A DNA stretch of 60,251 nt from Bacteroidales bacterium (GTDB lineage Bacteria > Bacteroidota > Bacteroidia > Bacteroidales > WCHB1-69). Location: the NCBI GenBank assembly GCA_017617445.1, contig JAFZWE010000013.1:1-60251 (forward strand), read 5' to 3'. Position numbers and translations under genes: made by a program. A model generated the notes under the pieces. It was not told where the DNA came from and searched no databases. It was given only the letters and a program-made list of their open reading frames with translations. This document shows, one piece after another, positions 1 to 60,251 of the stretch. Numbering within the stretch: the stretch's first letter is position 1; every line of letters begins with the position of its first letter.

Positions 1-1
1 C

Positions 2-406
2 AACGAGGCGAAGATACTGGAGGATGCACAATGGGATGGCCTGAAGGGTTATCTGACGAACACGGAACTGGACATGGAAAATGTTATACGGCAGTACCAC
101 GGGCTGTGGGTGGTGGAAAGGGCTTTCCGCATAGGGAAAGGCCAACTGGAGATGTGGCCGATGTTCCATTTTACAGAAAGGCGCATAGAAGCCCATATAT
201 GCATCTGTTTCGTCGCCTACAAGATGTACAAGGAACTGGAGCGCAAAATACGTCAACTGGAAATACCGATGAGTGTGGACAAAGTCCTCAATATAGCAAA
301 GACCATTACAACCATACGTCTGAAACTCCCCAATGGAGAATTGTACACGGAAACGCTCTACACAACACCTCAGCAGGAAACAATCAGACCACTCATTGAA
401 CCATAG
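2..406 (+). pseudogene. IS4/IS1634-type transposase, C-terminal part (cut by window edge)
   Basis: The frame is open from the first bases of the window to a TAG at 404-406, so the gene begins outside and only about 134 C-terminal residues are seen. The peptide has the C-terminal signature of IS1634-like DDE transposases (IS4 superfamily): a Tyr-His-Gly-Leu-Trp-Val-Val-Glu-Arg-Ala-Phe-Arg segment with the last catalytic Glu, then Ile-Glu-Ala-His-Ile-Cys-Ile-Cys-Phe-Val-Ala-Tyr. This enzyme class cuts and joins the ends of its insertion sequence. Just after the stop, around 413-437, lies a segment that could be the right terminal inverted repeat, but the left end is outside the window so it cannot be checked. 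Whether the full copy is intact cannot be told. Family assignment is from motif recognition only. Confidence 0.75.
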
Positions 407-485
407 GTCATTCAGGGTGCCGCATTGTCAAAGTCAGGAAATGATTGTGCTCCGGTTGTGGAAATATTTATAAGTTACCTTCATT

Positions 486-971
486 CTATACGGGGAGGAA
501 TGCCGATGAGAAGGTCAATGGCAGCAGCTCTGCCGCAGAATTCACCTTCCAAATCTCTCCTTCCTGACCCGCCATGAGAATGGTGATGTTCTTCCCGTAT
601 TTGGTCTCATACTCAAACAGCACCTGACGGCACGCCCCGCATGGTGGAACCGGCTTGGTGAGTTTTTCCTGAGGATTGATGGCGGTAATCACCAGCATCT
701 TGAACGGGACTCCCGGATAGCGGGCAGCAGCGGAAAACGCCGCTGTCCTTTCGGCACACAGACCTTGATACACCGAATTTTCCTGATTGTTCCCCGTGAT
801 GATCTTCCCATTTTCCAAAAGCAATGCCGCGCCAACCTGAAAATGCGAGTAGCCCGCATCCGCCCGGGTAGCCGCTTCCCTTGACCATCTCAACAACTCT
901 CTCTCCTCCTGAGAAAGCTCATCCTCATGCTCGTAAATCGTGAATTCCGCTTTTATCTCAAACCGTTTCAT
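486..971 (-). CDS. cdd: Cytidine deaminase
   Basis: This 161-residue protein deaminates cytidine and deoxycytidine to (deoxy)uridine in pyrimidine salvage, in the cytoplasm. The zinc/catalytic signature of the family is complete: Cys72-Ala-Glu74 (Cys ligand and proton-shuttle Glu) and Pro110-Cys111-Gly-Ala-Cys114 (two further zinc ligands). Length fits small tetrameric or dimeric bacterial Cdd, with a slightly longer N-terminus. It starts 24 bp after the stop of the M14 peptidase gene on the same strand and is probably the last gene of the operon that begins near 5400. Nothing about the sequence is unusual. Confidence 0.93.
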   Translation of the reverse strand: MKRFEIKAEFTIYEHEDELSQEERELLRWSREAATRADAGYSHFQVGAALLLENGKIITGNNQENSVYQGLCAERTAAFSAAARYPGVPFKMLVITAINPQEKLTKPVPPCGACRQVLFEYETKYGKNITILMAGQEGEIWKVNSAAELLPLTFSSAFLPV

Positions 972-995
972 TTCACCTTTTGTAAAAATGAATCC

Positions 996-3950
996 CTATT
1001 TTTTGATGATTTTTCTGAACACATCCATTCCCTCACCCTTCAGACGGAGGTAATACACTCCCGACGGGATCCCTTCCATACGGATTTCCACAGAAGATTC
1101 CGCCGTTTCTCCTGCCCACACTAACATTCCGAACGCATTGTACAGACGCATTTCAGTCTGTTGACCCGCAATCAATCCCGTGACATGACACACATCGGTG
1201 GAAGGATTGGGATAAACCGACACCTGGGAAGCACTTTCCCCTTCCACACCCACATTGCCTACATTAATAATATAGTGAACCAAGCTATCGCAGCCATATT
1301 CTGTTTCAAACAACTTATCCATAGGATATATCCCCACCTGTTCAGAATAGAAATCATAATCTCCCAGCATATAGTGTTCCCCGATGGCAAGAGAAACATG
1401 TTCGGTCAATTCATACGAAGGATGCAAGGTGAGATGTATCAACAAAGTGCTGTCGGCGCCATTGTGCGCAGCACTGGGATAGAAGAAAGTATAGTCGCCA
1501 TCCATCATCAACACCTCGCCTTCATAGACGAAAGGAGTGCAGCCGTCCAAATACATTTCTGCAAACACATGAGCGGCGGGAGAAACATTCACTACATAAT
1601 GAACAGCACTGTCACATCCGTTCACGGTCTGGTGCATCCTGTCGTAAATGAAAACGCCCGTTGAATTCGCCACATGCTCTTCCCCTTCAATGTAGTAAAA
1701 CTCCCCTTGTACCACGTTGGTTTCAATGTTGACATCATACACTGGATAGATAGTAAGATGCAACCGGAGAATACTGTCGCCGTGATTGGCAGCTGCAGAT
1801 GGATAAACGACATTATAATCCCCTGAATTATAATATGTCTCATCTTCGTATGTAATAGATCCGCAATCGGAGAGGGAAAGATCAGAGTAAGTAGGAGGAA
1901 TGGTGCTCACATGGACGACATAATGCACAAGGCTGTCGCATCCATATTGACTTTGCAAGGAGAGGTCGTAGTTAAAGGTGCCCTCTTCTGTCGCGTGATA
2001 TTGAGTGGTCCCGATATAGTAAGTTTCGCCCACCACATAGCTCTGCTGCACGGTGACTTCAACACTGCTATGCAAATTAAGGGTGAGATGCAACAAACTA
2101 TCAGCATAGTTTTGTCCGGCGTAAGGAAAGAAAATCAGGTAGCAACCTGATGAGGTAAGGGTTTGTCCGTTGATAATGTATCTGTCGCACGCGTCAACTG
2201 TGGCATAGCCATGTACAGTGTCGTGTACGCCTTCAGTGACATAAACGGTGGCGCTACTGCGTTCGCTCACGCAGGTGGTGCCGTTGTCGGTGGCCACTTC
2301 TTCCACATAATAGGTGGTGGTTTCAAAAAGCTGGGGCGTGGTGTAGCTGTTGCCTGTAGCGATGGGATTAGTAGCGGTCGCGGAGGCATACCAATTGATG
2401 GTATTGTTGGAGTTGGCGGTCAGTGTGGCGGTATGTCCGGCAGTAATGTACTGGTCGGCCACTTCCGGGGTGGTAACCAGCGGCTGGAGTTGCACATCGC
2501 GACGCAGCCCTGCACCGTCGGTGGTGGTAATGGTGAAGGTCTGTGTCTCGTAGCAGTCGGCGGAGACCTCAACGGTGTAGGTGCCGGCTTTGATGGGACG
2601 GTAGTAGGTGCCGAGCGGCAGGTGTGAATAGACCTCCGAGTTAAAGGTGTCGTGGTTGCGGACGTAAATCTTGGCATTGTCAATCGGGTCACCCGTGACG
2701 GCGTCGGTCACGATGCCGCGGAAACCGTAAGTACACTCCATCACGTAGTTGAGGAGTGCGGTCTTGCTGTTGGTCCAGTAGGTCGGGAGTTCCGAGTTGG
2801 AGGTCACCACCTTGTCGAAGTGCACCTCCATGGTCACCTCGCGGCAGTGCTGGTAGTAGTTCATGTAGTCTTGGCGCGAGCCGGTGATCTCGTACCAGTC
2901 GCCGCCTTCGGTCACAGAGCCGCAGCCAGGCTGGTAGGCGGTTTCGCCCACCATGTAGGTCGGGTCAACGGCCTGGCACTGGTCCACATAGTTCTGACAG
3001 ATGTAGCGGTACCAAGCGTCATCGGCATGGGTGCGGGTCTGACTATCCCACGTGTCCCACGGGAAGTTGGTGAGCTCGGCGCCACCGTGGAAGTTCACCG
3101 ACATCACGAAGTTTTTGTCGGATACAAAGTTGATATAGGCCTGCGTTTCGGGCTGCACATTGGCGTTGCCGTTCACGCCGGGCAGGTACGGGTAGTTGCG
3201 GTTCATATCCACATTGTTCCAGTTGTAGCGGCTGGATGCGCTGGAGCTGATTTGGGTGTTGCTGCTCTTGTAGGTGCCGTCGGGATTCTCCAGCGGACAG
3301 ATATACAAATCCACATTCTGCAAGACGTTCTGCACTTGCGGGTCGGTGGGGTTGTTGAGGATAAAGTCAATCAAGCGGATCATCATGTAGTAGCCCACGA
3401 CTTCGTCACCGTGCATGGTGGAAGTGTAAAGGAACGCCGGTTTGTCGGCGGGTTGTCCGAGGGTGGTGCTGATGTGGGCGGCCAGCAGTTTGTGCGGGCG
3501 TTGGGTGCAGGGAGTGGCGGCCAGAATTGTGTCTATCTTGCAGATATCCGGGAAGTTGGTCTGGAAGTACTGCATAATCTCTTCATACACGGAGTAAGAG
3601 GGATATTGGTTCCAGTTGGTCATGAATTCCGTGAGGGTGGTGGCCACCATGCCCGGGCGCTCTTCAGCAGCGGGGATGATTTCAAACGGCAGGTTCTGGG
3701 CGAGGAAATCGCCATATTCGTGACGGCCCAGATAGATGCGCACGGCATACTGGCCGGAACGTTCATCAAAGGGGCAATTGTCCACGGAAAAATTGCGGGA
3801 GAGGGCGTTCACCTCTGCTTTGGTGTTCACATGTGTGATCACATAGAGGAAATCGCGCTCATTGTTCAACAAATCTTCCCTTGTGTTTTGGGCGGGAACA
3901 AGCATTATCAAACCTGCAAAAAAGAAAAAAACAAAGAGGATCTTTTTCAT
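996..3950 (-). CDS. Secreted M14 zinc carboxypeptidase with repeat stalk and T9SS sorting domain
   Basis: The chosen start (ATG at 3950, beginning Met-Lys-Lys-Ile-Leu) gives a Sec signal peptide ending near residue 21. The frame can be extended upstream to 4046, but that would overlap dapA and bury the signal peptide. The protein has about 984 residues. The catalytic domain (about 110-405) shows the M14 pattern: zinc ligands His180 and Glu183 (His-Gly-Asp-Glu), substrate-binding Asn250-Arg251, third zinc ligand His288, catalytic Glu375 in Thr-Met-Glu-Val-His-Phe. A carboxypeptidase-regulatory-like beta domain follows (about 408-490), then an Ig-like segment, several repeats ending in Gly-Cys-Asp-Ser-Leu-Val-His-Tyr, and a C-terminal T9SS domain starting at Tyr-Pro-Asn-Pro-Ser and ending in Lys-Lys. 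It is likely exported and surface-attached or released, trimming C-terminal residues from peptides. It lies 7 bp after dapA. Confidence 0.9.
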   Translation of the reverse strand: MKKILFVFFFFAGLIMLVPAQNTREDLLNNERDFLYVITHVNTKAEVNALSRNFSVDNCPFDERSGQYAVRIYLGRHEYGDFLAQNLPFEIIPAAEERPGMVATTLTEFMTNWNQYPSYSVYEEIMQYFQTNFPDICKIDTILAATPCTQRPHKLLAAHISTTLGQPADKPAFLYTSTMHGDEVVGYYMMIRLIDFILNNPTDPQVQNVLQNVDLYICPLENPDGTYKSSNTQISSSASSRYNWNNVDMNRNYPYLPGVNGNANVQPETQAYINFVSDKNFVMSVNFHGGAELTNFPWDTWDSQTRTHADDAWYRYICQNYVDQCQAVDPTYMVGETAYQPGCGSVTEGGDWYEITGSRQDYMNYYQHCREVTMEVHFDKVVTSNSELPTYWTNSKTALLNYVMECTYGFRGIVTDAVTGDPIDNAKIYVRNHDTFNSEVYSHLPLGTYYRPIKAGTYTVEVSADCYETQTFTITTTDGAGLRRDVQLQPLVTTPEVADQYITAGHTATLTANSNNTINWYASATATNPIATGNSYTTPQLFETTTYYVEEVATDNGTTCVSERSSATVYVTEGVHDTVHGYATVDACDRYIINGQTLTSSGCYLIFFPYAGQNYADSLLHLTLNLHSSVEVTVQQSYVVGETYYIGTTQYHATEEGTFNYDLSLQSQYGCDSLVHYVVHVSTIPPTYSDLSLSDCGSITYEDETYYNSGDYNVVYPSAAANHGDSILRLHLTIYPVYDVNIETNVVQGEFYYIEGEEHVANSTGVFIYDRMHQTVNGCDSAVHYVVNVSPAAHVFAEMYLDGCTPFVYEGEVLMMDGDYTFFYPSAAHNGADSTLLIHLTLHPSYELTEHVSLAIGEHYMLGDYDFYSEQVGIYPMDKLFETEYGCDSLVHYIINVGNVGVEGESASQVSVYPNPSTDVCHVTGLIAGQQTEMRLYNAFGMLVWAGETAESSVEIRMEGIPSGVYYLRLKGEGMDVFRKIIKK

Positions 3951-3957
3951 TTTATAA

Positions 3958-4839
3958 TCATTTGAAATCGGACAATAATTTTTCAAAAGTTTCTTCCAAT
4001 GCCTTTGAAACGGGCACTTGGGGAAGTCGAAGTTCATTAAGGACATTCCCTTGTTTGGACATCAGGCATTTCACGCCGGCGGGACTTCCCTCCTTGAAAC
4101 AGGCCTGGGTAAAGTCAAGCAGGCGGAGGTGCAAGTCACGAGCCTCCTCAAAGCGGTTCTGGCGGGCGAGTCTCACCATGGTGCTCACCTCTTTGGGGAA
4201 GGCGTTGGCCACCACAGAGATCAGTCCGTCGGCGCCAGCGGCCAGCAAAGGCAGCGTGATGGCATCGTCACCGGAGATGACAGAGAAATCATCCGGTTTA
4301 TGTGCGATAATGCGCATAATCTGGTTCATATTGCCGGATGCTTCTTTGATAGCGATGATATTGGGGCAGTCGGCAGCCAGGCGGAGGGTGGTCTCTGCTT
4401 CAATGTTGCATCCCGTGCGGCCCGGCACATTATAGAGGATGAGTGGTTTAGGGGAGGCCTCTGCCAAGGCACGGTAATGGCGGTATACTCCTTCCTGCGA
4501 GGGTCTGTTATAAAAGGGGGTTACCGACAGGATGGCATCCACACCATCCAGGGGGAGGGATTGCAGTTGGGAAACCAGCTCTTGTGTATTCGGACCGCCC
4601 AATCCGCGCACCACGGGAATCCTCCCCGCGTTGACTCGGCAAACGGCACGCACCACCTCCTCCTTTTCACTTTCGGAAAGAGTGGGGGTCTCGCTTGTCG
4701 TACACAATGTGACAAGATAGTCCACACCTCCTTTTATCTGGTTTTCCACCAAGTCTTCCAGACGATTGAAATCTATGCTTTTGTCTGGCAAAAACGGGGT
4801 GATAAGGGCCACACCCGTGCCCTTCAAACGGTCGGTCAT
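3958..4839 (-). CDS. dapA: 4-hydroxy-tetrahydrodipicolinate synthase
   Basis: This 293-residue protein condenses pyruvate with aspartate semialdehyde, the first committed step to diaminopimelate and lysine. Family landmarks are present: the N-terminal Gly-Val-Ala-Leu-Ile-Thr-Pro-Phe, Tyr136 in Leu-Tyr-Asn-Val-Pro-Gly-Arg-Thr, and the Schiff-base Lys165 in Ile-Ala-Ile-Lys-Glu-Ala-Ser-Gly. The usual Gly-Thr-Thr-Gly-Glu segment reads Cys-Thr-Thr-Ser-Glu here (46-50), a small departure; the Thr-Thr pair and the Glu remain. The start ATG overlaps the stop of the upstream DUF6913-like gene by 4 bp, implying translational coupling. Its pathway partner dapB is 12 kb away on the other strand. Confidence 0.95.
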   Translation of the reverse strand: MTDRLKGTGVALITPFLPDKSIDFNRLEDLVENQIKGGVDYLVTLCTTSETPTLSESEKEEVVRAVCRVNAGRIPVVRGLGGPNTQELVSQLQSLPLDGVDAILSVTPFYNRPSQEGVYRHYRALAEASPKPLILYNVPGRTGCNIEAETTLRLAADCPNIIAIKEASGNMNQIMRIIAHKPDDFSVISGDDAITLPLLAAGADGLISVVANAFPKEVSTMVRLARQNRFEEARDLHLRLLDFTQACFKEGSPAGVKCLMSKQGNVLNELRLPQVPVSKALEETFEKLLSDFK

Positions 4840-5372
4840 GGTCTTTCTCCTGAAAGTGAACTCGTATATTTGGCTATTTCGTTGATCAGTTCGTTGTGTG
4901 TCAGCTCCTGCTCTGAATCGATCAGGAGATCGTAGCAGTCGATGTTTTCTTTGTTGCCTCCGACGATAAAGTGTGCCGGAGTGATCTGCATCATCAGCCG
5001 GATAGGATCAAACTTCTGGTGGGAGAAATCAATCATGATATCAAAATCAATCTTGCAGAAATCCTCAATCTGCACCTTGTTCGGACGGCCAAACCAGTTC
5101 AGGTCCTTTTTGCAGAAATAGTCGGCGGAAAGTTGCTGAAGACAGTAAAAAGGAACGGCTTTTTCATCAATGTAGCCCATGAGCCACACGCTGCGTTTGG
5201 CGGTCTGCAGCCTGGAAAAGACAGCATAAATCTCCTTATATGTGTCTTCTGTGGTAATATTGCACAAAATCCCCACACTCTTTGCATCCCGGAGAGACGT
5301 TACAAAAGTCTCCCTATCATGCTTGTTTTCAGATATATATCTTTTTATAAAATGTCTTTGGATAAAATTCAT
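4836..5372 (-). CDS. Conserved Bacteroidota protein, DUF6913-like
   Basis: A 178-residue soluble protein without signal peptide or membrane segment. I recognise it as a member of a Bacteroidota-restricted family found next to dapA (I believe DUF6913). The function is unknown. Visible features are a basic N-terminus, a segment Ser-Val-Gly-Ile-Leu-Cys-Asn near residue 33, a central Lys-Asp-Leu-Asn-Trp-Phe-Gly-Arg-Pro (about 89-97), and Phe-Asp-Ile-Met-Ile-Asp-Phe. It is the first gene of the leftward operon with dapA, the M14 peptidase and cdd, overlapping dapA by 4 bp. The family assignment is from memory of the sequence pattern and not checked. Confidence 0.65.
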   Translation of the reverse strand: MNFIQRHFIKRYISENKHDRETFVTSLRDAKSVGILCNITTEDTYKEIYAVFSRLQTAKRSVWLMGYIDEKAVPFYCLQQLSADYFCKKDLNWFGRPNKVQIEDFCKIDFDIMIDFSHQKFDPIRLMMQITPAHFIVGGNKENIDCYDLLIDSEQELTHNELINEIAKYTSSLSGERP

Positions 5373-5405
5373 TCCTAAAAAATTCGCCCTTGTTTTTCAA
5401 GGTGG

Positions 5406-5413
5406 CAAAAATA
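5406..5413 (-). promoter_or_regulatory. Bacteroidota-type -7 element for the DUF6913-dapA-M14-cdd operon
   Basis: On the minus strand the bases read TATTTTTG, a perfect TAnnTTTG -7 element, 33 bp upstream of the first start codon. No clear -33 TTG is seen at the usual spacing, so strength is uncertain. Confidence 0.5.
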
Positions 5414-5514
5414 AAAAATTTTTGTCATAAATAGAGTTATATATAAAAAAAATGGGAGCATTTATAAAGCAAAGAAAAACATACAGAAATAATTGTTTAT
5501 GTCAATTAACGTTG

Positions 5515-5522
5515 TAATTTTG
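5515..5522 (+). promoter_or_regulatory. Promoter -7 element before the gene at 5546
   Basis: TAATTTTG matches TAnnTTTG, with a TTG at 5493-5495 exactly 19 bp upstream, the usual -33/-7 arrangement of Bacteroidota primary-sigma promoters. It lies 23 bp before the start codon, so the leader is very short. Confidence 0.65.
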
Positions 5523-5545
5523 CCGCGTTTTTTTATTTCTGTTCA

Positions 5546-6700
5546 ATGAAAGACAAACCTCTGGAAATCAAAGAGAAAAAATCATTCCTCAAATCGTGGA
5601 AGACGTTAAAAGTCCGTTCAAAAATATATCAGGTGTTCGTACATCTTTTTGCTATTTTCGGATGTGGAATGATGGCAGCATGGGGAATCTACAAATTAGG
5701 CCTGACCAACGATGAAGGTGGTGTCGATCCTCACAACCGGTATCTGGCCAACTATCAGCAGCGGGAAGGACTGGTGGATTCTTCCAAAATCTATGAGGCC
5801 AACTTGGAAAACTATGTCCGTTTGGCCGCTCTCAACAAGGTGTTTCCCACCAACGCCCACTTGATTTACGAAGCGAGCCAGCAGGGCAACAACCCGGAAA
5901 TTTTCGACCGGATGGTATATGCCGCAGACATGTACATGCAGGAGACCGAAATGGGGAAGAGCTACCTTCAACTGATGAATGACCTCAACAGTGTGATGGC
6001 CAAATACCCCAACAGCAGTTGTACTGACAATGTCATCCCATGGATGAACGATTCCGGCTGGCTGGTATTGAAGAAGGCTTTGGTCAAAGATGCCCCGCTC
6101 ATCCAGCGGGCGGCGGAGCTCACCGGAGTGGATGCCCGTTTGATTGCCGCGTGCACCGTGGGCGAGCAGATTCGCCTTTTCAACTCCAAGCGTGAAGATG
6201 TGAAACGCTACCTCGGTCCCGCCATTCTTAGCGTGCAGAACACCTTTTCTTTCGGCGTGAACGGCATCAAGGATTTCACGGCAGCCAAAGTGGAACGCAA
6301 TCTCAAGGACTCCACCTCGGAGTTTTACATGGGGAAGGAGTACGAGCACATCCTGGACTATGACACTGCGCAAATGCACGATTTGGAGACCGCACGCTAC
6401 AACCGGCTCGTCAATTATCGCGACCATTTCTACTCCTACGTGTACACTGGTTGTATCCTGCACCAGACCATGCTTCAATGGAAGCGGGCCGGCTACGACA
6501 TCTCCGACCGTCCGGACATCCTGTGCACGCTTTTCAACCTCGGCTTCATTGCCTCCAAGCCCAATCCGGAACCCCGCTGCGGCGGCTCGCGCGTGTCTGT
6601 CAATGGACGAACCTACACCTTCGGCGTGCTGGGCAACGATTTCTTCTACTCAGGAGAACTTGCCAACCATTTTCCGATGCCCACAAAGATATTCAGGTAA
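5546..6700 (+). CDS. Membrane-anchored protein with possible lysozyme-like domain
   Basis: A 384-residue protein. The first ~35 residues are basic and cytoplasmic. One membrane segment follows at about 31-52 (Val-Phe-Val-His-Leu-Phe-Ala-Ile-Phe-Gly...), so the bulk faces the periplasm. The C-terminal half (about 195-384) contains Leu-Thr-Gly-Val-Asp-Ala-Arg-Leu-Ile-Ala-Ala-Cys-Thr-Val-Gly-Glu, which resembles the catalytic-Glu helix of lytic transglycosylases and other lysozyme-fold proteins. It also has a stretch giving repeated Tyr/Arg-rich helices and a Cys-Gly-Gly-Ser near 345. A role in peptidoglycan cleavage is inference only, because the family is not recognised with confidence. It has its own promoter and stands alone between the divergent dapA operon and aspartate aminotransferase. 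Confidence 0.6.
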   Translation: MKDKPLEIKEKKSFLKSWKTLKVRSKIYQVFVHLFAIFGCGMMAAWGIYKLGLTNDEGGVDPHNRYLANYQQREGLVDSSKIYEANLENYVRLAALNKVFPTNAHLIYEASQQGNNPEIFDRMVYAADMYMQETEMGKSYLQLMNDLNSVMAKYPNSSCTDNVIPWMNDSGWLVLKKALVKDAPLIQRAAELTGVDARLIAACTVGEQIRLFNSKREDVKRYLGPAILSVQNTFSFGVNGIKDFTAAKVERNLKDSTSEFYMGKEYEHILDYDTAQMHDLETARYNRLVNYRDHFYSYVYTGCILHQTMLQWKRAGYDISDRPDILCTLFNLGFIASKPNPEPRCGGSRVSVNGRTYTFGVLGNDFFYSGELANHFPMPTKIFR

Positions 6701-6728
6701 ACCCTGTCCTACCAACGGGAATTTAACG

Positions 6729-6736
6729 TACCTTTG
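6729..6736 (+). promoter_or_regulatory. Promoter -7 element before aspartate aminotransferase
   Basis: TACCTTTG matches TAnnTTTG and lies 45 bp before the chosen start at 6782. It also argues against the upstream in-frame start at 6734, which would overlap the element itself. Confidence 0.5.
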
Positions 6737-6781
6737 CACCCTCATTTTTATTTGAAAAAATCAATCAAAAAAAACAACAAT

Positions 6782-8014
6782 ATGGAACTTATCTCTAACA
6801 GGGTCCGAAACATGGCCCAATCCGAAACATTAGCCATGACACAAGTGGCGCGCGAACTCAAAGATGCTGGCAAGGACGTCATCAGCCTCAGCATCGGCGA
6901 ACCCGATTTCAACACTCCCGAAGCCGTCAAGGAAGCTGCCAAACAGGCCATTGACGAAAACTGGACCCACTACCCGCCGGTTCCCGGCTATCCGGAACTC
7001 AAAAAAGCCATCTGGGCCAAGTTCAAAAGAGACAACAATCTTGACTACACACCCGACCAGATCATTGTTTCCACTGGCGCCAAGCAATCCATCTACCAAG
7101 TGATGATGGCCCTGGTCAATCCCGGCGATGAGGTCATCATCCCCGCCCCCTTCTGGGTCTCCTACAAAGCCATCGTACAACTGGCCGAAGGAAAATCAGT
7201 CTATATCCAGACCCGCATTGAGGATGATTTCAAAGTCACCCCCGCACAGCTGAAAGAGGCCATCACTCCCAAAACCAAAGTGATCATCTTCAGCAGTCCG
7301 TCAAATCCGACCGGAATGCTTTACTCCCGCGAGGAGCTTCAAGGCATTGCGGAAATGCTTCGCGATTATCCTGACATCATTGTGGTGGCCGACGAGATAT
7401 ACGAGCACATCAATTTTGAAGGCAGCCATGAGAGCATCGCCCAGTTTGACTGGATGAAAGAGCGTGTCGTGACCGTCAATGGCGTGGCCAAGGGTTTCGC
7501 CATGACTGGCTGGCGTATTGGTTTCATCGGGGCGCCCCTCGCCATTGCCAAGGCATGCAACAAATTGCAAGGTCAAGTGACCTCCGCCACCTGCTCCATC
7601 GCACAGCGCGCCACCATCAAAGCCATGGAAATGGATCCCAAGACTTCCGAGGACATCATCAACATGCGCAACATCTTCATGAAACGCCGCGACATGGTGT
7701 ATGAGCTCTTGCAGCAGGTGCCCGGCTTCAAAGTTCGCCTGCCCAAAGGCGCTTTCTACTTCTTCCCTGAAGTCAGCAGCCTTTATGGCAAACATGCCCC
7801 CGCAGATTCCATTTTCGCGGAAAAATATGGCAAGACCTCCATTGACAATTCCACCGACCTGTGCATGTACCTCCTTTACGATGCCAATGTGGCCCTGGTG
7901 CAGGGAATTGCCTTCGGCGATGACAAATGCATCCGCCTCTCCTACGCCACCTCTGAGGAAAAACTCAGGGAAGCCGTGCGCAGAATCAAGGAAGCGGTTG
8001 AAAAAATGAAATAA
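6782..8014 (+). CDS. aspC: Aspartate aminotransferase (class I/II, subgroup Ib-like)
   Basis: A 410-residue PLP enzyme exchanging the amino group between aspartate and 2-oxoglutarate, supplying aspartate for the lysine/diaminopimelate route among others. Fold-type I landmarks are visible: Asn175 in Pro-Ser-Asn-Pro-Thr-Gly, Asp204 and Tyr207 in Ala-Asp-Glu-Ile-Tyr, Schiff-base Lys237 in Gly-Val-Ala-Lys-Gly-Phe-Ala-Met-Thr-Gly-Trp-Arg, with Arg245 in the same motif. I start at Met-Glu-Leu-Ile-Ser (6782) because related enzymes begin there and because the -7 element overlaps the longer alternative. It is followed by a strong hairpin and then the LytM-like gene on the same strand. The exact amino-acid range cannot be settled from sequence alone. 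Confidence 0.92.
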   Translation: MELISNRVRNMAQSETLAMTQVARELKDAGKDVISLSIGEPDFNTPEAVKEAAKQAIDENWTHYPPVPGYPELKKAIWAKFKRDNNLDYTPDQIIVSTGAKQSIYQVMMALVNPGDEVIIPAPFWVSYKAIVQLAEGKSVYIQTRIEDDFKVTPAQLKEAITPKTKVIIFSSPSNPTGMLYSREELQGIAEMLRDYPDIIVVADEIYEHINFEGSHESIAQFDWMKERVVTVNGVAKGFAMTGWRIGFIGAPLAIAKACNKLQGQVTSATCSIAQRATIKAMEMDPKTSEDIINMRNIFMKRRDMVYELLQQVPGFKVRLPKGAFYFFPEVSSLYGKHAPADSIFAEKYGKTSIDNSTDLCMYLLYDANVALVQGIAFGDDKCIRLSYATSEEKLREAVRRIKEAVEKMK

Positions 8015-8027
8015 CCCCACTGAGCAC

Positions 8028-8063
8028 TTGCCGGCAGAGGAGCGTCCCTCCCCTGCCGGCCAA
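8028..8063 (+). other. Long intercistronic hairpin between aspC and the LytM-like gene
   Basis: The arms TTGCCGGCAG-AGGAG and CCTCC-C-CTGCCGGCCAA pair around a CGTC loop, giving a near-perfect GC-rich stem of about 15 bp. No T-run follows, so it is not a standard intrinsic terminator. It ends 11 bp before the next start codon and may shape mRNA stability or differential expression within the operon. Confidence 0.6.
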
Positions 8064-8074
8064 TTCTAACAAAC

Positions 8075-8980
8075 ATGGCGAAAATCGGCAAATGGCGTCA
8101 GCTTTGGCAGCGGATCTGGCAGAACTGGAAAGTGAAGCACAGCCTGATTATCCGCAACGAGACCACAGGACACGACAGCATCCGGCTCCGCTTGAGCCCA
8201 CGGAACATCTTTGTGGGCGTGACGCTGAGCGTGGTGACGCTGATTGTCCTTACCGCCCTGCTGATAGCCTTTACGCCGTTGCGGTACTACATCCCCGGCT
8301 ACACCACACCCGATGAACATCGCAAGTACGAGGCCACTGAACGGAAAGTGGATTCACTGCAAAAATTAGTCGCGGAAAATGACCTTTTTGTACAGAATTT
8401 CTGTGCACTTCTCAATGAACAACTGAATGACTCCATCGGGTCGCAACCCGCAGTAGGGCTCGCCTCTGAAGACGGGCTTCCCGAAGCCGATGTAGAGCCG
8501 TCGGAAGCCGAGCTGGCACTGCGCGAAGAGGCCGGCGACCTTCTGCAAGCCGTCTCTTCACGACAATCTTCGGATGCAGTCACTGTCAACCAACGTGCCG
8601 ACATCCAGAACCTCTTCCTGCAACCGCCCACCTCCGGCACCATCATCACCGCCTACAACATCGCACAAAACCAATATGGCATTGACATTGCCAACCAGGC
8701 CGGCACACTCATCACCGCCGCCTGCGATGGCATCATCATCTATGCCGGATATGATGTCAATGATGGAAATGTCATCATCATCCAACACCATGACAACGTG
8801 CTCACCGCCTATAAAAACAACCAGACCCTCCTGAAAAACAAAGGAGCCAAAGTCTCCGTGGGAGAACCCATCGCCCGCATGGGCAACAGCGGGATCTCCG
8901 ACAAGGGAAGCCACCTGCATTTTGAATTATGGCACAACGGTTTCCCCCTTAACCCTATGGATTATATCATTTTAAAATAA
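8075..8980 (+). CDS. Membrane-anchored M23/LytM-fold protein, catalytic site degenerate
   Basis: A 301-residue protein. A basic N-terminal cytoplasmic part is followed by a membrane helix at about 45-67, a short helical region (80-120) that may be coiled coil, an acidic Ser/Ala/Glu linker (125-170), and a LytM-type beta domain (about 185-301). LytM peptidases cleave peptidoglycan cross-links using zinc held by His-x-Gly-x-Asp and the last His of His-Leu-His. Here the first motif is Gln200-Tyr-Gly-Ile-Asp204 (His replaced by Gln), and the Tyr-x-His motif is Tyr246-Lys-Asn248. Only Asp204, His280 and His282 remain, so hydrolysis is unlikely. Such proteins (EnvC-like) can instead activate amidases. 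It sits 6 bp before the next gene, likely one operon. Confidence 0.85.
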   Translation: MAKIGKWRQLWQRIWQNWKVKHSLIIRNETTGHDSIRLRLSPRNIFVGVTLSVVTLIVLTALLIAFTPLRYYIPGYTTPDEHRKYEATERKVDSLQKLVAENDLFVQNFCALLNEQLNDSIGSQPAVGLASEDGLPEADVEPSEAELALREEAGDLLQAVSSRQSSDAVTVNQRADIQNLFLQPPTSGTIITAYNIAQNQYGIDIANQAGTLITAACDGIIIYAGYDVNDGNVIIIQHHDNVLTAYKNNQTLLKNKGAKVSVGEPIARMGNSGISDKGSHLHFELWHNGFPLNPMDYIILK

Positions 8981-8986
8981 CACCAA

Positions 8987-9676
8987 ATGGAAACTGACTT
9001 TTCTGACATCTGTCAGCTACTCGTCCAAAAGGGCGACTTGAAACAGCAAATCTATACCAACACGCTGGAAACCATGACACTTTTCAAAGAATGTGCCAAG
9101 GAATTTGAGGATTATTATGAAGACCACTTCGCCGAAGAGCATCCCCGCGTGACCGTGGACTACACGGACAAAAACCAGCATGAGTTCAAACTCAAATTTG
9201 CCGGCGATGTGCTCATCTTCCTGATGCACTCCAACATTTTTGAGTTTCCCCGCGACCACGAAGTGATGAAAACCCCATACATCCGTGAAGATAAAACCCG
9301 CTCCTATTGCGGCATGATTCAAATCTTCAACTTCCTCTCCGACTCCTTCCGCTACAACCGCATCAACGACTCCGGATACATGATTGGCCGCATTTTCATC
9401 AATAAGGACAAGCATTTCTATGTGGAAGGAAAACACGAACTTTCGCAAGTGCTCAACAATTTCAATGACAAAGAACTTGACAAAAACTCCATTTCCGAAA
9501 TCCTCCAATCAGCCATCCAATACACTATCAATTTTGACCTTTTGGTACCGGAATATTCCCATTTGATGGAAATATCCGTCAATGATATGATTGAAATTGA
9601 AGACCAGAACATGATTTTGAAAACAGGTAAACGACTGGGTTTCAATTTTCAACCCGATAAAACAGAAGATAAATAA
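8987..9676 (+). CDS. Conserved Bacteroidota hypothetical protein
   Basis: A 229-residue soluble, acidic protein without signal peptide. I do not recognise a named domain. The N-terminal third is helical and acidic, followed by a beta-rich middle with Phe-Ala-Gly-Asp-Val-Leu-Ile-Phe-Leu-Met-His and a Gly-Arg-Ile-Phe-Ile-Asn-Lys segment, then a final helical/Asp-Met-Ile-Glu-Ile stretch. It starts 6 bp after the LytM-like gene and is followed, beyond 60 bp, by tRNA-Glu, so it is the last gene of that unit. Its pairing with the LytM-like protein suggests an envelope-linked role, but that is guilt by association. Confidence 0.6.
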   Translation: METDFSDICQLLVQKGDLKQQIYTNTLETMTLFKECAKEFEDYYEDHFAEEHPRVTVDYTDKNQHEFKLKFAGDVLIFLMHSNIFEFPRDHEVMKTPYIREDKTRSYCGMIQIFNFLSDSFRYNRINDSGYMIGRIFINKDKHFYVEGKHELSQVLNNFNDKELDKNSISEILQSAIQYTINFDLLVPEYSHLMEISVNDMIEIEDQNMILKTGKRLGFNFQPDKTEDK

Positions 9677-9715
9677 TTATTTTTTAAACTCTGTTGTTTG
9701 TTTCAAAATAAATCG

Positions 9716-9723
9716 TATTTTTG
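9716..9723 (+). promoter_or_regulatory. Promoter of tRNA-Glu(UUC)
   Basis: TATTTTTG with TTG at 9694-9696, spacing 19 bp, a textbook Bacteroidota promoter. The tRNA begins 20 bp downstream. Confidence 0.7.
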
Positions 9724-9743
9724 CAGCCGCAAATAACACGAAC

Positions 9744-9818
9744 GCTGGATTCGTCTAGTTGGCCCAGGACGTCAGGTTTTCATCCTGAAAATCGGGGGTT
9801 CGAATCCCCCATCCAGTA
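9744..9818 (+). tRNA. tRNA-Glu (anticodon UUC)
   Basis: A complete cloverleaf: acceptor GCTGGAT pairs with ATCCAGT, the anticodon stem TCAGG/CCTGA carries loop TTTTCAT with anticodon TTC, and the T arm GGGGG-TTCGAAT-CCCCC is perfect. The first acceptor pair is a G-U wobble. CCA is not encoded. A promoter lies upstream and a terminator immediately downstream, so it is a single-gene unit. Confidence 0.95.
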
Positions 9819-9819
9819 C

Positions 9820-9848
9820 AAGGTTTCCTCTCAAGGGAAACCTTTTTT
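9820..9848 (+). terminator. Intrinsic terminator after tRNA-Glu
   Basis: A 9 bp stem AAGGTTTCC/GGAAACCTT with a 7-nt loop is followed directly by a T-run. The leftward CNNM gene ends at 9854, so the structure may also serve that gene in the other direction. Confidence 0.85.
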
Positions 9849-9853
9849 ATTCC

Positions 9854-10900
9854 CTATTCCGATTTCTGCTGGCGATTTTTCCATCGCTCTTTCGCATACG
9901 CCTGCATGTCGGGAGCAATGTCACTTTCGTCAATAATCTCAGAACCCAACAGTGTTTCAATGACATCCTCCATGGACAGAATTCCCTGAAAACAGCCGTA
10001 TTCGTCAATGATACAGCAGATTTGGGCATTCTTGGACAGAAGCTTGTCCCAGATTTCTCCCAACGGGGTGTCTTCGTTAAAACAGTCGATATCACGGCGG
10101 ATGCTGCCGAGCGTGCGGTCGAACTTGTCTTCTGCCAACAACTGCAGGGCGTCCATTCTCAAGATATAGCCGGTGATGTATTCGTCGCTGTCGGCAAAAA
10201 CCGGAATACGGCTGTGGTGCCGGAAATCCTTATGGCGGTAGAACTCGCTTACCGTCATGGATTCCGGCGCGATGGCTGCCACCACGCGAGGGGTCATGGC
10301 TTCCGATGCCGGAATATCATCCATCTTGATCAGATTCTGGATGACCGTGTTCTCGTCCTCATCCAGCACCTCCTCCTCTTCCGCCACATTGGCCATGGCG
10401 CTCACCTCCTCGCGGGAAACCACTGCCTCTGCGTTTTTGGGAGAAATCAGCTTTGAAATCCATTCAAAAACAATCACCACAGGAAACAGAACCACCACCA
10501 AAAGACTGATGCAGCGGGTGGCAAATCCCATCAGGTGTTTCCATTGCGTGGTGCCGATGGTCTTGGGAATGATCTCTGAAAAAATCAGAATAAGGATGGT
10601 CGCCACAACACTGACCAAGCCGAACCACTCACTTCCAAAATACAAGGTGGCCTGTCTTCCAACCCCCGCCGCACCAATGGTATTGGCGATGGTATTCAGC
10701 GACAAAATGGCTGCAATCGGTCGCCCGGACTCCTGCTTGTACTTCTTGAATTTCACCGCCGGACGGTATCCTTCCTCCTCTCGCATCGTGATGTACGACA
10801 ACGGTGTGGACATCAGCGTAGCCTCCAGAATGGAGCATAGGAAAGACACGGACATGGCGCCGAAAAGGAAAACCAACAACAATATAAAATCTACATTCAT
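9854..10900 (-). CDS. CNNM/DUF21 and tandem CBS-domain membrane protein (CorC/hemolysin-C-like)
   Basis: I place the start at 10900 (Met-Asn-Val-Asp-Phe) because TAGGAAAA directly precedes it; an upstream ATG at 10924 would add eight residues. The 348-residue protein has an N-terminal CNNM domain with hydrophobic segments at about 4-25, 62-80, 88-110 and 125-150. These include the Ser-Glu-Ile-Ile-Pro-Lys-Thr-Ile-Gly motif typical of this family. A CBS pair follows (about 195-320, with Met-Thr-Pro-Arg at the start and Ile-Asp-Glu-Tyr-Gly in the second). Relatives are linked to divalent cation (Mg/Co) efflux and were once called hemolysins. The extra C-terminal CorC transporter-associated domain is absent. 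It lies 28 bp downstream of mutL on the same strand. Confidence 0.85.
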   Translation of the reverse strand: MNVDFILLLVFLFGAMSVSFLCSILEATLMSTPLSYITMREEEGYRPAVKFKKYKQESGRPIAAILSLNTIANTIGAAGVGRQATLYFGSEWFGLVSVVATILILIFSEIIPKTIGTTQWKHLMGFATRCISLLVVVLFPVVIVFEWISKLISPKNAEAVVSREEVSAMANVAEEEEVLDEDENTVIQNLIKMDDIPASEAMTPRVVAAIAPESMTVSEFYRHKDFRHHSRIPVFADSDEYITGYILRMDALQLLAEDKFDRTLGSIRRDIDCFNEDTPLGEIWDKLLSKNAQICCIIDEYGCFQGILSMEDVIETLLGSEIIDESDIAPDMQAYAKERWKNRQQKSE

Positions 10901-10928
10901 TTTTCCTATATAAATAATAATCAAATTG

Positions 10929-12776
10929 TTATGATAGGATTTTTGTCAAAGCATCCTCCTCAAGCACCTCATAAATCTTCTTTCCCGAGGGGCTGATGGT
11001 AGGCATGAGACAGGCGAAAAGCTGTCGCAGGAAGAACTCTGCCTCCTCCGGGGTGGACGGCACCTTCTTTCGCGAACGTTTCTGCCGCGCCATACTCATT
11101 GCAATACTCTTCTCCCGCTCCATGCGGTGGTTTAGCATCTGGCTCTGGTAATCGTCCAGCAGACACTCCACCAAGGTTTGCACATCCCCCATATCCTCTT
11201 CATTGGGAGTGCCGTTGACCGCGAAATTTCCCCCAGAAATCGGCTCGATGTCATATCCCAATTTATGCATGTCTTCACGGATTTCCTGCAGCAGTTCAGC
11301 CCGGGCCGGCGTCAGCGTGATGGTTTCCGGGAACAACGACTGCTGTACCACCACCGGCTTTTCCCGCAAGGCTTCCATATACGACTGGTAAATGATTCTT
11401 TCATAAGCTCTCGCAATATGAATGAGATGCGGTTTTTCCTGTATTTTTACCAACATATATTTCTGATAAAGAATTAGATAAGATCCTTCTTTGACCAGAA
11501 TCTCATCCTCATTTTGAAAATCAATGCTGGTTTGTTCCGGCTCCGATGGCACCGTCTGCACCTGGGTTTCATGAATATCCCGCAAAAAGTTATCCCAATC
11601 AGGGGCGGCCGTTTGCGGGCGGTTTCCCATCAACACACGCCCCCCTCCCCCATTGGAGCTCTGTGTTCTACGGAAAGGATTATACGTTTTGTCAATCTCA
11701 ATCGTGGGCACCTTCAGCTCCGCCTTCTCCGGAACGCTATTGAGGTCCAGCTCCGTATTGTAATCAAAATCCAACTGTGGAATCAAAGAAAACTCTCCGA
11801 TGGCCTTCCGCACCGAAGCATTCAAAAAACCGAATGCCATCCTTTCATCCTGCAACTTCACATCAATCTTGGTCGGACTGATATTGACATCAATGGTGGC
11901 AGGATCCACTTCAATGGAGATGAAATAGACTGGATGGTGCCCCTCAGGCAACACCTGTGAATACGCCGACTCCACCGCAAAATTCAATCCTCTGTGCTTT
12001 ACAAACCTATGATTTACAAACAGGTATTGTTCCGGTGATTTTTTCTTGGAGCACTCCGGCTTCCCGATAAAACCAGAAATTTTAATGTAGTTGCTCTCCT
12101 GCTGCAATGGATAAAGCTTGTCGTTGAAATGCTTGCCAAACAGTTCCACAATGCGCAGTTTGGGATTGTTGGACTTCAACTGGTACACCATATTCCCGTT
12201 ATGATATAGAGTGAAAGCCACCTCGGGATGAATCAATGCCACCCGTTTGAACTCCTCTTCAATACAGCCGAATTCCGTGGCATCGGATTTGAGGAAGTTC
12301 CGGCGGGCCGGCACATTGAAAAAAAGATTTTTCACAGAAATGCTGGTGCCGTCGGCAGTGGTGGTCAAAGTGTGCTCCTTGATTTCAGACCCTTCTATCT
12401 GGACAAGCGTGCCGGTTTCGTCCTCGGCGCGCTTGGTTTTCAACTCCACATGTGCGATAGCGGCCACAGAAGCGAGAGCTTCCCCCCGAAAACCTTTGGT
12501 ACGGATGGAAAAAAGATCCTCTGCCGAAGAGATTTTGGAGGTGGCGTGCCGCTCAAAACAGAGTCGGGCATCGTTGAAACTCATCCCTTTACCATCGTCA
12601 ATCACCTGAATCAACGTGCGTCCCGCATCCTTCACCACTAGTTGGATATGCGATGCACCAGCATCTATAGCATTCTCCAACAGCTCTTTAACCGCAGAAG
12701 CAGGACGTTGTACCACCTCCCCCGCTGCGATTTGGTTGGCCACCCGATCGGGCAGCAAATGAATAATATCGTCCAT
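10929..12776 (-). CDS. mutL: DNA mismatch repair protein MutL
   Basis: Begins Met-Asp-Asp-Ile-Ile-His-Leu-Leu-Pro at 12776, the normal MutL N-terminus. A much longer in-frame extension to 13121 is rejected because it overlaps the divergent lpxH and the promoter. The protein has 615 residues. The N-terminal GHKL ATPase is complete (Ile-Ala-Ala-Gly-Glu-Val; Glu-Asn-Ala-x-Asp-Ala-Gly; Asp-Asp-Gly-x-Gly-Met; Thr-Lys-Gly-Phe-Arg-Gly-Glu-Ala-Leu). The C-terminal dimerisation part is present, but the endonuclease motif region that normally reads Asp-Gln-His-Ala-x-x-Glu is here His-Ile-Ala-Arg-Ala-Tyr-Glu, so metal-dependent nicking is doubtful. MutL couples MutS mismatch recognition to strand removal. 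mutL and lpxH are divergent from a shared 120 bp region. Confidence 0.93.
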   Translation of the reverse strand: MDDIIHLLPDRVANQIAAGEVVQRPASAVKELLENAIDAGASHIQLVVKDAGRTLIQVIDDGKGMSFNDARLCFERHATSKISSAEDLFSIRTKGFRGEALASVAAIAHVELKTKRAEDETGTLVQIEGSEIKEHTLTTTADGTSISVKNLFFNVPARRNFLKSDATEFGCIEEEFKRVALIHPEVAFTLYHNGNMVYQLKSNNPKLRIVELFGKHFNDKLYPLQQESNYIKISGFIGKPECSKKKSPEQYLFVNHRFVKHRGLNFAVESAYSQVLPEGHHPVYFISIEVDPATIDVNISPTKIDVKLQDERMAFGFLNASVRKAIGEFSLIPQLDFDYNTELDLNSVPEKAELKVPTIEIDKTYNPFRRTQSSNGGGGRVLMGNRPQTAAPDWDNFLRDIHETQVQTVPSEPEQTSIDFQNEDEILVKEGSYLILYQKYMLVKIQEKPHLIHIARAYERIIYQSYMEALREKPVVVQQSLFPETITLTPARAELLQEIREDMHKLGYDIEPISGGNFAVNGTPNEEDMGDVQTLVECLLDDYQSQMLNHRMEREKSIAMSMARQKRSRKKVPSTPEEAEFFLRQLFACLMPTISPSGKKIYEVLEEDALTKILS

Positions 12777-12800
12777 CTGAGAGTCTTTTGTTAAAGGCTG

Positions 12801-12808
12801 CAAAAATA
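12801..12808 (-). promoter_or_regulatory. Promoter -7 element for mutL
   Basis: On the minus strand this reads TATTTTTG, 25 bp upstream of the mutL start. The -33 region is not obvious. Confidence 0.5.
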
Positions 12809-12866
12809 CTAATTTATTTGCAGTCAGAAGTTGCCTTACAAAATTTGTTTGTCTCCAATATTTTGC

Positions 12867-12874
12867 TACTTTTG
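12867..12874 (+). promoter_or_regulatory. Promoter of lpxH
   Basis: TACTTTTG with TTG at 12845-12847, spacing 19 bp. It lies 23 bp before the lpxH start and supports the shorter start at 12897 over the upstream alternative at 12831. Confidence 0.65.
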
Positions 12875-12896
12875 CACGCCGAAACAGAAACCGCCC

Positions 12897-13670
12897 ATGC
12901 CAGCATTTTTTGAACACCCCATCTCTATCCAAGGCAATGTTTTTTTCGCCTCCGATTTTCACTTCGGGGTGCCCGATGAAGAGCGCAGCCAACAGCGCGA
13001 AAACGCTATTGTGCAGTGGCTTGACCAAATCCAAAACAGCGCACAACATCTTTTCCTCCTCGGCGACATTTTTGATTTCTGGTTTGAATACAGAGACGTA
13101 ATCCCCAAAGGTTTCTGCCATTTTTTTGCAAAGTTAAGAGAGTTTCGGCAAAAGGGAATCCAAATCTACTACTTTACCGGAAACCACGACATGTGGGTGA
13201 AAGATTATTTTTCCAAATATTTGGGAATAAAGATTTTCCGAAGCCAACAGGCGTTCATTATCAACGGGAAAAGGTGTGTGATTGGGCATGGAGACGGGTT
13301 GGATCCCACCGACAAGGGGTATCTGCTGATTAAAAAGATTTTCGCTTCCCGAATAAACATAGCACTGTACGGAGCACTTCCGCCCCGCTGGGCTTTCGCA
13401 CTCGCCCGTGCATGCTCCCGCAAAAGCCGCAACAGCAATTCCGAGAAAAAACTCCCTGAAATCGGAAACCAGAAAATCATAGAATACATTTCCGCCTTTC
13501 TCCATAAAGAACAGGCAGATTGCTTCATATACGGGCACACCCACCTGCCAACGGAAGTAGAGGTAGCAACCGGAACCATTTATTACAACACAGGCGACTG
13601 GCTCACGCACCAATCCTACCTCTCCTGGACAGAGGAGGGAATCAAGCTTTTCTGCCCATCCTCCCACTAA
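12897..13670 (+). CDS. lpxH: UDP-2,3-diacylglucosamine diphosphatase (LpxH-type)
   Basis: A 257-residue calcineurin-like phosphoesterase that hydrolyses UDP-2,3-diacylglucosamine to lipid X and UMP in lipid A synthesis, at the inner face of the cytoplasmic membrane. Metal-binding motifs are in order: Asp20-x-His22, Gly-Asp57-Ile-Phe-Asp, Gly-Asn96-His97-Asp, Gly-His-Gly-Asp-Gly, and Gly-His-Thr-His near residue 219. The start at 12897 fits the promoter and the N-terminus. The 3-prime end faces the metallo-beta-lactamase gene, 35 bp apart. Some Bacteroidota relatives are annotated only as metallophosphatases, but LpxH is the best assignment. Confidence 0.85.
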   Translation: MPAFFEHPISIQGNVFFASDFHFGVPDEERSQQRENAIVQWLDQIQNSAQHLFLLGDIFDFWFEYRDVIPKGFCHFFAKLREFRQKGIQIYYFTGNHDMWVKDYFSKYLGIKIFRSQQAFIINGKRCVIGHGDGLDPTDKGYLLIKKIFASRINIALYGALPPRWAFALARACSRKSRNSNSEKKLPEIGNQKIIEYISAFLHKEQADCFIYGHTHLPTEVEVATGTIYYNTGDWLTHQSYLSWTEEGIKLFCPSSH

Positions 13671-13705
13671 AAAATCAATGGGGAGAAATTTCCTCAGAAA
13701 CCCTT

Positions 13706-15106
13706 TTAAATTTCAATAGACTCGCGGAAATCCGGCACCTGGATGTTCTGGAAACCAGCATCTTTCAAATGCTGGGCATAGTATTGCCGCGTGGGATCCT
13801 CTCCATGGACTATGAAAATAATTTTCACCTTCTTCTTGTTTTGACAAGAGAGATAATGGATTAGTTCCTTGTAATCGCCGTGCCCTGAAAAGGCCTCAAT
13901 GGAGGCCAATTTCGCCTTGACTTTGTACTTCGTCCCAAAAATTGAGACCTCCTTATCGCCGCGCATGATTTTGGCTCCCAAGGTAGTCGGAGCGCAATAG
14001 CCGACCGAGAGAATGGTTGTTCTCGGATTCTCAATGTTATTGGCTAAATGATGCTTTACGCGCCCGGCTTCCATCATTCCCGAAGCTGAGATGATGACAC
14101 ACGGACGGTTGTAGGTGTTCAGCTTTTTGGAGTCGGAAATGCTGCGGATATAGTGCAGATTCTGGAAGCCAAACGGATCCGGATCTGTCTTGATGTACTC
14201 CTGCATATCTTCATTAAAACTGTCGCTGTGCAACCGGAAGATATCCGTGGCGGCCACCGCTAACGGACTGTCCACAAAAATCTCCACATCAGGGAGATTG
14301 TTCTCATTCTTAAGTCTTTGCAGGGCATAGACAATCTCCTGGGTTCTGCCGATGGCGAAAGAGGGAATGATCAACTTTCCTTTTCGTTGGGCACAGGCGT
14401 CCTTGATTACCAGCATCAGGTCGTGTTCAGCCTCGGGAAGGCTGGTGTGCAGGCGGTCGCCGTAAGTGGATTCCGTGATGATATAGTCGGCCTGGGGGAA
14501 TTTTTCCGGATCCGGGAGGATCGTTTTGTTGTATCTGCCGATATCCCCGGTATAGCAGAGGGTTTTCTTTTTCCTTTTTTCCCTGAAGGTAATGTAGATG
14601 GCGGAACTTCCCAACATGTGGCCGGTATTGCAAAAGCAGATATGGAAATCCGAAGAGAGGGCGTAATCCAGTCCGTAGGGGATGGTGATGAAATGTCGCA
14701 TACAGGTGACAGCATCTTTCATGGTATAGAGCGGTTCCACGGGCGGCAATTTCTGTTTTTCGCGTTTTTTGTTAAACTGCACAGTATCTGCTTCTTGTAT
14801 ACGTCCCGAATCGGGGAGCATAATGGCGCAGAGGTCGCGCGTGGCCGGAGTGCAGAACACTCTCCCATTGAACCCCCGTTTCACGATATATGGAATCAAT
14901 CCAGAGTGGTCAATGTGCGCATGAGAGAGCAGGATATAGTCAATTTCCTTCGGATCGAAACCGAGATCGCGGTTCATGTGGTCGGTTTCCAACCCTTTGC
15001 CTTGATACATTCCACAATCCAACAATATTTTAACGCCTTTAATTGTTGTCAAAAGGAATTTGCTTCCTGTCACCTCGGTGGTTGCACCCAAAAAATCTAT
15101 TCTCAT
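13706..15106 (-). CDS. Beta-CASP metallo-beta-lactamase RNA-processing enzyme
   Basis: A 466-residue protein of the metallo-beta-lactamase fold with a beta-CASP insertion, the family of RNA 3-prime processing factors CPSF-73/YsH1-like and bacterial homologues. It shows Ser-His62-Ala-His64-Ile-Asp66-His67 for the two metals, a later His in Gly-His-Met-Leu-Gly-Ser, an Ile-Thr-Glu-Ser-Thr-Tyr-Gly-Asp segment typical of the insertion, and Gly-His-Gly-Asp near the C-terminus as the final beta-CASP motif. No KH or signal domain is visible, so it is cytoplasmic. Likely role: endo/exonucleolytic RNA maturation; substrates are unknown. It has its own promoter at 15131 and converges with lpxH. Confidence 0.85.
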   Translation of the reverse strand: MRIDFLGATTEVTGSKFLLTTIKGVKILLDCGMYQGKGLETDHMNRDLGFDPKEIDYILLSHAHIDHSGLIPYIVKRGFNGRVFCTPATRDLCAIMLPDSGRIQEADTVQFNKKREKQKLPPVEPLYTMKDAVTCMRHFITIPYGLDYALSSDFHICFCNTGHMLGSSAIYITFREKRKKKTLCYTGDIGRYNKTILPDPEKFPQADYIITESTYGDRLHTSLPEAEHDLMLVIKDACAQRKGKLIIPSFAIGRTQEIVYALQRLKNENNLPDVEIFVDSPLAVAATDIFRLHSDSFNEDMQEYIKTDPDPFGFQNLHYIRSISDSKKLNTYNRPCVIISASGMMEAGRVKHHLANNIENPRTTILSVGYCAPTTLGAKIMRGDKEVSIFGTKYKVKAKLASIEAFSGHGDYKELIHYLSCQNKKKVKIIFIVHGEDPTRQYYAQHLKDAGFQNIQVPDFRESIEI

Positions 15107-15130
15107 AATGATTTGTCTTTAAAACGGGTG

Positions 15131-15138
15131 CAAAGGTA
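15131..15138 (-). promoter_or_regulatory. Promoter -7 element for the beta-CASP gene
   Basis: Minus strand TACCTTTG, 25 bp upstream of the start codon at 15106. Confidence 0.5.
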
Positions 15139-15170
15139 CACTTTTTTTAAAATAGGATACGAAGGGAGAA

Positions 15171-15204
15171 AAGAAAAAGCGGGCGGTTGAAAACAACCGT
15201 CCGC
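15171..15204 (-). terminator. Intrinsic terminator after tRNA-Arg
   Basis: On the minus strand an 11 bp stem GCGGACGGTTG/CAACCGCCCGC (one G-U pair) with a TTTT loop is followed by TTTTTCTTTT. It lies just 3 nt past the tRNA 3-prime end. Confidence 0.85.
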
Positions 15205-15207
15205 ATG

Positions 15208-15281
15208 TACCCCCGGCGGGATTCAAACCCACGATCTTCAGAACCGGAATCTGACATTCTATTCAGCTGAACTACGGGGGC
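15208..15281 (-). tRNA. tRNA-Arg (anticodon CCG)
   Basis: Read on the minus strand: acceptor GCCCCCG/CGGGGGT with a G-U first pair, D arm beginning GTTC, anticodon stem TCAGA/TCTGA with loop TTCCGGT giving anticodon CCG, T arm GTGGG-TTTGAAT-CCCGC. CCA is not encoded. It decodes CGG. Confidence 0.93.
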
Positions 15282-15303
15282 AAACCGCTTTTCAAAGCGG
15301 GTG

Positions 15304-15311
15304 CAAAAATA
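15304..15311 (-). promoter_or_regulatory. Promoter -7 element for tRNA-Arg
   Basis: Minus strand TATTTTTG, 22 bp upstream of the tRNA 5-prime end. Confidence 0.55.
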
Positions 15312-15363
15312 CTAATTTTTTATAATATGGTGTCCCACCCTCTCCAGATATTTCAAAATTCAT

Positions 15364-15371
15364 TATTTTTG
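15364..15371 (+). promoter_or_regulatory. Promoter -7 element for the rlmD operon
   Basis: TATTTTTG lies 26 bp before the rlmD start, which is preceded by an AGGAG ribosome-binding sequence at 15383-15387. Confidence 0.55.
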
Positions 15372-15397
15372 CAAGTTTTTTCAGGAGCGCATATTGA

Positions 15398-16828
15398 ATG
15401 AAACACAAGCAGTATATTCTTGAGAATTTGGAAATCACGGATGCCGGCGCTGAAGGGAAGTCTGTAGCCAAACACGAAGGCCTTACCATCTTTGTCACCG
15501 GGGCTGTTCCGGGAGATATTGTTGATGCCCTGGTGTTCAAAAAGAAGAAAAGCTATGCGGAAGCCCGCTGTCTGCGCATCATCCAACCTTCCCCCCACCG
15601 CATTCCTCCCCGCTGCGAACACTTTGGCACTTGCGGCGGCTGCAAATGGCAAATGCTTGATTACCAACAGCAATTGTTCTACAAACAAAAACAAGTCACC
15701 GACAATTTTCAACATCTCGGTCATTTTGAATACCCCGAACCTCAGCCTATTCTCGCCTCCGAATCCCAATATGGATACCGCAACAAAATGGAGTTCACCT
15801 TCACCCACCAGCGTTGGCTCTCACAAGAGGATATGTTGGCACAACAGGAAGGAAAAACAATAGAAATCAGAGGATTGGGATTCCATGTCCCTTCCAAATT
15901 TGACAAAGTATTAGACATTCAACAATGCCATTTGCAGGCAGAGCCAAGCAACAGAATCCGGACTGCCGTGCGCGATTTTGCCATCCGCCAGGAGATCCCG
16001 TTCTACAACCTCCGCAACCACGAAGGGCTGCTTCGCAATTTGGTGATCCGCATGTCCTCCACAGGCGAACTGATGGTGATTCTGGTGGTGACCGACCTGA
16101 ACGAACAGGCCAAGTGCGTGTTGGATTTCCTGTCCACGGAATTCCCGGAGATCACCTCCCTGCAATATGTGGTCAACCAAAAGATGAACGACAGCACCTC
16201 TGACCAAGAATTCCATACCTACAAAGGACAGCCCTATATGATGGAGAAGATGGGGGAGCTGGATTTCAAAGTGGGTCCCGCGTCCTTTTATCAAACCAAC
16301 AGCAGGCAGGCGTATCGTCTCTATCAGGTAGCCGCCGAGTTTGCGGAAATCGCCCCCAACGACATTGTGTACGACCTCTACACCGGTACCGGCACCATTG
16401 CCAATTTTGTGGCACGAAACGCCCAAAAAGTGGTAGGCATTGAATATGTGGAGGCGGCCATTGAGGATGCCCGCGTCAACTCCTCCATCAACCATATTGA
16501 CAACACCGTATTTTATGCTGGAGATATGTCAAAGGTGTTGACGCCCGACTTTGTGCAACAAAATGGTAGACCAAATGTAGTCATCACAGACCCGCCCCGC
16601 AACGGAATGCACCCGGACGTGATTGAACAACTGTTGCTCATGGAACCCCAACGCATCGTTTATGTGAGCTGCAATCCAGCCACACAAGCCCGCGACCTCA
16701 CCCTGCTGAATGAGAAATACCAGGTCACCCGCGTCCAGCCGGTGGACATGTTTCCCCACACCCAGCACGTGGAAAATGTGGTGCAACTCCAACTTCGCAC
16801 TTTCACTCAAAACAATACAGAATCATGA
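15398..16828 (+). CDS. rlmD: 23S rRNA (uracil-C5)-methyltransferase, RlmD/RumA family
   Basis: A 476-residue SAM-dependent enzyme that makes 5-methyluridine in 23S rRNA. The order is an N-terminal TRAM-like RNA-binding domain (about 1-60), a [4Fe-4S] cysteine motif Cys73-x5-Cys79-Gly-Gly-Cys82 with a further Cys near 175, a Rossmann methyltransferase domain with Tyr-Asp-Leu-Tyr-Thr-Gly-Thr-Gly-Thr (SAM), the Asp-Pro-Pro-Arg-x-Gly motif, and catalytic Tyr-Val-Ser-Cys-Asn-Pro. It opens a six-gene operon; its stop overlaps dapB by 4 bp. Which uridine is methylated (1939 or another, or a tRNA site) cannot be told from sequence alone. Confidence 0.88.
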   Translation: MKHKQYILENLEITDAGAEGKSVAKHEGLTIFVTGAVPGDIVDALVFKKKKSYAEARCLRIIQPSPHRIPPRCEHFGTCGGCKWQMLDYQQQLFYKQKQVTDNFQHLGHFEYPEPQPILASESQYGYRNKMEFTFTHQRWLSQEDMLAQQEGKTIEIRGLGFHVPSKFDKVLDIQQCHLQAEPSNRIRTAVRDFAIRQEIPFYNLRNHEGLLRNLVIRMSSTGELMVILVVTDLNEQAKCVLDFLSTEFPEITSLQYVVNQKMNDSTSDQEFHTYKGQPYMMEKMGELDFKVGPASFYQTNSRQAYRLYQVAAEFAEIAPNDIVYDLYTGTGTIANFVARNAQKVVGIEYVEAAIEDARVNSSINHIDNTVFYAGDMSKVLTPDFVQQNGRPNVVITDPPRNGMHPDVIEQLLLMEPQRIVYVSCNPATQARDLTLLNEKYQVTRVQPVDMFPHTQHVENVVQLQLRTFTQNNTES

Positions 16829-17547
16829 TAAAAGTTTCCCTTCTCGGCTATGGTAAAATGGGTAAGGAGATTGAAAAAATCCTCATCCGGCAAGATCTGC
16901 CCATTGTGGCGAAAATCGACAATGAGGACGACTGGAATGCCCAGCGCGAGCAATTCCTCACCTCGGATGTGGCCATTGAGTTCTCCACCCCGAATACCGT
17001 GGTCAAAAACCTGAACCGCTGCTTTGAAGCCGGCATTCCCGTGGTGTGCGGCACCACCGGCTGGCAACAGTGCCAGGGGGAAGTGCTGAAAGACTGCCGG
17101 AACAGTTCCAACGCGCTCATTTATGGCTCCAATTTTTCCATTGGTGCCAATTTGTTTTTAAAAATCAACGAGATAACAGCACAGTTGATGAACAAGCAGG
17201 AGCAATACGACGTGATGATCGAGGAAACGCACCACGCCACCAAAAAAGATGCTCCCAGCGGCACGGCCATTGCCACCGCCAACATCATCATTAACCAGTT
17301 GGACAGAAAAAAAGACTGGGCTCTGGAGGATGACAGTGACGCTTCCGATATCAACATCGTGGCCCACCGGTTCGGCAATGAAACCGGCACACATGCCGTG
17401 CGCTACCAATCAGAGGATGACTGCCTAATCTTGTGCCACAAAGCGTACAACCGTGCCATTTTTGCGCAGGGTGCCGTCCGCGCCGCCGTCTGGCTCACCA
17501 AAAATCCGGGGATATATCAATTCAGTGACATCTTTCTAAATATTTGA
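16825..17547 (+). CDS. dapB: 4-hydroxy-tetrahydrodipicolinate reductase
   Basis: A 240-residue NAD(P)H-dependent reductase that follows DapA in diaminopimelate/lysine synthesis. N-terminal nucleotide motif Gly-Tyr-Gly-Lys-Met-Gly-Lys-Glu-Ile (9-17), Cys-Gly-Thr-Thr-Gly-Trp near 74, and the catalytic Glu-Glu-Thr-His-His-Ala-Thr-Lys-Lys-Asp-Ala-Pro-Ser-Gly-Thr-Ala block are present. The ATG overlaps the rlmD TGA (ATGA), and the next gene starts 2 bp after its stop. Length is slightly short of the E. coli enzyme but normal for Bacteroidota. Confidence 0.95.
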   Translation: MIKVSLLGYGKMGKEIEKILIRQDLPIVAKIDNEDDWNAQREQFLTSDVAIEFSTPNTVVKNLNRCFEAGIPVVCGTTGWQQCQGEVLKDCRNSSNALIYGSNFSIGANLFLKINEITAQLMNKQEQYDVMIEETHHATKKDAPSGTAIATANIIINQLDRKKDWALEDDSDASDINIVAHRFGNETGTHAVRYQSEDDCLILCHKAYNRAIFAQGAVRAAVWLTKNPGIYQFSDIFLNI

Positions 17548-17549
17548 AA

Positions 17550-18236
17550 ATGAAACACAAAGATATACATCCTTGTTTACATCGCCAGCTGTTGGTTTGG
17601 GGGTTGCTTTTATGGACCATGGCTTCCACCATGGAATTGCAAGCCCAGCGACTGGAAATACGTTTTAACAAGGAGTTTTCCACGGACTCCATCCTCAACA
17701 AATCTATGGGAGCTGGGGCATCCTTTATTTTGGATGTATGGCATCCCAATCTGGATGTGCAGATCAATTTTGACTATGCTGGACACAAGGGGGATGTGAA
17801 CTATCTCGGTTACTCTACCCGATTCACCAAGCTGAAAGCCGGCATCTCCGCCCTCTACACCCATCCGTTAGGAGAAAGATTATACCTCCGCGTAGGCGGG
17901 GATCTCTCCTATAACAATCTTCACAAAACCATCACCTTCCACCGCGACACCATTTCTGCCACAGGTTTGTCCAGCACCTCCTTCCGTGGACAGATGCTTG
18001 GAATCGGCGCCATTGCACAAATCCAAGTCCGATTGGGTCGCCTGTTCCGCATCGGCGCAGGTGTAATCCCCACTTATCTTATCCCTCTGTCAGCCAAAGT
18101 GGACCGTCCCAACGTGGAACGCACCTACACCAAAGGAATTTTTGTTTGCCAGCTTCAAATCGGACTGGAAATCAAGCTGGGCAACCTGCTATCAAATTCA
18201 GAAGACAACCAAAATCCATCATCTAACAATCCATAA
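17550..18236 (+). CDS. Secreted outer-membrane beta-barrel-like protein
   Basis: I use the ATG at 17550; a TTG at 17544 would overlap dapB. The ~228-residue protein has a signal peptide with hydrophobic core about 14-28 and an Ala-Gln-type cleavage site near 35 (Leu-Gln-Ala-Gln). The rest consists of alternating hydrophobic/polar strands with Tyr, Gly and Arg, for example Leu-Tyr-Leu-Arg-Val-Gly-Gly-Asp-Leu-Ser-Tyr, as in small outer-membrane beta-barrel proteins (OMP_b-brl type). The function is unknown. The position between dapB and glmM in a tightly packed operon suggests constitutive expression with envelope-precursor genes. Confidence 0.65.
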   Translation: MKHKDIHPCLHRQLLVWGLLLWTMASTMELQAQRLEIRFNKEFSTDSILNKSMGAGASFILDVWHPNLDVQINFDYAGHKGDVNYLGYSTRFTKLKAGISALYTHPLGERLYLRVGGDLSYNNLHKTITFHRDTISATGLSSTSFRGQMLGIGAIAQIQVRLGRLFRIGAGVIPTYLIPLSAKVDRPNVERTYTKGIFVCQLQIGLEIKLGNLLSNSEDNQNPSSNNP

Positions 18237-18239
18237 AAT

Positions 18240-19646
18240 ATGTCATTAATCAAATCCATTTCGGGTATTCGTGGAACCATCGGGGGAAAAGCGGGAGAGA
18301 ACCTCACTCCCCTTGACGTGGTGAATTTCGTTTCCGCCTTTGCCACCCTGCTGAAAAAAGATGACCGCCCCCTTACCTTAGTTGTCGGGCGAGATGCCAG
18401 AGTCTCTGGCGAAATCATCAACAAAATGGTTTGCGGCACATTACAATCGCTGGGCGTAAATGTGATTGATGTTGGCCTTTCCACTACACCAACCGTGGAA
18501 ATGGCTGTTATCCAACAACATGCCGACGGAGGAATCATCCTCACGGCCAGTCACAATCCCATGCATTGGAATGCTCTCAAACTATTGAATGCCCAAGGCG
18601 AATTCATCTCAGCTGAAGAAGGGAAAAGGGTACTTGAAATTATTGAGAAACAAGATTTTGAGTATGCAGAAGTGGATCATTTGGGAACCTATACCCTATA
18701 TGAAAACGCGATTGAAGACCATATTGAGGCCATCCTGAAATTGGATTTGGTCAACGTAAATGCGATCAAAAAGGCGGGATTTTCGGTGGCTTTGGACTGT
18801 GTCAATTCCACTGGAGGAATCGCTCTTCCCATGTTATTGAAGAAATTAGGGGTGAAAAAAACACGTGTGCTGAACGGAGAGCCCACCGGTGTTTTTGCTC
18901 ACAATCCGGAACCCCTGCCAGCACACCTGCATGAAATTGCCCACCTGATGCAAAAAGGAGACTTTCACGTTGGTTTTGTTGTGGATCCCGATGTGGACCG
19001 GCTGGCCATCATCACAGAAGATGGAGAGATGTTTGGAGAAGAGTACACCTTGGTGGCCGTGGCTGACTATGTGCTCCAGCACAAAACCGGCAACACGGTA
19101 TCCAACCTCTCCTCCACCCGAGCCCTGAAAGATTTGAGCAAAAAGTACAATGTGGAATACAATGCCTCCGCAGTGGGTGAAGTGAATGTGGTGGAAAAGA
19201 TGAAAGCCACCGAAGCAGTGATTGGCGGAGAAGGCAACGGCGGTGTAATTTTTCCGGAACTGCACTATGGCCGCGACGCATTAGTGGGCATCGCCCTTTT
19301 CCTCACTTACATGGCTGAAAGCGGTGAAAGCTGCTCCTCCATACGCCAGAAATTTCCCTCCTACATCATCTCAAAAAACAAAATAGAACTGCGCCAGGGC
19401 ATGAATGTCCCCAAAATCATGGAGACCATTGCCAACAAATATACCGGATACGAAGTCAACACCATTGATGGAGTCAAAGTGGATTTTGACAACGGATGGG
19501 TTCATCTGCGCCCCTCCAACACAGAGCCCATCATACGCATCTATGCAGAAGGGAAAACCGAGAATTACGCGGACAATATCGCCACCAAGATCATCAGCGA
19601 TATTCGGGAAATTCTACAAACCGAAAGCATCTCCCCCAAAGACTAA
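18240..19646 (+). CDS. glmM: Phosphoglucosamine mutase (alpha-D-phosphohexomutase family)
   Basis: A 468-residue phosphohexomutase. The phosphoserine loop is Thr-Ala-Ser104-His-Asn-Pro, the metal-binding loop Asp249-Pro-Asp251-Val-Asp253-Arg, the sugar-binding loop Gly-Glu-Gly-Asn-Gly-Gly, and the phosphate-binding loop Arg-Pro-Ser-Asn-Thr-Glu-Pro. It probably interconverts glucosamine-6-phosphate and glucosamine-1-phosphate for UDP-GlcNAc, feeding peptidoglycan and lipid A. Phosphomannomutase activity is the alternative, since the family cannot be split with certainty by motifs. It starts 3 bp after the preceding gene. Confidence 0.85.
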   Translation: MSLIKSISGIRGTIGGKAGENLTPLDVVNFVSAFATLLKKDDRPLTLVVGRDARVSGEIINKMVCGTLQSLGVNVIDVGLSTTPTVEMAVIQQHADGGIILTASHNPMHWNALKLLNAQGEFISAEEGKRVLEIIEKQDFEYAEVDHLGTYTLYENAIEDHIEAILKLDLVNVNAIKKAGFSVALDCVNSTGGIALPMLLKKLGVKKTRVLNGEPTGVFAHNPEPLPAHLHEIAHLMQKGDFHVGFVVDPDVDRLAIITEDGEMFGEEYTLVAVADYVLQHKTGNTVSNLSSTRALKDLSKKYNVEYNASAVGEVNVVEKMKATEAVIGGEGNGGVIFPELHYGRDALVGIALFLTYMAESGESCSSIRQKFPSYIISKNKIELRQGMNVPKIMETIANKYTGYEVNTIDGVKVDFDNGWVHLRPSNTEPIIRIYAEGKTENYADNIATKIISDIREILQTESISPKD

Positions 19647-19670
19647 AAAAGAAAATTTAAAATAAATAAT

Positions 19671-20624
19671 ATGCAAAAACCTGTTTGTCAAGATTTTAAA
19701 GATACCCGTTCAGGATTCGGCGCGGGATTATTGGAAGCCGGCCGCAAAAATCCCAACGTCTTTGCCCTCTGTGCTGATGTGATTGGCAGCCTGAAAATGG
19801 GGGATTTCATCAAGGAATTTCCGGATCGCTTCATCCAGACCGGCATTGCGGAAGCCAACATGATCGGCATTTCCGCCGGTCTTGCGCTGAGCGGGAAAAT
19901 CCCCTTTGCCGGGGCTTTCGCCGGATTTATCTCCGGCCGCGTGTATGACCAAATCCGCATGACCGCCGCCTACTCCAACCTCAACGTCAAGATTGCCGCC
20001 TCACACGCCGGCATCACTGTCGGGGAAGATGGTGCCACCCATCAGATGATGGAAGACCTGGGCCTTATGAAAATGCTGCCGAACATGGTGGTACTCAACC
20101 CGTGCGACTATAATCAGACACGAATGGCCACCCTCGCCGCCGCCGAATACCAAGGCCCTGTTTACCTCCGTTTCGGACGCCCGGCAGTTCCCAACTTCAC
20201 TCCGGCAGACCAACCTTTTGTCATTGGCAAAGCCCTCACCCTGCAGGACGGCTCCGATGTCTCCATTTTCGCCACCGGCCACTTGGTATGGCCCGCTTTA
20301 GAAGCCGCCTACGAACTCTCCCTGAAAGGGATTCAGGCAGAAGTTATCAACATCCACACCATCAAGCCGTTGGATGAAGAATCCATCTTGCGCAGCGTGG
20401 CCAAGACCCATTGTGTGGTGACTGCCGAAGAACACCTGATGAATGGAGGTATGGGAGATAGCGTCTGCCAACTTTTGGCACGAAAGAGCCCCGCACCTGT
20501 GGAAATGGTTGCGGTCAACGACCATTTTGGAGAAAGCGGAAAACCCGACGAACTCATGAAAAAATATGGGCTTGACACCCCGCATATTATTGAAGCTGCT
20601 CAAAAAGCCATCCAACGGAAATAA
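19671..20624 (+). CDS. Transketolase, C-terminal subunit (PYR plus C-domain half)
   Basis: A 317-residue protein equal to the second half of transketolase. It carries the pyrimidine-binding domain with Gly-Ile-Ala-Glu-Ala-Asn (the Glu that activates thiamine diphosphate) and a C-terminal domain; no N-terminal thiamine-diphosphate-binding half precedes it. In split transketolases the two halves form a heterotetramer in the non-oxidative pentose phosphate path or in related ketol transfers. The partner gene is not in this window: upstream is glmM, downstream an ECF sigma factor 3 bp away. The partner must be elsewhere, or this protein works with another N-half. Confidence 0.85.
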   Translation: MQKPVCQDFKDTRSGFGAGLLEAGRKNPNVFALCADVIGSLKMGDFIKEFPDRFIQTGIAEANMIGISAGLALSGKIPFAGAFAGFISGRVYDQIRMTAAYSNLNVKIAASHAGITVGEDGATHQMMEDLGLMKMLPNMVVLNPCDYNQTRMATLAAAEYQGPVYLRFGRPAVPNFTPADQPFVIGKALTLQDGSDVSIFATGHLVWPALEAAYELSLKGIQAEVINIHTIKPLDEESILRSVAKTHCVVTAEEHLMNGGMGDSVCQLLARKSPAPVEMVAVNDHFGESGKPDELMKKYGLDTPHIIEAAQKAIQRK

Positions 20625-20627
20625 ACA

Positions 20628-21182
20628 ATGAACGTGCCGGACGATGAATTGATCTTGGAGCTTTTCAAAGAAGAAAAAACCAAGGAAAAAGCTTTCAAGA
20701 TGCTGATGGAGAAATTCAAGGAGACGATATATTTTACCGTCCGGCATTACGTTTATCTCCACGATGACGCAGACGACATCACTCAGAATGTGCTGGTCAA
20801 AATCTGGCGGTATTTGGACCGTTTTCGCGGGGACTCCTCTCTGAAAACTTGGATCACAAGAATTTGCATCAACGAATCCCTCACCTTCATTGAAAAAAAG
20901 AAACGGACACTGAACCTGTCGGACGACAAATACACCGACTATTTATTGAATGTGGCCGCAGAAGAGAAGTATATTTCTTCCGACAAAATTGAGCAGCTCT
21001 TACAAAAAGCCATTATTAAACTTCCTGATAAGCAAAGACTTGTGTTTACACTCCGCTATTATGACGAAATGCCCTATGAAGAAATGTCAAAAGCGCTTGG
21101 CACTTCTGTCGGGGCGTTGAAAGCCTCCTATCATTTTGCTGCAAAAAAAGTGGAAGAGGATTTGAAAAATGCGGTAAAATAA
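20628..21182 (+). CDS. RNA polymerase sigma factor, ECF subfamily
   Basis: A 184-residue sigma-70 family protein of the extracytoplasmic-function type. Region 2 (about 25-90) contains Asp-Asp-Ala-Asp-Asp-Ile-Thr-Gln-Asn-Val and a Trp-Ile-Thr-Arg-Ile helix. Region 4 (about 125-180) holds Leu-Pro-Asp-Lys-Gln-Arg-Leu-Val-Phe and the Tyr-Glu-Glu-Met-Ser helix-turn-helix. No anti-sigma factor gene adjoins it: the next gene is DUF3467 on the other strand. It ends the rlmD operon, starting 3 bp after the transketolase half, and would thus be made with metabolic genes rather than autoregulated from its own promoter. Confidence 0.92.
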   Translation: MNVPDDELILELFKEEKTKEKAFKMLMEKFKETIYFTVRHYVYLHDDADDITQNVLVKIWRYLDRFRGDSSLKTWITRICINESLTFIEKKKRTLNLSDDKYTDYLLNVAAEEKYISSDKIEQLLQKAIIKLPDKQRLVFTLRYYDEMPYEEMSKALGTSVGALKASYHFAAKKVEEDLKNAVK

Positions 21183-21240
21183 CACCCTGAACCAACTTTT
21201 CGTTAGCTCCAGAGCAGTTTGCCTACAATTCACTTCAATG

Positions 21241-21272
21241 GAAAAGGGAATTTGTGCCTTATGCAATTCCCC
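21241..21272 (-). terminator. Weak terminator at the end of DUF3467
   Basis: On the minus strand GGGAATT/AATTCCC arms separated by 12 nt are followed by TTTTC. The structure overlaps the DUF3467 stop codon and may also help end the converging sigma-factor transcript. Confidence 0.45.
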
Positions 21273-21549
21273 CATCTCCCATCATTGGAAAGATGTTGGA
21301 CTTATCATCAATACGCCCCTGTTGTTCTTCAAACTTGCGCACGTTGTCGCTCAATGCAGCCAGCAGACTTTTTGCATTTTTGGGAGTCATGATAATGCGG
21401 GAACGCACATTGCCTTTGGGCACGCCAGGCATCATGGCGATGAAATCCAAAATAAACTCATTGTCGGAATGGGTGATGATGGCGAGATTGGCGTAAGTGC
21501 CCTGTGCCACATCCTCGCTCAGATTGATGTCAATTTTTTGTTCTGGCAT
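21259..21549 (-). CDS. DUF3467 protein
   Basis: A 96-residue protein of the DUF3467 family, which in Bacteroidota commonly follows rpoC, as here. Visible conserved parts are an N-terminal Asp-Ile-Asn-Leu-Ser, Tyr-Ala-Asn-Leu-Ala-Ile-Ile-Thr-His-Ser and Arg-Ser-Arg-Ile-Ile-Met-Thr-Pro. The function is unknown; there is no signal or membrane segment. It lies 50 bp past the rpoC stop with an intrinsic terminator in between, so it is likely expressed by readthrough or from a weak promoter. Confidence 0.85.
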   Translation of the reverse strand: MPEQKIDINLSEDVAQGTYANLAIITHSDNEFILDFIAMMPGVPKGNVRSRIIMTPKNAKSLLAALSDNVRKFEEQQGRIDDKSNIFPMMGDGGIA

Positions 21550-21561
21550 GATTCTTTTTTA

Positions 21562-21592
21562 TTAAAAAGGGGTTAGCTTTTGGCTAACCCCC
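21562..21592 (-). terminator. Intrinsic terminator after rpoC
   Basis: On the minus strand a 9 bp perfect stem GGGGTTAGC/GCTAACCCC with a 5 nt loop is followed by TTTTT. It separates the rpo cluster from DUF3467. Confidence 0.85.
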
Positions 21593-21599
21593 TGTTTTG

Positions 21600-24500
21600 T
21601 TATTCATCAAGTTTGGAAGCCATCAGACTTTCATATTCGTCCATTGAGCTGACTTCAAGATTTTGGTATCGTTTCAACCCGGTACCTGCCGGAATGAGAT
21701 GTCCAACAATCACATTCTCTTTCAAGCCGAGGAGATGGTCGGATTGGGCATTGATAGCGGCATTGGTGAGCACCTTGGTGGTTTCCTGGAAGGATGCGGC
21801 AGAGATAAAGCTTCTGATCTGGAGGGAAGCTCTGGTGATACCTTGCAGAATCGGCTTTCCGGTGGCCGGATTGGCATCTCTCACCTCCACCAGTTTCTGG
21901 TCGCGGCGTTTGAGCAAGGAATTTTCATCTCTAAGCTGCTTGGGAGTAATCATTTGGCCTTTGATAAAGTTTTCTGAATCTCCGGCATCGGTAACGATCT
22001 TCATTTCCCAAATGGCGTCATTTTCCTCTTGGAAATCTACCTTGTTGATCAGCTCGCCCTGCAGGAACTTGGTATCACCCGGGTCCTCAATTTCCATCTT
22101 GCGCATCATCTGACGCACAATGACTTCAAAGTGTTTGTCATTGATCTTCACACCTTGCAGACGATATACTTCCTGAATCTCATTCACGATATACTCCTGT
22201 ACCTTCATGGCACCCTTGATATTCAAGATGTCTGACGGAGTAAGCGCACCTTCGGACAGCGGAGTACCCGCTTTCACATAGTCGTTCTCCTGTGCCAAAA
22301 TCTGCTTGGAAGCAGGAATGAGGTAGGTTTTCACCTCACCGGTTTTGGAGGTGATGTTCACGCAGCGGTTACCACGTTTGAGTTTCTTTTCAAAAGAGAC
22401 CACACCGTCGATTTCAGAAACGATAGCAGGATCCGAGGGGTTACGGGCTTCAAACAGCTCGGTAACACGCGGAAGACCTCCCGTGATATCGCCTGATTTT
22501 CCGAAGGTACGGGGGATTTTGACAAGGATAGCACCAGATTCAACGGTATCTCCCACATCCACAGACAGACGGGCACCTACCGGAATGTCAAATGTTTTAA
22601 TGGTATTACCCTCTTCATCATTCACCAAGATGGTCGGGTTCTTCGTTTTCAAACGGCTCTCAATGATGATGCGGTCATGGCTACCGGACTGTTCATCGGA
22701 TTCCACACGATAGGTGACACCCTCGATGATATCCTTGAAATCAATCTTACCTGCCACTTCCGAAAGAATCACCGCATTGAAAGGATCCCAATCGGCAATG
22801 ATGTCGCCTTTCTTCACGTTGTCCCCATGCTTGAAATAGAGCTTGGAACCGTAAGGAATATTGGCAGAGAAGAGGGCCACTGAGGTTTGCACATCAATGA
22901 TCTTCATTTCTGCGGAACGGCCGATGACGATGTAATATGTCTTGCCGAACTCATCGGTTTTCTCCAAAGCCCTCAACTCATCAATGCTGAGAATACCGTC
23001 GTTCTTGGCCATGATCTGGCTGTTGGCTGTAGCGCCACCAGCCACACCACCCACATGGAATGTACGGAGGGTCAGCTGTGTACCAGGCTCACCGATAGAC
23101 TGTGCCGCAATAACACCCACGGCCTCGCCAATCTGAACCATCTTTCCGGTGGCCAGGTTGCGGCCATAGCACTTCTGGCAGATACCGTGCTTGGATTCAC
23201 ATGTCGGAACCGAACGGATCTCCACCTCTTCAATACCAGCTTCTTCAATCTTAGCGCAGAAATCTTCTGTAAGTTCCTCTCCTGCTTTGATAATCAGTTC
23301 ATTGGTTTTCGGATTGTACACATCGTGCAAAGTCACACGACCCAAAAGACGGTTGGCAAGAGGCTCAATGATTTCCTCATTCTTTTTCAATGCGGTGATG
23401 GTCATACCTCTCAATGTGCCACAATCCTCTTCGGTGATAATGACATCGTGAGACACGTCCACCAAACGACGGGTGAGGTATCCAGCATCTGCGGTCTTCA
23501 AAGCCGTGTCAGCCAAACCCTTACGAGCACCGTGAGTAGAGATGAAGTATTCCAACACTGACAATCCTTCCTTGAAGTTGGAAAGAATCGGGTTCTCAAT
23601 GATTTCACCTCCAGAAGCACCGGCTTTGGTCGGCTTGGCCATCAAACCACGCATACCTGCCAACTGACGAATCTGGGTTTCAGAACCACGAGCTCCGGAA
23701 TCCAACATCATATACACTGAGTTGAAGCCCTGGCGGTCGGCGGCAATCTTCTTGATCAAAATCTTACTCAGATTGGCATTGGTGTGCGTCCAGACATCAA
23801 TAATCTGGTTGTAACGTTCTGTATTGGTAATGTTACCATATTCGTACTGCATTTGGATTTCTTCCACAGCAGCATTTGATTTCTCAATCAGCGTGGCCTT
23901 CTCTTCCGGAATGAGCACATCTCCGAGATTGAAGGACAAGCCTCCTTCAAAAGCCATGCGGTAACCCATGCTCATCATATTGTCAAGGAACGCGGTGGTT
24001 TCTGCATTTCCACATTTGTGAAGCACATCACCAATGATATCACGCAGGGCTTTTTTGGTCAACAGTTTGTTGATATAACCAAATTCCTTAGGAACAATCT
24101 GGTTGAAGAGCACACGTCCCACCGTGGTTTCCACTCTCTCCATACGTCCGTTGCCTTCCAAATCCACGCGGCAGTTGATCCATGCGTTGAGATGGATTTT
24201 GCGCTCATTGTAAGCAATGATTACCTCTTCCGCAGAATAGAAGGTTTTTCCTTCTCCCGGCACCTTGAAATCCTCAGTGGATTTCAAACCTTTGGTGATG
24301 TAATACAGACCCAACACCATATCCTGTGAAGGAACGGTGATCGGGGAGCCGTTAGCCGGATTCAAAATGTTGTGGGAGCAGAGCATCAGCATCTGTGCTT
24401 CCAGTACGGCAGCATTGCCCAGCGGGACATGCACAGCCATCTGGTCACCATCAAAGTCTGCGTTGAAAGCGGTACAGCACAAGGGGTGCAAACGGATAGC

Positions 24501-25889
24501 CTTTCCTTCCACCAAGCGGGGCTGGAATGCCTGAATACCCAGACGGTGCAGAGTAGGAGCACGGTTCAGCAGTACCGGATGTCCTTTGAGAATATTTTCA
24601 AGAATATCCCAAATGAGCGGGTCCTTGCGATCCACAATCTTCTTGGCAGATTTCACAGTTTTCACAATGCCTCTTTCCAAAATCTTGCGGATGATGAACG
24701 GTTTGAACAACTCGGCAGCCATATCTTTCGGCAAACCGCATTCGTTCATGTGCAGTTCAGGACCTACCACGATAACCGAACGTCCAGAGTAGTCCACACG
24801 TTTACCGAGCAAGTTTTGACGGAAACGTCCCTGCTTACCTTTCAAACTGTCGGACAATGATTTGAGAGCGCGATTGGATTCTGTTTTTACAGAATTGGTT
24901 TTCTTTGAATTATCAAACAGAGAGTCCACAGCCTCCTGCAACATACGTTTTTCATTACGCATAATCACATCGGGGGCTTTGATCTCAATCAGTCTCTTCA
25001 AACGGTTGTTTCTAATGATGACGCGACGATAGAGGTCGTTCAAGTCAGAGGTAGCGAAGCGGCCGCCATCGAGGGGCACCAGAGGACGCAATTCAGGAGG
25101 GGTGACGGGGATGATTTTCACAATCATCCATTCGGGTTTGTTTTCCGCACGTTTGCGGGCGTCGCGGAAAGCTTCAAACACCTGCAGTCTTTTCAAAATA
25201 TCCTGCTTGCGCTGCTGGGAGGTTTCGGTGTTGGCACGGTCGCGCAACTCGTAGGACTCCTTATCGAGATCCACCTGCTGGAGCAGGTCGTAAAGAGCTT
25301 CAGCACCCATCTTGGCGATGAACTTGTCAGGATCCGTGTCATCCAGCATCTTGTTTTCAGCGGGAAGCTGGTCCACAATGTCAAAATACTCCTCTTCATT
25401 CAAAAGGGTGTTGCGCTGGATGCCTTCTTTATCCTTTTCGTTCAGCTTCATGCCTGTAGCTGCGCCGGGCTGGATCACCACAAATTTCTCATAATAGATG
25501 ATGGAGTCCACCTGTTTGGCAGGGATCCCGAGCAATGCGGCGATTTTCTTGAAAAACCAGATATGGGCCACAGGAACCACCAATTGGATATGACCCATTC
25601 TCTCGCGACGCACTTTGCGCTCGGTCACTTCCACGCCACAACGGTCACAAACGATACCTTTATATCTGATTCTCTTATATTTACCACAATGGCATTCCCA
25701 ATCCTTTGTAGGACCGAAAATCTTTTCACAGAACAGACCGTCACGTTCGGGCTTATAGGTTCTGTAGTTGATGGTCTCCGGCTTGATCACCTCGCCATGC
25801 GACTGCTCCAGAATCATCTCCGGGGAGGCCAGACTGACGGTGATGGTTGAAAATTCCTTTCTGGTATTCGTATCTTTTCTAAAAGCCAT
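21600..25889 (-). CDS. rpoC: DNA-directed RNA polymerase subunit beta-prime
   Basis: A 1429-residue catalytic subunit of RNA polymerase. Near the N-terminus the zinc-binding Cys-x-Cys-Gly-Lys-Tyr and Cys-Asp-Arg-Cys-Gly-Val-Glu motif is seen. The active-site Asn-Ala-Asp-Phe-Asp-Gly-Asp, which binds catalytic Mg, is intact, and a second zinc site has Cys-x6-Cys-x2-Cys in the 900s ([11 protein letters not shown]). Length is normal for Bacteroidota. It follows rpoB by 23 bp and is the last gene before the terminator at 21562. Confidence 0.98.
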
Positions 25890-25912
25890 TTTCTATTAAG
25901 ATTATGTTTTTA

Positions 25913-28900
25913 TTAATCAAATTGAACGTTCAGATTCAAACCGCGCAACTCATTGACGAGCACGTTGAATGATTCGGGCAAACCGGGCACCGGCATCACA
26001 TCACCCTTGACGATGGCCTCGTATGCCTTTGCTCTGCCGGCCACGTCATCGGATTTCACCGTAAGGATTTCCTGAAGCACATTGGCTGCACCGAAGGCTT
26101 CAATGGCCCACACCTCCATTTCTCCGAAACGCTGTCCACCGAATTGGGCTTTACCACCGAGGGGCTGCTGTGTGATCATGGAGTAAGGTCCGATGGAGCG
26201 GGCATGCATCTTGTCGTCAACCATGTGATGGAGTTTGATCATATAGATGTAACCCACGGTGACCTTCTGGTGGAACTTTTCTCCTGTGCCACCGTCATAC
26301 AGGTCTATGCTACCATTTTCCGGCAGACCTGCCTTGGCCATCAGTTCGTTAATTTGATCCAGACTTGCGCCATCAAAAATCGGGGTGGCAAATTTCATCC
26401 CCAGTTTTTTGCCGGCCCAGCCGAGAACGGTTTCATAAATCTGTCCCAAGTTCATACGGGAGGGCACGCCCAGCGGGTTCAACACGATGTCCACAGGTGT
26501 ACCGTCGGCGAGGAAGGGCATATCCTCTTCCTTGACGATTTTCGCAACGATACCCTTGTTACCGTGACGACCGGCCATTTTGTCACCCACACGCAGTTTG
26601 CGCTTGTTGGCCACATAAACCTTAGCCATCTGCACGATGCCGTTCGGCAGTTCGCTACCGATGGTGGCATCAAATTTCTCACGCATCATCTTGGCTGTCA
26701 GCGCACGCTCTTCAATCAAATAATTGCGGATGATTTCCGTGATCAGCGCGTTCAACTTAGAGTCATTGGTCCATTTAGAGACAGAGATGGTAGAATAGTT
26801 GATACCCGACAACAGTTTCTGCGAGAATTTCGCACCTTTGGGCACGATGACGTTCTTCGCGTTGTCGTAAATATTATGTGAGATTTTACCGTTCAAAAGT
26901 TCATACAGCTTGAGGACGATTTTCTCTTTCAATTCCCCAAGTTTCTTTTCGTAATCGGCATCGATTTCCTTCAGGATGTCCTTGTCTTTCGCCTTGCCTT
27001 TTCTGTCTTTGGTCAGACGGGAGAGGGATTTGGCGGCAATCACCACACCCTTCATGGACGGCGGTGCTTTCAAGGAGGCGTCCTTCACATCGCCGGCTTT
27101 GTCGCCGAAGATGGCGCGGAGCAGTTTTTCCTCCGGAGTCGGGTAGGATTCGCCCTTCGGAGTGATCTTGCCAATCAAGATGTCACCTTCGTTCACCTCT
27201 GCGCCCACACGGATCAAACCGTCTTCGCCGAGGTCTTTCGTAGCTTCCGTAGAAACATTCGGAATATCGTTGGTGAGTTCCTCAATACCGCGTTTGGTGT
27301 CACGCACCTCCAGGGTAAACTCCTCAATGTGGATGGAAGTGAAGATATCCTCTTTCACCACTCTCTCGGAAATCACGATGGCATCCTCATAGTTATAGCC
27401 TTTCCAAGGCATGAAGGCCACCATCATGTTGCGACCCAGAGCCAATTCGCCGTCTTTAGTGGCATAACCTTCTGTCAGCACCTGCCCTTTGGTCACGCGA
27501 TCCCCCTTGCGGACAATCGGTTTATCGTTGATGCAGGAGTTCTGGTTGGTTCTTCTGAACTTCTGGAGGTTGTAAGTCTTGACATTGGAATCGAAGCGGA
27601 CCAGATTTTCCGCGTCGGTGCGGTCATATTTAATGATGATTTTGGTGGCATCGGAATATTCCACCACGCCGTTGGCCTCTGCGCGAAGCAGGTCACGGGA
27701 GTCAAGTGCCACCTGACGTTCCAATCCCGTACCCACGATGGGGGCTTCCGGAGCAAGCAACGGCACAGCCTGACGCATCATGTTTGATCCCATCAAAGCA
27801 CGGTTGGCGTCGTCATTTTCCAAGAACGGAATCAGGGAGGCAGCGATGGAGGCGATTTGGTTGGGAGCCACGTCAATCAGGTCGATTTCCTCTTTCGGAA
27901 GAATCGGGAAGTCGGCGAGGTTACGGGCTTTCACCTTGTCGCACAGTTTCCCGTTTTCATCCATCGGGGTACGGGCCTGTGCAATAGACTTGTTTTCTTC
28001 CTCCTCTGCGCTGAGGTAAATCGGAGGTTCATTGAACTGAACCACTCCGTCCACCACTTTGCGGTAGGGAGTTTCAATAAATCCCAGGTTGTTGATCTTG
28101 GCGAACACACAGAGGGAGGAGATCAAACCGATGTTCGGTCCTTCAGGAGTCTCAATGGTACAAAGTCTTCCATAGTGGGTATAGTGCACGTCACGGACCT
28201 CAAAGCCGGCGCGTTCACGGGAAAGACCTCCAGGACCCAAAGCGGAGATTCTGCGCTTGTGCGTCAGCTCTGACAGCGGGTTAGTCTGGTCCATGAATTG
28301 GGACAACTGGTTGGTTCCGAAGAAGGAGTTGATGACGGAGGAGAGGGTTTTGGCGTTGATAAGGTCAATCGGTGAGAAGACCTCGTTATCGCGCACGTTC
28401 AGTTTCTCGCGAATGGTTCTGGCCATACGGGCGAGTCCCACGCCGAACTGGTTGTACAGCTGTTCGCCGACGGTGCGGATACGACGGTTGCTCAAGTGGT
28501 CAATATCATCCACTTCCGTCTTGGAATTGATCAACTCGATCAAATATTTGATAATTTCAATGATATCTTCTTTGGTAAGGACGCCGGTTTCCATCGGGAT
28601 ATTGAGGCCGAGTTTCTTGTTGATTCTGTAGCGTCCCACTTCACCGAGGTCATAGCGCTTGTCGGAGAAGAACAGTTTTTCAAGGGTGGACCTTGCGGTT
28701 TCCTCATCCGGCGGCGCGGCGTTACGGAGCTGCAGGTAGATATATTCAATGGCCTGTTTTTCCGTGTTGGTCGGGTCCTTCAGCATGGTGTTGGTGATGA
28801 TGGAGTAGTCCGTCTGTTTCTCACTTTCCTTGTGGAAGAGGACGGTCTTGATTCCCGCATCAGCAATCATGTTGATATGTTTGTCTTCGAGAATGGTTTC

Positions 28901-29767
28901 GCGTTCGATAAGGACCTCGGTACGTTCAATATTGACGACCTCTCCAGTCTCTTCATCCACGAAATCCTCGTTCCAGGCGTGGACCACGCGGGCGGCGAGT
29001 TTGCGGCCGACGCATTTTTTCAGGTTCACCTTGGTGGCTTTGACCTCCTGGGCGATGTCGAAGATGTCTAAAATGTCTTTGTCAGTTTCATAACCGATGG
29101 CTCGCAACAGCGTGGTGACGGGGAGTTTCTTTTTCCTGTCGATGTAGGCGTACATCACGTTGTTGATGTCGGTGGTGAATTCCATCCAGGATCCCTTGAA
29201 GGGGATGATACGGGCGGAATACAGTTGTGTTCCATTGCTATGGAACGATGAGCCGAAGAAGACGCCGGGGGAGCGGTGGAGTTGGGATACCACCACGCGT
29301 TCGGCACCGTTGATGATGAAAGTGCCGCGGGGCGTCATATAGGGGATGGTGCCCAGATACACGTCCTGAATGCTGGTCTCGAAATCCTCGTGGTCGATGT
29401 CATTGCACGAGAGTTTCATTTTGGCTTTCAGCGGCACGCTGTAGGTGAGGCCTCTTTCGATGCACTCATCCATGGAGTAGCGAGGGCCGTCGATATAGTA
29501 GTCCAAAAATTCGAGGACGAAGCTGTTTCTTGCATCCGTGATGGGAAAATTCTCTGAGAACACTTTGAAAAGGCCCTCATTGTGTCTTTTTTCGGCATCG
29601 GTGTCAATCTGGAAAAATTCCTGGAAAGACTTCAGCTGAATATCCAGAAGGTCCGGGTATTCGGCCGGTCGTGTGGACGCAAAACTAAATCTGGTATTTG
29701 TGTTTTTTGTTGTTGCCAATGTTGTTTTACTTTTTAGTGGTTGTGAAAAAAGTGGTTCAGGCGGCAT
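25913..29767 (-). CDS. rpoB: DNA-directed RNA polymerase subunit beta
   Basis: A 1284-residue RNA polymerase subunit. The rifampicin-region pattern ([19 protein letters not shown]) and [12 protein letters not shown] are intact and look rifampicin-sensitive. I keep the ATG at 29767, preceded by AAGG; it gives about 28 extra residues with no clear homology before the conserved Tyr-Pro-Asp-Leu-Leu segment, and a TTG at codon 17 is an alternative start. The 116 bp before it hold a strong hairpin. Cotranscribed with rplL upstream and rpoC downstream. Confidence 0.97.
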
Positions 29768-29830
29768 TTGCCGGCCTTATGGCTGGTGGTGTGTTAAGCC
29801 TCGCTGGGGGTGCGGGATTATACACAACAA

Positions 29831-29860
29831 GTACAAGGCTCCACTAGGGAGACCTTGTAC
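29831..29860 (-). other. Hairpin between rplL and rpoB (possible attenuator)
   Basis: GTACAAGG-CTCC pairs with GGAG-A-CCTTGTAC around a 5 nt loop, a 12 bp stem. On the minus strand (direction of the operon) it is followed by TTGTTGTG, not a full T-run. It may act as a partial terminator or RNA-processing site lowering rpoBC output relative to ribosomal proteins. Confidence 0.6.
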
Positions 29861-29883
29861 TTTTGTGGGTGTGGGGAGTGGTG

Positions 29884-30264
29884 TTATTTCACTTCCACTT
29901 CAGCACCGGCTTCTTCCAGAGACTTCTTCAAGCCTTCGGCTTCGTCTTTGGAAACGCCTTCTTTGATGGGCTTCGGAGCGCCGTCCACCAATTCCTTGGC
30001 TTCTTTCAGTCCGAGACCGGTGAGTTCCTTCACTAATTTCACAACGGCGAGTTTCTGTGCGCCGGCTGATTTCAGGATAACGTCGAATTCGGTTTTCTCT
30101 TCAGCTTCGGCTGCTGCGCCGCCAGCTGCGGGACCAGCGGCAACGGCTACTGCGGCTGCTGCGGGTTCAATACCGTATTCTTCCTTCAAAATTTGAGCTA
30201 ATTCGTTAACTTCCTTAACGGTCAAATTCACTAATTGTTCTGCAAATGCTTTCAAATCTGCCAT
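29884..30264 (-). CDS. rplL: 50S ribosomal protein L7/L12
   Basis: A 126-residue stalk protein binding translation GTPases. The N-terminal dimerisation part leads to an Ala-rich hinge (about 34-52), then the globular C-terminal domain with Lys-Leu-Ala-Val-Val-Lys and the Gly-Leu-Lys-Glu-Ala-Lys-Glu-Leu-Val motif. It follows rplJ by 46 bp, the usual order. Confidence 0.98.
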
Positions 30265-30310
30265 AACTGTTTATTTTTTTAAATGGTTTCTAATTTAATT
30301 TTTTGTTTTT

Positions 30311-30829
30311 TTATGCTCTTTCGGATAAGGTTTTTACGATGCCTGCAAGTTTGCCGCCGCCAGACTGGAGTGCGGAAATAACGTTCTTTGCAGGGGACTG
30401 CAACAAACCGATGATGTCTCCGATGAGTTCTTCTCTTGACTTGATGTTGCAAAGATTTTCCAATTGCTCATCGCCGATGTAGGCTGCGCTTTCAATGAAT
30501 GCGGCTTTGATGATGGGCTTTTTGTTTTTCGCACGGAACTCCTTGATCAGTTTTGCCGGTGCGTTGCCCACGGTAGCCAGCATGATAGCGGTGCTGCCTT
30601 CCAATACCGGATAGATTTCCGAGTAGTCAACCTCAGACTGGTCCATGGCGCGTTTCAGAAGGGTGTTCTTCACCACTTTCAGCTTGATCTCGCGCTTGAA
30701 GCATTGTCTTCTCAGTTGGTTTACCGTGTCAACAGTGAATCCGGAAATGTCCGTTACATATACATTCGGATAGTTAGCTAAATCTTTCGCAATCGCGTCA
30801 ATAATCTGACTTTTTTGTTCTTGTTTCAT
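30311..30829 (-). CDS. rplJ: 50S ribosomal protein L10
   Basis: A 172-residue protein forming the base of the L7/L12 stalk. The N-terminal RNA-binding domain (about 1-100) and C-terminal helix (about 140-170) that binds L7/L12 are recognisable. It lies between rplA and rplL in the canonical cluster. L10 often represses its own leader; a dedicated leader is short here (18 bp to rplA), so any control would act on the longer polycistronic RNA. Confidence 0.97.
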   Translation of the reverse strand: MKQEQKSQIIDAIAKDLANYPNVYVTDISGFTVDTVNQLRRQCFKREIKLKVVKNTLLKRAMDQSEVDYSEIYPVLEGSTAIMLATVGNAPAKLIKEFRAKNKKPIIKAAFIESAAYIGDEQLENLCNIKSREELIGDIIGLLQSPAKNVISALQSGGGKLAGIVKTLSERA

Positions 30830-30847
30830 CTTAATTTAGCTTTTTAA

Positions 30848-31543
30848 TTATAATGTAACCGATTTCACATCAACCTGTACTCCGGGACTCATTGTGGAGG
30901 AGATGTAGATGCTCTTGATATAGGTTCCCTTTGCTGCGCTCGGTTTCAGCTTGATGATGGTTGACATCATTTCGCGGGCGTTCTCCACCAGCTTGTCGGC
31001 GCTGAAGTTCATCTTGCCGATGCCGGTATGGATGATACCGTACTTGTCAACCTTGAAATCAATCTTACCGGCTTTCACATCAGAAACAGCCTTGCCGATC
31101 TCCATCGTGACGGTACCGGCTTTCGGGTTCGGCATCAAGCCGCGGGGGCCCAAAATCTTACCCAGCGCACCGATCTTCGGCATCACGCTCGGCATGGTGA
31201 TGATCACATCCACGTCGGTCCAACCTTTTTTGATTTTGTCGACGTATTCTTCCAAGCCTACGTAATCAGCGCCGGCAGCCTTTGCTTCTTCCTCCTTGTC
31301 AGGAGTGCAGAGCACCAAAACACGAACCACCTTGCCGGTGCCGTGCGGGAGGGTCACAATACCTCTCACCATCTGGTTGGCCTTGCGCGGGTCAACTCCC
31401 AGACGGACGTCAATATCGAAGGAGGCATCAAACTTTGTGTAGGTGATGTCTTTTACGATATTTACGGCTTCCACGAGCGGATATGCTTTGGTCTTATCAA
31501 ATTTTGCAAAAGCCTCTTTGCGTTTTTTTGATATTTTAGCCAT
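30848..31543 (-). CDS. rplA: 50S ribosomal protein L1
   Basis: A 231-residue protein of the L1 stalk, which moves E-site tRNA. It has the family signature near [12 protein letters not shown]. Length and position (after rplK, 23 bp) are standard. Confidence 0.98.
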
Positions 31544-31566
31544 CTTGTTTCAATTTACTTTAATAA

Positions 31567-32013
31567 TTAATTTTCAAAAGGGTTGGTTCCGCCTTTGACC
31601 ACAATACCCATGCTTCGTGCCGTACCGGCAACCATTGACATGGCTGACTCGGTGGTAAAGCAGTTCAGGTCGGGCATTTTGTCTTCGGCAATCGTCTTCA
31701 CCTGATCCCATGTGATGGTGGCCACTTTGCTACGGTTCGGCTCTGCGGAGCCCTTCTGCAGCTTGGCAGCTTCCTTCAGTTGCACAGCAACCGGAGGGGT
31801 CTTGATGATGAAGTCAAAGGATTTGTCCTTGTAAACAGTGATGATCACCGGAATGATCTTCCCCGCCTTGTCTTGCGTACGGGCGTTGAACTGTTTGCAG
31901 AACTCCATGATGTTCACACCCTTGGAACCCAGCGCGGGACCCACCGGCGGTGAAGGATTTGCGGCACCTCCCTTGATTTGTAACTTAATTAATCCAGCTA
32001 CTTCTTTTGCCAT
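31567..32013 (-). CDS. rplK: 50S ribosomal protein L11
   Basis: A 148-residue protein at the GTPase-associated centre. N-terminal Pro-Pro-Val-Gly-Pro-Ala-Leu-Gly motif and C-terminal rRNA-binding domain are present. It follows nusG by 41 bp. Confidence 0.98.
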
Positions 32014-32054
32014 TTTTAATTTTTTTTAGTTGTGTAACAATTGTTTAGTGGCAT

Positions 32055-32606
32055 TTACACCTTTTCAACCTGCATAAAACTGAGCTCAAGCGGAGTCTTA
32101 CGGCCGAAGATTTTCACCATAACCTTCAGCTTCTTCTTCTCGGTGTTGATCTCCTCGATCACGCCGTTGAAAGTGTTGAAAGGCCCGTCCACCACCTTGA
32201 CCTCTTCGCCCACAATGAAGGGGGGAGCAAAGGTTTCGTCCTGCTCAAGCAGTTCGTCCACCTTCCCTAACATCCGGGTTACTTCGGCAGGACGCAGAGG
32301 CGTGGGAATATCGGTTTTGTGTTTGCAACCTACAAAGCCCAGCACGCCCGGTATGTTCAGCAAAATGTGCAACACCTCCCCCAGTTTCATCACTTCTACA
32401 AAAATGTAGCCCGGGAAGTAGGTGTTCTCTTTGCTGATCTTCTTGCCGTTGCGGATCTGATAAACTTTCTCGGTCGGTATCAGAATCCGGGACACGAAAT
32501 CCTTGATGTGGCAAGCCTCTATCTCACTCTCGATATTCTGCTTGACCTTCTTCTCGGTTCCCGTTACCGTTCTGATCACATACCATTTTCTTTCAATCTC
32601 TGCCAT
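32055..32606 (-). CDS. nusG: Transcription termination/antitermination protein NusG
   Basis: Start set at 32606 (Met-Ala-Glu-Ile-Glu-Arg-Lys-Trp-Tyr-Val); a frame extension to 32636 adds ten unlikely residues. The 183-residue protein has the NGN domain (Trp-Tyr-Val-Ile-Arg-Thr-Val-Thr-Gly, Phe-Pro-Gly-Tyr-Ile-Phe) and a C-terminal KOW domain (Gly-Glu-Glu-Val-Lys-Val-Val-Asp-Gly-Pro-Phe). It binds RNA polymerase and links to Rho or ribosomes. It is 46 bp from secE. Confidence 0.96.
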   Translation of the reverse strand: MAEIERKWYVIRTVTGTEKKVKQNIESEIEACHIKDFVSRILIPTEKVYQIRNGKKISKENTYFPGYIFVEVMKLGEVLHILLNIPGVLGFVGCKHKTDIPTPLRPAEVTRMLGKVDELLEQDETFAPPFIVGEEVKVVDGPFNTFNGVIEEINTEKKKLKVMVKIFGRKTPLELSFMQVEKV

Positions 32607-32652
32607 ACTGCTAAAGGTGTTGACGGTGAATACCAACTATAATTATTCCAAA

Positions 32653-32847
32653 TTACGAAAGCGTGGGGAACATGAGGTCCATACCCCATGAAAAGATAAC
32701 ATCCATCAACCATACGATTAACGCAATGATTAGGGAAGCAATGGATACGACAATGACGCTGCTCTGCAAATCGTCTGCAGAAGGCCAGGTTACTTTGTTC
32801 ACCAATTCGTCATAGGTTTCTTTCAAATATCTGCCAATCTTTCTCAT
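32653..32847 (-). CDS. secE: Preprotein translocase subunit SecE
   Basis: A 64-residue single-span subunit of the SecYEG channel. The amphipathic segment Tyr-Asp-Glu-Leu-Val-Asn-Lys-Val-Thr-Trp-Pro-Ser is followed by one membrane helix (about 29-55). Small size is normal for the short bacterial form. First gene of the secE-nusG-rplKAJL-rpoBC transcript. Confidence 0.95.
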   Translation of the reverse strand: MRKIGRYLKETYDELVNKVTWPSADDLQSSVIVVSIASLIIALIVWLMDVIFSWGMDLMFPTLS

Positions 32848-32964
32848 TTTGAATAATTTTATTTTTCTTTTCTATCCTATTTTTGGAAGTTTTGGAAGTT
32901 TTTTTTGCATTTTTCAACTACATAATCGTTGCGGAGCAGCCTCTTTGTACGCGATTCTAACCAC

Positions 32965-32986
32965 CTCATAAACAATAATTTATGAG
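32965..32986 (-). other. Hairpin in secE leader
   Basis: CTCATAAA and TTTATGAG, 8 bp perfect arms with a CAATAA loop, roughly 120 nt upstream of secE and within the transcribed leader if the 33038 promoter is used. Confidence 0.5.
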
Positions 32987-33037
32987 ACAATCTTCCTCAT
33001 ACGTGCCAGTCTTGCATACTACAACGCAATAAGCTGG

Positions 33038-33045
33038 CAAATATA
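33038..33045 (-). promoter_or_regulatory. Promoter -7 element of the secE-rpoC operon
   Basis: Minus strand TATATTTG, about 190 bp before secE. A TTTTGG stretch lies about 17-18 bp upstream as a possible -33 box. The leader would be unusually long (about 185 nt). Confidence 0.5.
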
Positions 33046-33183
33046 CATTTTTTTTATTTCCAAAATCAGTGTTGAAAAAAAATGAAAAATATTTTTTTAT
33101 TTCTCGTTTTTTTATATATCCAAAACCACAATCTTCCCTCTTTTTTTTCTTTGATTTGTCGTCGCACTTTTGATTTTTTCGTG

Positions 33184-33191
33184 TATTTTTG
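33184..33191 (+). promoter_or_regulatory. Promoter -7 element for the purine phosphorylase gene
   Basis: TATTTTTG lies 66 bp before the chosen start. Transcription would start within the longer frame extension that begins at 33170, which rules that extension out. Confidence 0.55.
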
Positions 33192-33256
33192 CACCTGCAT
33201 TTGCAAGCCTATCAAACTTTATACAATATTATATATATATGCTGAACATTGGAAAA

Positions 33257-34057
33257 ATGAATGAGAGCGCCAGCTACCTCCAAAGCTGCTGCAACCTGAA
33301 ACCTGAAGTGGCCATCGTCCTCGGATCTGGATTGGGCGGGCTGGTGGATGAAATCCTCATTGAAAAGGAAATCCCCTATCACGAGATCCCCAACTTCCCG
33401 GTCTCCACCGTCCAAGGGCACAAAGGCACCCTGATCTTCGGGAAGCTCAACGGAGTGAATGTCCTCGTGATGAGCGGTCGTTTCCACTATTATGAAGGGT
33501 ACGACATGCAGACCCTTACCTTCCCCATTCAGGTCATGAGCCGCATGGGTATCAAAAAACTCATCCTCTCCAATGCCGCCGGCGGACTGAACCCCTCTTT
33601 TGACATCGCCGACATCATGGTCATCACCGACCATATCAACTTGATGGGCAACAACCCCCTCCTCGGTCCCAACGATGACACCATAGGACCACGCTTCCCT
33701 GACATGAGCGAGGCCTACTCCCGGCGCATGGTGAAACTGGCGCAAAAGGTAGGCGAGGAACAAAACATCAAACTGCAGCACGGCGTTTATGTCGGTGTCA
33801 CCGGTCCCTGCTATGAGACCCCCGCCGAATACCATGCCTTCCACATCCTCGGCGCTGACGCCGTCGGCATGTCCACCGTGCCGGAAACCATCATGGCCCG
33901 CTATCTGGGCATGGAGGTTTTCGCTCTGTCCGTCATCACCGACCTGGGCGTGCTCGGTCAAATTGAAAAAGCCTCCCATGAGGAGGTGCTGAATGCCGCC
34001 GCCAAAGCCGAGCCCAAAATGATCTGCCTCGTCAAAGAGCTCCTGCCTCAGTTGTAA
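33257..34057 (+). CDS. punA: Purine-nucleoside phosphorylase (PNP-I, trimeric type)
   Basis: I start at Met-Asn-Glu-Ser (33257), preceded by GGAAAA; ATG 33239 is an alternative. The 266-residue enzyme phosphorolyses purine nucleosides to base and ribose-1-phosphate in salvage. Motifs: Leu-Gly-Ser24-Gly-Leu-Gly, Gly-His55-Lys-Gly, Gly-Arg-Phe-His77-Tyr-Tyr-Glu-Gly, Ser-Asn-Ala-Ala-Gly-Gly, and Glu191 in Thr-Pro-Ala-Glu. The residue matching Asn243 of mammalian PNP is Asp229 (Val-Ile-Thr-Asp-Leu-Gly), the position that shifts preference between 6-oxo and 6-amino purines. Its stop region overlaps the convergent Rieske-like gene by 10 bp. Confidence 0.92.
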   Translation: MNESASYLQSCCNLKPEVAIVLGSGLGGLVDEILIEKEIPYHEIPNFPVSTVQGHKGTLIFGKLNGVNVLVMSGRFHYYEGYDMQTLTFPIQVMSRMGIKKLILSNAAGGLNPSFDIADIMVITDHINLMGNNPLLGPNDDTIGPRFPDMSEAYSRRMVKLAQKVGEEQNIKLQHGVYVGVTGPCYETPAEYHAFHILGADAVGMSTVPETIMARYLGMEVFALSVITDLGVLGQIEKASHEEVLNAAAKAEPKMICLVKELLPQL

Positions 34058-34497
34058 ATCCGCAAACGGCGACCATCATAGTTGGTCTTGTAATATTTCA
34101 AGGGATATTGCGACGGCCCGTCAATCACTGAGCCGTCCAAAATGTTGAAGCGAGTCCCGCATTCCGGATCTGTTATCATGATACCACTCTCATCCACTAC
34201 CAGCCACGAATCCGCATTCTCCCAATCATACGGACATGCCCTATCGTATGCAACAAAAGTTTGATAATCAATTCTATACACAATTATCCCGGCCACACCC
34301 CCGGTAAAATACTCGTAACCCCCTATGAAATTCAATTTGTAATATTGGACATCATCCGGGAAAATGGTGAAATTCACTTTCACATTGGGGATGGTCGCGT
34401 GCTGATACCCTTCACAGCGGGTAAAAAGAAGGGCGAGCAGAAAAACAGCACACAAAATACTGCAACTCCTTTTCATAAATAAAAGTGATTTACGCAT
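34048..34497 (-). CDS. Lipoprotein with degenerate Rieske-like domain
   Basis: Start at 34497 (Met-Arg-Lys-Ser); ATG 34476 (Met-Lys-Arg-Ser) is equally possible. About 149 residues. A lipoprotein signal ends in Leu-Leu-Phe-Thr-Arg-Cys. The rest looks like a Rieske fold: Arg-Ala-Cys-Pro-Tyr-Asp-Trp then Asp-Pro-Glu-Cys-Gly-Thr-Arg-Phe-Asn-Ile-Leu-Asp-Gly-Ser-Val-Ile-Asp-Gly-Pro. In real Rieske proteins each motif has Cys plus His ligands for a [2Fe-2S] cluster. Here both His are gone (Cys-Pro-Tyr and Cys-Gly-Thr-Arg), so a classic cluster is unlikely. It overlaps the stop of the upstream lipoprotein gene by 8 bp. Confidence 0.7.
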   Translation of the reverse strand: MRKSLLFMKRSCSILCAVFLLALLFTRCEGYQHATIPNVKVNFTIFPDDVQYYKLNFIGGYEYFTGGVAGIIVYRIDYQTFVAYDRACPYDWENADSWLVVDESGIMITDPECGTRFNILDGSVIDGPSQYPLKYYKTNYDGRRLRIYN

Positions 34498-35068
34498 GAC
34501 TGTTGTTCTTTTCCGCTTTGATTGACAGGGATTTGATGCCATATACGGGGAATCTGTTCACTCGCATCTCCACATAGAAAGTGGCTTTCCCCGCCACGGG
34601 GAAGCGCAAATTCGTGAACACTTTATGGGTGTGCCTCTTGATGGTTTTCCCGTTTTCAGTTCCTACGGACGCGTTCCGGCTGTTGTCATTGAAATCAATC
34701 TTGTAGGTGTTGGTTCGGCGGTCATTGGAATCGGGGGAGACGGCAGTGATGTCCATCGGCAGATAAGCGATGTCAATGTCATTGAGAAACTCCACCTCCA
34801 GAGTGATATCGTACAGGGCATCCGCGGTCGGTATATCTCCGTAAAAAACAATTTCCTTATGCAGCATCACATCCTGATTGGGAAGGGTGTCCTTGCGGGG
34901 GATGTACACGTTATTAGGGAAATCATGCCTTGCACTGAAAATATAGTTTGCAGTTTGTGTTTCGGAAGTCGCATTCTTGTCGGAACTTTTTTTATGACAG
35001 GATGTAAACAACAAACAGATTATCAGCAGAATTGCAAGATTTGAAAAATTTTTTCCCGTTATTTTCAT
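34490..35068 (-). CDS. Lipoprotein, GldH-like
   Basis: A 192-residue lipoprotein: hydrophobic signal then lipobox Leu-Leu-Phe-Thr-Ser-Cys (Cys about 24). The mature part is predicted beta-rich with Leu-Glu-Val-Glu-Phe-Leu-Asn and ends Glu-Met-Arg-Val-Asn-Arg-Phe-Pro-Val-Tyr-Gly-Ile. That resembles the ending of gliding-motility lipoproteins GldH (helper of gliding/T9SS-related complexes in Bacteroidota). The similarity is suggestive only. It is cotranscribed with the Rieske-like lipoprotein gene. Confidence 0.55.
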   Translation of the reverse strand: MKITGKNFSNLAILLIICLLFTSCHKKSSDKNATSETQTANYIFSARHDFPNNVYIPRKDTLPNQDVMLHKEIVFYGDIPTADALYDITLEVEFLNDIDIAYLPMDITAVSPDSNDRRTNTYKIDFNDNSRNASVGTENGKTIKRHTHKVFTNLRFPVAGKATFYVEMRVNRFPVYGIKSLSIKAEKNNSHA

Positions 35069-35224
35069 TATGAACGTTTTTAGATTTGAAATTTTAATAC
35101 TTTCGCAAACGAAAAATTTTCGGCAAAATTACACTATATTTTTTATTTGGTTGAATTTCGTCAAAATGCGTCCGACTTTTTTATAAAACATTGAGAATCT
35201 ATTATCTAACTAAATTTTTTACTG

Positions 35225-35860
35225 ATGAAAATGAAAAAATTCTATGTGGTCTGGGCGGGGCGCACCCCCGGTGTGTACCAAACTTGGAACGATTGCAAAA
35301 TGCAAGTGGAGGGTTTTGAGGGTGCCCGATACAAAAGCTTTGACACGGAAGAAGAGGCACGGCAGCAGTATGCCGCTGGGTACGAGAAGTACCGCAAATC
35401 GCATCCGATCATCCCGAAAAAACTGCCCACCCTTTTCTCCGCGGAAGCGGAAAAACCCATACAGAACAGTTTGTCTGTGGACGCGGCCTGCAACATGAAA
35501 ACCCGTGTGATGGAATACCGCGGGGTGGACACGCAAAGCGGCGCGGAAATTTTCCGGGTGGGACCGTTCCAAAACGCCACCAACAACATGGGAGAGTTCC
35601 TCGCCCTGGTGCACGGCCTGGCCTATCTGAAAAAAATCGGCAGCAATATGCCCGTCTATTCCGACAGCATCACCGCCATCGCATGGGTGAGACAGAAAAA
35701 ACATAAATCCATCGTGAAACCCACAGCCGAAAATGCCATGCTTTTCAAACTTCTTGAAAGGGCGGAACTATGGCTACACAACAATACCTTCACCAACCCC
35801 ATTCTGAAATGGAACACTCCCCTGTGGGGCGAGATCCCCGCTGATTTCGGAAGAAAGTAA
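35225..35860 (+). CDS. rnhA: Ribonuclease HI with N-terminal hybrid-binding domain
   Basis: A 211-residue enzyme cutting the RNA strand of RNA-DNA hybrids. The N-terminal ~45 residues (Lys-Phe-Tyr-Val-Val-Trp-Ala-Gly-Arg-Thr-Pro-Gly-Val-Tyr) are the RNase H1 hybrid-binding (viroplasmin-like) domain, better known from eukaryotes and found in many Bacteroidota. The catalytic domain carries acidic residues in Val-Asp-Ala-Ala-Cys, Met-Gly-Glu-Phe-Leu-Ala, Tyr-Ser-Asp-Ser-Ile and a final Asp-Phe-Gly. ATG at 35225 or Met3 (35231) could start it. Confidence 0.9.
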   Translation: MKMKKFYVVWAGRTPGVYQTWNDCKMQVEGFEGARYKSFDTEEEARQQYAAGYEKYRKSHPIIPKKLPTLFSAEAEKPIQNSLSVDAACNMKTRVMEYRGVDTQSGAEIFRVGPFQNATNNMGEFLALVHGLAYLKKIGSNMPVYSDSITAIAWVRQKKHKSIVKPTAENAMLFKLLERAELWLHNNTFTNPILKWNTPLWGEIPADFGRK

Positions 35861-36118
35861 CCAGCACGCCTCTTCCCCCCTTTTACTGATTTTTACTTTG
35901 TAAAAGATTGGCATTGTTAAAAAGTGTATTGTGGTTTGATTTGTAAAGTGTTTTAAATAAACATTTTACAAGGATTACTTTTTTTATAAACAAGATATCA
36001 TTTCACTGCGGAGGTACAGTATCTTTGCAGAAAAGACCCGGTATATATTTAAAGCAATCAAACCTGTTCCCAATTCAAGAAAATCCTGTAAATTTGCCGC
36101 TTGTAAATTTTATGAATC
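35861..36118. other. Intergenic region with palindromes and promoter-like elements
   Basis: No gene seen. It contains TTTTACTTTGTAAAA near 35893, a TTGTAAA...TTTACAA hairpin around 35942-35972, and two -7 elements, TATCTTTG at 36020-36027 and TAAATTTG at 36089-36096, the latter 23 bp before the S9 peptidase gene. Confidence 0.55.
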
Positions 36119-38359
36119 ATGAAAAGATTTTTCTTGCTTATTGTTAGCTTTTTTGCAGTATTTTTTGCATTCGGGCAGTCACAGCTCATTGACTTGAACG
36201 GAGTTTTTGAAGGCAAATACCGATATGACAATATCCCTTCCCTCTCCTGGCGCCCCACCACTTCCCGGTACACCTACTATGACAAGTCGGATGATGCTGT
36301 CATGATGGCAGATTTGAAAAATGGGAAAAGTTCAAAATTGTTTGATTTTCAAAATGTTTATGATTTCTTCGGTCACAAAGACGGAGCGGCCTACACAGCG
36401 AACTCTTTCCGCCAGGCCGGCGGTTGGGTGGCCAAATCCTGGCAGTGGGACGACATGAACACTTTGAGAATGCAGTGCCTCGTCCCAGGAGAGACCAGCG
36501 ATGCATACCTGCTTTACAATGTCAAAACAAAGCAGTTCTCTCTCCAGTCACACGGGATGCCGAATGTAAGTGTGGAGGACGAATCCGATTCCCATCAAGG
36601 ACTATATATATATGAAAAGGAAGAGAACGAAGGCCCCGTGGTATATTACGTCAACGATTATACGCATCCGGTAAGTGAACAGATCATCCTTTGTCCCGAC
36701 ACCGGAAAGCATATCGTTTTCGGACAGGCGGTTCACCGCAGCGAGTGGGGAATCAACGAAGGATGGTATTTTTCTCCAAAAGACAATTACATCGCTTTTT
36801 ACCGGATGGACGAATCCATGGTGGAAGACTATCCCCTGCTTCAAACCAGCGAGGAGGACGGCGCAGCCGCTATCGCCTACATTAAAAACATCAAATATCC
36901 GATGGCCGGCAGAACCAGCCACCAGGTGAAAGTAGGCATCTTTGATGCACGCAAGTCTTTTGCCACCCATAAGTGCGTGTACCACTATATCCAGACCGAC
37001 CCCGCAGATGGGGAATTTCTTACCAATGTCACCTTCTCTCCTGACGAAAAATATTTGTATATCACCCATTTGAACAGGGAACAAAACCACTCCAAACTCA
37101 TTCGTTACGAACTAGAGAGTGGAAAAAAAGTGGCCGTGCTGATTGAAGAGCAAGACAGTCGCTATGTAGAGCCCCTCCACCGGATGATCTTCCTTAACAA
37201 CGGGGACTTCATCTGGCAGAGCGACCGAGACGGATGGAACCATTTTTATCTGTATCACTTTGATGGACAGCTGGTAAGACAGATCACCAAAGGCAACTGG
37301 CCTGTCATTGAAGATTTGGGACTGGATCCCCAAGAGAAAAACCTTTACTTTATGACTAACAAGGACAATCCTGTCGACCAATATCTCTATGCTGTCAACC
37401 TGGCCACCGGCCAACTCACCAACCTCACCCCCGATTCCGGCACACACACCATCCGGATGTCAGCCGACAAAAAATATTACTTTGATTACTTCTCCTCCCT
37501 GCATACTCCTTTGGAAATTCGTGCCGGCAGCACAGACGGAAAGACAAAGAAGCTGCTGAAAAGTTCTCCCAGCCCGTACGCCAACTACACCTTGGGCACG
37601 GACACCATCTTCTCACTCAAAAACGCTCACGGAGACGACCTCTACTGTGAAATGATTCTTCCTCCCCATTTTGACAAATCCAAAAAATACCCCTGTTTAG
37701 TATATGTTTACGGAGGTCCCCACTCCCAACTGGTGACCAACACTTTCATGACCGCTGGAGTCTTCCTGAACTACATGGCCCAAAAAGGGTATGTGATTTT
37801 TGTTTTGGACAACCGGGGGACCAGCAACCGAGGGGCGGAATTTGAGAAGTGCATCCACCGGCAACTGGGCACTCTGGAAAGCGAGGACCAGATGGTGGGC
37901 ATCAACTATTTGCGCTCTCTTCCCTTTATTGATGCCCAAAGAATGGGAATTGACGGCTGGAGCTTTGGCGGCTTCATGACTCTCACGATGGTGACCGAGC
38001 ACCCCGAGATATTCGCTTCCGCCACTTGCGGTGGGCCAGTGGTCAATTGGGAATGGTACGAAATCATGTACGGCGAACGCTACATGGACACTCCTCAGGA
38101 AAACCCCGAAGGATATGCACAAGCCTGCATCATTCCTAAAATCAAAAATCTGAAATGCCCCCTTCTTGTCATGCACGGACAACAGGACAACACCGTGGTT
38201 CAGCAACATAGTTTGGAACTTCTCCACAGATCGGTTTTGGAGGATGTCCAGATCCATTATTTCCCCTATACCACACACGAACATAATGTAATGGGGTTTG
38301 ACCGTGTGCAGATGTGGCACAAAATTGAACAATTCCACGATCAATATTTGAAAAAATAA
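36119..38359 (+). CDS. Secreted S9B (dipeptidyl-peptidase IV-like) peptidase
   Basis: A 746-residue protein with signal peptide ending near Gly-Gln-Ser. The N-terminal part (about 30-480) is a DPP-IV-type beta-propeller that has Trp-Gly-Ile-Asn-Glu-Gly and Phe-Tyr-Arg-Met-Asp-Glu. The C-terminal alpha/beta hydrolase holds Ser615 in Gly-Trp-Ser-Phe-Gly-Gly, Asp690 in His-Gly-Gln-Gln-Asp, and His720 or His722 in Thr-His-Glu-His-Asn. It probably removes N-terminal dipeptides or tripeptides, often after proline, in the periplasm, in peptide nutrition. It has no T9SS domain. Followed by the WYL gene after 14 bp. Confidence 0.9.
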   Translation: MKRFFLLIVSFFAVFFAFGQSQLIDLNGVFEGKYRYDNIPSLSWRPTTSRYTYYDKSDDAVMMADLKNGKSSKLFDFQNVYDFFGHKDGAAYTANSFRQAGGWVAKSWQWDDMNTLRMQCLVPGETSDAYLLYNVKTKQFSLQSHGMPNVSVEDESDSHQGLYIYEKEENEGPVVYYVNDYTHPVSEQIILCPDTGKHIVFGQAVHRSEWGINEGWYFSPKDNYIAFYRMDESMVEDYPLLQTSEEDGAAAIAYIKNIKYPMAGRTSHQVKVGIFDARKSFATHKCVYHYIQTDPADGEFLTNVTFSPDEKYLYITHLNREQNHSKLIRYELESGKKVAVLIEEQDSRYVEPLHRMIFLNNGDFIWQSDRDGWNHFYLYHFDGQLVRQITKGNWPVIEDLGLDPQEKNLYFMTNKDNPVDQYLYAVNLATGQLTNLTPDSGTHTIRMSADKKYYFDYFSSLHTPLEIRAGSTDGKTKKLLKSSPSPYANYTLGTDTIFSLKNAHGDDLYCEMILPPHFDKSKKYPCLVYVYGGPHSQLVTNTFMTAGVFLNYMAQKGYVIFVLDNRGTSNRGAEFEKCIHRQLGTLESEDQMVGINYLRSLPFIDAQRMGIDGWSFGGFMTLTMVTEHPEIFASATCGGPVVNWEWYEIMYGERYMDTPQENPEGYAQACIIPKIKNLKCPLLVMHGQQDNTVVQQHSLELLHRSVLEDVQIHYFPYTTHEHNVMGFDRVQMWHKIEQFHDQYLKK

Positions 38360-38373
38360 AATAAAAAATTGAT

Positions 38374-39303
38374 ATGAGCCAACTCGCATTCAAAAGGTAT
38401 ATCTGGCTGATTGACACCATCAGCCAAGCTGGAGAAGAAGGAATCCCCTTTGAAAAAATCCGCGAAAAATGGTCCGACAACCATTTGTCAGACGGCAAGC
38501 CCTACGCCCTGCGCACATTCCACAACCATCGGAAGGACATCATGGATATTTTCAATATCCACATCCGGTGCAAGAAAAGCACCAACTCCTACTACATTGC
38601 AGGCGACCGGCAATCCAACCAGCTCCTGAAAAAAATGATGGAACTGGCCATGCTCAACCAGTTGATCGGGGAATATCCCCTTACTGAAGGGAAAATTCAC
38701 ACCGATTTGAAGGGCGGCGACGGCTCTTATCTTCCCCAATTGGCGGAAGCCATCGGCAAAAACAGAAAGATTGACTTATTATGCAATCTTGCCGGAACTT
38801 CCACCGAAACGACATATTCCGGGTTCACCCCTCTGGCCCTGAAATTAGTTCAAGACCACTGGTTTTTATTGGGAAAAGATGCCGAGAATCAGTATCATCT
38901 TATTGAATTTAAACATATTAAAAAAATAACACTGCTCTCAGAGCTGTTTGAATCTCCCGATAAAATTCTATTGAAAGAACTGTTGGTAGAGAATTATGGA
39001 GCAGCGTTGGAAGCGATAGAAACCGAAGAGGTGATGTTGAAATTCAGCAAGGATTCCGCTGTGGCGCTATTGGAGAATCCCCTTCACCCTTCTCAACAGG
39101 AGATTGAACGGAGAAAAAACTACTCTGTCTTCTATTATTTTTTAAAACCCACCCAGGCTTTTGTCCGGCAACTATTGTCGTACGGAGATACCGTAGAGGT
39201 GCTGGCCCCCGTCACATTGAGACAAGCACTCTCTCAAATGGCAAAAAAAATAGCAAAGAGAAATCAATTATCTGAAAACAATGAAATACAAGTTAGTATG
39301 TAA
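38374..39303 (+). CDS. WYL-domain transcriptional regulator
   Basis: A 309-residue cytoplasmic protein. The N-terminal winged-helix-like region (about 1-75) is followed by a helical linker and a WYL domain (about 125-200) with Leu-Val-Gln-Asp-His-Trp-Phe-Leu-Leu-Gly, then a C-terminal WCX-like extension. WYL proteins sense nucleic-acid-like or nucleotide ligands and act as regulators; the ligand is unknown. It overlaps the next gene by 23 bp, so both are coupled. The upstream peptidase gene is only 14 bp away, making a three-gene operon. Confidence 0.85.
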   Translation: MSQLAFKRYIWLIDTISQAGEEGIPFEKIREKWSDNHLSDGKPYALRTFHNHRKDIMDIFNIHIRCKKSTNSYYIAGDRQSNQLLKKMMELAMLNQLIGEYPLTEGKIHTDLKGGDGSYLPQLAEAIGKNRKIDLLCNLAGTSTETTYSGFTPLALKLVQDHWFLLGKDAENQYHLIEFKHIKKITLLSELFESPDKILLKELLVENYGAALEAIETEEVMLKFSKDSAVALLENPLHPSQQEIERRKNYSVFYYFLKPTQAFVRQLLSYGDTVEVLAPVTLRQALSQMAKKIAKRNQLSENNEIQVSM

Positions 39304-40498
39304 AAAATGCGGTCATGAGATCGCCTCCTTCCGTGAATGGTTCGAAGCCGACCAAGCTTGTCCTAAATGCGGAGGAAACTATGTGGAAGTTCACTACCAA
39401 GCTGACTATCACCACTTGAAGGAACTTTACCAAAAAGAAGGAGAAAGTTTCTGGCATTATTTTGACTACCTTCCCCTTGAAAACAAAAACAACATTGTCA
39501 CCTGTCGTGAAGGAGCCATTCCCATTGAGAACTGGGATTTCATGGAGCGGTTTGCCAAAGAAAAATACGGGATAGACTGCAAAGTGATGGTTTACCGGAA
39601 CGATTTAAACGGAGGTACCAACTCTTTCAAGGATGTGGCCGCCGCTTTGGCCGCTGCCGTCTTCAAAGAAAACGGAATCAAGGAATATTGCGTCGCCTCC
39701 ACCGGAAACACGGCGACGGCATTCAGCAAATATCTGGCACTGGCGGGTGTGAAGCTGCACGTGTTCGTGCCGAACTGTGTTTTCCAGGACACTGTGGATG
39801 AGATCCGTTCTCTCGGCCAGCATCTGGTCATCTCATCCGGTGATTACGGCGAGGCCAAAAAAGAAGCTGCGGCATTCCACAAGAACAACCATGTACTGAT
39901 TTCTGGCGGAAACATTGACCCCATCCGCGTGGAAGCCAAAAAAACGATGGTTTTTGAATTCATGCGGCAGATGGGCAAGATGCCCGACATTTACATCCAA
40001 GCCGTCAGCGGCGGCACAGGCCCGATTGCTGTGGACAAGGGAGTGCGAGAGATTCAAGACGTCTTCCCTGAAGTGAAGTTGCCGCAGCTCTATTTAGTGC
40101 AGCAAGACACGTGCGACCCGATGGTGCAGGCGTGGGAGAACGCAGAAAAGCAGGGTTTTCCTGAAGGCTATGAGAACCATTTCCCTTCCATTCCCAATCC
40201 GCAGACGATGGTGTCCATCCTTTCCACCGGGACCCCCGGCATGTTCCCCATTGTGGCCCCGCTTGTCCGAAAAAGCAATGGCACTTTCCTGTGCGTGAAA
40301 GAATCCGAGCTGGTGCATTATGCCAAAATCGCCAAAAAAGAGCGAGACGTAATGCTCGGCCCTGCCGCCGCGGTATGCTTTGCCGGTTTTTATAAAGCAT
40401 TGGAAGAAAACAGAATACAGAATGGGCAAACCGTCTTGGTCAATACTGGAGAAGGGGCGGCCCGTGCGAAGGAATTTGCCGCGATGGTAAATGAATAA
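39281..40498 (+). CDS. Threonine synthase-like PLP enzyme with zinc ribbon
   Basis: A 405-residue fold-type II PLP enzyme. The N-terminus has a rubredoxin-like zinc ribbon, Cys7-x2-Cys10 and Cys27-x2-Cys30, found in a subset of ThrC proteins. The Schiff-base lysine is Lys117 in Gly-Gly-Thr-Asn-Ser-Phe-Lys-Asp. The usual Thr-Gly-Ser-Phe-Lys-Asp-Arg is altered, and no downstream Arg follows. Ser-Thr-Gly-Asn-Thr-Ala matches the substrate-binding loop; Ser-Gly-Gly-Thr-Gly matches the phosphate-binding loop. Most likely it makes threonine from O-phosphohomoserine, but a related beta-replacement enzyme cannot be excluded. Start overlaps the WYL gene by 23 bp. Confidence 0.8.
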   Translation: MKYKLVCKKCGHEIASFREWFEADQACPKCGGNYVEVHYQADYHHLKELYQKEGESFWHYFDYLPLENKNNIVTCREGAIPIENWDFMERFAKEKYGIDCKVMVYRNDLNGGTNSFKDVAAALAAAVFKENGIKEYCVASTGNTATAFSKYLALAGVKLHVFVPNCVFQDTVDEIRSLGQHLVISSGDYGEAKKEAAAFHKNNHVLISGGNIDPIRVEAKKTMVFEFMRQMGKMPDIYIQAVSGGTGPIAVDKGVREIQDVFPEVKLPQLYLVQQDTCDPMVQAWENAEKQGFPEGYENHFPSIPNPQTMVSILSTGTPGMFPIVAPLVRKSNGTFLCVKESELVHYAKIAKKERDVMLGPAAAVCFAGFYKALEENRIQNGQTVLVNTGEGAARAKEFAAMVNE

Positions 40499-40536
40499 AT
40501 TTAAAAATTCGGCGGTGAATATTTCATAAAAAGTTG

Positions 40537-40544
40537 TATTTTTG
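40537..40544 (+). promoter_or_regulatory. Promoter -7 element of tRNA-Glu(CUC)
   Basis: TATTTTTG 13 bp before the tRNA 5-prime end. Confidence 0.6.
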
Positions 40545-40557
40545 CCGCCGATTTTCT

Positions 40558-40631
40558 GCCGCATTCGTCTAGTGGTCCAGGACATCAGATTCTCAGTCTG
40601 AGGATCGCGGGTTCGAATCCCGCATGCGGTA
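40558..40631 (+). tRNA. tRNA-Glu (anticodon CUC)
   Basis: Acceptor GCCGCAT/ATGCGGT with a G-U first pair, anticodon stem TCAGA/TCTGA with loop TTCTCAG and anticodon CTC, T arm GCGGG-TTCGAAT-CCCGC. The second glutamate isoacceptor of the window; CCA not encoded. Confidence 0.95.
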
Positions 40632-40637
40632 CCTGTC

Positions 40638-40669
40638 AAGCTGACCTTGTTACAAGGCCAGCTTTTTTC
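40638..40669 (+). terminator. Intrinsic terminator after tRNA-Glu(CUC)
   Basis: Stem AAGCTG-A-CCTTG pairs with CAAGG-C-CAGCTT around a TTA loop, followed by TTTTTCTT. Confidence 0.85.
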
Positions 40670-40721
40670 TTCCTGACAACGGGAAGAATTTCATTAATCT
40701 GCGGAGGGGGCGTTCATTCTC

Positions 40722-41474
40722 CTACAGAAGAGAGAGGGATACCTCCACATACGAAGAAACGGCTGTACCGTCCACTGTGGCAGGTTTCCAAGAAGGCATG
40801 CCAAGAAACACCCTCTTTATCTCCCTGGCTACGGGAGCGGTCAAATTTCCTTGCACCTTCACCCGGTTTACTTTCCCTCGGGCACTGACCCAAAAACCGA
40901 CGATAATATTCCCGGCATCCCTCTGGTCGTCCCGTGATGGGCCACGCCATTGCTCCCGAATATATTTTTGCATCGCCTCGGTACCATCAGGAAACATCGC
41001 GTCGCACACCTTATACTCTGCCGTTTTATCCGAGATTTTCGCGTTACCGATACGTGCCAATGGGGTTTCATTTGCAAAGTTGAATATGGTGGAAGTTCGG
41101 CCATCTGCTATCAACGGATTCTCCCATCGAGTGACTGCTGGCACCCACCCGCAAACTATACGTTCTATTGGTTCCGCCCCCAAGTCTCCCCACACCTCAA
41201 CACTGTCTGTAGGAAGTTCTGTCTGCGCAATAGCGGCAGGCATACCCATCAGTGACAATCCCGCCGCCACACCAAGGACGGCCACCCGTTGGGAGAGTTT
41301 CCTTCTTTGGACAAGCGCCTTTTCCAACTGTCTCACCTCATTTTCACAGCGCGGGCATGTGCCCTTGCACTCTCCTTCAAAGGTACATTCCGGGATTTCC
41401 AAAGCAATGCCATTGGCCGTGGCGATTTCGCGCCGCACCGCTTTCAAATACTTGCATATCTGTTTGCCTTTCAT
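40722..41474 (-). CDS. TonB C-terminal-like protein with N-terminal cysteine cluster
   Basis: A 250-residue protein. The N-terminal cytoplasmic part (about 1-60) carries a strict Cys30-x5-Cys36-x3-Cys40-x2-Cys43 cluster (with Cys7 also near) that would suit a zinc or iron-sulfur site. One membrane segment follows at about 64-84, ending in an Ala-Ile-Ala site. The periplasmic part ends in a TonB C-terminal-like fold: Val-Gly-Phe-Trp-Val-Ser-Ala-Arg-Gly-Lys-Val, a Trp-Lys-Pro-Ala motif and a final Val-Glu-Val-Ser-Leu strand. It likely spans the inner membrane, but whether it energises an outer-membrane receptor is unknown. Confidence 0.7.
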   Translation of the reverse strand: MKGKQICKYLKAVRREIATANGIALEIPECTFEGECKGTCPRCENEVRQLEKALVQRRKLSQRVAVLGVAAGLSLMGMPAAIAQTELPTDSVEVWGDLGAEPIERIVCGWVPAVTRWENPLIADGRTSTIFNFANETPLARIGNAKISDKTAEYKVCDAMFPDGTEAMQKYIREQWRGPSRDDQRDAGNIIVGFWVSARGKVNRVKVQGNLTAPVAREIKRVFLGMPSWKPATVDGTAVSSYVEVSLSLL

Positions 41475-41686
41475 GATTTTGGGGATTGGAATTTTTTTCT
41501 GTGCGCAAAAATAAAAAAATTTGATTTATTGCCACTGTAAACCAAAAAATTTCCGACAGGATGGCGGAAAAAACAAACCAGAAAATGCCATTTTTTGTTT
41601 TAATTCATTATAAAATATTGATTTTTAATAAATTATAATAAAAATAAAATTTATTTGACAAGCGTTGAAAAAGTAAAAAATAGTTG

Positions 41687-41694
41687 TATTTTTG
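41687..41694 (+). promoter_or_regulatory. Promoter of tRNA-Gln
   Basis: TATTTTTG with TTG at 41665-41667, spacing 19 bp. Confidence 0.7.
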
Positions 41695-41706
41695 CGGTCT
41701 CAAAAA

Positions 41707-41777
41707 TGTCCAATGGTGTAACGGTAGCACTACAGTTTTTGGTACTGTCTGTCTTGGTTCGAATCCAGGTTGGACAA
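41707..41777 (+). tRNA. tRNA-Gln (anticodon UUG)
   Basis: Acceptor TGTCCAA/TTGGACA fully paired, D stem GTGT/GCAC, anticodon stem ACAGT/ACTGT with loop TTTTGGT and anticodon TTG, T arm CTTGG-TTCGAAT-CCAGG. Confidence 0.95.
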
Positions 41778-41787
41778 CAGACGAAGG

Positions 41788-41817
41788 AACTCTCACTACT
41801 CTATAGTGGGAGTTTTT
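41788..41817 (+). terminator. Intrinsic terminator after tRNA-Gln
   Basis: Stem AACTC-T-CACTA pairs with TAGTG-G-GAGTT around CTCTA, followed by TTTT. It separates tRNA-Gln from nusA, about 80 bp downstream. Confidence 0.85.
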
Positions 41818-41896
41818 TGTGAAAGGCAGGGAGGGGGCGAAAGTCCTCTTTTTTGTTGAAAAAGCACAATGAAAACAAACATCTAAAAAATAAAAA

Positions 41897-43141
41897 ATGG
41901 AAGAACGTTTAAATTTGATTGAAACCTTTGCGGAGTTCAAAGATTTCAAAAATATTGAAAGAGAAACGCTGATGCGCATTTTGCAGGACATTTTCCGTTC
42001 GGTGTTGCTGAAGAAATACGGTCCTGACGCCAACTTTGACGTCATTGTCAATGTGGACCGCGGGGATTTGGAGATCCAGCGCTACCGGGAGATTGTGGAA
42101 GACGGAGAGGTGGAGAACGAATACACACAGATTGCCCTGTCGGATGCGATCAAGATTGAGCCCGACTTTGAAGTGGGCGAAGAGGTGATGGAGAACATCC
42201 GTCTGGAGGATTTCCAGCGCCGGGAGATTCTCTCCCTCCGCCAGAACCTCATCTCCAAAATCATGGAATATGAGAAAGACCTTGTATATAAGAAATATGA
42301 GCACCGTGTCGGCGAGCTGGTCTCCGGCGAAGTGACCCAAGTGTGGCGCAAAGAGATTCTGGTTTCAGACGAAGAGGGTGTGGAACTGATTCTCCCGAAA
42401 TCCGAACAGATTCCTGCCGACCACTACAAGAAGGGCGACACGCTGAGCGCTGTGGTTGAACGCGTGGAAATCATCTCTTCCACTCCGCGCATCACCATCT
42501 CCAGAACCTCTCCCCGTTTCTTGGAAAGACTGATGGAGACGGAGATCCCCGAGGTTTACGACGGCCTCATCACCATCAAAAACGTGGTGCGTTCTCCTGG
42601 GGAGAGAGCCAAAGTGCTGGTGGAATCCTACGACGACCGCATCGACCCCGTCGGCGCATGCGTGGGCCTCAAGGGAAGCCGTATCCACAGCATCATCCGC
42701 GAGCTGAGAAATGAGAACATTGACATCATCAATTATACCCAAAACCCGAAACTGCTGATTTCCCGCGCCTTGAGCCCGGCTAAGATCACCTCCATCGATA
42801 TTGACGAAGAGAGCAAAACCGCCAACGTTTACATGAAACCCGATCAGGTTTCCCTCGCCATCGGAAAGGGCGGCTACAATATCAAGCTCGCCGGCAAGCT
42901 CTCCGGATATGAAATCGATGTGTTCCGCGATGACATTATTGAAGAGGAAGATGTCGACCTCCAGGAATTCTCCGATGTGTTTGACCAGTGGGTGATTGAC
43001 GCCTTCAAAAAAATCGGTTGTGACACAGCGAAGAGCGTGCTGAAACTCACCCGCGAGGAGCTTATCCAACGCACCGACCTGGAAGAGGAAACCGTTGACG
43101 AGGTAATCGCCGCAGTGAAAGAAGAACTTGAAGTGGAGTAA
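41897..43141 (+). CDS. nusA: Transcription termination/antitermination factor NusA
   Basis: A 414-residue factor that binds RNA polymerase and RNA and modulates pausing and termination. Domains in order: N-terminal polymerase-binding domain (about 1-130), S1 domain (about 135-200), KH1 (about 210-280, Val-Gly-Ala-Cys-Val-Gly-Leu-Lys-Gly), KH2 (about 285-345). A short acidic C-terminus with a helix-hairpin-helix-like Leu-Thr-Arg-Glu-Glu-Leu segment ends the protein. It precedes infB by 71 bp, the classic nusA-infB order. rimP is not immediately upstream here. Confidence 0.97.
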   Translation: MEERLNLIETFAEFKDFKNIERETLMRILQDIFRSVLLKKYGPDANFDVIVNVDRGDLEIQRYREIVEDGEVENEYTQIALSDAIKIEPDFEVGEEVMENIRLEDFQRREILSLRQNLISKIMEYEKDLVYKKYEHRVGELVSGEVTQVWRKEILVSDEEGVELILPKSEQIPADHYKKGDTLSAVVERVEIISSTPRITISRTSPRFLERLMETEIPEVYDGLITIKNVVRSPGERAKVLVESYDDRIDPVGACVGLKGSRIHSIIRELRNENIDIINYTQNPKLLISRALSPAKITSIDIDEESKTANVYMKPDQVSLAIGKGGYNIKLAGKLSGYEIDVFRDDIIEEEDVDLQEFSDVFDQWVIDAFKKIGCDTAKSVLKLTREELIQRTDLEEETVDEVIAAVKEELEVE

Positions 43142-43212
43142 AACCGCCGTCTTCCTAACATAACGCATTTATTCTCAAAGGTTAATAAAATTAAAATCAA
43201 GAAAAAAAATAT

Positions 43213-46068
43213 ATGGGTGAAGAAAAAAAGTTACCGAGATTAGGAGCCGCTGCCAAAGAATTTAACGTTGCCACCATTTCCATTGTAGAGCTTTTGAAAA
43301 AGAAAGGCTTGGAGATTGAGGACAACCGCAATGCCAAGCTGACCGCGGAAATGTATGACATCCTTGTCAAGAACCTGAGCGGAGAGAAGAAAGTGAAGGA
43401 GGATTCCCAGAAACTGGATATGGATTTCTCATACAACAAGCCGGGGGCCAACAAGACAGAGCCCGAGAAAAAACAGGAGACCACTGAGGAAGATCCCGGT
43501 GAAGTGATCCTGATCAAGGGTAACACCATTGAAAAAGAACCGTTGAAAAAAGAGTCAATCAGGGTGGAAATCAACCGACCCAAAATTCTGGGGAAAATAG
43601 ACCTTGATTCCATAAAGAAAGAGGCTTCTGTGCCCAAAGAGGAGAAAGCCCAGGAGGAAGCTGTCGCAGAACCCGCCGCAGTCCCCCAACCGGCCGAGGA
43701 GCAGAAAGCCGATCCGTCTGCGCCCAAAGAGGAGAAGGCAGAAAAGCCCGCACCCGAACATATCGGCATTCATGTGGAAGACTACCGCCCGAAAGTGGTG
43801 GGCAAAATCGACCTTGACGCGCCAAAGCAACAGACAGAAAGCACGGCTCTACCCCAACCAGAACAACCCCAAGCCGACACTGCTGAACCCATCAATGAGG
43901 AGCCACCTGCCAAGCCGGAACCCACATCTTCCAAACCCGTGCCGGAAAAGGTGGAACTGGTGGTTGAAAAGCTGAAAGCCCCCAACATTGTGGGCAAGAT
44001 CGACCTCTCCACCATCCGCGACACCTCCAAAAAATCCTCCTCTGCTTCCGCAGAAGCAAAGGCCGAAGCCAAAAAGAAGAAAAGGAAGAGAATCAAGTCT
44101 TCGGCCATGAAAGCCGGAGGAGACAATCAAAAAGCAAAGAAACCCGAACCCAAAGTGGAGATTTCGGAAGAGGACATCCAGCGCCAGATCAAGGAGACCA
44201 TGATGCGCCTGGAGCCTCTCGGAAAAACCAAGTCCTCCAAGCGAAGAAGAGAGAAACGCCAGCACATCCACGAAGAGATGCTGCAGCAGGAACAAGCCGA
44301 ACTGGCACAGCAGAGAGTGCTGAAGGTGACGGAATTCATTACCGCCAACGAACTCTCCACCCTGATGAACATCCCCGTCACGCAGATTATCTCCACCTGC
44401 ATGAGTGTCGGACTTTTCGTGTCCATCAACCAGCGCCTCAGTGCGGAAACCATCTCCCTGCTGGCCGAGGAATTCGGTTATGAAGTGGAATTTGTAGGTG
44501 TGGACGACGGCGACAGCCACAAGGAGGATGAGGAAACCGATGCTCCTGAAGATCTCCAGCCCCGTCACCCGATCATCACGGTCATGGGCCATGTGGACCA
44601 CGGTAAGACCTCTTTGCTGGACTACATCCGCAAATCCAATGTCATCGCCGGTGAGGCCGGCGGTATCACCCAGCATATCGGTGCGTACGAAGTGACCCTG
44701 CCCGACGGGCGCAAGATCACCTTCCTTGACACCCCCGGCCACGAGGCCTTCACCGCCATGCGTGCCCGCGGTGCCAAAATCACCGACTTGTGTATCATTG
44801 TCATCGCAGCCGATGACTCCATCATGCCCCAAACCGTTGAAGCCATCAACCACGCGCAAGCCGCTGGTGTGCCGATGGTTTTCGCCATCACCAAGATTGA
44901 CAAGCCTCACGCCAATCCCGAAAAAATCAAAGAGGGGCTGGCCAACATGAACATTCTGGTGGAGGACTGGGGAGGCAAATACCAGTGCCAGGAAATTGAC
45001 GCCAAACACGGTACCAATGTCAACGAACTGTTGGAGAAAGTGTTGCTGGAAGCGGAAATTCTGGAATTGAAAGCCAATCCCAACCGTCCGGGCGTGGGCA
45101 CCGTCATCGAGTCCTCCCTGGACAAAGGCAAGGGATATGTCGCCAAAGTGCTGGTGCAGAACGGCACCCTGAAAATCGGGGATCCCATCTTGGCCGGCAG
45201 CTGCTATGGCAAAGTGAAAGCCTTGTACAACGAGCGTAACCAGCCCGTGAAATCGGTGGGTCCCGCCTCTCCGGTGCTGTTGCTCGGTTTGGATGGTGCG
45301 CCGCAGGCCGGCGACTCCTTCAAGGTTTGTGAAACCGAACAGGAAGCCCGTATCACCGCCACCAAACGAGCCCGTCTGCTCCGCGAACAGGGACTGCGCA
45401 CACAAAAGCACATCACACTGGACGAAATCGGCCGCCGTATCGCGATCGGCGACTTCAAAGAGCTCAACGTCATTGTAAAGGGAGACGTGGACGGCTCCGT
45501 GGAAGCTCTCTCCGACTCCCTGATGAAACTCTCCACCGAGCAGGTACAAGTGAATGTGATTCATAAATCCGTGGGTCAGGTGACCGAAAGCGACGTTTTG
45601 CTGGCTTCTGCCTCCAACGCGCTGATCGTCGCCTTCCAAGTGCGCCCCTCTGCCGGTGCGCGCAAGCTGGCTGAAAAAGAGCAGATCGACCTCCGCACCT
45701 ACTCCATCATTTACGATGCCATTGAGGAAATCAAATCGGCAATGGAATGCCTGTTGGCACCCAAAATCCGTGAGAAAGTGCTGTGCAACATTGAAATCAA
45801 AGAGGTTTTCAAAATCACCAAGGTGGGCAACGTGGCCGGCTGTATCGTCCTCGACGGCAAGCTCCAACGCTCCACCAAAGTGCGCCTGATCCGAGACGGT
45901 ATCGTCATCTATACCGGAAAACTGGGTTCCCTCCGCCGCTTCAAAGACGACGTGAAGGAGGTAGTCTCCGGACAGGATTGCGGCTTGAACATTGAAAACT
46001 TCAACGATATCAAAGTGGGTGACATCATTGAGGGGTATGAGGAATACGAAGAAAAAGCGACCTTATAG
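43213..46068 (+). CDS. infB: Translation initiation factor IF-2
   Basis: A 951-residue GTPase that delivers initiator tRNA to the 30S subunit. A short IF2_N helix (about 1-55) leads into a long Pro/Glu/Lys/Ala-rich linker (about 60-320) with four repeats of the Gly-Lys-Ile-Asp-Leu type (each preceded by a Pro-Lys/Pro-Asn-Ile/Val motif). A second IF2_N-like segment comes before the G domain, which has Gly-His-Val-Asp-His-Gly-Lys-Thr-Ser (G1), Asp-Thr-Pro-Gly-His-Glu (G3) and Thr-Lys-Ile-Asp (G4). Domains II-IV follow. It is followed 2 bp later by a small membrane protein gene, probably in the same transcript. Confidence 0.97.
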
Positions 46069-46070
46069 CC

Positions 46071-46646
46071 ATGAACTTCACCTTCTTCCACCGCCCGCGG
46101 CCTCGCCAGTTTGAGTACAAACCCCGCTTCTACAACCCTGAAAAAGATCCGGATGATTCCGGTGAGGGTTTAGACCAGAAGGAGCAGTTTGCGCGACGGC
46201 TTCACCGCGAGTGGGACTCCAGCCGCACCACTACCACAAGACAACGCACAAATCCTACTTCCATCATCTGGCTGGTCTTGGGAATTGTGCTGATTATCTA
46301 CTTCATCCATTCCAAAGCTTTCACCACCATCACCAACTATTTTGGCGGTGGGAATGCTTCGTCCCAGAACATAGCAGCGGTGGACAGTTCCGCCGTGATC
46401 AACTGGGATACCGATTCCACCGAAATCCTTGCAGACACCTCCGCCGCCAGTGCCTATGCAAAACAGGTCATGAACGAAGGAGGACCTGTTGGCGGCCCGT
46501 TCGCTGAGATATTGGAACAGAAGGCCCGAAAAGTGATTGCCGGAGAATACGGAGATGACCGTGCCTGTCGTCAGGCCCTGGGGGATGAATACGACCTTGT
46601 AATGTCCAAGGTGGAAGAAATCAAATCCAAAGCAAAACAGCCATGA
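46071..46646 (+). CDS. Small single-span membrane protein, unknown (first of a related pair)
   Basis: A 191-residue protein. The N-terminal cytoplasmic part is basic and contains Gln-Phe-Ala-Arg-Arg-Leu-His-Arg-Glu-Trp. One membrane helix lies at about 64-82 (Ile-Ile-Trp-Leu-Val-Leu-Gly-Ile-Val-Leu). A glycine/serine linker follows, then an acidic helical region. The same Gln-Phe-Ala-x-Arg-Leu-His-x-x-Trp motif recurs in the next gene. No known domain. It begins 2 bp after infB and overlaps the next gene by 4 bp. Confidence 0.6.
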   Translation: MNFTFFHRPRPRQFEYKPRFYNPEKDPDDSGEGLDQKEQFARRLHREWDSSRTTTTRQRTNPTSIIWLVLGIVLIIYFIHSKAFTTITNYFGGGNASSQNIAAVDSSAVINWDTDSTEILADTSAASAYAKQVMNEGGPVGGPFAEILEQKARKVIAGEYGDDRACRQALGDEYDLVMSKVEEIKSKAKQP

Positions 46647-46825
46647 ACCAGAAGAAGAAACAGCAGGAATACCCCTCCTCCAGCGATCAGTTTGCCCAAA
46701 GGCTTCACGGATCGTGGAATCGGAGCAGGAAGAAAAAAGACAAACAGAGCCGTCTTCCCAATGTGGCACTCATCATTATTGCTTTGCTCCTGATCGGCCT
46801 GTCCCTGTGGTTGTTGTTCAGCTAA
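46643..46825 (+). CDS. Small membrane protein, unknown (second of a related pair)
   Basis: A 60-residue protein with the motif Gln-Phe-Ala-Gln-Arg-Leu-His-Gly-Ser-Trp (13-22), a basic linker and one membrane helix (about 40-58) at the C-terminus. It looks like a shortened copy of its neighbour, lacking the distal domain. It overlaps the 191-residue gene by 4 bp (ATGA), so both are translated from one message behind infB. Function unknown. Confidence 0.55.
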   Translation: MNQKKKQQEYPSSSDQFAQRLHGSWNRSRKKKDKQSRLPNVALIIIALLLIGLSLWLLFS

Positions 46826-46950
46826 AAAGTGAATGTCTTGAACTAGACATAATGGCTCCCTTTGTTACCGTTTCATACGGTTTCTGTTTGTGATTTCTTC
46901 CCTCCCTGGGGGGCACATTTCTGGTGTGAAGGGATTGCCAGATGAAAAAT

Positions 46951-47000
46951 TTATCCTAAAATAGAATTTATCCCATTTAGGATTATCCTATTTAGGATAA
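46951..47000 (+). repeat. Tandem TTATCCTA/TAGGATAA palindromes overlapping a promoter
   Basis: A half-site TTATCCTA (46951-46958) is followed by TTTATCCCATTTAGGAT (46968-46984) and a perfect palindrome TTATCCTA-TT-TAGGATAA (46983-47000) that ends 6 bp before the -7 element at 47007, so it spans the expected -33 box. This arrangement looks like an operator. Confidence 0.65.
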
Positions 47001-47006
47001 AAGCAG

Positions 47007-47014
47007 TATTTTTG
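47007..47014 (+). promoter_or_regulatory. Promoter -7 element of the ATPase remnant
   Basis: TATTTTTG directly follows the palindromes. It now drives only the remnant at 47030-47179. Confidence 0.6.
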
Positions 47015-47029
47015 CCGACAAATTACTAA

Positions 47030-47179
47030 AAATCAATACTCAATGAATTCAAGTCCAAGGGGAAAGCCATCTGTGAATCGTTCTTGAGCAGACTGTTGGA
47101 AAAGGATTTTATTACACAGGAAAAGTCTGCATATATGGTCTATGATCCCTTCTTCGGTTTGTGGCTGCAAGGTATTTAA
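47030..47179 (+). pseudogene. C-terminal remnant of an AAA-type (archaeal/DUF4143-like) ATPase
   Basis: The frame from about 47030 to the TAA at 47177-47179 reads Glu-Phe-Lys-Ser-Lys-Gly-Lys-Ala-Ile-Cys, continuing through Leu-Leu-Glu-Lys-Asp-Phe-Ile-Thr to Tyr-Asp-Pro-Phe-Phe-Gly-Leu-Trp-Leu-Gln. The last part matches the end of Bacteroidota AAA ATPases of the archaeal type (a Tyr-x-Val-x-Asp-Pro-Phe-Phe-x-x-Trp-Leu motif). Everything before it (Walker motifs) is missing; the promoter and palindromes are directly in front, so an internal deletion fused the regulatory region to the gene tail. Confidence 0.55.
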
Positions 47180-47225
47180 GAAAGGATTCTAATCGCATCC
47201 TCGCATAATCGTATCCCCGCATTTC

Positions 47226-47301
47226 TTTTTTCCCTTCACGAGGGTTCATATTTCGGCCGTGAAGAGGGTGAATTTTCAGGAAATTTTTGTGCTTTTGCAA
47301 C
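47226..47301 (+). repeat. Repeat module copy R2
   Basis: One of three full copies of a ~75 bp module: T-run, palindrome CCCTT-cacg-AGGG, second palindrome beginning TTCATATTTC, then an A/T-rich stretch and a CTTTTGC end. No gene follows it directly on the same strand; the ATPase tail on the other strand lies next to it. Confidence 0.7.
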
Positions 47302-47317
47302 CTTATGCTCTAAAGCA

Positions 47318-48520
47318 TCAATACAGCAGTCCGAAAAGCCACAATGGAATTTTGTTGCCGTGACCGATTTCCATATCATCAGCGACCACGTAGCTCGCTT
47401 CAATATTTTTGATCTGCGAAAAACCCTTGCTTTTCCCTCCTACTTCAAAAAGCCACTTCCCATCTGCCACTATATCTCCCTTTTCCGGCATGGAAAGTTT
47501 GTGCGCTGTGCCAATCTGAGAGGCGAGATAAGTTTCACGCAAAGTGCCCGCATCGACGTTCGAAGTGAGACAAAACATCAGATTGGTATTGTAAAAGAGG
47601 ATTTTTTCAGGTTTTGTCAACATATTCATTCCATCCGACGATGCATAAAGCCGACGAATCAAGGCCGCCCTGCTCATCAGGTCAAGCAGTTTCACCACAT
47701 TGTTTCTGGAAGATTGCAAGGTGTTGCATAAAGATGAAATGTTCAGTGTATAAGGTGATTGCTCGGCCAATACTGCCAGCAATTGCTTGGCTTTATATAC
47801 AGAATCGTATTCAATATTGCTAACCGATGGTATTTCATTGGTGATAATAGTTTCAATCACTTGTTGCAACCTGTCAAAAAAGCCATCCCCCTCTTCCCGA
47901 TAAAACGGATAGTAGCCCGACTTCAGATACTTTTCAAAATGGTGTAGCACTTTCACATCTGATGTGATTTGTGAAGCCATCACAAAATGGTTGTTTAGAA
48001 TTTCCTCCAACGAAAAGACCGGCAATTCCACCACATGCTCAAGACTCAGGTATTCCCGAAACGAAAGTCCCTCCATCGTATAAAGACGATGTCGGCGTGA
48101 AAGGTCTGCGGATAACGATTCGTCGATTTTTAGCATGGATGAACCCGTTACAACAACATGTAGCTGGGGATAGGAATCATAAATGTTCTTGATTTCTTGC
48201 TGCCATCCTTTGTATTTGTGTACCTCATCCAGAAAAAGATGCGTTCCCCCATGCGTATAATGATATTCTGCCAAATCAAGGATGGAGTGTGTGGCAAACC
48301 ACAAATGGTCAAGCGAGGCATACAGAGCCTTTTCCGCTTTGGGAAATTCTTTCTTGATGTGTTGCAACATCAAGGTCGTTTTACCCACTCCTTTTGCACC
48401 CTTGATCACAATCAACCGATTGTCCCAGTTGATATTATCATATAAATATCGGGTGAATTTCAAATCGGTTTCCGCCAACAGACGGCCATACGCCTTAAAT
48501 AATCGGTCCATATCTATCAT
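47318..48520 (-). CDS. AAA ATPase (AAA_14/DUF4143-type)
   Basis: Start at 48520 (Met-Ile-Asp-Met-Asp); ATG 48511 is an alternative, and a frame extension to 48574 would overlap the promoter. The ~400-residue protein has Walker A Gly-Ala-Lys-Gly-Val-Gly-Lys-Thr-Thr, Walker B Leu-Phe-Leu-Asp-Glu-Val-His, sensor Val-Val-Thr-Gly-Ser-Ser and a C-terminal DUF4143-like half with Leu-Phe-Glu-Val-Gly-Gly-Lys. Proteins of this kind are numerous in Bacteroidota, often in variable regions. Their role is unknown, with DNA- or phage-related and toxin-antitoxin ideas proposed. It has its own promoter with a palindrome. Confidence 0.85.
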   Translation of the reverse strand: MIDMDRLFKAYGRLLAETDLKFTRYLYDNINWDNRLIVIKGAKGVGKTTLMLQHIKKEFPKAEKALYASLDHLWFATHSILDLAEYHYTHGGTHLFLDEVHKYKGWQQEIKNIYDSYPQLHVVVTGSSMLKIDESLSADLSRRHRLYTMEGLSFREYLSLEHVVELPVFSLEEILNNHFVMASQITSDVKVLHHFEKYLKSGYYPFYREEGDGFFDRLQQVIETIITNEIPSVSNIEYDSVYKAKQLLAVLAEQSPYTLNISSLCNTLQSSRNNVVKLLDLMSRAALIRRLYASSDGMNMLTKPEKILFYNTNLMFCLTSNVDAGTLRETYLASQIGTAHKLSMPEKGDIVADGKWLFEVGGKSKGFSQIKNIEASYVVADDMEIGHGNKIPLWLFGLLY

Positions 48521-48533
48521 TTTTAATATGCTG

Positions 48534-48541
48534 CAAAAATA
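48534..48541 (-). promoter_or_regulatory. Promoter -7 element of the AAA ATPase
   Basis: Minus strand TATTTTTG, 13 bp upstream of the start codon, so the mRNA is nearly leaderless. Confidence 0.6.
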
Positions 48542-48544
48542 CAA

Positions 48545-48568
48545 TTTTTTACTTTGAAAAGTAAAAAA
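48545..48568 (-). repeat. Palindrome over the ATPase promoter
   Basis: TTTTTTACTTT-GA-AAAGTAAAAAA, a perfect 11 bp inverted repeat with a 2 bp centre, 3 bp from the -7 element and covering the -33 zone. Position and symmetry are like those of the 46983 and 55860 palindromes, though the sequence differs. Confidence 0.6.
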
Positions 48569-48647
48569 CCACATCTTTTTTTTACTTTAGATTGAAAGGT
48601 TTGTAAAAGCGGAGGTTGAGATATGACTTTCACACCCCGCATCCCAC

Positions 48648-48722
48648 TTTTTTCCCTTCATAAGGGTTCACATTTCTGATGTGAAGGAATAAATATTCAG
48701 GAAATAAGTGTACTTTTGCAAC
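48648..48722 (+). repeat. Repeat module copy R3
   Basis: T-run, palindrome CCCTT-cat-AAGGG, palindrome TTCACAT-TTCTG-ATGTGAA, then A/T-rich DNA and the promoter TACTTTTGC. It directly precedes the giant protein gene and contains its promoter (48711-48718). The -7 element is inside the module, so both palindromes lie upstream of the transcription start. Confidence 0.8.
48711..48718 (+). promoter_or_regulatory. Promoter -7 element of the giant surface protein
   Basis: TACTTTTG at the end of repeat module R3, 37 bp before the start codon at 48756. Confidence 0.6.
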
Positions 48723-48755
48723 TTCTTTTTAAACAGAAAATTGAAAACTCATAAT

Positions 48756-51700
48756 ATGAAAAAAATAGCCTTCTTGATGCTCCTGCTGTGTGCGGGAATG
48801 AATGTTTTGCTGGCACAGATAAATGCTCCGACACTGAACTCACCTGCTGACGGATATGTGTATCCTAACACGGTGAAACCGCTTTTGAAAATCAATTCCG
48901 TTTCGGGCGCAAGTTATTATCTGTTCCACTGGTCGGAGGACCCCACTTTTGCTACTTACAGTTCTCACACCATGTCGTCTTCGTACACGGGATTGAATGT
49001 GAACGGATTGAAATTCGGCACGACGTACTACTGGCGGGTTTATGCCATCACGGCCAACTATGCCGACACTTCTGCCAGCTCGGCAGTGTGGAGCTTCACT
49101 ACTACGGATGCTCCAACTATCACTGCCCCAGCTGACGGGACAGTTCTCACTAACAGCATAATGCCCAATATCCAATGGACAGAAATAGTGGGAGCCACCA
49201 ATTACATTTACCAGTGCGACACCACTCCTTCATTCAATTCATCATTGCGAAGAACCTATACCTTGGGTTATCAGTCAGGAGGAAGCAATCCTCTCAATCT
49301 GAGTTTCGGCAAAACCTACTACCTTCGCATGAGGGCAACCAATACGAATGAGAGCGACACCTCTGCATGGTCGGCGGTGCGAAGTTTCACCACCAGCGAC
49401 AGCATCACACTGGTATCCTTCAATGATCCAAGCCCCACAGCCAATTATTATACCCGGCAGACATTAAGTTGGAAACCCTACCGGGGCGTGACGCAGTACT
49501 TTCTACAATTAGATACCACACCCCATTTTAATTCACCCGTTTTACAACAGATTAACCACACATCTTCCTCCACTTCCACGACCGACAACCAAAGCGTCAT
49601 TATCAACAATATGCGATATGGTTCAATGTATTATTGGCGGGTGCGGGCTGCCAACTATAACGGTACCGACACCTCCAGCTGGTCGGCCACCTGGCAGTTC
49701 CACACTATGGACTTTGTAAATAATACAGACAATACCATCAACAACTCTGATTCAACCCAAAACTACTATACCCGCCAAACTCTTTATTGGAAAAACAACA
49801 GGGGCTCAACAAAATATCTTCTTCAATTGGACACCACCCCCAATTTCAACTCACCCATCCTTCGGGAGATTTATACGACAAATGCCATCGACAACACCAC
49901 CAATGAGCTGAGCACCAAGGTTTATAATATGCTATATGGCACGATGTACTACTATCGAGTATGTGCCATCAACAATGCACCCGATACATCGGGTTGGTCG
50001 GCCACCTGGCAGTTTCACACCATCAACAAGGTTTTCTCTACGTCCAATACCCTCAACGACACCACTCAAACTGAAACCTACTTTACCCGTATCTCGATGA
50101 AATGGGAGAACAACCGTGGTTCAACTCAATATATCCTTCAATTAGACACTACGCCTGATTTCAATTCACCTGTCTTCCGTCAAGTCAATATCACTAACGA
50201 CATAGACGATGAGACCAATGAGTTGAGTACGACAGTCTATAACCTGCTTCATGGGGCAATGTACTACTATAGGATTTGTGCCATCAACAATGCGCCTGAT
50301 ACTTCAGACTGGTCGAACACATGGCAGTTTCACACTAGAGACAAGGTCTTTTTATACAGTCCGGAAAACCAGACCACCAATGCATCTCTTTCCACCACTC
50401 TTCAGTGGAAGAACAATAAAGGTTCGTCTAAATTCATTCTGCAGGTGGACACCTCGACAAACTTCAATTCTTCCTCCCTGCGTGAAATCATCGTTGCATC
50501 ATCCATCACCAATAATGACAGCTACAAATCCAACACACTCAACGATTTGCGATTTGGCAACACCTACTATTGGCGGGTGCGGTCAGTAAATGAGGCTCCC
50601 GATACATCCGGATGGTCTGATGTATGGAGTTTTACCGTCACCAGCAGTGTACCTACTCTTGTCAGTCCCGCGGATGGTTACGTATATCCCAGCACGGTAA
50701 AGCCACTTTTGAGGTTGGAGGCTGTCACAGGTGCAAGCTACTACTTGTTCCATTGGTCGGAGGATCCAACGTTTGCCACCTACAGCTCGTACACCATGTC
50801 GTCTTCGTACACGGGATTGAACGTAAACGGACTGAAATTTGGCACCACCTACTACTGGCGGGTTTATGCTATTACGGACAACTACGCTGACACATCGGCC
50901 AGCTCGGCAGTATGGAGCTTCACCACCACGGATGCACCCACCATCACTGCGCCCAACGATGGAACCGTTCTCACCAACAGCATATCCCCCAATATCCAAT
51001 GGACAGAAATTGTAGGTGCCACCAAGTACCTTTATCAATGCGATACCAGCATGTCGTTCAATTCACCCTTGTTGAGAAACTATACAACAGAATATAGTTC
51101 TGGAGGAAAATACCCTCTCAATCTGAGTTTCGGGAAGGCCTACTATCTGAGAATGAGGGCTACCAACACGAATGAAAGCGACACCTCGGCTTGGTCGGCA
51201 GTTCGAACCTTTTATACCAGCGATGCCCCTGTTTTGAACTCGCCCAGCAACGGGTATGTCTATTCCAGCTCTGTAACCCCCACCTTGAAGTGTGAGACCA
51301 TCAAAAATGCAGGGAAATACATCTTCCAATGGGATACAACGAGCAACTTCAACTCACCCCTTTGCCGAAGTGCGGTGCAAACCAGCACCAGCGTGACCGT
51401 GGGGCCGCTGAAGTTGGGCACCACCTATTACTGGCGTGTGCAGGCCACCAACTACAACGACAGCGACACCTCCAGTTGGTCCACCGTGTGGAGTTTCACC
51501 ACGGGCGGCAGCATCCCCACACTGTCCTCACCCTCCAACGGTTCCACCGCAGTGCGCCTCCGTCCGACCCTCCAGTGGAACAGCGTTTCCAGCTGCAACT
51601 ACTACGACTACGAATGTGACACCACCCCCAACTTCAACTCCACCGAGTTGCAAAGCGGCTCTGTGGCCTCCGGCACCACCAGCATACGCATCAACCAGCT

Positions 51701-54700
51701 GCGTTACGGCACCACCTACTACTGGCGCGTGCGCATCCGTCTGAACAGCGACACCTCCAGCTGGTCCACCGTGTGGCGCTTCACCACAGCCGGCGCCATT
51801 GCGCTCACCTCCCCCTCCAATGGCAGCACCCTCTCGCGTACCATCAAGCCCACCCTGGACTGGGACTACATCAACGACGGCGACTACTACGAATACCAGT
51901 ACGACCTCAGTCCCGACTTCGACTCTCCGGAACTTTCCACCGGCTACGTGGCCGTAGGCACCAGCGAAGTTGAGCTCACCGAGCCTTTGCGTTTTGGAGA
52001 GACCTACTACTGGCGGGTGCGTGAATACACCACCATCGACACCACCCCGTGGAGCGAGACATGGAGTTTCAACACACCCGGTGAAATCGTGTTGGTATCG
52101 CCCGCCAATGGCACCACCCTCACCAACACCATCAATGTAACGTTGGATTGGGACTATATCAGAGGCGGTTTGAACTACCAATACCAGTACGATCTGAGTC
52201 CCGACTTTGATTCACCGGCATTGGTGAACGGCGAAATTGCCGTGGGCACCAGCCAAATAGACATCACCGCACCTCTGCGTTTTGGCGAGACCTACTACTG
52301 GCGGGTGCGCGAGTACACCACCATCGACACCACCCCGTGGAGCGAGACATGGAGTTTCAACACACCCGGTGAAATCGTGCTGGTATCGCCAGCCAACGGT
52401 TCCACCAATGTCGGAGCATCCACTACTTTGGACTGGGACTACATCAGAGGCGGCAGTCTATACGAATACCAGTACGATACTTGCTCCACTTTTGACTCAC
52501 CCGGTCTTGCGACTGGCACGATTGCGGTGGGCACCAGTCAGGTCTCGGTCAGTGGTTTGCGTTTTGGCACCACCTACTATTGGCGGGTGCGCGAGACCAG
52601 CCCAGTGGACACCACCGATTGGTCGGAGGTGTGGCATTTCACCACTACGAACGGCGTGCCCACATTGACCTCCCCCAGCGACGGCTACGTTTATACCAAC
52701 TCAGTAAAAGCCACCGTCTATTGGAACTCCGTCACAGGTGCGGGACATTACATAGTGGCATGGGACACCGTGCCCACCTTTGATTCGCCGTTGTACGAGA
52801 CTTTCACCGCCACAGCATCAAGTATTTATATCACAGAGCTGAATTTCGGCACCACCTATTACTGGAAAGTGTGCTCTATCAACAGCAACGACAGCGACAC
52901 CTCCAGCTGGTCAACGGTTTGGCGGTTCACCACCAGCGATGCACCCGTATTGACCTCGCCGGCCGATGGAACAGCCTTCTCCTCCTATAGCAATTCCCGT
53001 CTTACCGTTTATTGGAACAGCGTAACGGGAGCCGACCATTATATTCTGGAGTGGGACACTGCTGCAACCTTCAACTCTCCGTTATTTGCGACCTTCACCG
53101 CATCAGGTGCAAGTGTCTATATCACAGAGGCAGAACTGCAATATGGCACCACCTACTATTGGCGGGTGTGCGCCATCAACAGCAATGCTCCCGACACCTC
53201 CGGCTGGTCAACGGTTTGGCGGTTCACCACACCTTACCAGCTTACCACTGGACCGACGCTCATATCGCCAGCCAACGATTCTGCCGACATCGACTTCCAA
53301 TCTGTTCTGGCTCTGCAATGGGACACGCTGGCCAACGTCAACGGCTACCGCTACCAAGTGAGTACCAGCAGCGATTTCTCCACCCTGTTTGCGCAGGGCA
53401 CCACCGCACAGACCACCGCCTCCATCCACAATCTCCGTCCCGCCACCAGCTACTATTGGCGGGTGCAGGGATACAATGGCGTGGGCAACTCGGTGTGGTC
53501 GGAGGTGTGGCACTTCACCACCGGCGGCTGTCCGCCCATCGTCACCTCCTTCACCCATGAGATTTGCGAGGGTGAACTTCCGTACCACTATATTAATGGC
53601 GACATCGACACCACCTTCGAGGTCGGCACACCCCAGCTCTCAACTTTTAATTTTCAATTCTCAACTCAATACGGGTGTGACAGCACCGTCACGCTGCACC
53701 TCACCGTTCATCCTGCGGTGACTTCGACAAGCTCAGTCACCGTATGCGAGAGTGAGTTGCCCTACCACTACATGAACGGCGACATCGACACTACCTTTGA
53801 AGTCGGTACACCAAACTTTTCAGTTTTCAATTTTCAATTTTCAACTCAGTACGGGTGTGACAGCACGGTGATACTGACGGTTAACATCAATCAGCCTGTG
53901 GAGAATGAGACTTATATGACAGTATGTGACGAATATGAATGGAACGGCGAAACACTTACGGCTTCGGGAGTTTATACGGCTACTTTTACTGCAGCTAATG
54001 GATGCGATAGCACCGTGACGCTGCACCTCACCATTAATGTTCCGACCGAGAGTGACACCACCGCTACGGCATGCGGCAGCTTCAACTGGCACGGCTACAC
54101 CAATCTCACCGAAAGCGGCGACTACACCGACGTTTTGGAAAATGCCGAGGGCTGCGACAGTATTGTCACACTTCATCTCACCATCAACACACCGACTGAA
54201 AGCGATACTTCCGCCACAGCTTGCGGCAGTTTCAATTGGCATGGTTACACCAACCTCACTGAAAGCGGAGATTACACCGACGTTCTGACCAACGCGGCAG
54301 GTTGTGACAGCATAGTGACGCTGCACCTCACCATTAACGTGCCGACCGAGGGCGACACCACCGCCACGGCTTGCGGTAGCTACAGCTGGCACGGTTACAC
54401 CGACCTCACCGAAAGCGGTGACTACATCGACGTTCTGACCAACGCGGCGGGTTGTGACAGCACAGTGACGCTGCACCTCACCATCAACACACCGACCGAG
54501 GGCGACACCACCGCCACGGCTTGTGGAAGCTTCAACTGGCACGGCTATACCAACCTCACCGAAAGTGGCGATTACACCGACGTCATAGAGAATGCCGCTG
54601 GCTGTGACAGTACGGTGACGCTGCACCTGACCATCAATGTTCCGACAGAGGGCGACACCACCGCCACCGCTTGCGGCAGCTTCAGCTGGCACGGCTACAC

Positions 54701-55817
54701 AAACCTCACCGAAAGTGGCGACTACACTGACGTTTTAACGAATGCGGCTGGCTGCGATAGCACCGTCACGCTGCACCTCACCATTCATCCGCTCCCAGAG
54801 GTGACAATCAGCGGAGAGACCTCCTTCTGCGAGGGCGGCAGCACCACACTGACCGCCTCCGGCGCTGAGACCTACGAATGGAGCACAATGGAATTCGGTG
54901 CAGAGTTTGAGGTTGCCGAAGCCGGGACATACACCGTGATCGGCACCGATGCCAACGGATGTACCAGCACGGCCTCAGTGGAGGTGGTCGTCCACTCCGC
55001 GGTGACTGAGCCTGTCGAAGTCACCATCTGCGAAAACGACCTGCCGTACCACTACATCAACGGCGACATCGACACCACCTTTGAAGTCGGTACACCCAAC
55101 CTTTCAGTTTTCAGTTTTCAATTTTCAACTCAGTATGGGTGTGACAGTGTGGTGACGCTGCATTTGACGGTGAACCATCCTGTGGAGAATGAGACCGATG
55201 TGACGGCATGTGACGAATATGAGTGGAATGGGGAGACGCTGACGGAATCAGGAGACTATACCGCTACGTTTACTGCGGCGAATGGGTGTGATAGTGTGGT
55301 GACGCTGCATTTGACGGTGAACCAGTCGGTGACTTCGACAAGCTCAGTCACCATCTGCGAGAACGACCTGCCGTACCACTACATCAACGGCGACATCGAC
55401 ACCACCTTTGAAGTCGGTACACCAAACCTTTCAATTTTCAGTTTTCAATTTTCAACTCAGTATGGGTGTGATAGTGTGGTGACACTGCATTTAACCATCA
55501 ATCCTTGCGACACAAACGGGATCGATGAGAACGGCATAGTGGATATTACCCTTTACCCGAATCCCACCACGGGGATGGTCAATGTACAATGTACAATGAA
55601 CAATGTACAATTAGGGGATGCGGAAATACAGGTGTTGGATGTGTATGGACGGTTGTTGGATGTTGTGGGCATATCGGACGCACGCATGTCGGACGCACGC
55701 AGTGCGTCCCTACAATCCGTGCAAATCGACCTGTCTGGTTATGCCACGGGCATTTACCTTTTGCGGGTAATCAACGGCGGCAAGGTGATGACGGTGCGGA
55801 AGGTGGTGAAGGAATAA
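48756..55817 (+). CDS. Giant modular surface protein (fibronectin-like array, Cys-Asp-Ser repeats, T9SS domain)
   Basis: Start at Met-Lys-Lys-Ile-Ala (48756); the 16-codon upstream extension overlaps the promoter. 2353 residues. A signal peptide (about 1-21, ends Ala-Gln) leads to sixteen fibronectin-III-like modules (about 25-1590), each ending in a Tyr-Tyr-Trp-Arg-Val ... Trp-x-Phe-Thr-Thr pattern, with modules 1-2 closely repeated by modules 7-8. Next come repeats ending in Gly-Cys-Asp-Ser-Thr-Val-Thr-Leu-His-Leu-Thr-Ile (about 1590-2200), including five 50-residue units, and an Ig/PKD-like segment (about 2010-2080). Last is a T9SS sorting domain (about 2265-2353). No enzymatic motif is visible. 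Likely a surface adhesin or scaffold exported by T9SS. Confidence 0.9.
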   Translation: MKKIAFLMLLLCAGMNVLLAQINAPTLNSPADGYVYPNTVKPLLKINSVSGASYYLFHWSEDPTFATYSSHTMSSSYTGLNVNGLKFGTTYYWRVYAITANYADTSASSAVWSFTTTDAPTITAPADGTVLTNSIMPNIQWTEIVGATNYIYQCDTTPSFNSSLRRTYTLGYQSGGSNPLNLSFGKTYYLRMRATNTNESDTSAWSAVRSFTTSDSITLVSFNDPSPTANYYTRQTLSWKPYRGVTQYFLQLDTTPHFNSPVLQQINHTSSSTSTTDNQSVIINNMRYGSMYYWRVRAANYNGTDTSSWSATWQFHTMDFVNNTDNTINNSDSTQNYYTRQTLYWKNNRGSTKYLLQLDTTPNFNSPILREIYTTNAIDNTTNELSTKVYNMLYGTMYYYRVCAINNAPDTSGWSATWQFHTINKVFSTSNTLNDTTQTETYFTRISMKWENNRGSTQYILQLDTTPDFNSPVFRQVNITNDIDDETNELSTTVYNLLHGAMYYYRICAINNAPDTSDWSNTWQFHTRDKVFLYSPENQTTNASLSTTLQWKNNKGSSKFILQVDTSTNFNSSSLREIIVASSITNNDSYKSNTLNDLRFGNTYYWRVRSVNEAPDTSGWSDVWSFTVTSSVPTLVSPADGYVYPSTVKPLLRLEAVTGASYYLFHWSEDPTFATYSSYTMSSSYTGLNVNGLKFGTTYYWRVYAITDNYADTSASSAVWSFTTTDAPTITAPNDGTVLTNSISPNIQWTEIVGATKYLYQCDTSMSFNSPLLRNYTTEYSSGGKYPLNLSFGKAYYLRMRATNTNESDTSAWSAVRTFYTSDAPVLNSPSNGYVYSSSVTPTLKCETIKNAGKYIFQWDTTSNFNSPLCRSAVQTSTSVTVGPLKLGTTYYWRVQATNYNDSDTSSWSTVWSFTTGGSIPTLSSPSNGSTAVRLRPTLQWNSVSSCNYYDYECDTTPNFNSTELQSGSVASGTTSIRINQLRYGTTYYWRVRIRLNSDTSSWSTVWRFTTAGAIALTSPSNGSTLSRTIKPTLDWDYINDGDYYEYQYDLSPDFDSPELSTGYVAVGTSEVELTEPLRFGETYYWRVREYTTIDTTPWSETWSFNTPGEIVLVSPANGTTLTNTINVTLDWDYIRGGLNYQYQYDLSPDFDSPALVNGEIAVGTSQIDITAPLRFGETYYWRVREYTTIDTTPWSETWSFNTPGEIVLVSPANGSTNVGASTTLDWDYIRGGSLYEYQYDTCSTFDSPGLATGTIAVGTSQVSVSGLRFGTTYYWRVRETSPVDTTDWSEVWHFTTTNGVPTLTSPSDGYVYTNSVKATVYWNSVTGAGHYIVAWDTVPTFDSPLYETFTATASSIYITELNFGTTYYWKVCSINSNDSDTSSWSTVWRFTTSDAPVLTSPADGTAFSSYSNSRLTVYWNSVTGADHYILEWDTAATFNSPLFATFTASGASVYITEAELQYGTTYYWRVCAINSNAPDTSGWSTVWRFTTPYQLTTGPTLISPANDSADIDFQSVLALQWDTLANVNGYRYQVSTSSDFSTLFAQGTTAQTTASIHNLRPATSYYWRVQGYNGVGNSVWSEVWHFTTGGCPPIVTSFTHEICEGELPYHYINGDIDTTFEVGTPQLSTFNFQFSTQYGCDSTVTLHLTVHPAVTSTSSVTVCESELPYHYMNGDIDTTFEVGTPNFSVFNFQFSTQYGCDSTVILTVNINQPVENETYMTVCDEYEWNGETLTASGVYTATFTAANGCDSTVTLHLTINVPTESDTTATACGSFNWHGYTNLTESGDYTDVLENAEGCDSIVTLHLTINTPTESDTSATACGSFNWHGYTNLTESGDYTDVLTNAAGCDSIVTLHLTINVPTEGDTTATACGSYSWHGYTDLTESGDYIDVLTNAAGCDSTVTLHLTINTPTEGDTTATACGSFNWHGYTNLTESGDYTDVIENAAGCDSTVTLHLTINVPTEGDTTATACGSFSWHGYTNLTESGDYTDVLTNAAGCDSTVTLHLTIHPLPEVTISGETSFCEGGSTTLTASGAETYEWSTMEFGAEFEVAEAGTYTVIGTDANGCTSTASVEVVVHSAVTEPVEVTICENDLPYHYINGDIDTTFEVGTPNLSVFSFQFSTQYGCDSVVTLHLTVNHPVENETDVTACDEYEWNGETLTESGDYTATFTAANGCDSVVTLHLTVNQSVTSTSSVTICENDLPYHYINGDIDTTFEVGTPNLSIFSFQFSTQYGCDSVVTLHLTINPCDTNGIDENGIVDITLYPNPTTGMVNVQCTMNNVQLGDAEIQVLDVYGRLLDVVGISDARMSDARSASLQSVQIDLSGYATGIYLLRVINGGKVMTVRKVVKE
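54042..54791 (+). repeat. Five tandem 150 bp units in the giant gene
   Basis: Units begin at 54042, 54192, 54342, 54492 and 54642, each 150 bp (50 codons), encoding Thr-Ala-x-Gly-Ser-x-x-Trp-His-Gly-Tyr plus Gly-Cys-Asp-Ser. Spacing is exact with nucleotide changes mostly at third positions. Confidence 0.9.
55691..55709 (+). repeat. In-frame palindrome GGACGCAC-GCA-GTGCGTCC (copy 1)
   Basis: An 8 bp perfect inverted repeat with a 3 bp loop, preceded by a partial copy at about 55676. It is read as Asp-Ala-Arg-Ser-Ala-Ser inside the T9SS domain. It resembles REP-type intergenic elements. Confidence 0.7.
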
Positions 55818-55845
55818 AAATGCGGGGAATTCTATCAAAAAATCA

Positions 55846-55873
55846 TCCTAACCAGAATCATCCTGATTAGGAT
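55846..55873 (+). repeat. Operator-like ATCCT/AGGAT palindromes before the esterase gene
   Basis: A half-site ATCCTAACCAGAAT is followed by ATCCT-GATT-AGGAT (55860-55873), 8 bp before the -7 element. Same core and position as the palindromes at 46951-47000. Confidence 0.6.
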
Positions 55874-55881
55874 TAAAATTG

Positions 55882-55889
55882 TAGATTTG
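55882..55889 (+). promoter_or_regulatory. Promoter -7 element of the esterase gene
   Basis: TAGATTTG, 41 bp before the start at 55931. Confidence 0.55.
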
Positions 55890-55930
55890 CGTTTGTTAAG
55901 TGGTGAAGAAACAATAAAATTAGCTTACCT

Positions 55931-57484
55931 ATGAAAAAAACAATCTTATTCATATTGCTGCTGGCTTTGAGCCATCCCATTTTTACACAAACCCTCAAAA
56001 ACATCACTTGGGAGGACACCACGCGCCAATATCTGGAATATGTGCCGGAAAGTTATGATGCCAGCACCCCCACACCCGTGGTCTTTATCTTTCACGGACT
56101 GGGAGGTAATATGTACGAAGTGCGGGAAAATGCCGATTTCGACCGGATTGCCGACGCACACGGCTGGATCACCATCACCCCGCAGGCGCTGCCCGACACC
56201 TTCTCCGCAATGGACACGACTATTACGATGAACGCTTGGCATTCCGGCGTCAGTGCCATCGTGGATGGGGATACGATTGTAGCCAGTGAAGGACGGGACG
56301 ACACCGGCCTGATGATGGCCATTCTCGACAGCCTCGCCAGCCGTTACAACATTGACACCAACAACATCTTCTGCACCGGTGTTTCCATGGGAGGCTTCAT
56401 GTCGAACCGAATGGCCATTGAGCATGGCGACCGTATCAAGGCCATCGCCTCCGTGTGCGGCACCATTGGCAACGAGATTGTTTCCTACACGCCTGTCGGC
56501 CACGTGAGTGCGATGCACGTACACGGCACCGCCGACAGCATCGTAACCTACGACGATGGCAATTTCCAATATGGTCTCACCGTGAACGTGGGCCTCGGCG
56601 CGGAGGCCACCGTGGAGTTCTGGCGCAACTACAACCAGTGCTCCGACACCGCCGTGCACACCCTCTACCCTGACATCATGCAGGATGACCGAACCTTTGA
56701 AAGATTTGAATACAACAACGGCATTTTCGGCACAAAAACCGTATTGATCAAGGTGAACGGCGGGCAGCACGAATGGTGCCACGGTCCCTGGCGCGACGTG
56801 GATATCACCGATGAAATCTACGAATTCTTTGCCTCCTGTCTGGGAAATGTCCCCGAGGTAGTCACCACCACCATTGACAATATATCCGACACAAGCGCCA
56901 TTTGTGGTGGAGAGGTCATTGCAGAAGGAAGCGCTGAGGTGACCGCCCGCGGCGTTTGCTGGAGCTCCTCACAGCATCCCACCATCGCCGACATACACAC
57001 CTCCGATTCCATAGGTACAGGCTTTTTTATCAGCACCCTCACCAACCTCACACCCAGCACCACCTACTATGTACGGGCCTACGCCACCAACGAGGTGGGC
57101 ACAGCATACGGCGATGAAGTGTGCTTTGCTACCCGCGAAACCGATACTATTCCAACCGATACCATTCCAACCGATACCACGAATATCACCCATTACGAAA
57201 CCGCCAACCTCCACATCTTCCCCAACCCCACCACGGGGATGGTCAATGTACAATTTACAATGAACAATGTACAATTAGGGAATGGTGAAATTCAGGTGTT
57301 GGATGTGTATGGACGGTTGTTGCAGGTCGTTGGCATATCGGACGCACGCATTTCGGACGCACGCAGTGCGTCCCTACTACAGGCCGTGCAAATCGACCTG
57401 TCGCAATATTCCACGGGCATTTATTTCGTGAGATGGGTGAATGGCGGCAAGGTGATGGCGGTGCGGAAGGTGGTGAAGGAATAA
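55931..57484 (+). CDS. Secreted PHB-depolymerase/feruloyl-esterase-like hydrolase with T9SS domain
   Basis: A 517-residue protein. A signal peptide (about 1-20) is followed by an alpha/beta hydrolase (about 30-300): oxyanion His-Gly-Leu-Gly-Gly (55-59), nucleophile Ser152 in Gly-Val-Ser-Met-Gly-Gly, Asp202 in His-Gly-Thr-Ala-Asp-Ser, His280 in Gly-Gly-Gln-His. This matches the LpqC/PHB-depolymerase family, which includes feruloyl and acetylxylan esterases. A fibronectin-like domain (about 308-400) and a Thr-Asp-Thr-Ile-Pro linker lead to a T9SS domain (about 432-517). That domain is nearly identical in DNA to the end of the giant gene. It probably releases ester groups from plant polymers outside the cell. 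Confidence 0.9.
   Translation: MKKTILFILLLALSHPIFTQTLKNITWEDTTRQYLEYVPESYDASTPTPVVFIFHGLGGNMYEVRENADFDRIADAHGWITITPQALPDTFSAMDTTITMNAWHSGVSAIVDGDTIVASEGRDDTGLMMAILDSLASRYNIDTNNIFCTGVSMGGFMSNRMAIEHGDRIKAIASVCGTIGNEIVSYTPVGHVSAMHVHGTADSIVTYDDGNFQYGLTVNVGLGAEATVEFWRNYNQCSDTAVHTLYPDIMQDDRTFERFEYNNGIFGTKTVLIKVNGGQHEWCHGPWRDVDITDEIYEFFASCLGNVPEVVTTTIDNISDTSAICGGEVIAEGSAEVTARGVCWSSSQHPTIADIHTSDSIGTGFFISTLTNLTPSTTYYVRAYATNEVGTAYGDEVCFATRETDTIPTDTIPTDTTNITHYETANLHIFPNPTTGMVNVQFTMNNVQLGNGEIQVLDVYGRLLQVVGISDARISDARSASLLQAVQIDLSQYSTGIYFVRWVNGGKVMAVRKVVKE
57355..57373 (+). repeat. In-frame palindrome GGACGCAC-GCA-GTGCGTCC (copy 2)
   Basis: Identical palindrome in the matching place of the esterase sorting domain, again read as Asp-Ala-Arg-Ser-Ala-Ser. 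Confidence 0.7.
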
Positions 57485-57540
57485 CACGTGCACCATTCCG
57501 CCGCGAACGAAGTGAGTGGCGGAATCCCCCACCTCCCCAC

Positions 57541-57614
57541 CTTTTTTCCCTTCGTGAGGGTTCATATTTCTGTTGTGAGGGGATAAATTTTCATGGAATA
57601 AGTGTACTTTTGCC
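57541..57614 (+). repeat. Repeat module copy R4
   Basis: T-run, CCCTT-cgtg-AGGG palindrome, TTCATATTTCTGTTGTGAG (imperfect second palindrome), A/T-rich stretch, then TACTTTTGC. It contains a -7 element at 57605-57612. Confidence 0.75.
57605..57612 (+). promoter_or_regulatory. Promoter -7 element in repeat module R4
   Basis: TACTTTTG at the same place of the module as in R3. It lies 244 bp upstream of the second giant gene, leaving room for a long leader or a lost gene. Confidence 0.5.
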
Positions 57615-57855
57615 GACGATTTGATGAAGGCTAATGATGGCGTTTGGAACAGGTTTTCACCTATAAAAATCGGAAAATCACAACCATACGAATATGTTTT
57701 GTGCGGATTAATTGCTTCTTTATTTGTAAATATTTAAAAATCAATATATTACCACACCTAAAATTACTAACAAATTGCTTTTGTGTTGAAATAATTTGTG
57801 GTTTTGCGACTTCATAAAATTGAGAATTGAAAACTGAAAATAGATAGTTTACAAT

Positions 57856-60251
57856 ATGAAAAAGTTTGCCTTCTTAATGCTCCTGCTGTGTGCGGGAATG
57901 AATGTTTTGTTTGCACAATTGACGACACCGCAGCTTTACAGTCCGAGCAACAATTCCACCAATATGGATGTGTCGCAACGGCTATGCGTAACAAAAGTTT
58001 CGGGGGCCAATTACTATGAGATAGAATTGGACACGACCTCCAATTTCGATTCGCCGTTGAAACAGACCTTGAATGCCTCCAGCTATAATTCCTCTTACAG
58101 CTATTACTACACAATAGTCAACAACCTGCTTTACGGCACGAAGTACTATTGGCGGGCCAGATACACAAATTCAACGGACACTTCCAGCTGGTCGGCGGTG
58201 TGGAATTTCACGACTCGTGCTGTGCCGCAGCTTTACACTCCGAGCGACAATTCCACCAATATGGATGTGTCGCAACGTCTTGGCGTAACAAAGCTTTCGG
58301 GAACCAATTACTATGAAATAGAGTTGGACACGACCTCCAATTTCAATTCGCCGATGAAACAGACCTTGGATGCCAACACCTATTACTCCTCTTACGACTA
58401 TTACTACACAACGGTCGGCAATTTGCTTTACGGCACGAAGTACTATTGGCGGGCGCGGTGCGCGCATGCGGCGGACACTTCCGGCTGGTCGGCGGTGCGA
58501 AATTTCACAACTCGTGCCGTGCCGCTGCTTTACATTCCGAGCGACAATTCCACCAATACGGATGTGTCGCTACGGCTTGGCGTAACAAAGCTTTCGGGAA
58601 CCAATTACTATGAAATAGAGTTGGACACGACTTCCAATTTCAATTCGCCGATGAAACAGACCTTGAATGCCGACACCTATTACTCCTCTTACGACTATTA
58701 CTATACAACGGTCAGCAACCTGCTTTACGGAACGAAGTATTATTGGCGTGCGAGGTGTGTGCATGCAGCGGACACTTCCGGCTGGTCGGTGGTGTGGAAT
58801 TTCACGACGGGCGCTAGGCCGCTGCTTTACACTCCGAACAACAATACCACCAACATGGCTGTGACACAACGTCTTTGCGTACAGCAGTTTACGGGTTCCA
58901 ACTACTATGAAATAGAATTGGACACGACCTCCAATTTCGATTCGCCGATGAAACAGACCTTGAATGCCTCCAGCTATAATTCCTCTTACAGCTATTACTA
59001 CACTTCGGTCAGCAACCTGCTTTACGGCACGAAGTACTATTGGCGGGCGCGGTGCGCACACGCGGCGGACACGACGGACTGGTCGGCCGTGTGGAACTTC
59101 ACCACGCAGTTCACACTGACCACTGCCCCCACATTAATCTCGCCGGTTGATGGCGCTACCAACGTTGATGCGCAGAACGTTACGCTGACTTGGGACGCTC
59201 TTGCCAATGCGACCAGCTACCAATATCAGGTCAGTACAACGAGCGATTTCTCAAATTTGGCTGCCAGTGGCACGACAGCCAATCCATACGTGTTTATGGT
59301 TCTGCCGGGCAATGTGACCTACTATTGGCGAGTTCGGGGTAGCGACGGCTTGGGCTTCTCGCCTTGGTCTGTCACCTGGCACTTCTCCTCAATCGTCAAC
59401 TGTGATGATCCCGTTTATACATATCAATATACAACCGACTGTTATTCATATAGTTGGCATGGTAATACCTATACAGAAACGGGCGTTTACTACGACACTT
59501 TGTCCACCCTTTTGGGTTGCGACAGCATCGTCGTACTCAATCTTACGATAACGGGACCGAGCTATGGCACGGATGTTCAGACTGCGTGCAATTCCTATAC
59601 TTGGATAGATGGAAATACCTACACAACCAACAACAACACAGCTACTTATACGCTTGAAGGTGGTGCGTCCAACGGTTGCGACAGCATCGTCGTACTTAAT
59701 CTTACAATAACGGGACCGAGCTATGGCACGGATGTTCAAACTGCCTGCTATTTCTATACTTGGATAGATGGGAATACCTACACAACCAATAACAACACAG
59801 CTACTTACACGCTTGAAGGTGGTGCTTCTAACGGTTGCGACAGTATTGTGACGTTGGATTTGACAATTGTGAACGCAGTTTATGGCACGGATGTTCAGAC
59901 TGCGTGCAATTCCTATACTTGGATAGATGGAAATACCTACACAACCAACAACAACACAGCCACTTATACGCTTGAAGGTGGTGCGTCCAACGGTTGCGAC
60001 AGCATCGTGACGCTGGATTTGACGATTGTGAGCGCGGTTTATGGCACGGATGTTCAGACTGCGTGCGATTCCTATATCTGGATAGATGGAAATACCTATA
60101 CAACCAACAACAACACAGCCACTTATACGCTCGAAGGTGGTGCTTCCAACGGTTGCGACAGCATCGTGACGCTGGATTTGACGATTGTGAGCGCGGTTTA
60201 TGGCACGGATGTTCAGACTGCGTGCGATTCCTATATCTGGATAGATGGAAA
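57856..60251 (+). CDS. Giant modular surface protein 2, N-terminal part (runs off the window)
   Basis: The frame is open from ATG 57856 to the right edge, about 798 codons. The signal peptide (about 1-21) is nearly the same as in the first giant protein (Phe-Leu-Met-Leu-Leu-Leu-Cys-Ala-Gly-Met-Asn-Val-Leu) including at DNA level. Four tandem fibronectin-like modules (about 26-421) plus a fifth, more distant one (about 422-515) each end in Tyr-Tyr-Trp-Arg ... Phe-Thr/Ser. Then come Cys-Asp-Ser repeats and an exact 53-residue tandem array. The end, presumably a T9SS domain, is outside. Paralogue of the 48756 gene, likely by duplication together with the R module. Confidence 0.88.
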   Translation, partial: MKKFAFLMLLLCAGMNVLFAQLTTPQLYSPSNNSTNMDVSQRLCVTKVSGANYYEIELDTTSNFDSPLKQTLNASSYNSSYSYYYTIVNNLLYGTKYYWRARYTNSTDTSSWSAVWNFTTRAVPQLYTPSDNSTNMDVSQRLGVTKLSGTNYYEIELDTTSNFNSPMKQTLDANTYYSSYDYYYTTVGNLLYGTKYYWRARCAHAADTSGWSAVRNFTTRAVPLLYIPSDNSTNTDVSLRLGVTKLSGTNYYEIELDTTSNFNSPMKQTLNADTYYSSYDYYYTTVSNLLYGTKYYWRARCVHAADTSGWSVVWNFTTGARPLLYTPNNNTTNMAVTQRLCVQQFTGSNYYEIELDTTSNFDSPMKQTLNASSYNSSYSYYYTSVSNLLYGTKYYWRARCAHAADTTDWSAVWNFTTQFTLTTAPTLISPVDGATNVDAQNVTLTWDALANATSYQYQVSTTSDFSNLAASGTTANPYVFMVLPGNVTYYWRVRGSDGLGFSPWSVTWHFSSIVNCDDPVYTYQYTTDCYSYSWHGNTYTETGVYYDTLSTLLGCDSIVVLNLTITGPSYGTDVQTACNSYTWIDGNTYTTNNNTATYTLEGGASNGCDSIVVLNLTITGPSYGTDVQTACYFYTWIDGNTYTTNNNTATYTLEGGASNGCDSIVTLDLTIVNAVYGTDVQTACNSYTWIDGNTYTTNNNTATYTLEGGASNGCDSIVTLDLTIVSAVYGTDVQTACDSYIWIDGNTYTTNNNTATYTLEGGASNGCDSIVTLDLTIVSAVYGTDVQTACDSYIWIDG
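57931..59118 (+). repeat. Four tandem 297 bp units
   Basis: Starts at 57931, 58228, 58525 and 58822, exactly 297 bp (99 codons) apart, each one fibronectin-like module of the second giant protein. Units 2 and 3 are the most alike. Confidence 0.85.
59572..60251 (+). repeat. Tandem 159 bp units reaching the window edge
   Basis: Units begin at 59572, 59731, 59890, 60049 and 60208, exactly 159 bp (53 codons) each. They encode Gln-Thr-Ala-Cys ... Tyr-x-Trp-Ile-Asp-Gly-Asn-Thr-Tyr ... Gly-Cys-Asp-Ser-Ile-Val. The last is cut by the edge, so the true copy number is unknown. Confidence 0.9.

Follow-up and report, generated by a model that had tools for sequence, protein, structure and literature searches.

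Background

The question raised by this locus is what a module of about 75 bp, repeated near two giant surface-protein genes, does for the genes behind it. The window analysed here, that is, the whole stretch of 60,251 nt, is contig C30 of a 2.07-Mb Bacteroidales genome that is 80% complete. The first-pass annotation described the module as a double palindrome and offered two readings, a regulon operator or a mobile, REP-like element carrying a promoter. Comparison of sequences across relatives makes it quite likely that the module is the operator-promoter of a regulon under membrane-embedded one-component factors of the LytTR class.

Module copies in the window

Copies were scored with model R1, a sequence-only profile of eight sites from the window's genome. 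Two copies on the + strand are intact, R3 at 48648..48722 (66.5 bits) and R4 at 57541..57614 (66.8 bits), and they share 88% identity over 73 bp. R3 begins with a T-run (48648-48653) and the first palindrome, CCCTTCATAAGGG (48654-48666); its upstream box lies at about 48661-48675, its proximal box at about 48682-48696 and its -7 box, TACTTTTG, at 48711-48718. The boxes of R4 lie at about 57555-57569 and 57576-57590, and its -7 box, again TACTTTTG, at 57605-57612. R2 (47226..47301, + strand, 36.5 bits) had also been called a full copy, which holds for R3 and R4 but not for R2: its core has one extra base, its -7 box has TG for TA, and it is oriented towards the 3' end of an opposite-strand gene, with no plausible gene on its own strand. 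The decayed copy expected near 46896-46940 was found as a core fragment, R1, at 46914..46953 (+ strand, 21.3 bits, E 5e-4 in the whole-genome search), with no promoter at the expected place. Three copies of about 75 bp and one partial copy are present at these places, as the first-pass annotation had it, far above what shuffles give: the second-palindrome pattern has four matches in the window against 0.05 expected, and the pattern of T-run plus first palindrome has three against 0.02.

The ATG of the first giant protein gene (48756..55817, + strand; 2353 aa with a signal-like N-terminus, FN3-like repeats and a Por_Secre_tail) lies 36 nt past the end of R3, so by position R3 is its promoter. 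The second giant protein gene, a paralogue of the first (57856..60251, + strand, continuing beyond the window end), starts 242 nt past R4, and another possible -7-like sequence was seen by eye in between. The earlier placement of R3 before the first giant protein and R4 before its paralogue was correct. The two genes (48840-55800 and 57928-60251) hold many similar in-frame repeats of about 150, 159 and 290-300 bp.

An AAA_14 ATPase gene (47318..48574, - strand; Pfam, with DUF4143 just below cut-off) occupies the interval between R2 and R3. We regard it simply as a neighbour of the modules. Adjoining R1, a short coding stretch at 47040-47180 resembles by eye a C-terminal ATPase remnant, and in genome G005 (L126) two modules stand 1422 bp apart in the arrangement seen around the window's ATPase gene.

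Anatomy of the module and its promoter

Model matches numbered 71, of which 52 were used for a logo and 47 remained once near-duplicates were removed (46 from the window's genus and one from G028). The core consensus of these 47 non-redundant sites, TGAGGGTTCACATTTCTGnTGTGARGGGATAAAT, consists of two boxes with a 21-bp offset. When the core is compared with itself at lags of 10 to 30, letter identity is highest at lag 21 (0.46), followed by lags 22-23 (0.37-0.38), all others giving 0.15-0.32; from this peak we read the core as two copies of a box like TGTGAGGGnTnAnATnT. An additional upstream repeat (CACATTTT or CATATTTT) occurs in 12 of the 47 sites. The constant 21-bp direct repeat also contains a dyad, TTCACAT-n-ATGTGAA. 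The double palindrome had been taken as the basis of the module; although the second palindrome was found, the recurring unit is a direct box repeat every 21-22 bp, and the CCCTT-n-AGGG palindrome exists but is a variant of some copies, present in 10 of the 47 sites.

The spacer from the core to the -7 box, of about 16-17 nt, is variable in sequence, and its length is kept in most sites. Nine copies were inspected; in eight of them the -7 box comes exactly 16 variable bases after a conserved 33-bp block, and C13:10589 has no -7 box at this distance. Among the 47 sites, TAnnTTTG (five or six of its six letters) is found at adjacent model positions in 37, at position 54 in 27 of them and at position 55 in 10, which bears out the remark that the module's end holds the -7 element. 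It is found elsewhere downstream in four more, giving 41 sites with a -7 box downstream of the core, and six have no recognisable one. In Bacteroidota, the -7 consensus of the primary sigma factor is TAnnTTTG (PMC7366714). A TTG in the -33 window is present in two of the 47 sites only. That the palindromes lie upstream of the transcription start and act as DNA is backed by the position of the -7 box in the 41 sites, and a reading of the module as RNA or leader structure was set aside on the same ground.

Distribution of the module and the genes downstream

A BLAST search of the window's genome with R3 gave 11 places at E < 0.001, among 28 at E 10, and model R1 gave 12 matches at E <= 5e-4, among 41 at E 10. 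A match at E <= 0.01 was obtained in 16 of 60 genomes (own included), namely in 11 of 13 within the genus and in five of 47 outside it, three of these five being weak. An exact-pattern scan of 84,980 species genomes, which may omit records of or near the window's own genome, returned 17 stretches, all from MAGs titled Bacteroidales bacterium; eight titles name rumen samples, eight name RUG isolates, which we take to be from rumen, and one names UBA1176. The hosts of the module are uncultured, mostly rumen, Bacteroidales. The search of the genome and its relatives that had been suggested at the outset found copies in the genus and beyond, kept before promoters, and the fear that genome-wide copies might lie at random, with no promoters behind them, is answered by the -7 box behind the core at the great majority of sites.

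Downstream genes were collected for 60 module sites, of which 54 have an ORF. By a crude rule 45 of these 54 ORFs carry a signal peptide, compared to 5 of 32 in window positions 1-46000 (Fisher 6e-10) and 45 of 106 in other loci, a background that was selected for other reasons and is rich in exported proteins (3e-9 versus both backgrounds). Pfam matches were counted for 52 of the 54 proteins, two spurious ORFs behind R2-type copies being left out, with a type IX sorting tail in 16, Fib_succ_major in eight, SprB repeats in four and TonB_C in three. The surmise that copies precede exported or giant-protein genes agrees with both the secreted look of these ORFs and the sorting tails. Among the exceptions are an ECF sigma/head-GIN fusion in G010 and a few proteins that look cytosolic. 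At the former (L095:2419-4344, G010:C11) the module precedes a 642-aa protein having an ECF-like sigma N-terminus and a head-GIN-like C-terminal half.

A candidate regulator linked to the module

A direct repeat of 21 bp points to LytTR or AraC proteins, the latter also using 21-bp direct repeats. The window's genome has four LytTR and two AraC matches. One LytTR relative from this genome has a distribution resembling that of the module, and two of its distant matches (G007 and G034) have a module within a few hundred bp. Searching with the G007 protein gave matches at E < 1e-30 and 39-58% identity in eight further genomes. The module is present in the divergent upstream DNA of 14 of the 15 regulator copies at this threshold that have readable upstream sequence, the query included, or 12 of 13 when the G007 query copy and G034, both noticed beforehand through a nearby module, are set aside; copy G006:C30 has no module upstream. 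A profile search of the GTDB family returned 30 loci, and the 22 of them that come from genomes not yet examined, in genera g8 and g17, all have a model R1 match at E <= 0.014 in the divergent region, although several are near-identical, three (L210, L219 and L223) are weak alone (E 0.004-0.014) and one, G103 (L198), is the RUG.402 locus (L140) that had been fetched earlier because of its module. When loci were aligned on the -7 box, the repeat pattern was visible by eye in 16 of 18, and L219 and L220 could not be anchored. A model built only from eight sites of the window's genome recovers the regulator's divergent promoters in relatives.

In the GTDB family as a whole, at least 36 of 96 module matches have a divergent regulator gene at a distance of 75-256 bp (190-220 bp for 28 of these), compared to 0.018 expected by random placement; the count is a lower bound, as the module list holds all 96 matches and the regulator list the higher-scoring ones and some fragments. 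The module stands next to a divergent regulator in 25 of 40 cases outside the window's genus versus 11 of 56 inside it. Of the 104 family genomes covered by the profile search, 56 have the regulator family at E 1e-20, with up to nine matches each, in genera g1, g8, g17 and g4. It is present in 28 of the 31 module-bearing genomes versus 28 of the 73 without module (Fisher 9e-7, an optimistic value as the genomes are related). When 393 genomes were drawn evenly from the order, three had the regulator family at E 1e-20, and one of these, a weaker match, is outside the window's GTDB family. The 28 genomes in which the family is present and the module is not matched at E 1e-4 are perhaps partly due to a model tuned to the window's genus and to the stricter filters of large searches. 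This linkage suggests that the module is probably bound by the little-known membrane LytTR regulator whose gene it adjoins in relatives.

Architecture and own promoter of the regulator

Two module-linked regulators were scanned with Pfam. The LytTR domain, which is central, scores 33.7-34.6 bits against a curated cut-off of 22.6, winged-helix families (MarR_2, HTH_24, HTH_5 and others, all below cut-off) match C-terminally, and no MHYT domain was found. Twelve aligned regulators are similar across their whole length, and by a simple hydropathy rule two to six hydrophobic segments precede the LytTR domain in all 12, with exactly four in five of them. By the same rule hydrophobic segments and DNA-binding domain lie in one chain, as in a transmembrane one-component regulator, and the operator, a direct repeat with a period of about 21 bp near -35, is of the form expected for a LytTR factor. 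A PDB sequence search with the regulator profile gave no match below E 0.2.

The regulator's own side of the divergent region was analysed over the 160 nt before its start in 33 loci, near-duplicates being left out. At least one box on the regulator strand was found in 29 of them and a box pair 20-24 nt apart in 18, while shuffle controls had means of 3.2 and 0.02 and maxima of 11 and 1, respectively. The boxes are typically placed about 103 and 81 nt before the regulator start.

The regulator in the window's own genome

Whole-genome searches of the window's own assembly found no intact regulator, only a distant relative on contig C22 whose start is in another frame. This LytTR relative, our first lead, was rejected as the regulator: its closest kin stand beside other intergenic repeats, and the module was matched in none of 11 testable loci (L153-L157, L159-L163 and L166; 500 bp upstream, with 474 nt available for one of L161's two genes, and L158 omitted for too little upstream sequence). 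At L133/L166, about 760-1642 on C22, the second-type LytTR gene has its start out of frame and is probably broken or misassembled. On contig C24 of the same genome, two boxes and a 27-codon winged-helix remnant (L033:3350-3466) face the intact module C24:3194; among the seven own-genome stretches inspected, this remnant has 81% identity over 26 residues to a G001 protein. The boxes and the remnant indicate that the regulator gene has been lost at least beside C24:3194. Other copies may lie in the missing fifth of the genome, or the modules may work without the regulator; we infer that a working regulator exists in the window's species and acts there. The regulator family is also absent from two module-bearing genomes, G005 (76% complete) and G017 (98%; one weak partial match), and G010 has a distant member only.

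A possible lipoprotein partner and second-type cassettes

In several loci, drawn from three genera, a small lipoprotein is encoded on the far side of the divergent region. Pfam matched nothing at E 1 in one member, and for two members NCBIfam gave no match that reached its cut-off. The 17 lipoproteins that were aligned have GH..C..C..H..C.G.G..C in common, with varying distances; twelve of them neighbour a module-linked regulator, the other five a second-type LytTR gene, and 16 of the 17 continue to the end. No module lies upstream of the second-type LytTR genes, and this suggests that the cassettes form a set in which operators differ. Their loci (L153, L154, L156, L157, L160, L161 and L163) have the same lipoprotein family and other intergenic repeats, with an 11-bp TTGGGACGAAT-like tandem in L156 and L157 and CGTGCAAAAAC repeats in L160, L161 and L163. 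A doubtful extension is that each cassette is a self-contained surface sensor, in which the small lipoprotein (conserved GH, four further Cys and a His) would be sensed or modulated by the membrane LytTR-winged-helix protein, which would then switch giant type IX surface proteins genome-wide, and that paralogous cassettes with other operators would form parallel insulated circuits. That the lipoprotein is the source of the regulator's signal is a guess.

Discussion

The reading of the module as a regulon operator has in its favour the kept promoter spacing, the secreted gene class and the linkage to the regulator in relatives, all of which were obtained by computation. In the mechanism we propose, the regulator, a protein of about 350 residues that starts with hydrophobic segments and ends in a winged helix, with the LytTR domain for DNA binding in between, would bind as dimers or oligomers to the boxes, whose 21-22 bp period puts them on the same side of the DNA helix. 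With the proximal box in the position of the -33 element, binding, which the sequences make likely, would bring RNA polymerase to the TAnnTTTG -7 box. In relatives, where the regulator gene and one module-driven gene stand head-to-head, the regulator would control itself through the boxes in its own promoter; modules dispersed elsewhere would place further secreted, lipoprotein and type IX genes under it, as R3 and R4 would do for the two giant surface proteins of the window. We infer activation and a membrane signal as parts of this mechanism. Activation is moderately likely, and we prefer it to repression on two grounds, the missing -33 element and the habits of the LytTR family.

The same regulator could be a repressor that occupies the -33 region and keeps polymerase off until it is released by a membrane signal: the proximal box sits at the -33 place, and the operator of CoxC overlaps -35 and CoxC represses (PMC11347149). 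We hold this to be the lesser possibility, although one to be taken seriously: 45 of the 47 sites have no TTG at the -33 place, as expected of promoters needing help, and most LytTR regulators are described as binding upstream of -35 and activating (PMC11347149, PMC6193735). The missing TTG should be read with the caveat that in Flavobacterium johnsoniae a -33 motif likewise could not be identified (PMC7366714).

A different regulator (AraC, Crp/Fnr or a sigma factor) might own the operator, the LytTR gene being merely a frequent target. A module lies 4.7 kb from an AraC gene on contig C39 of the window's own genome, and close copies of this gene's protein (77-100% identity) are found in G000, G001, G003 and G005, all module-bearing; G000 and G005 are module-rich but without the LytTR regulator, and the use of 21-bp direct repeats by AraC proteins fits as well. 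However, no close copy was found in G012 (11 modules), G004, G006, G007, G009 or G010, or outside the genus, and those in G001, G003 and G005 lie on contigs that have no module. With this patchy distribution the C39 AraC protein is disfavoured. The divergent, autoregulated placement at nearly every LytTR copy is typical of a regulator, and together with the fitting LytTR site geometry it is why we take the LytTR gene as the regulator and another owner of the operator as unlikely. The module is probably not a mobile repeat, and that a small REP-like element carries a promoter by chance seems highly improbable. Copies are interspersed, some near contig ends, and those in the window are alike over about 75 bp, T-run included; yet the distance from core to promoter is kept while spacer and flanks vary, the module is in the same place in the divergent promoters of one regulator family in three genera, most ORFs behind it look secreted, and no target-site duplications or movable ends were noticed in the copies read by eye.

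The proposed LytTR regulator and its operator resemble known systems in part. LytTR proteins bind 9-bp direct repeats about 12 bp apart, just upstream of -35 (PMC6193735); CoxC, a membrane LytTR protein, recognises three direct repeats spaced by two helical turns, 18-21 bp, at -35 (PMC11347149), and the module boxes recall this arrangement. In HigX of Caulobacter and CoxC of Afipia membrane helices are fused to LytTR, as in the module-linked regulator, whose hydrophobic segments recall HigX, a protein with four predicted helices that concerns the cell envelope. Unlike these two, the module-linked regulator carries an extra C-terminal winged helix, its promoters are of the Bacteroidota -7 type, its gene is paired head-to-head with another, and the genes under it would form a dispersed regulon of secreted proteins. 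The LytTR Regulatory Systems HdrRM and BrsRM share a LytTR protein, membrane control, direct repeats of 21-bp period and autoregulation (PMC6193735), but their membrane part is a separate inhibitor in one operon, whereas here there is one chain and a divergent neighbour. The hydrophobic segments lie inside the LytTR protein and the divergent neighbour is mostly a secreted protein's gene, which sets the system apart from the HdrRM type. PorX/PorY-SigP, which controls type IX secretion in Porphyromonas, also concerns type IX in Bacteroidales, but it is of another regulator class, and the genes are those of cargo and envelope here and of the machinery there. No such regulator or operator in Bacteroidales was recognised among the entries listed by our literature search. 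The LytTR domain class is known; the candidate regulator, strongly linked to a real regulon operator, shows it in an unusual variant of membrane architecture with two DNA-binding domains.

To our knowledge, how Bacteroidales choose type IX cargo and lipoproteins for display is poorly known. The module provides a recognisable operator, a candidate regulator and a target list, all readable from sequence, with which the regulon can be called in MAGs of the GTDB family.
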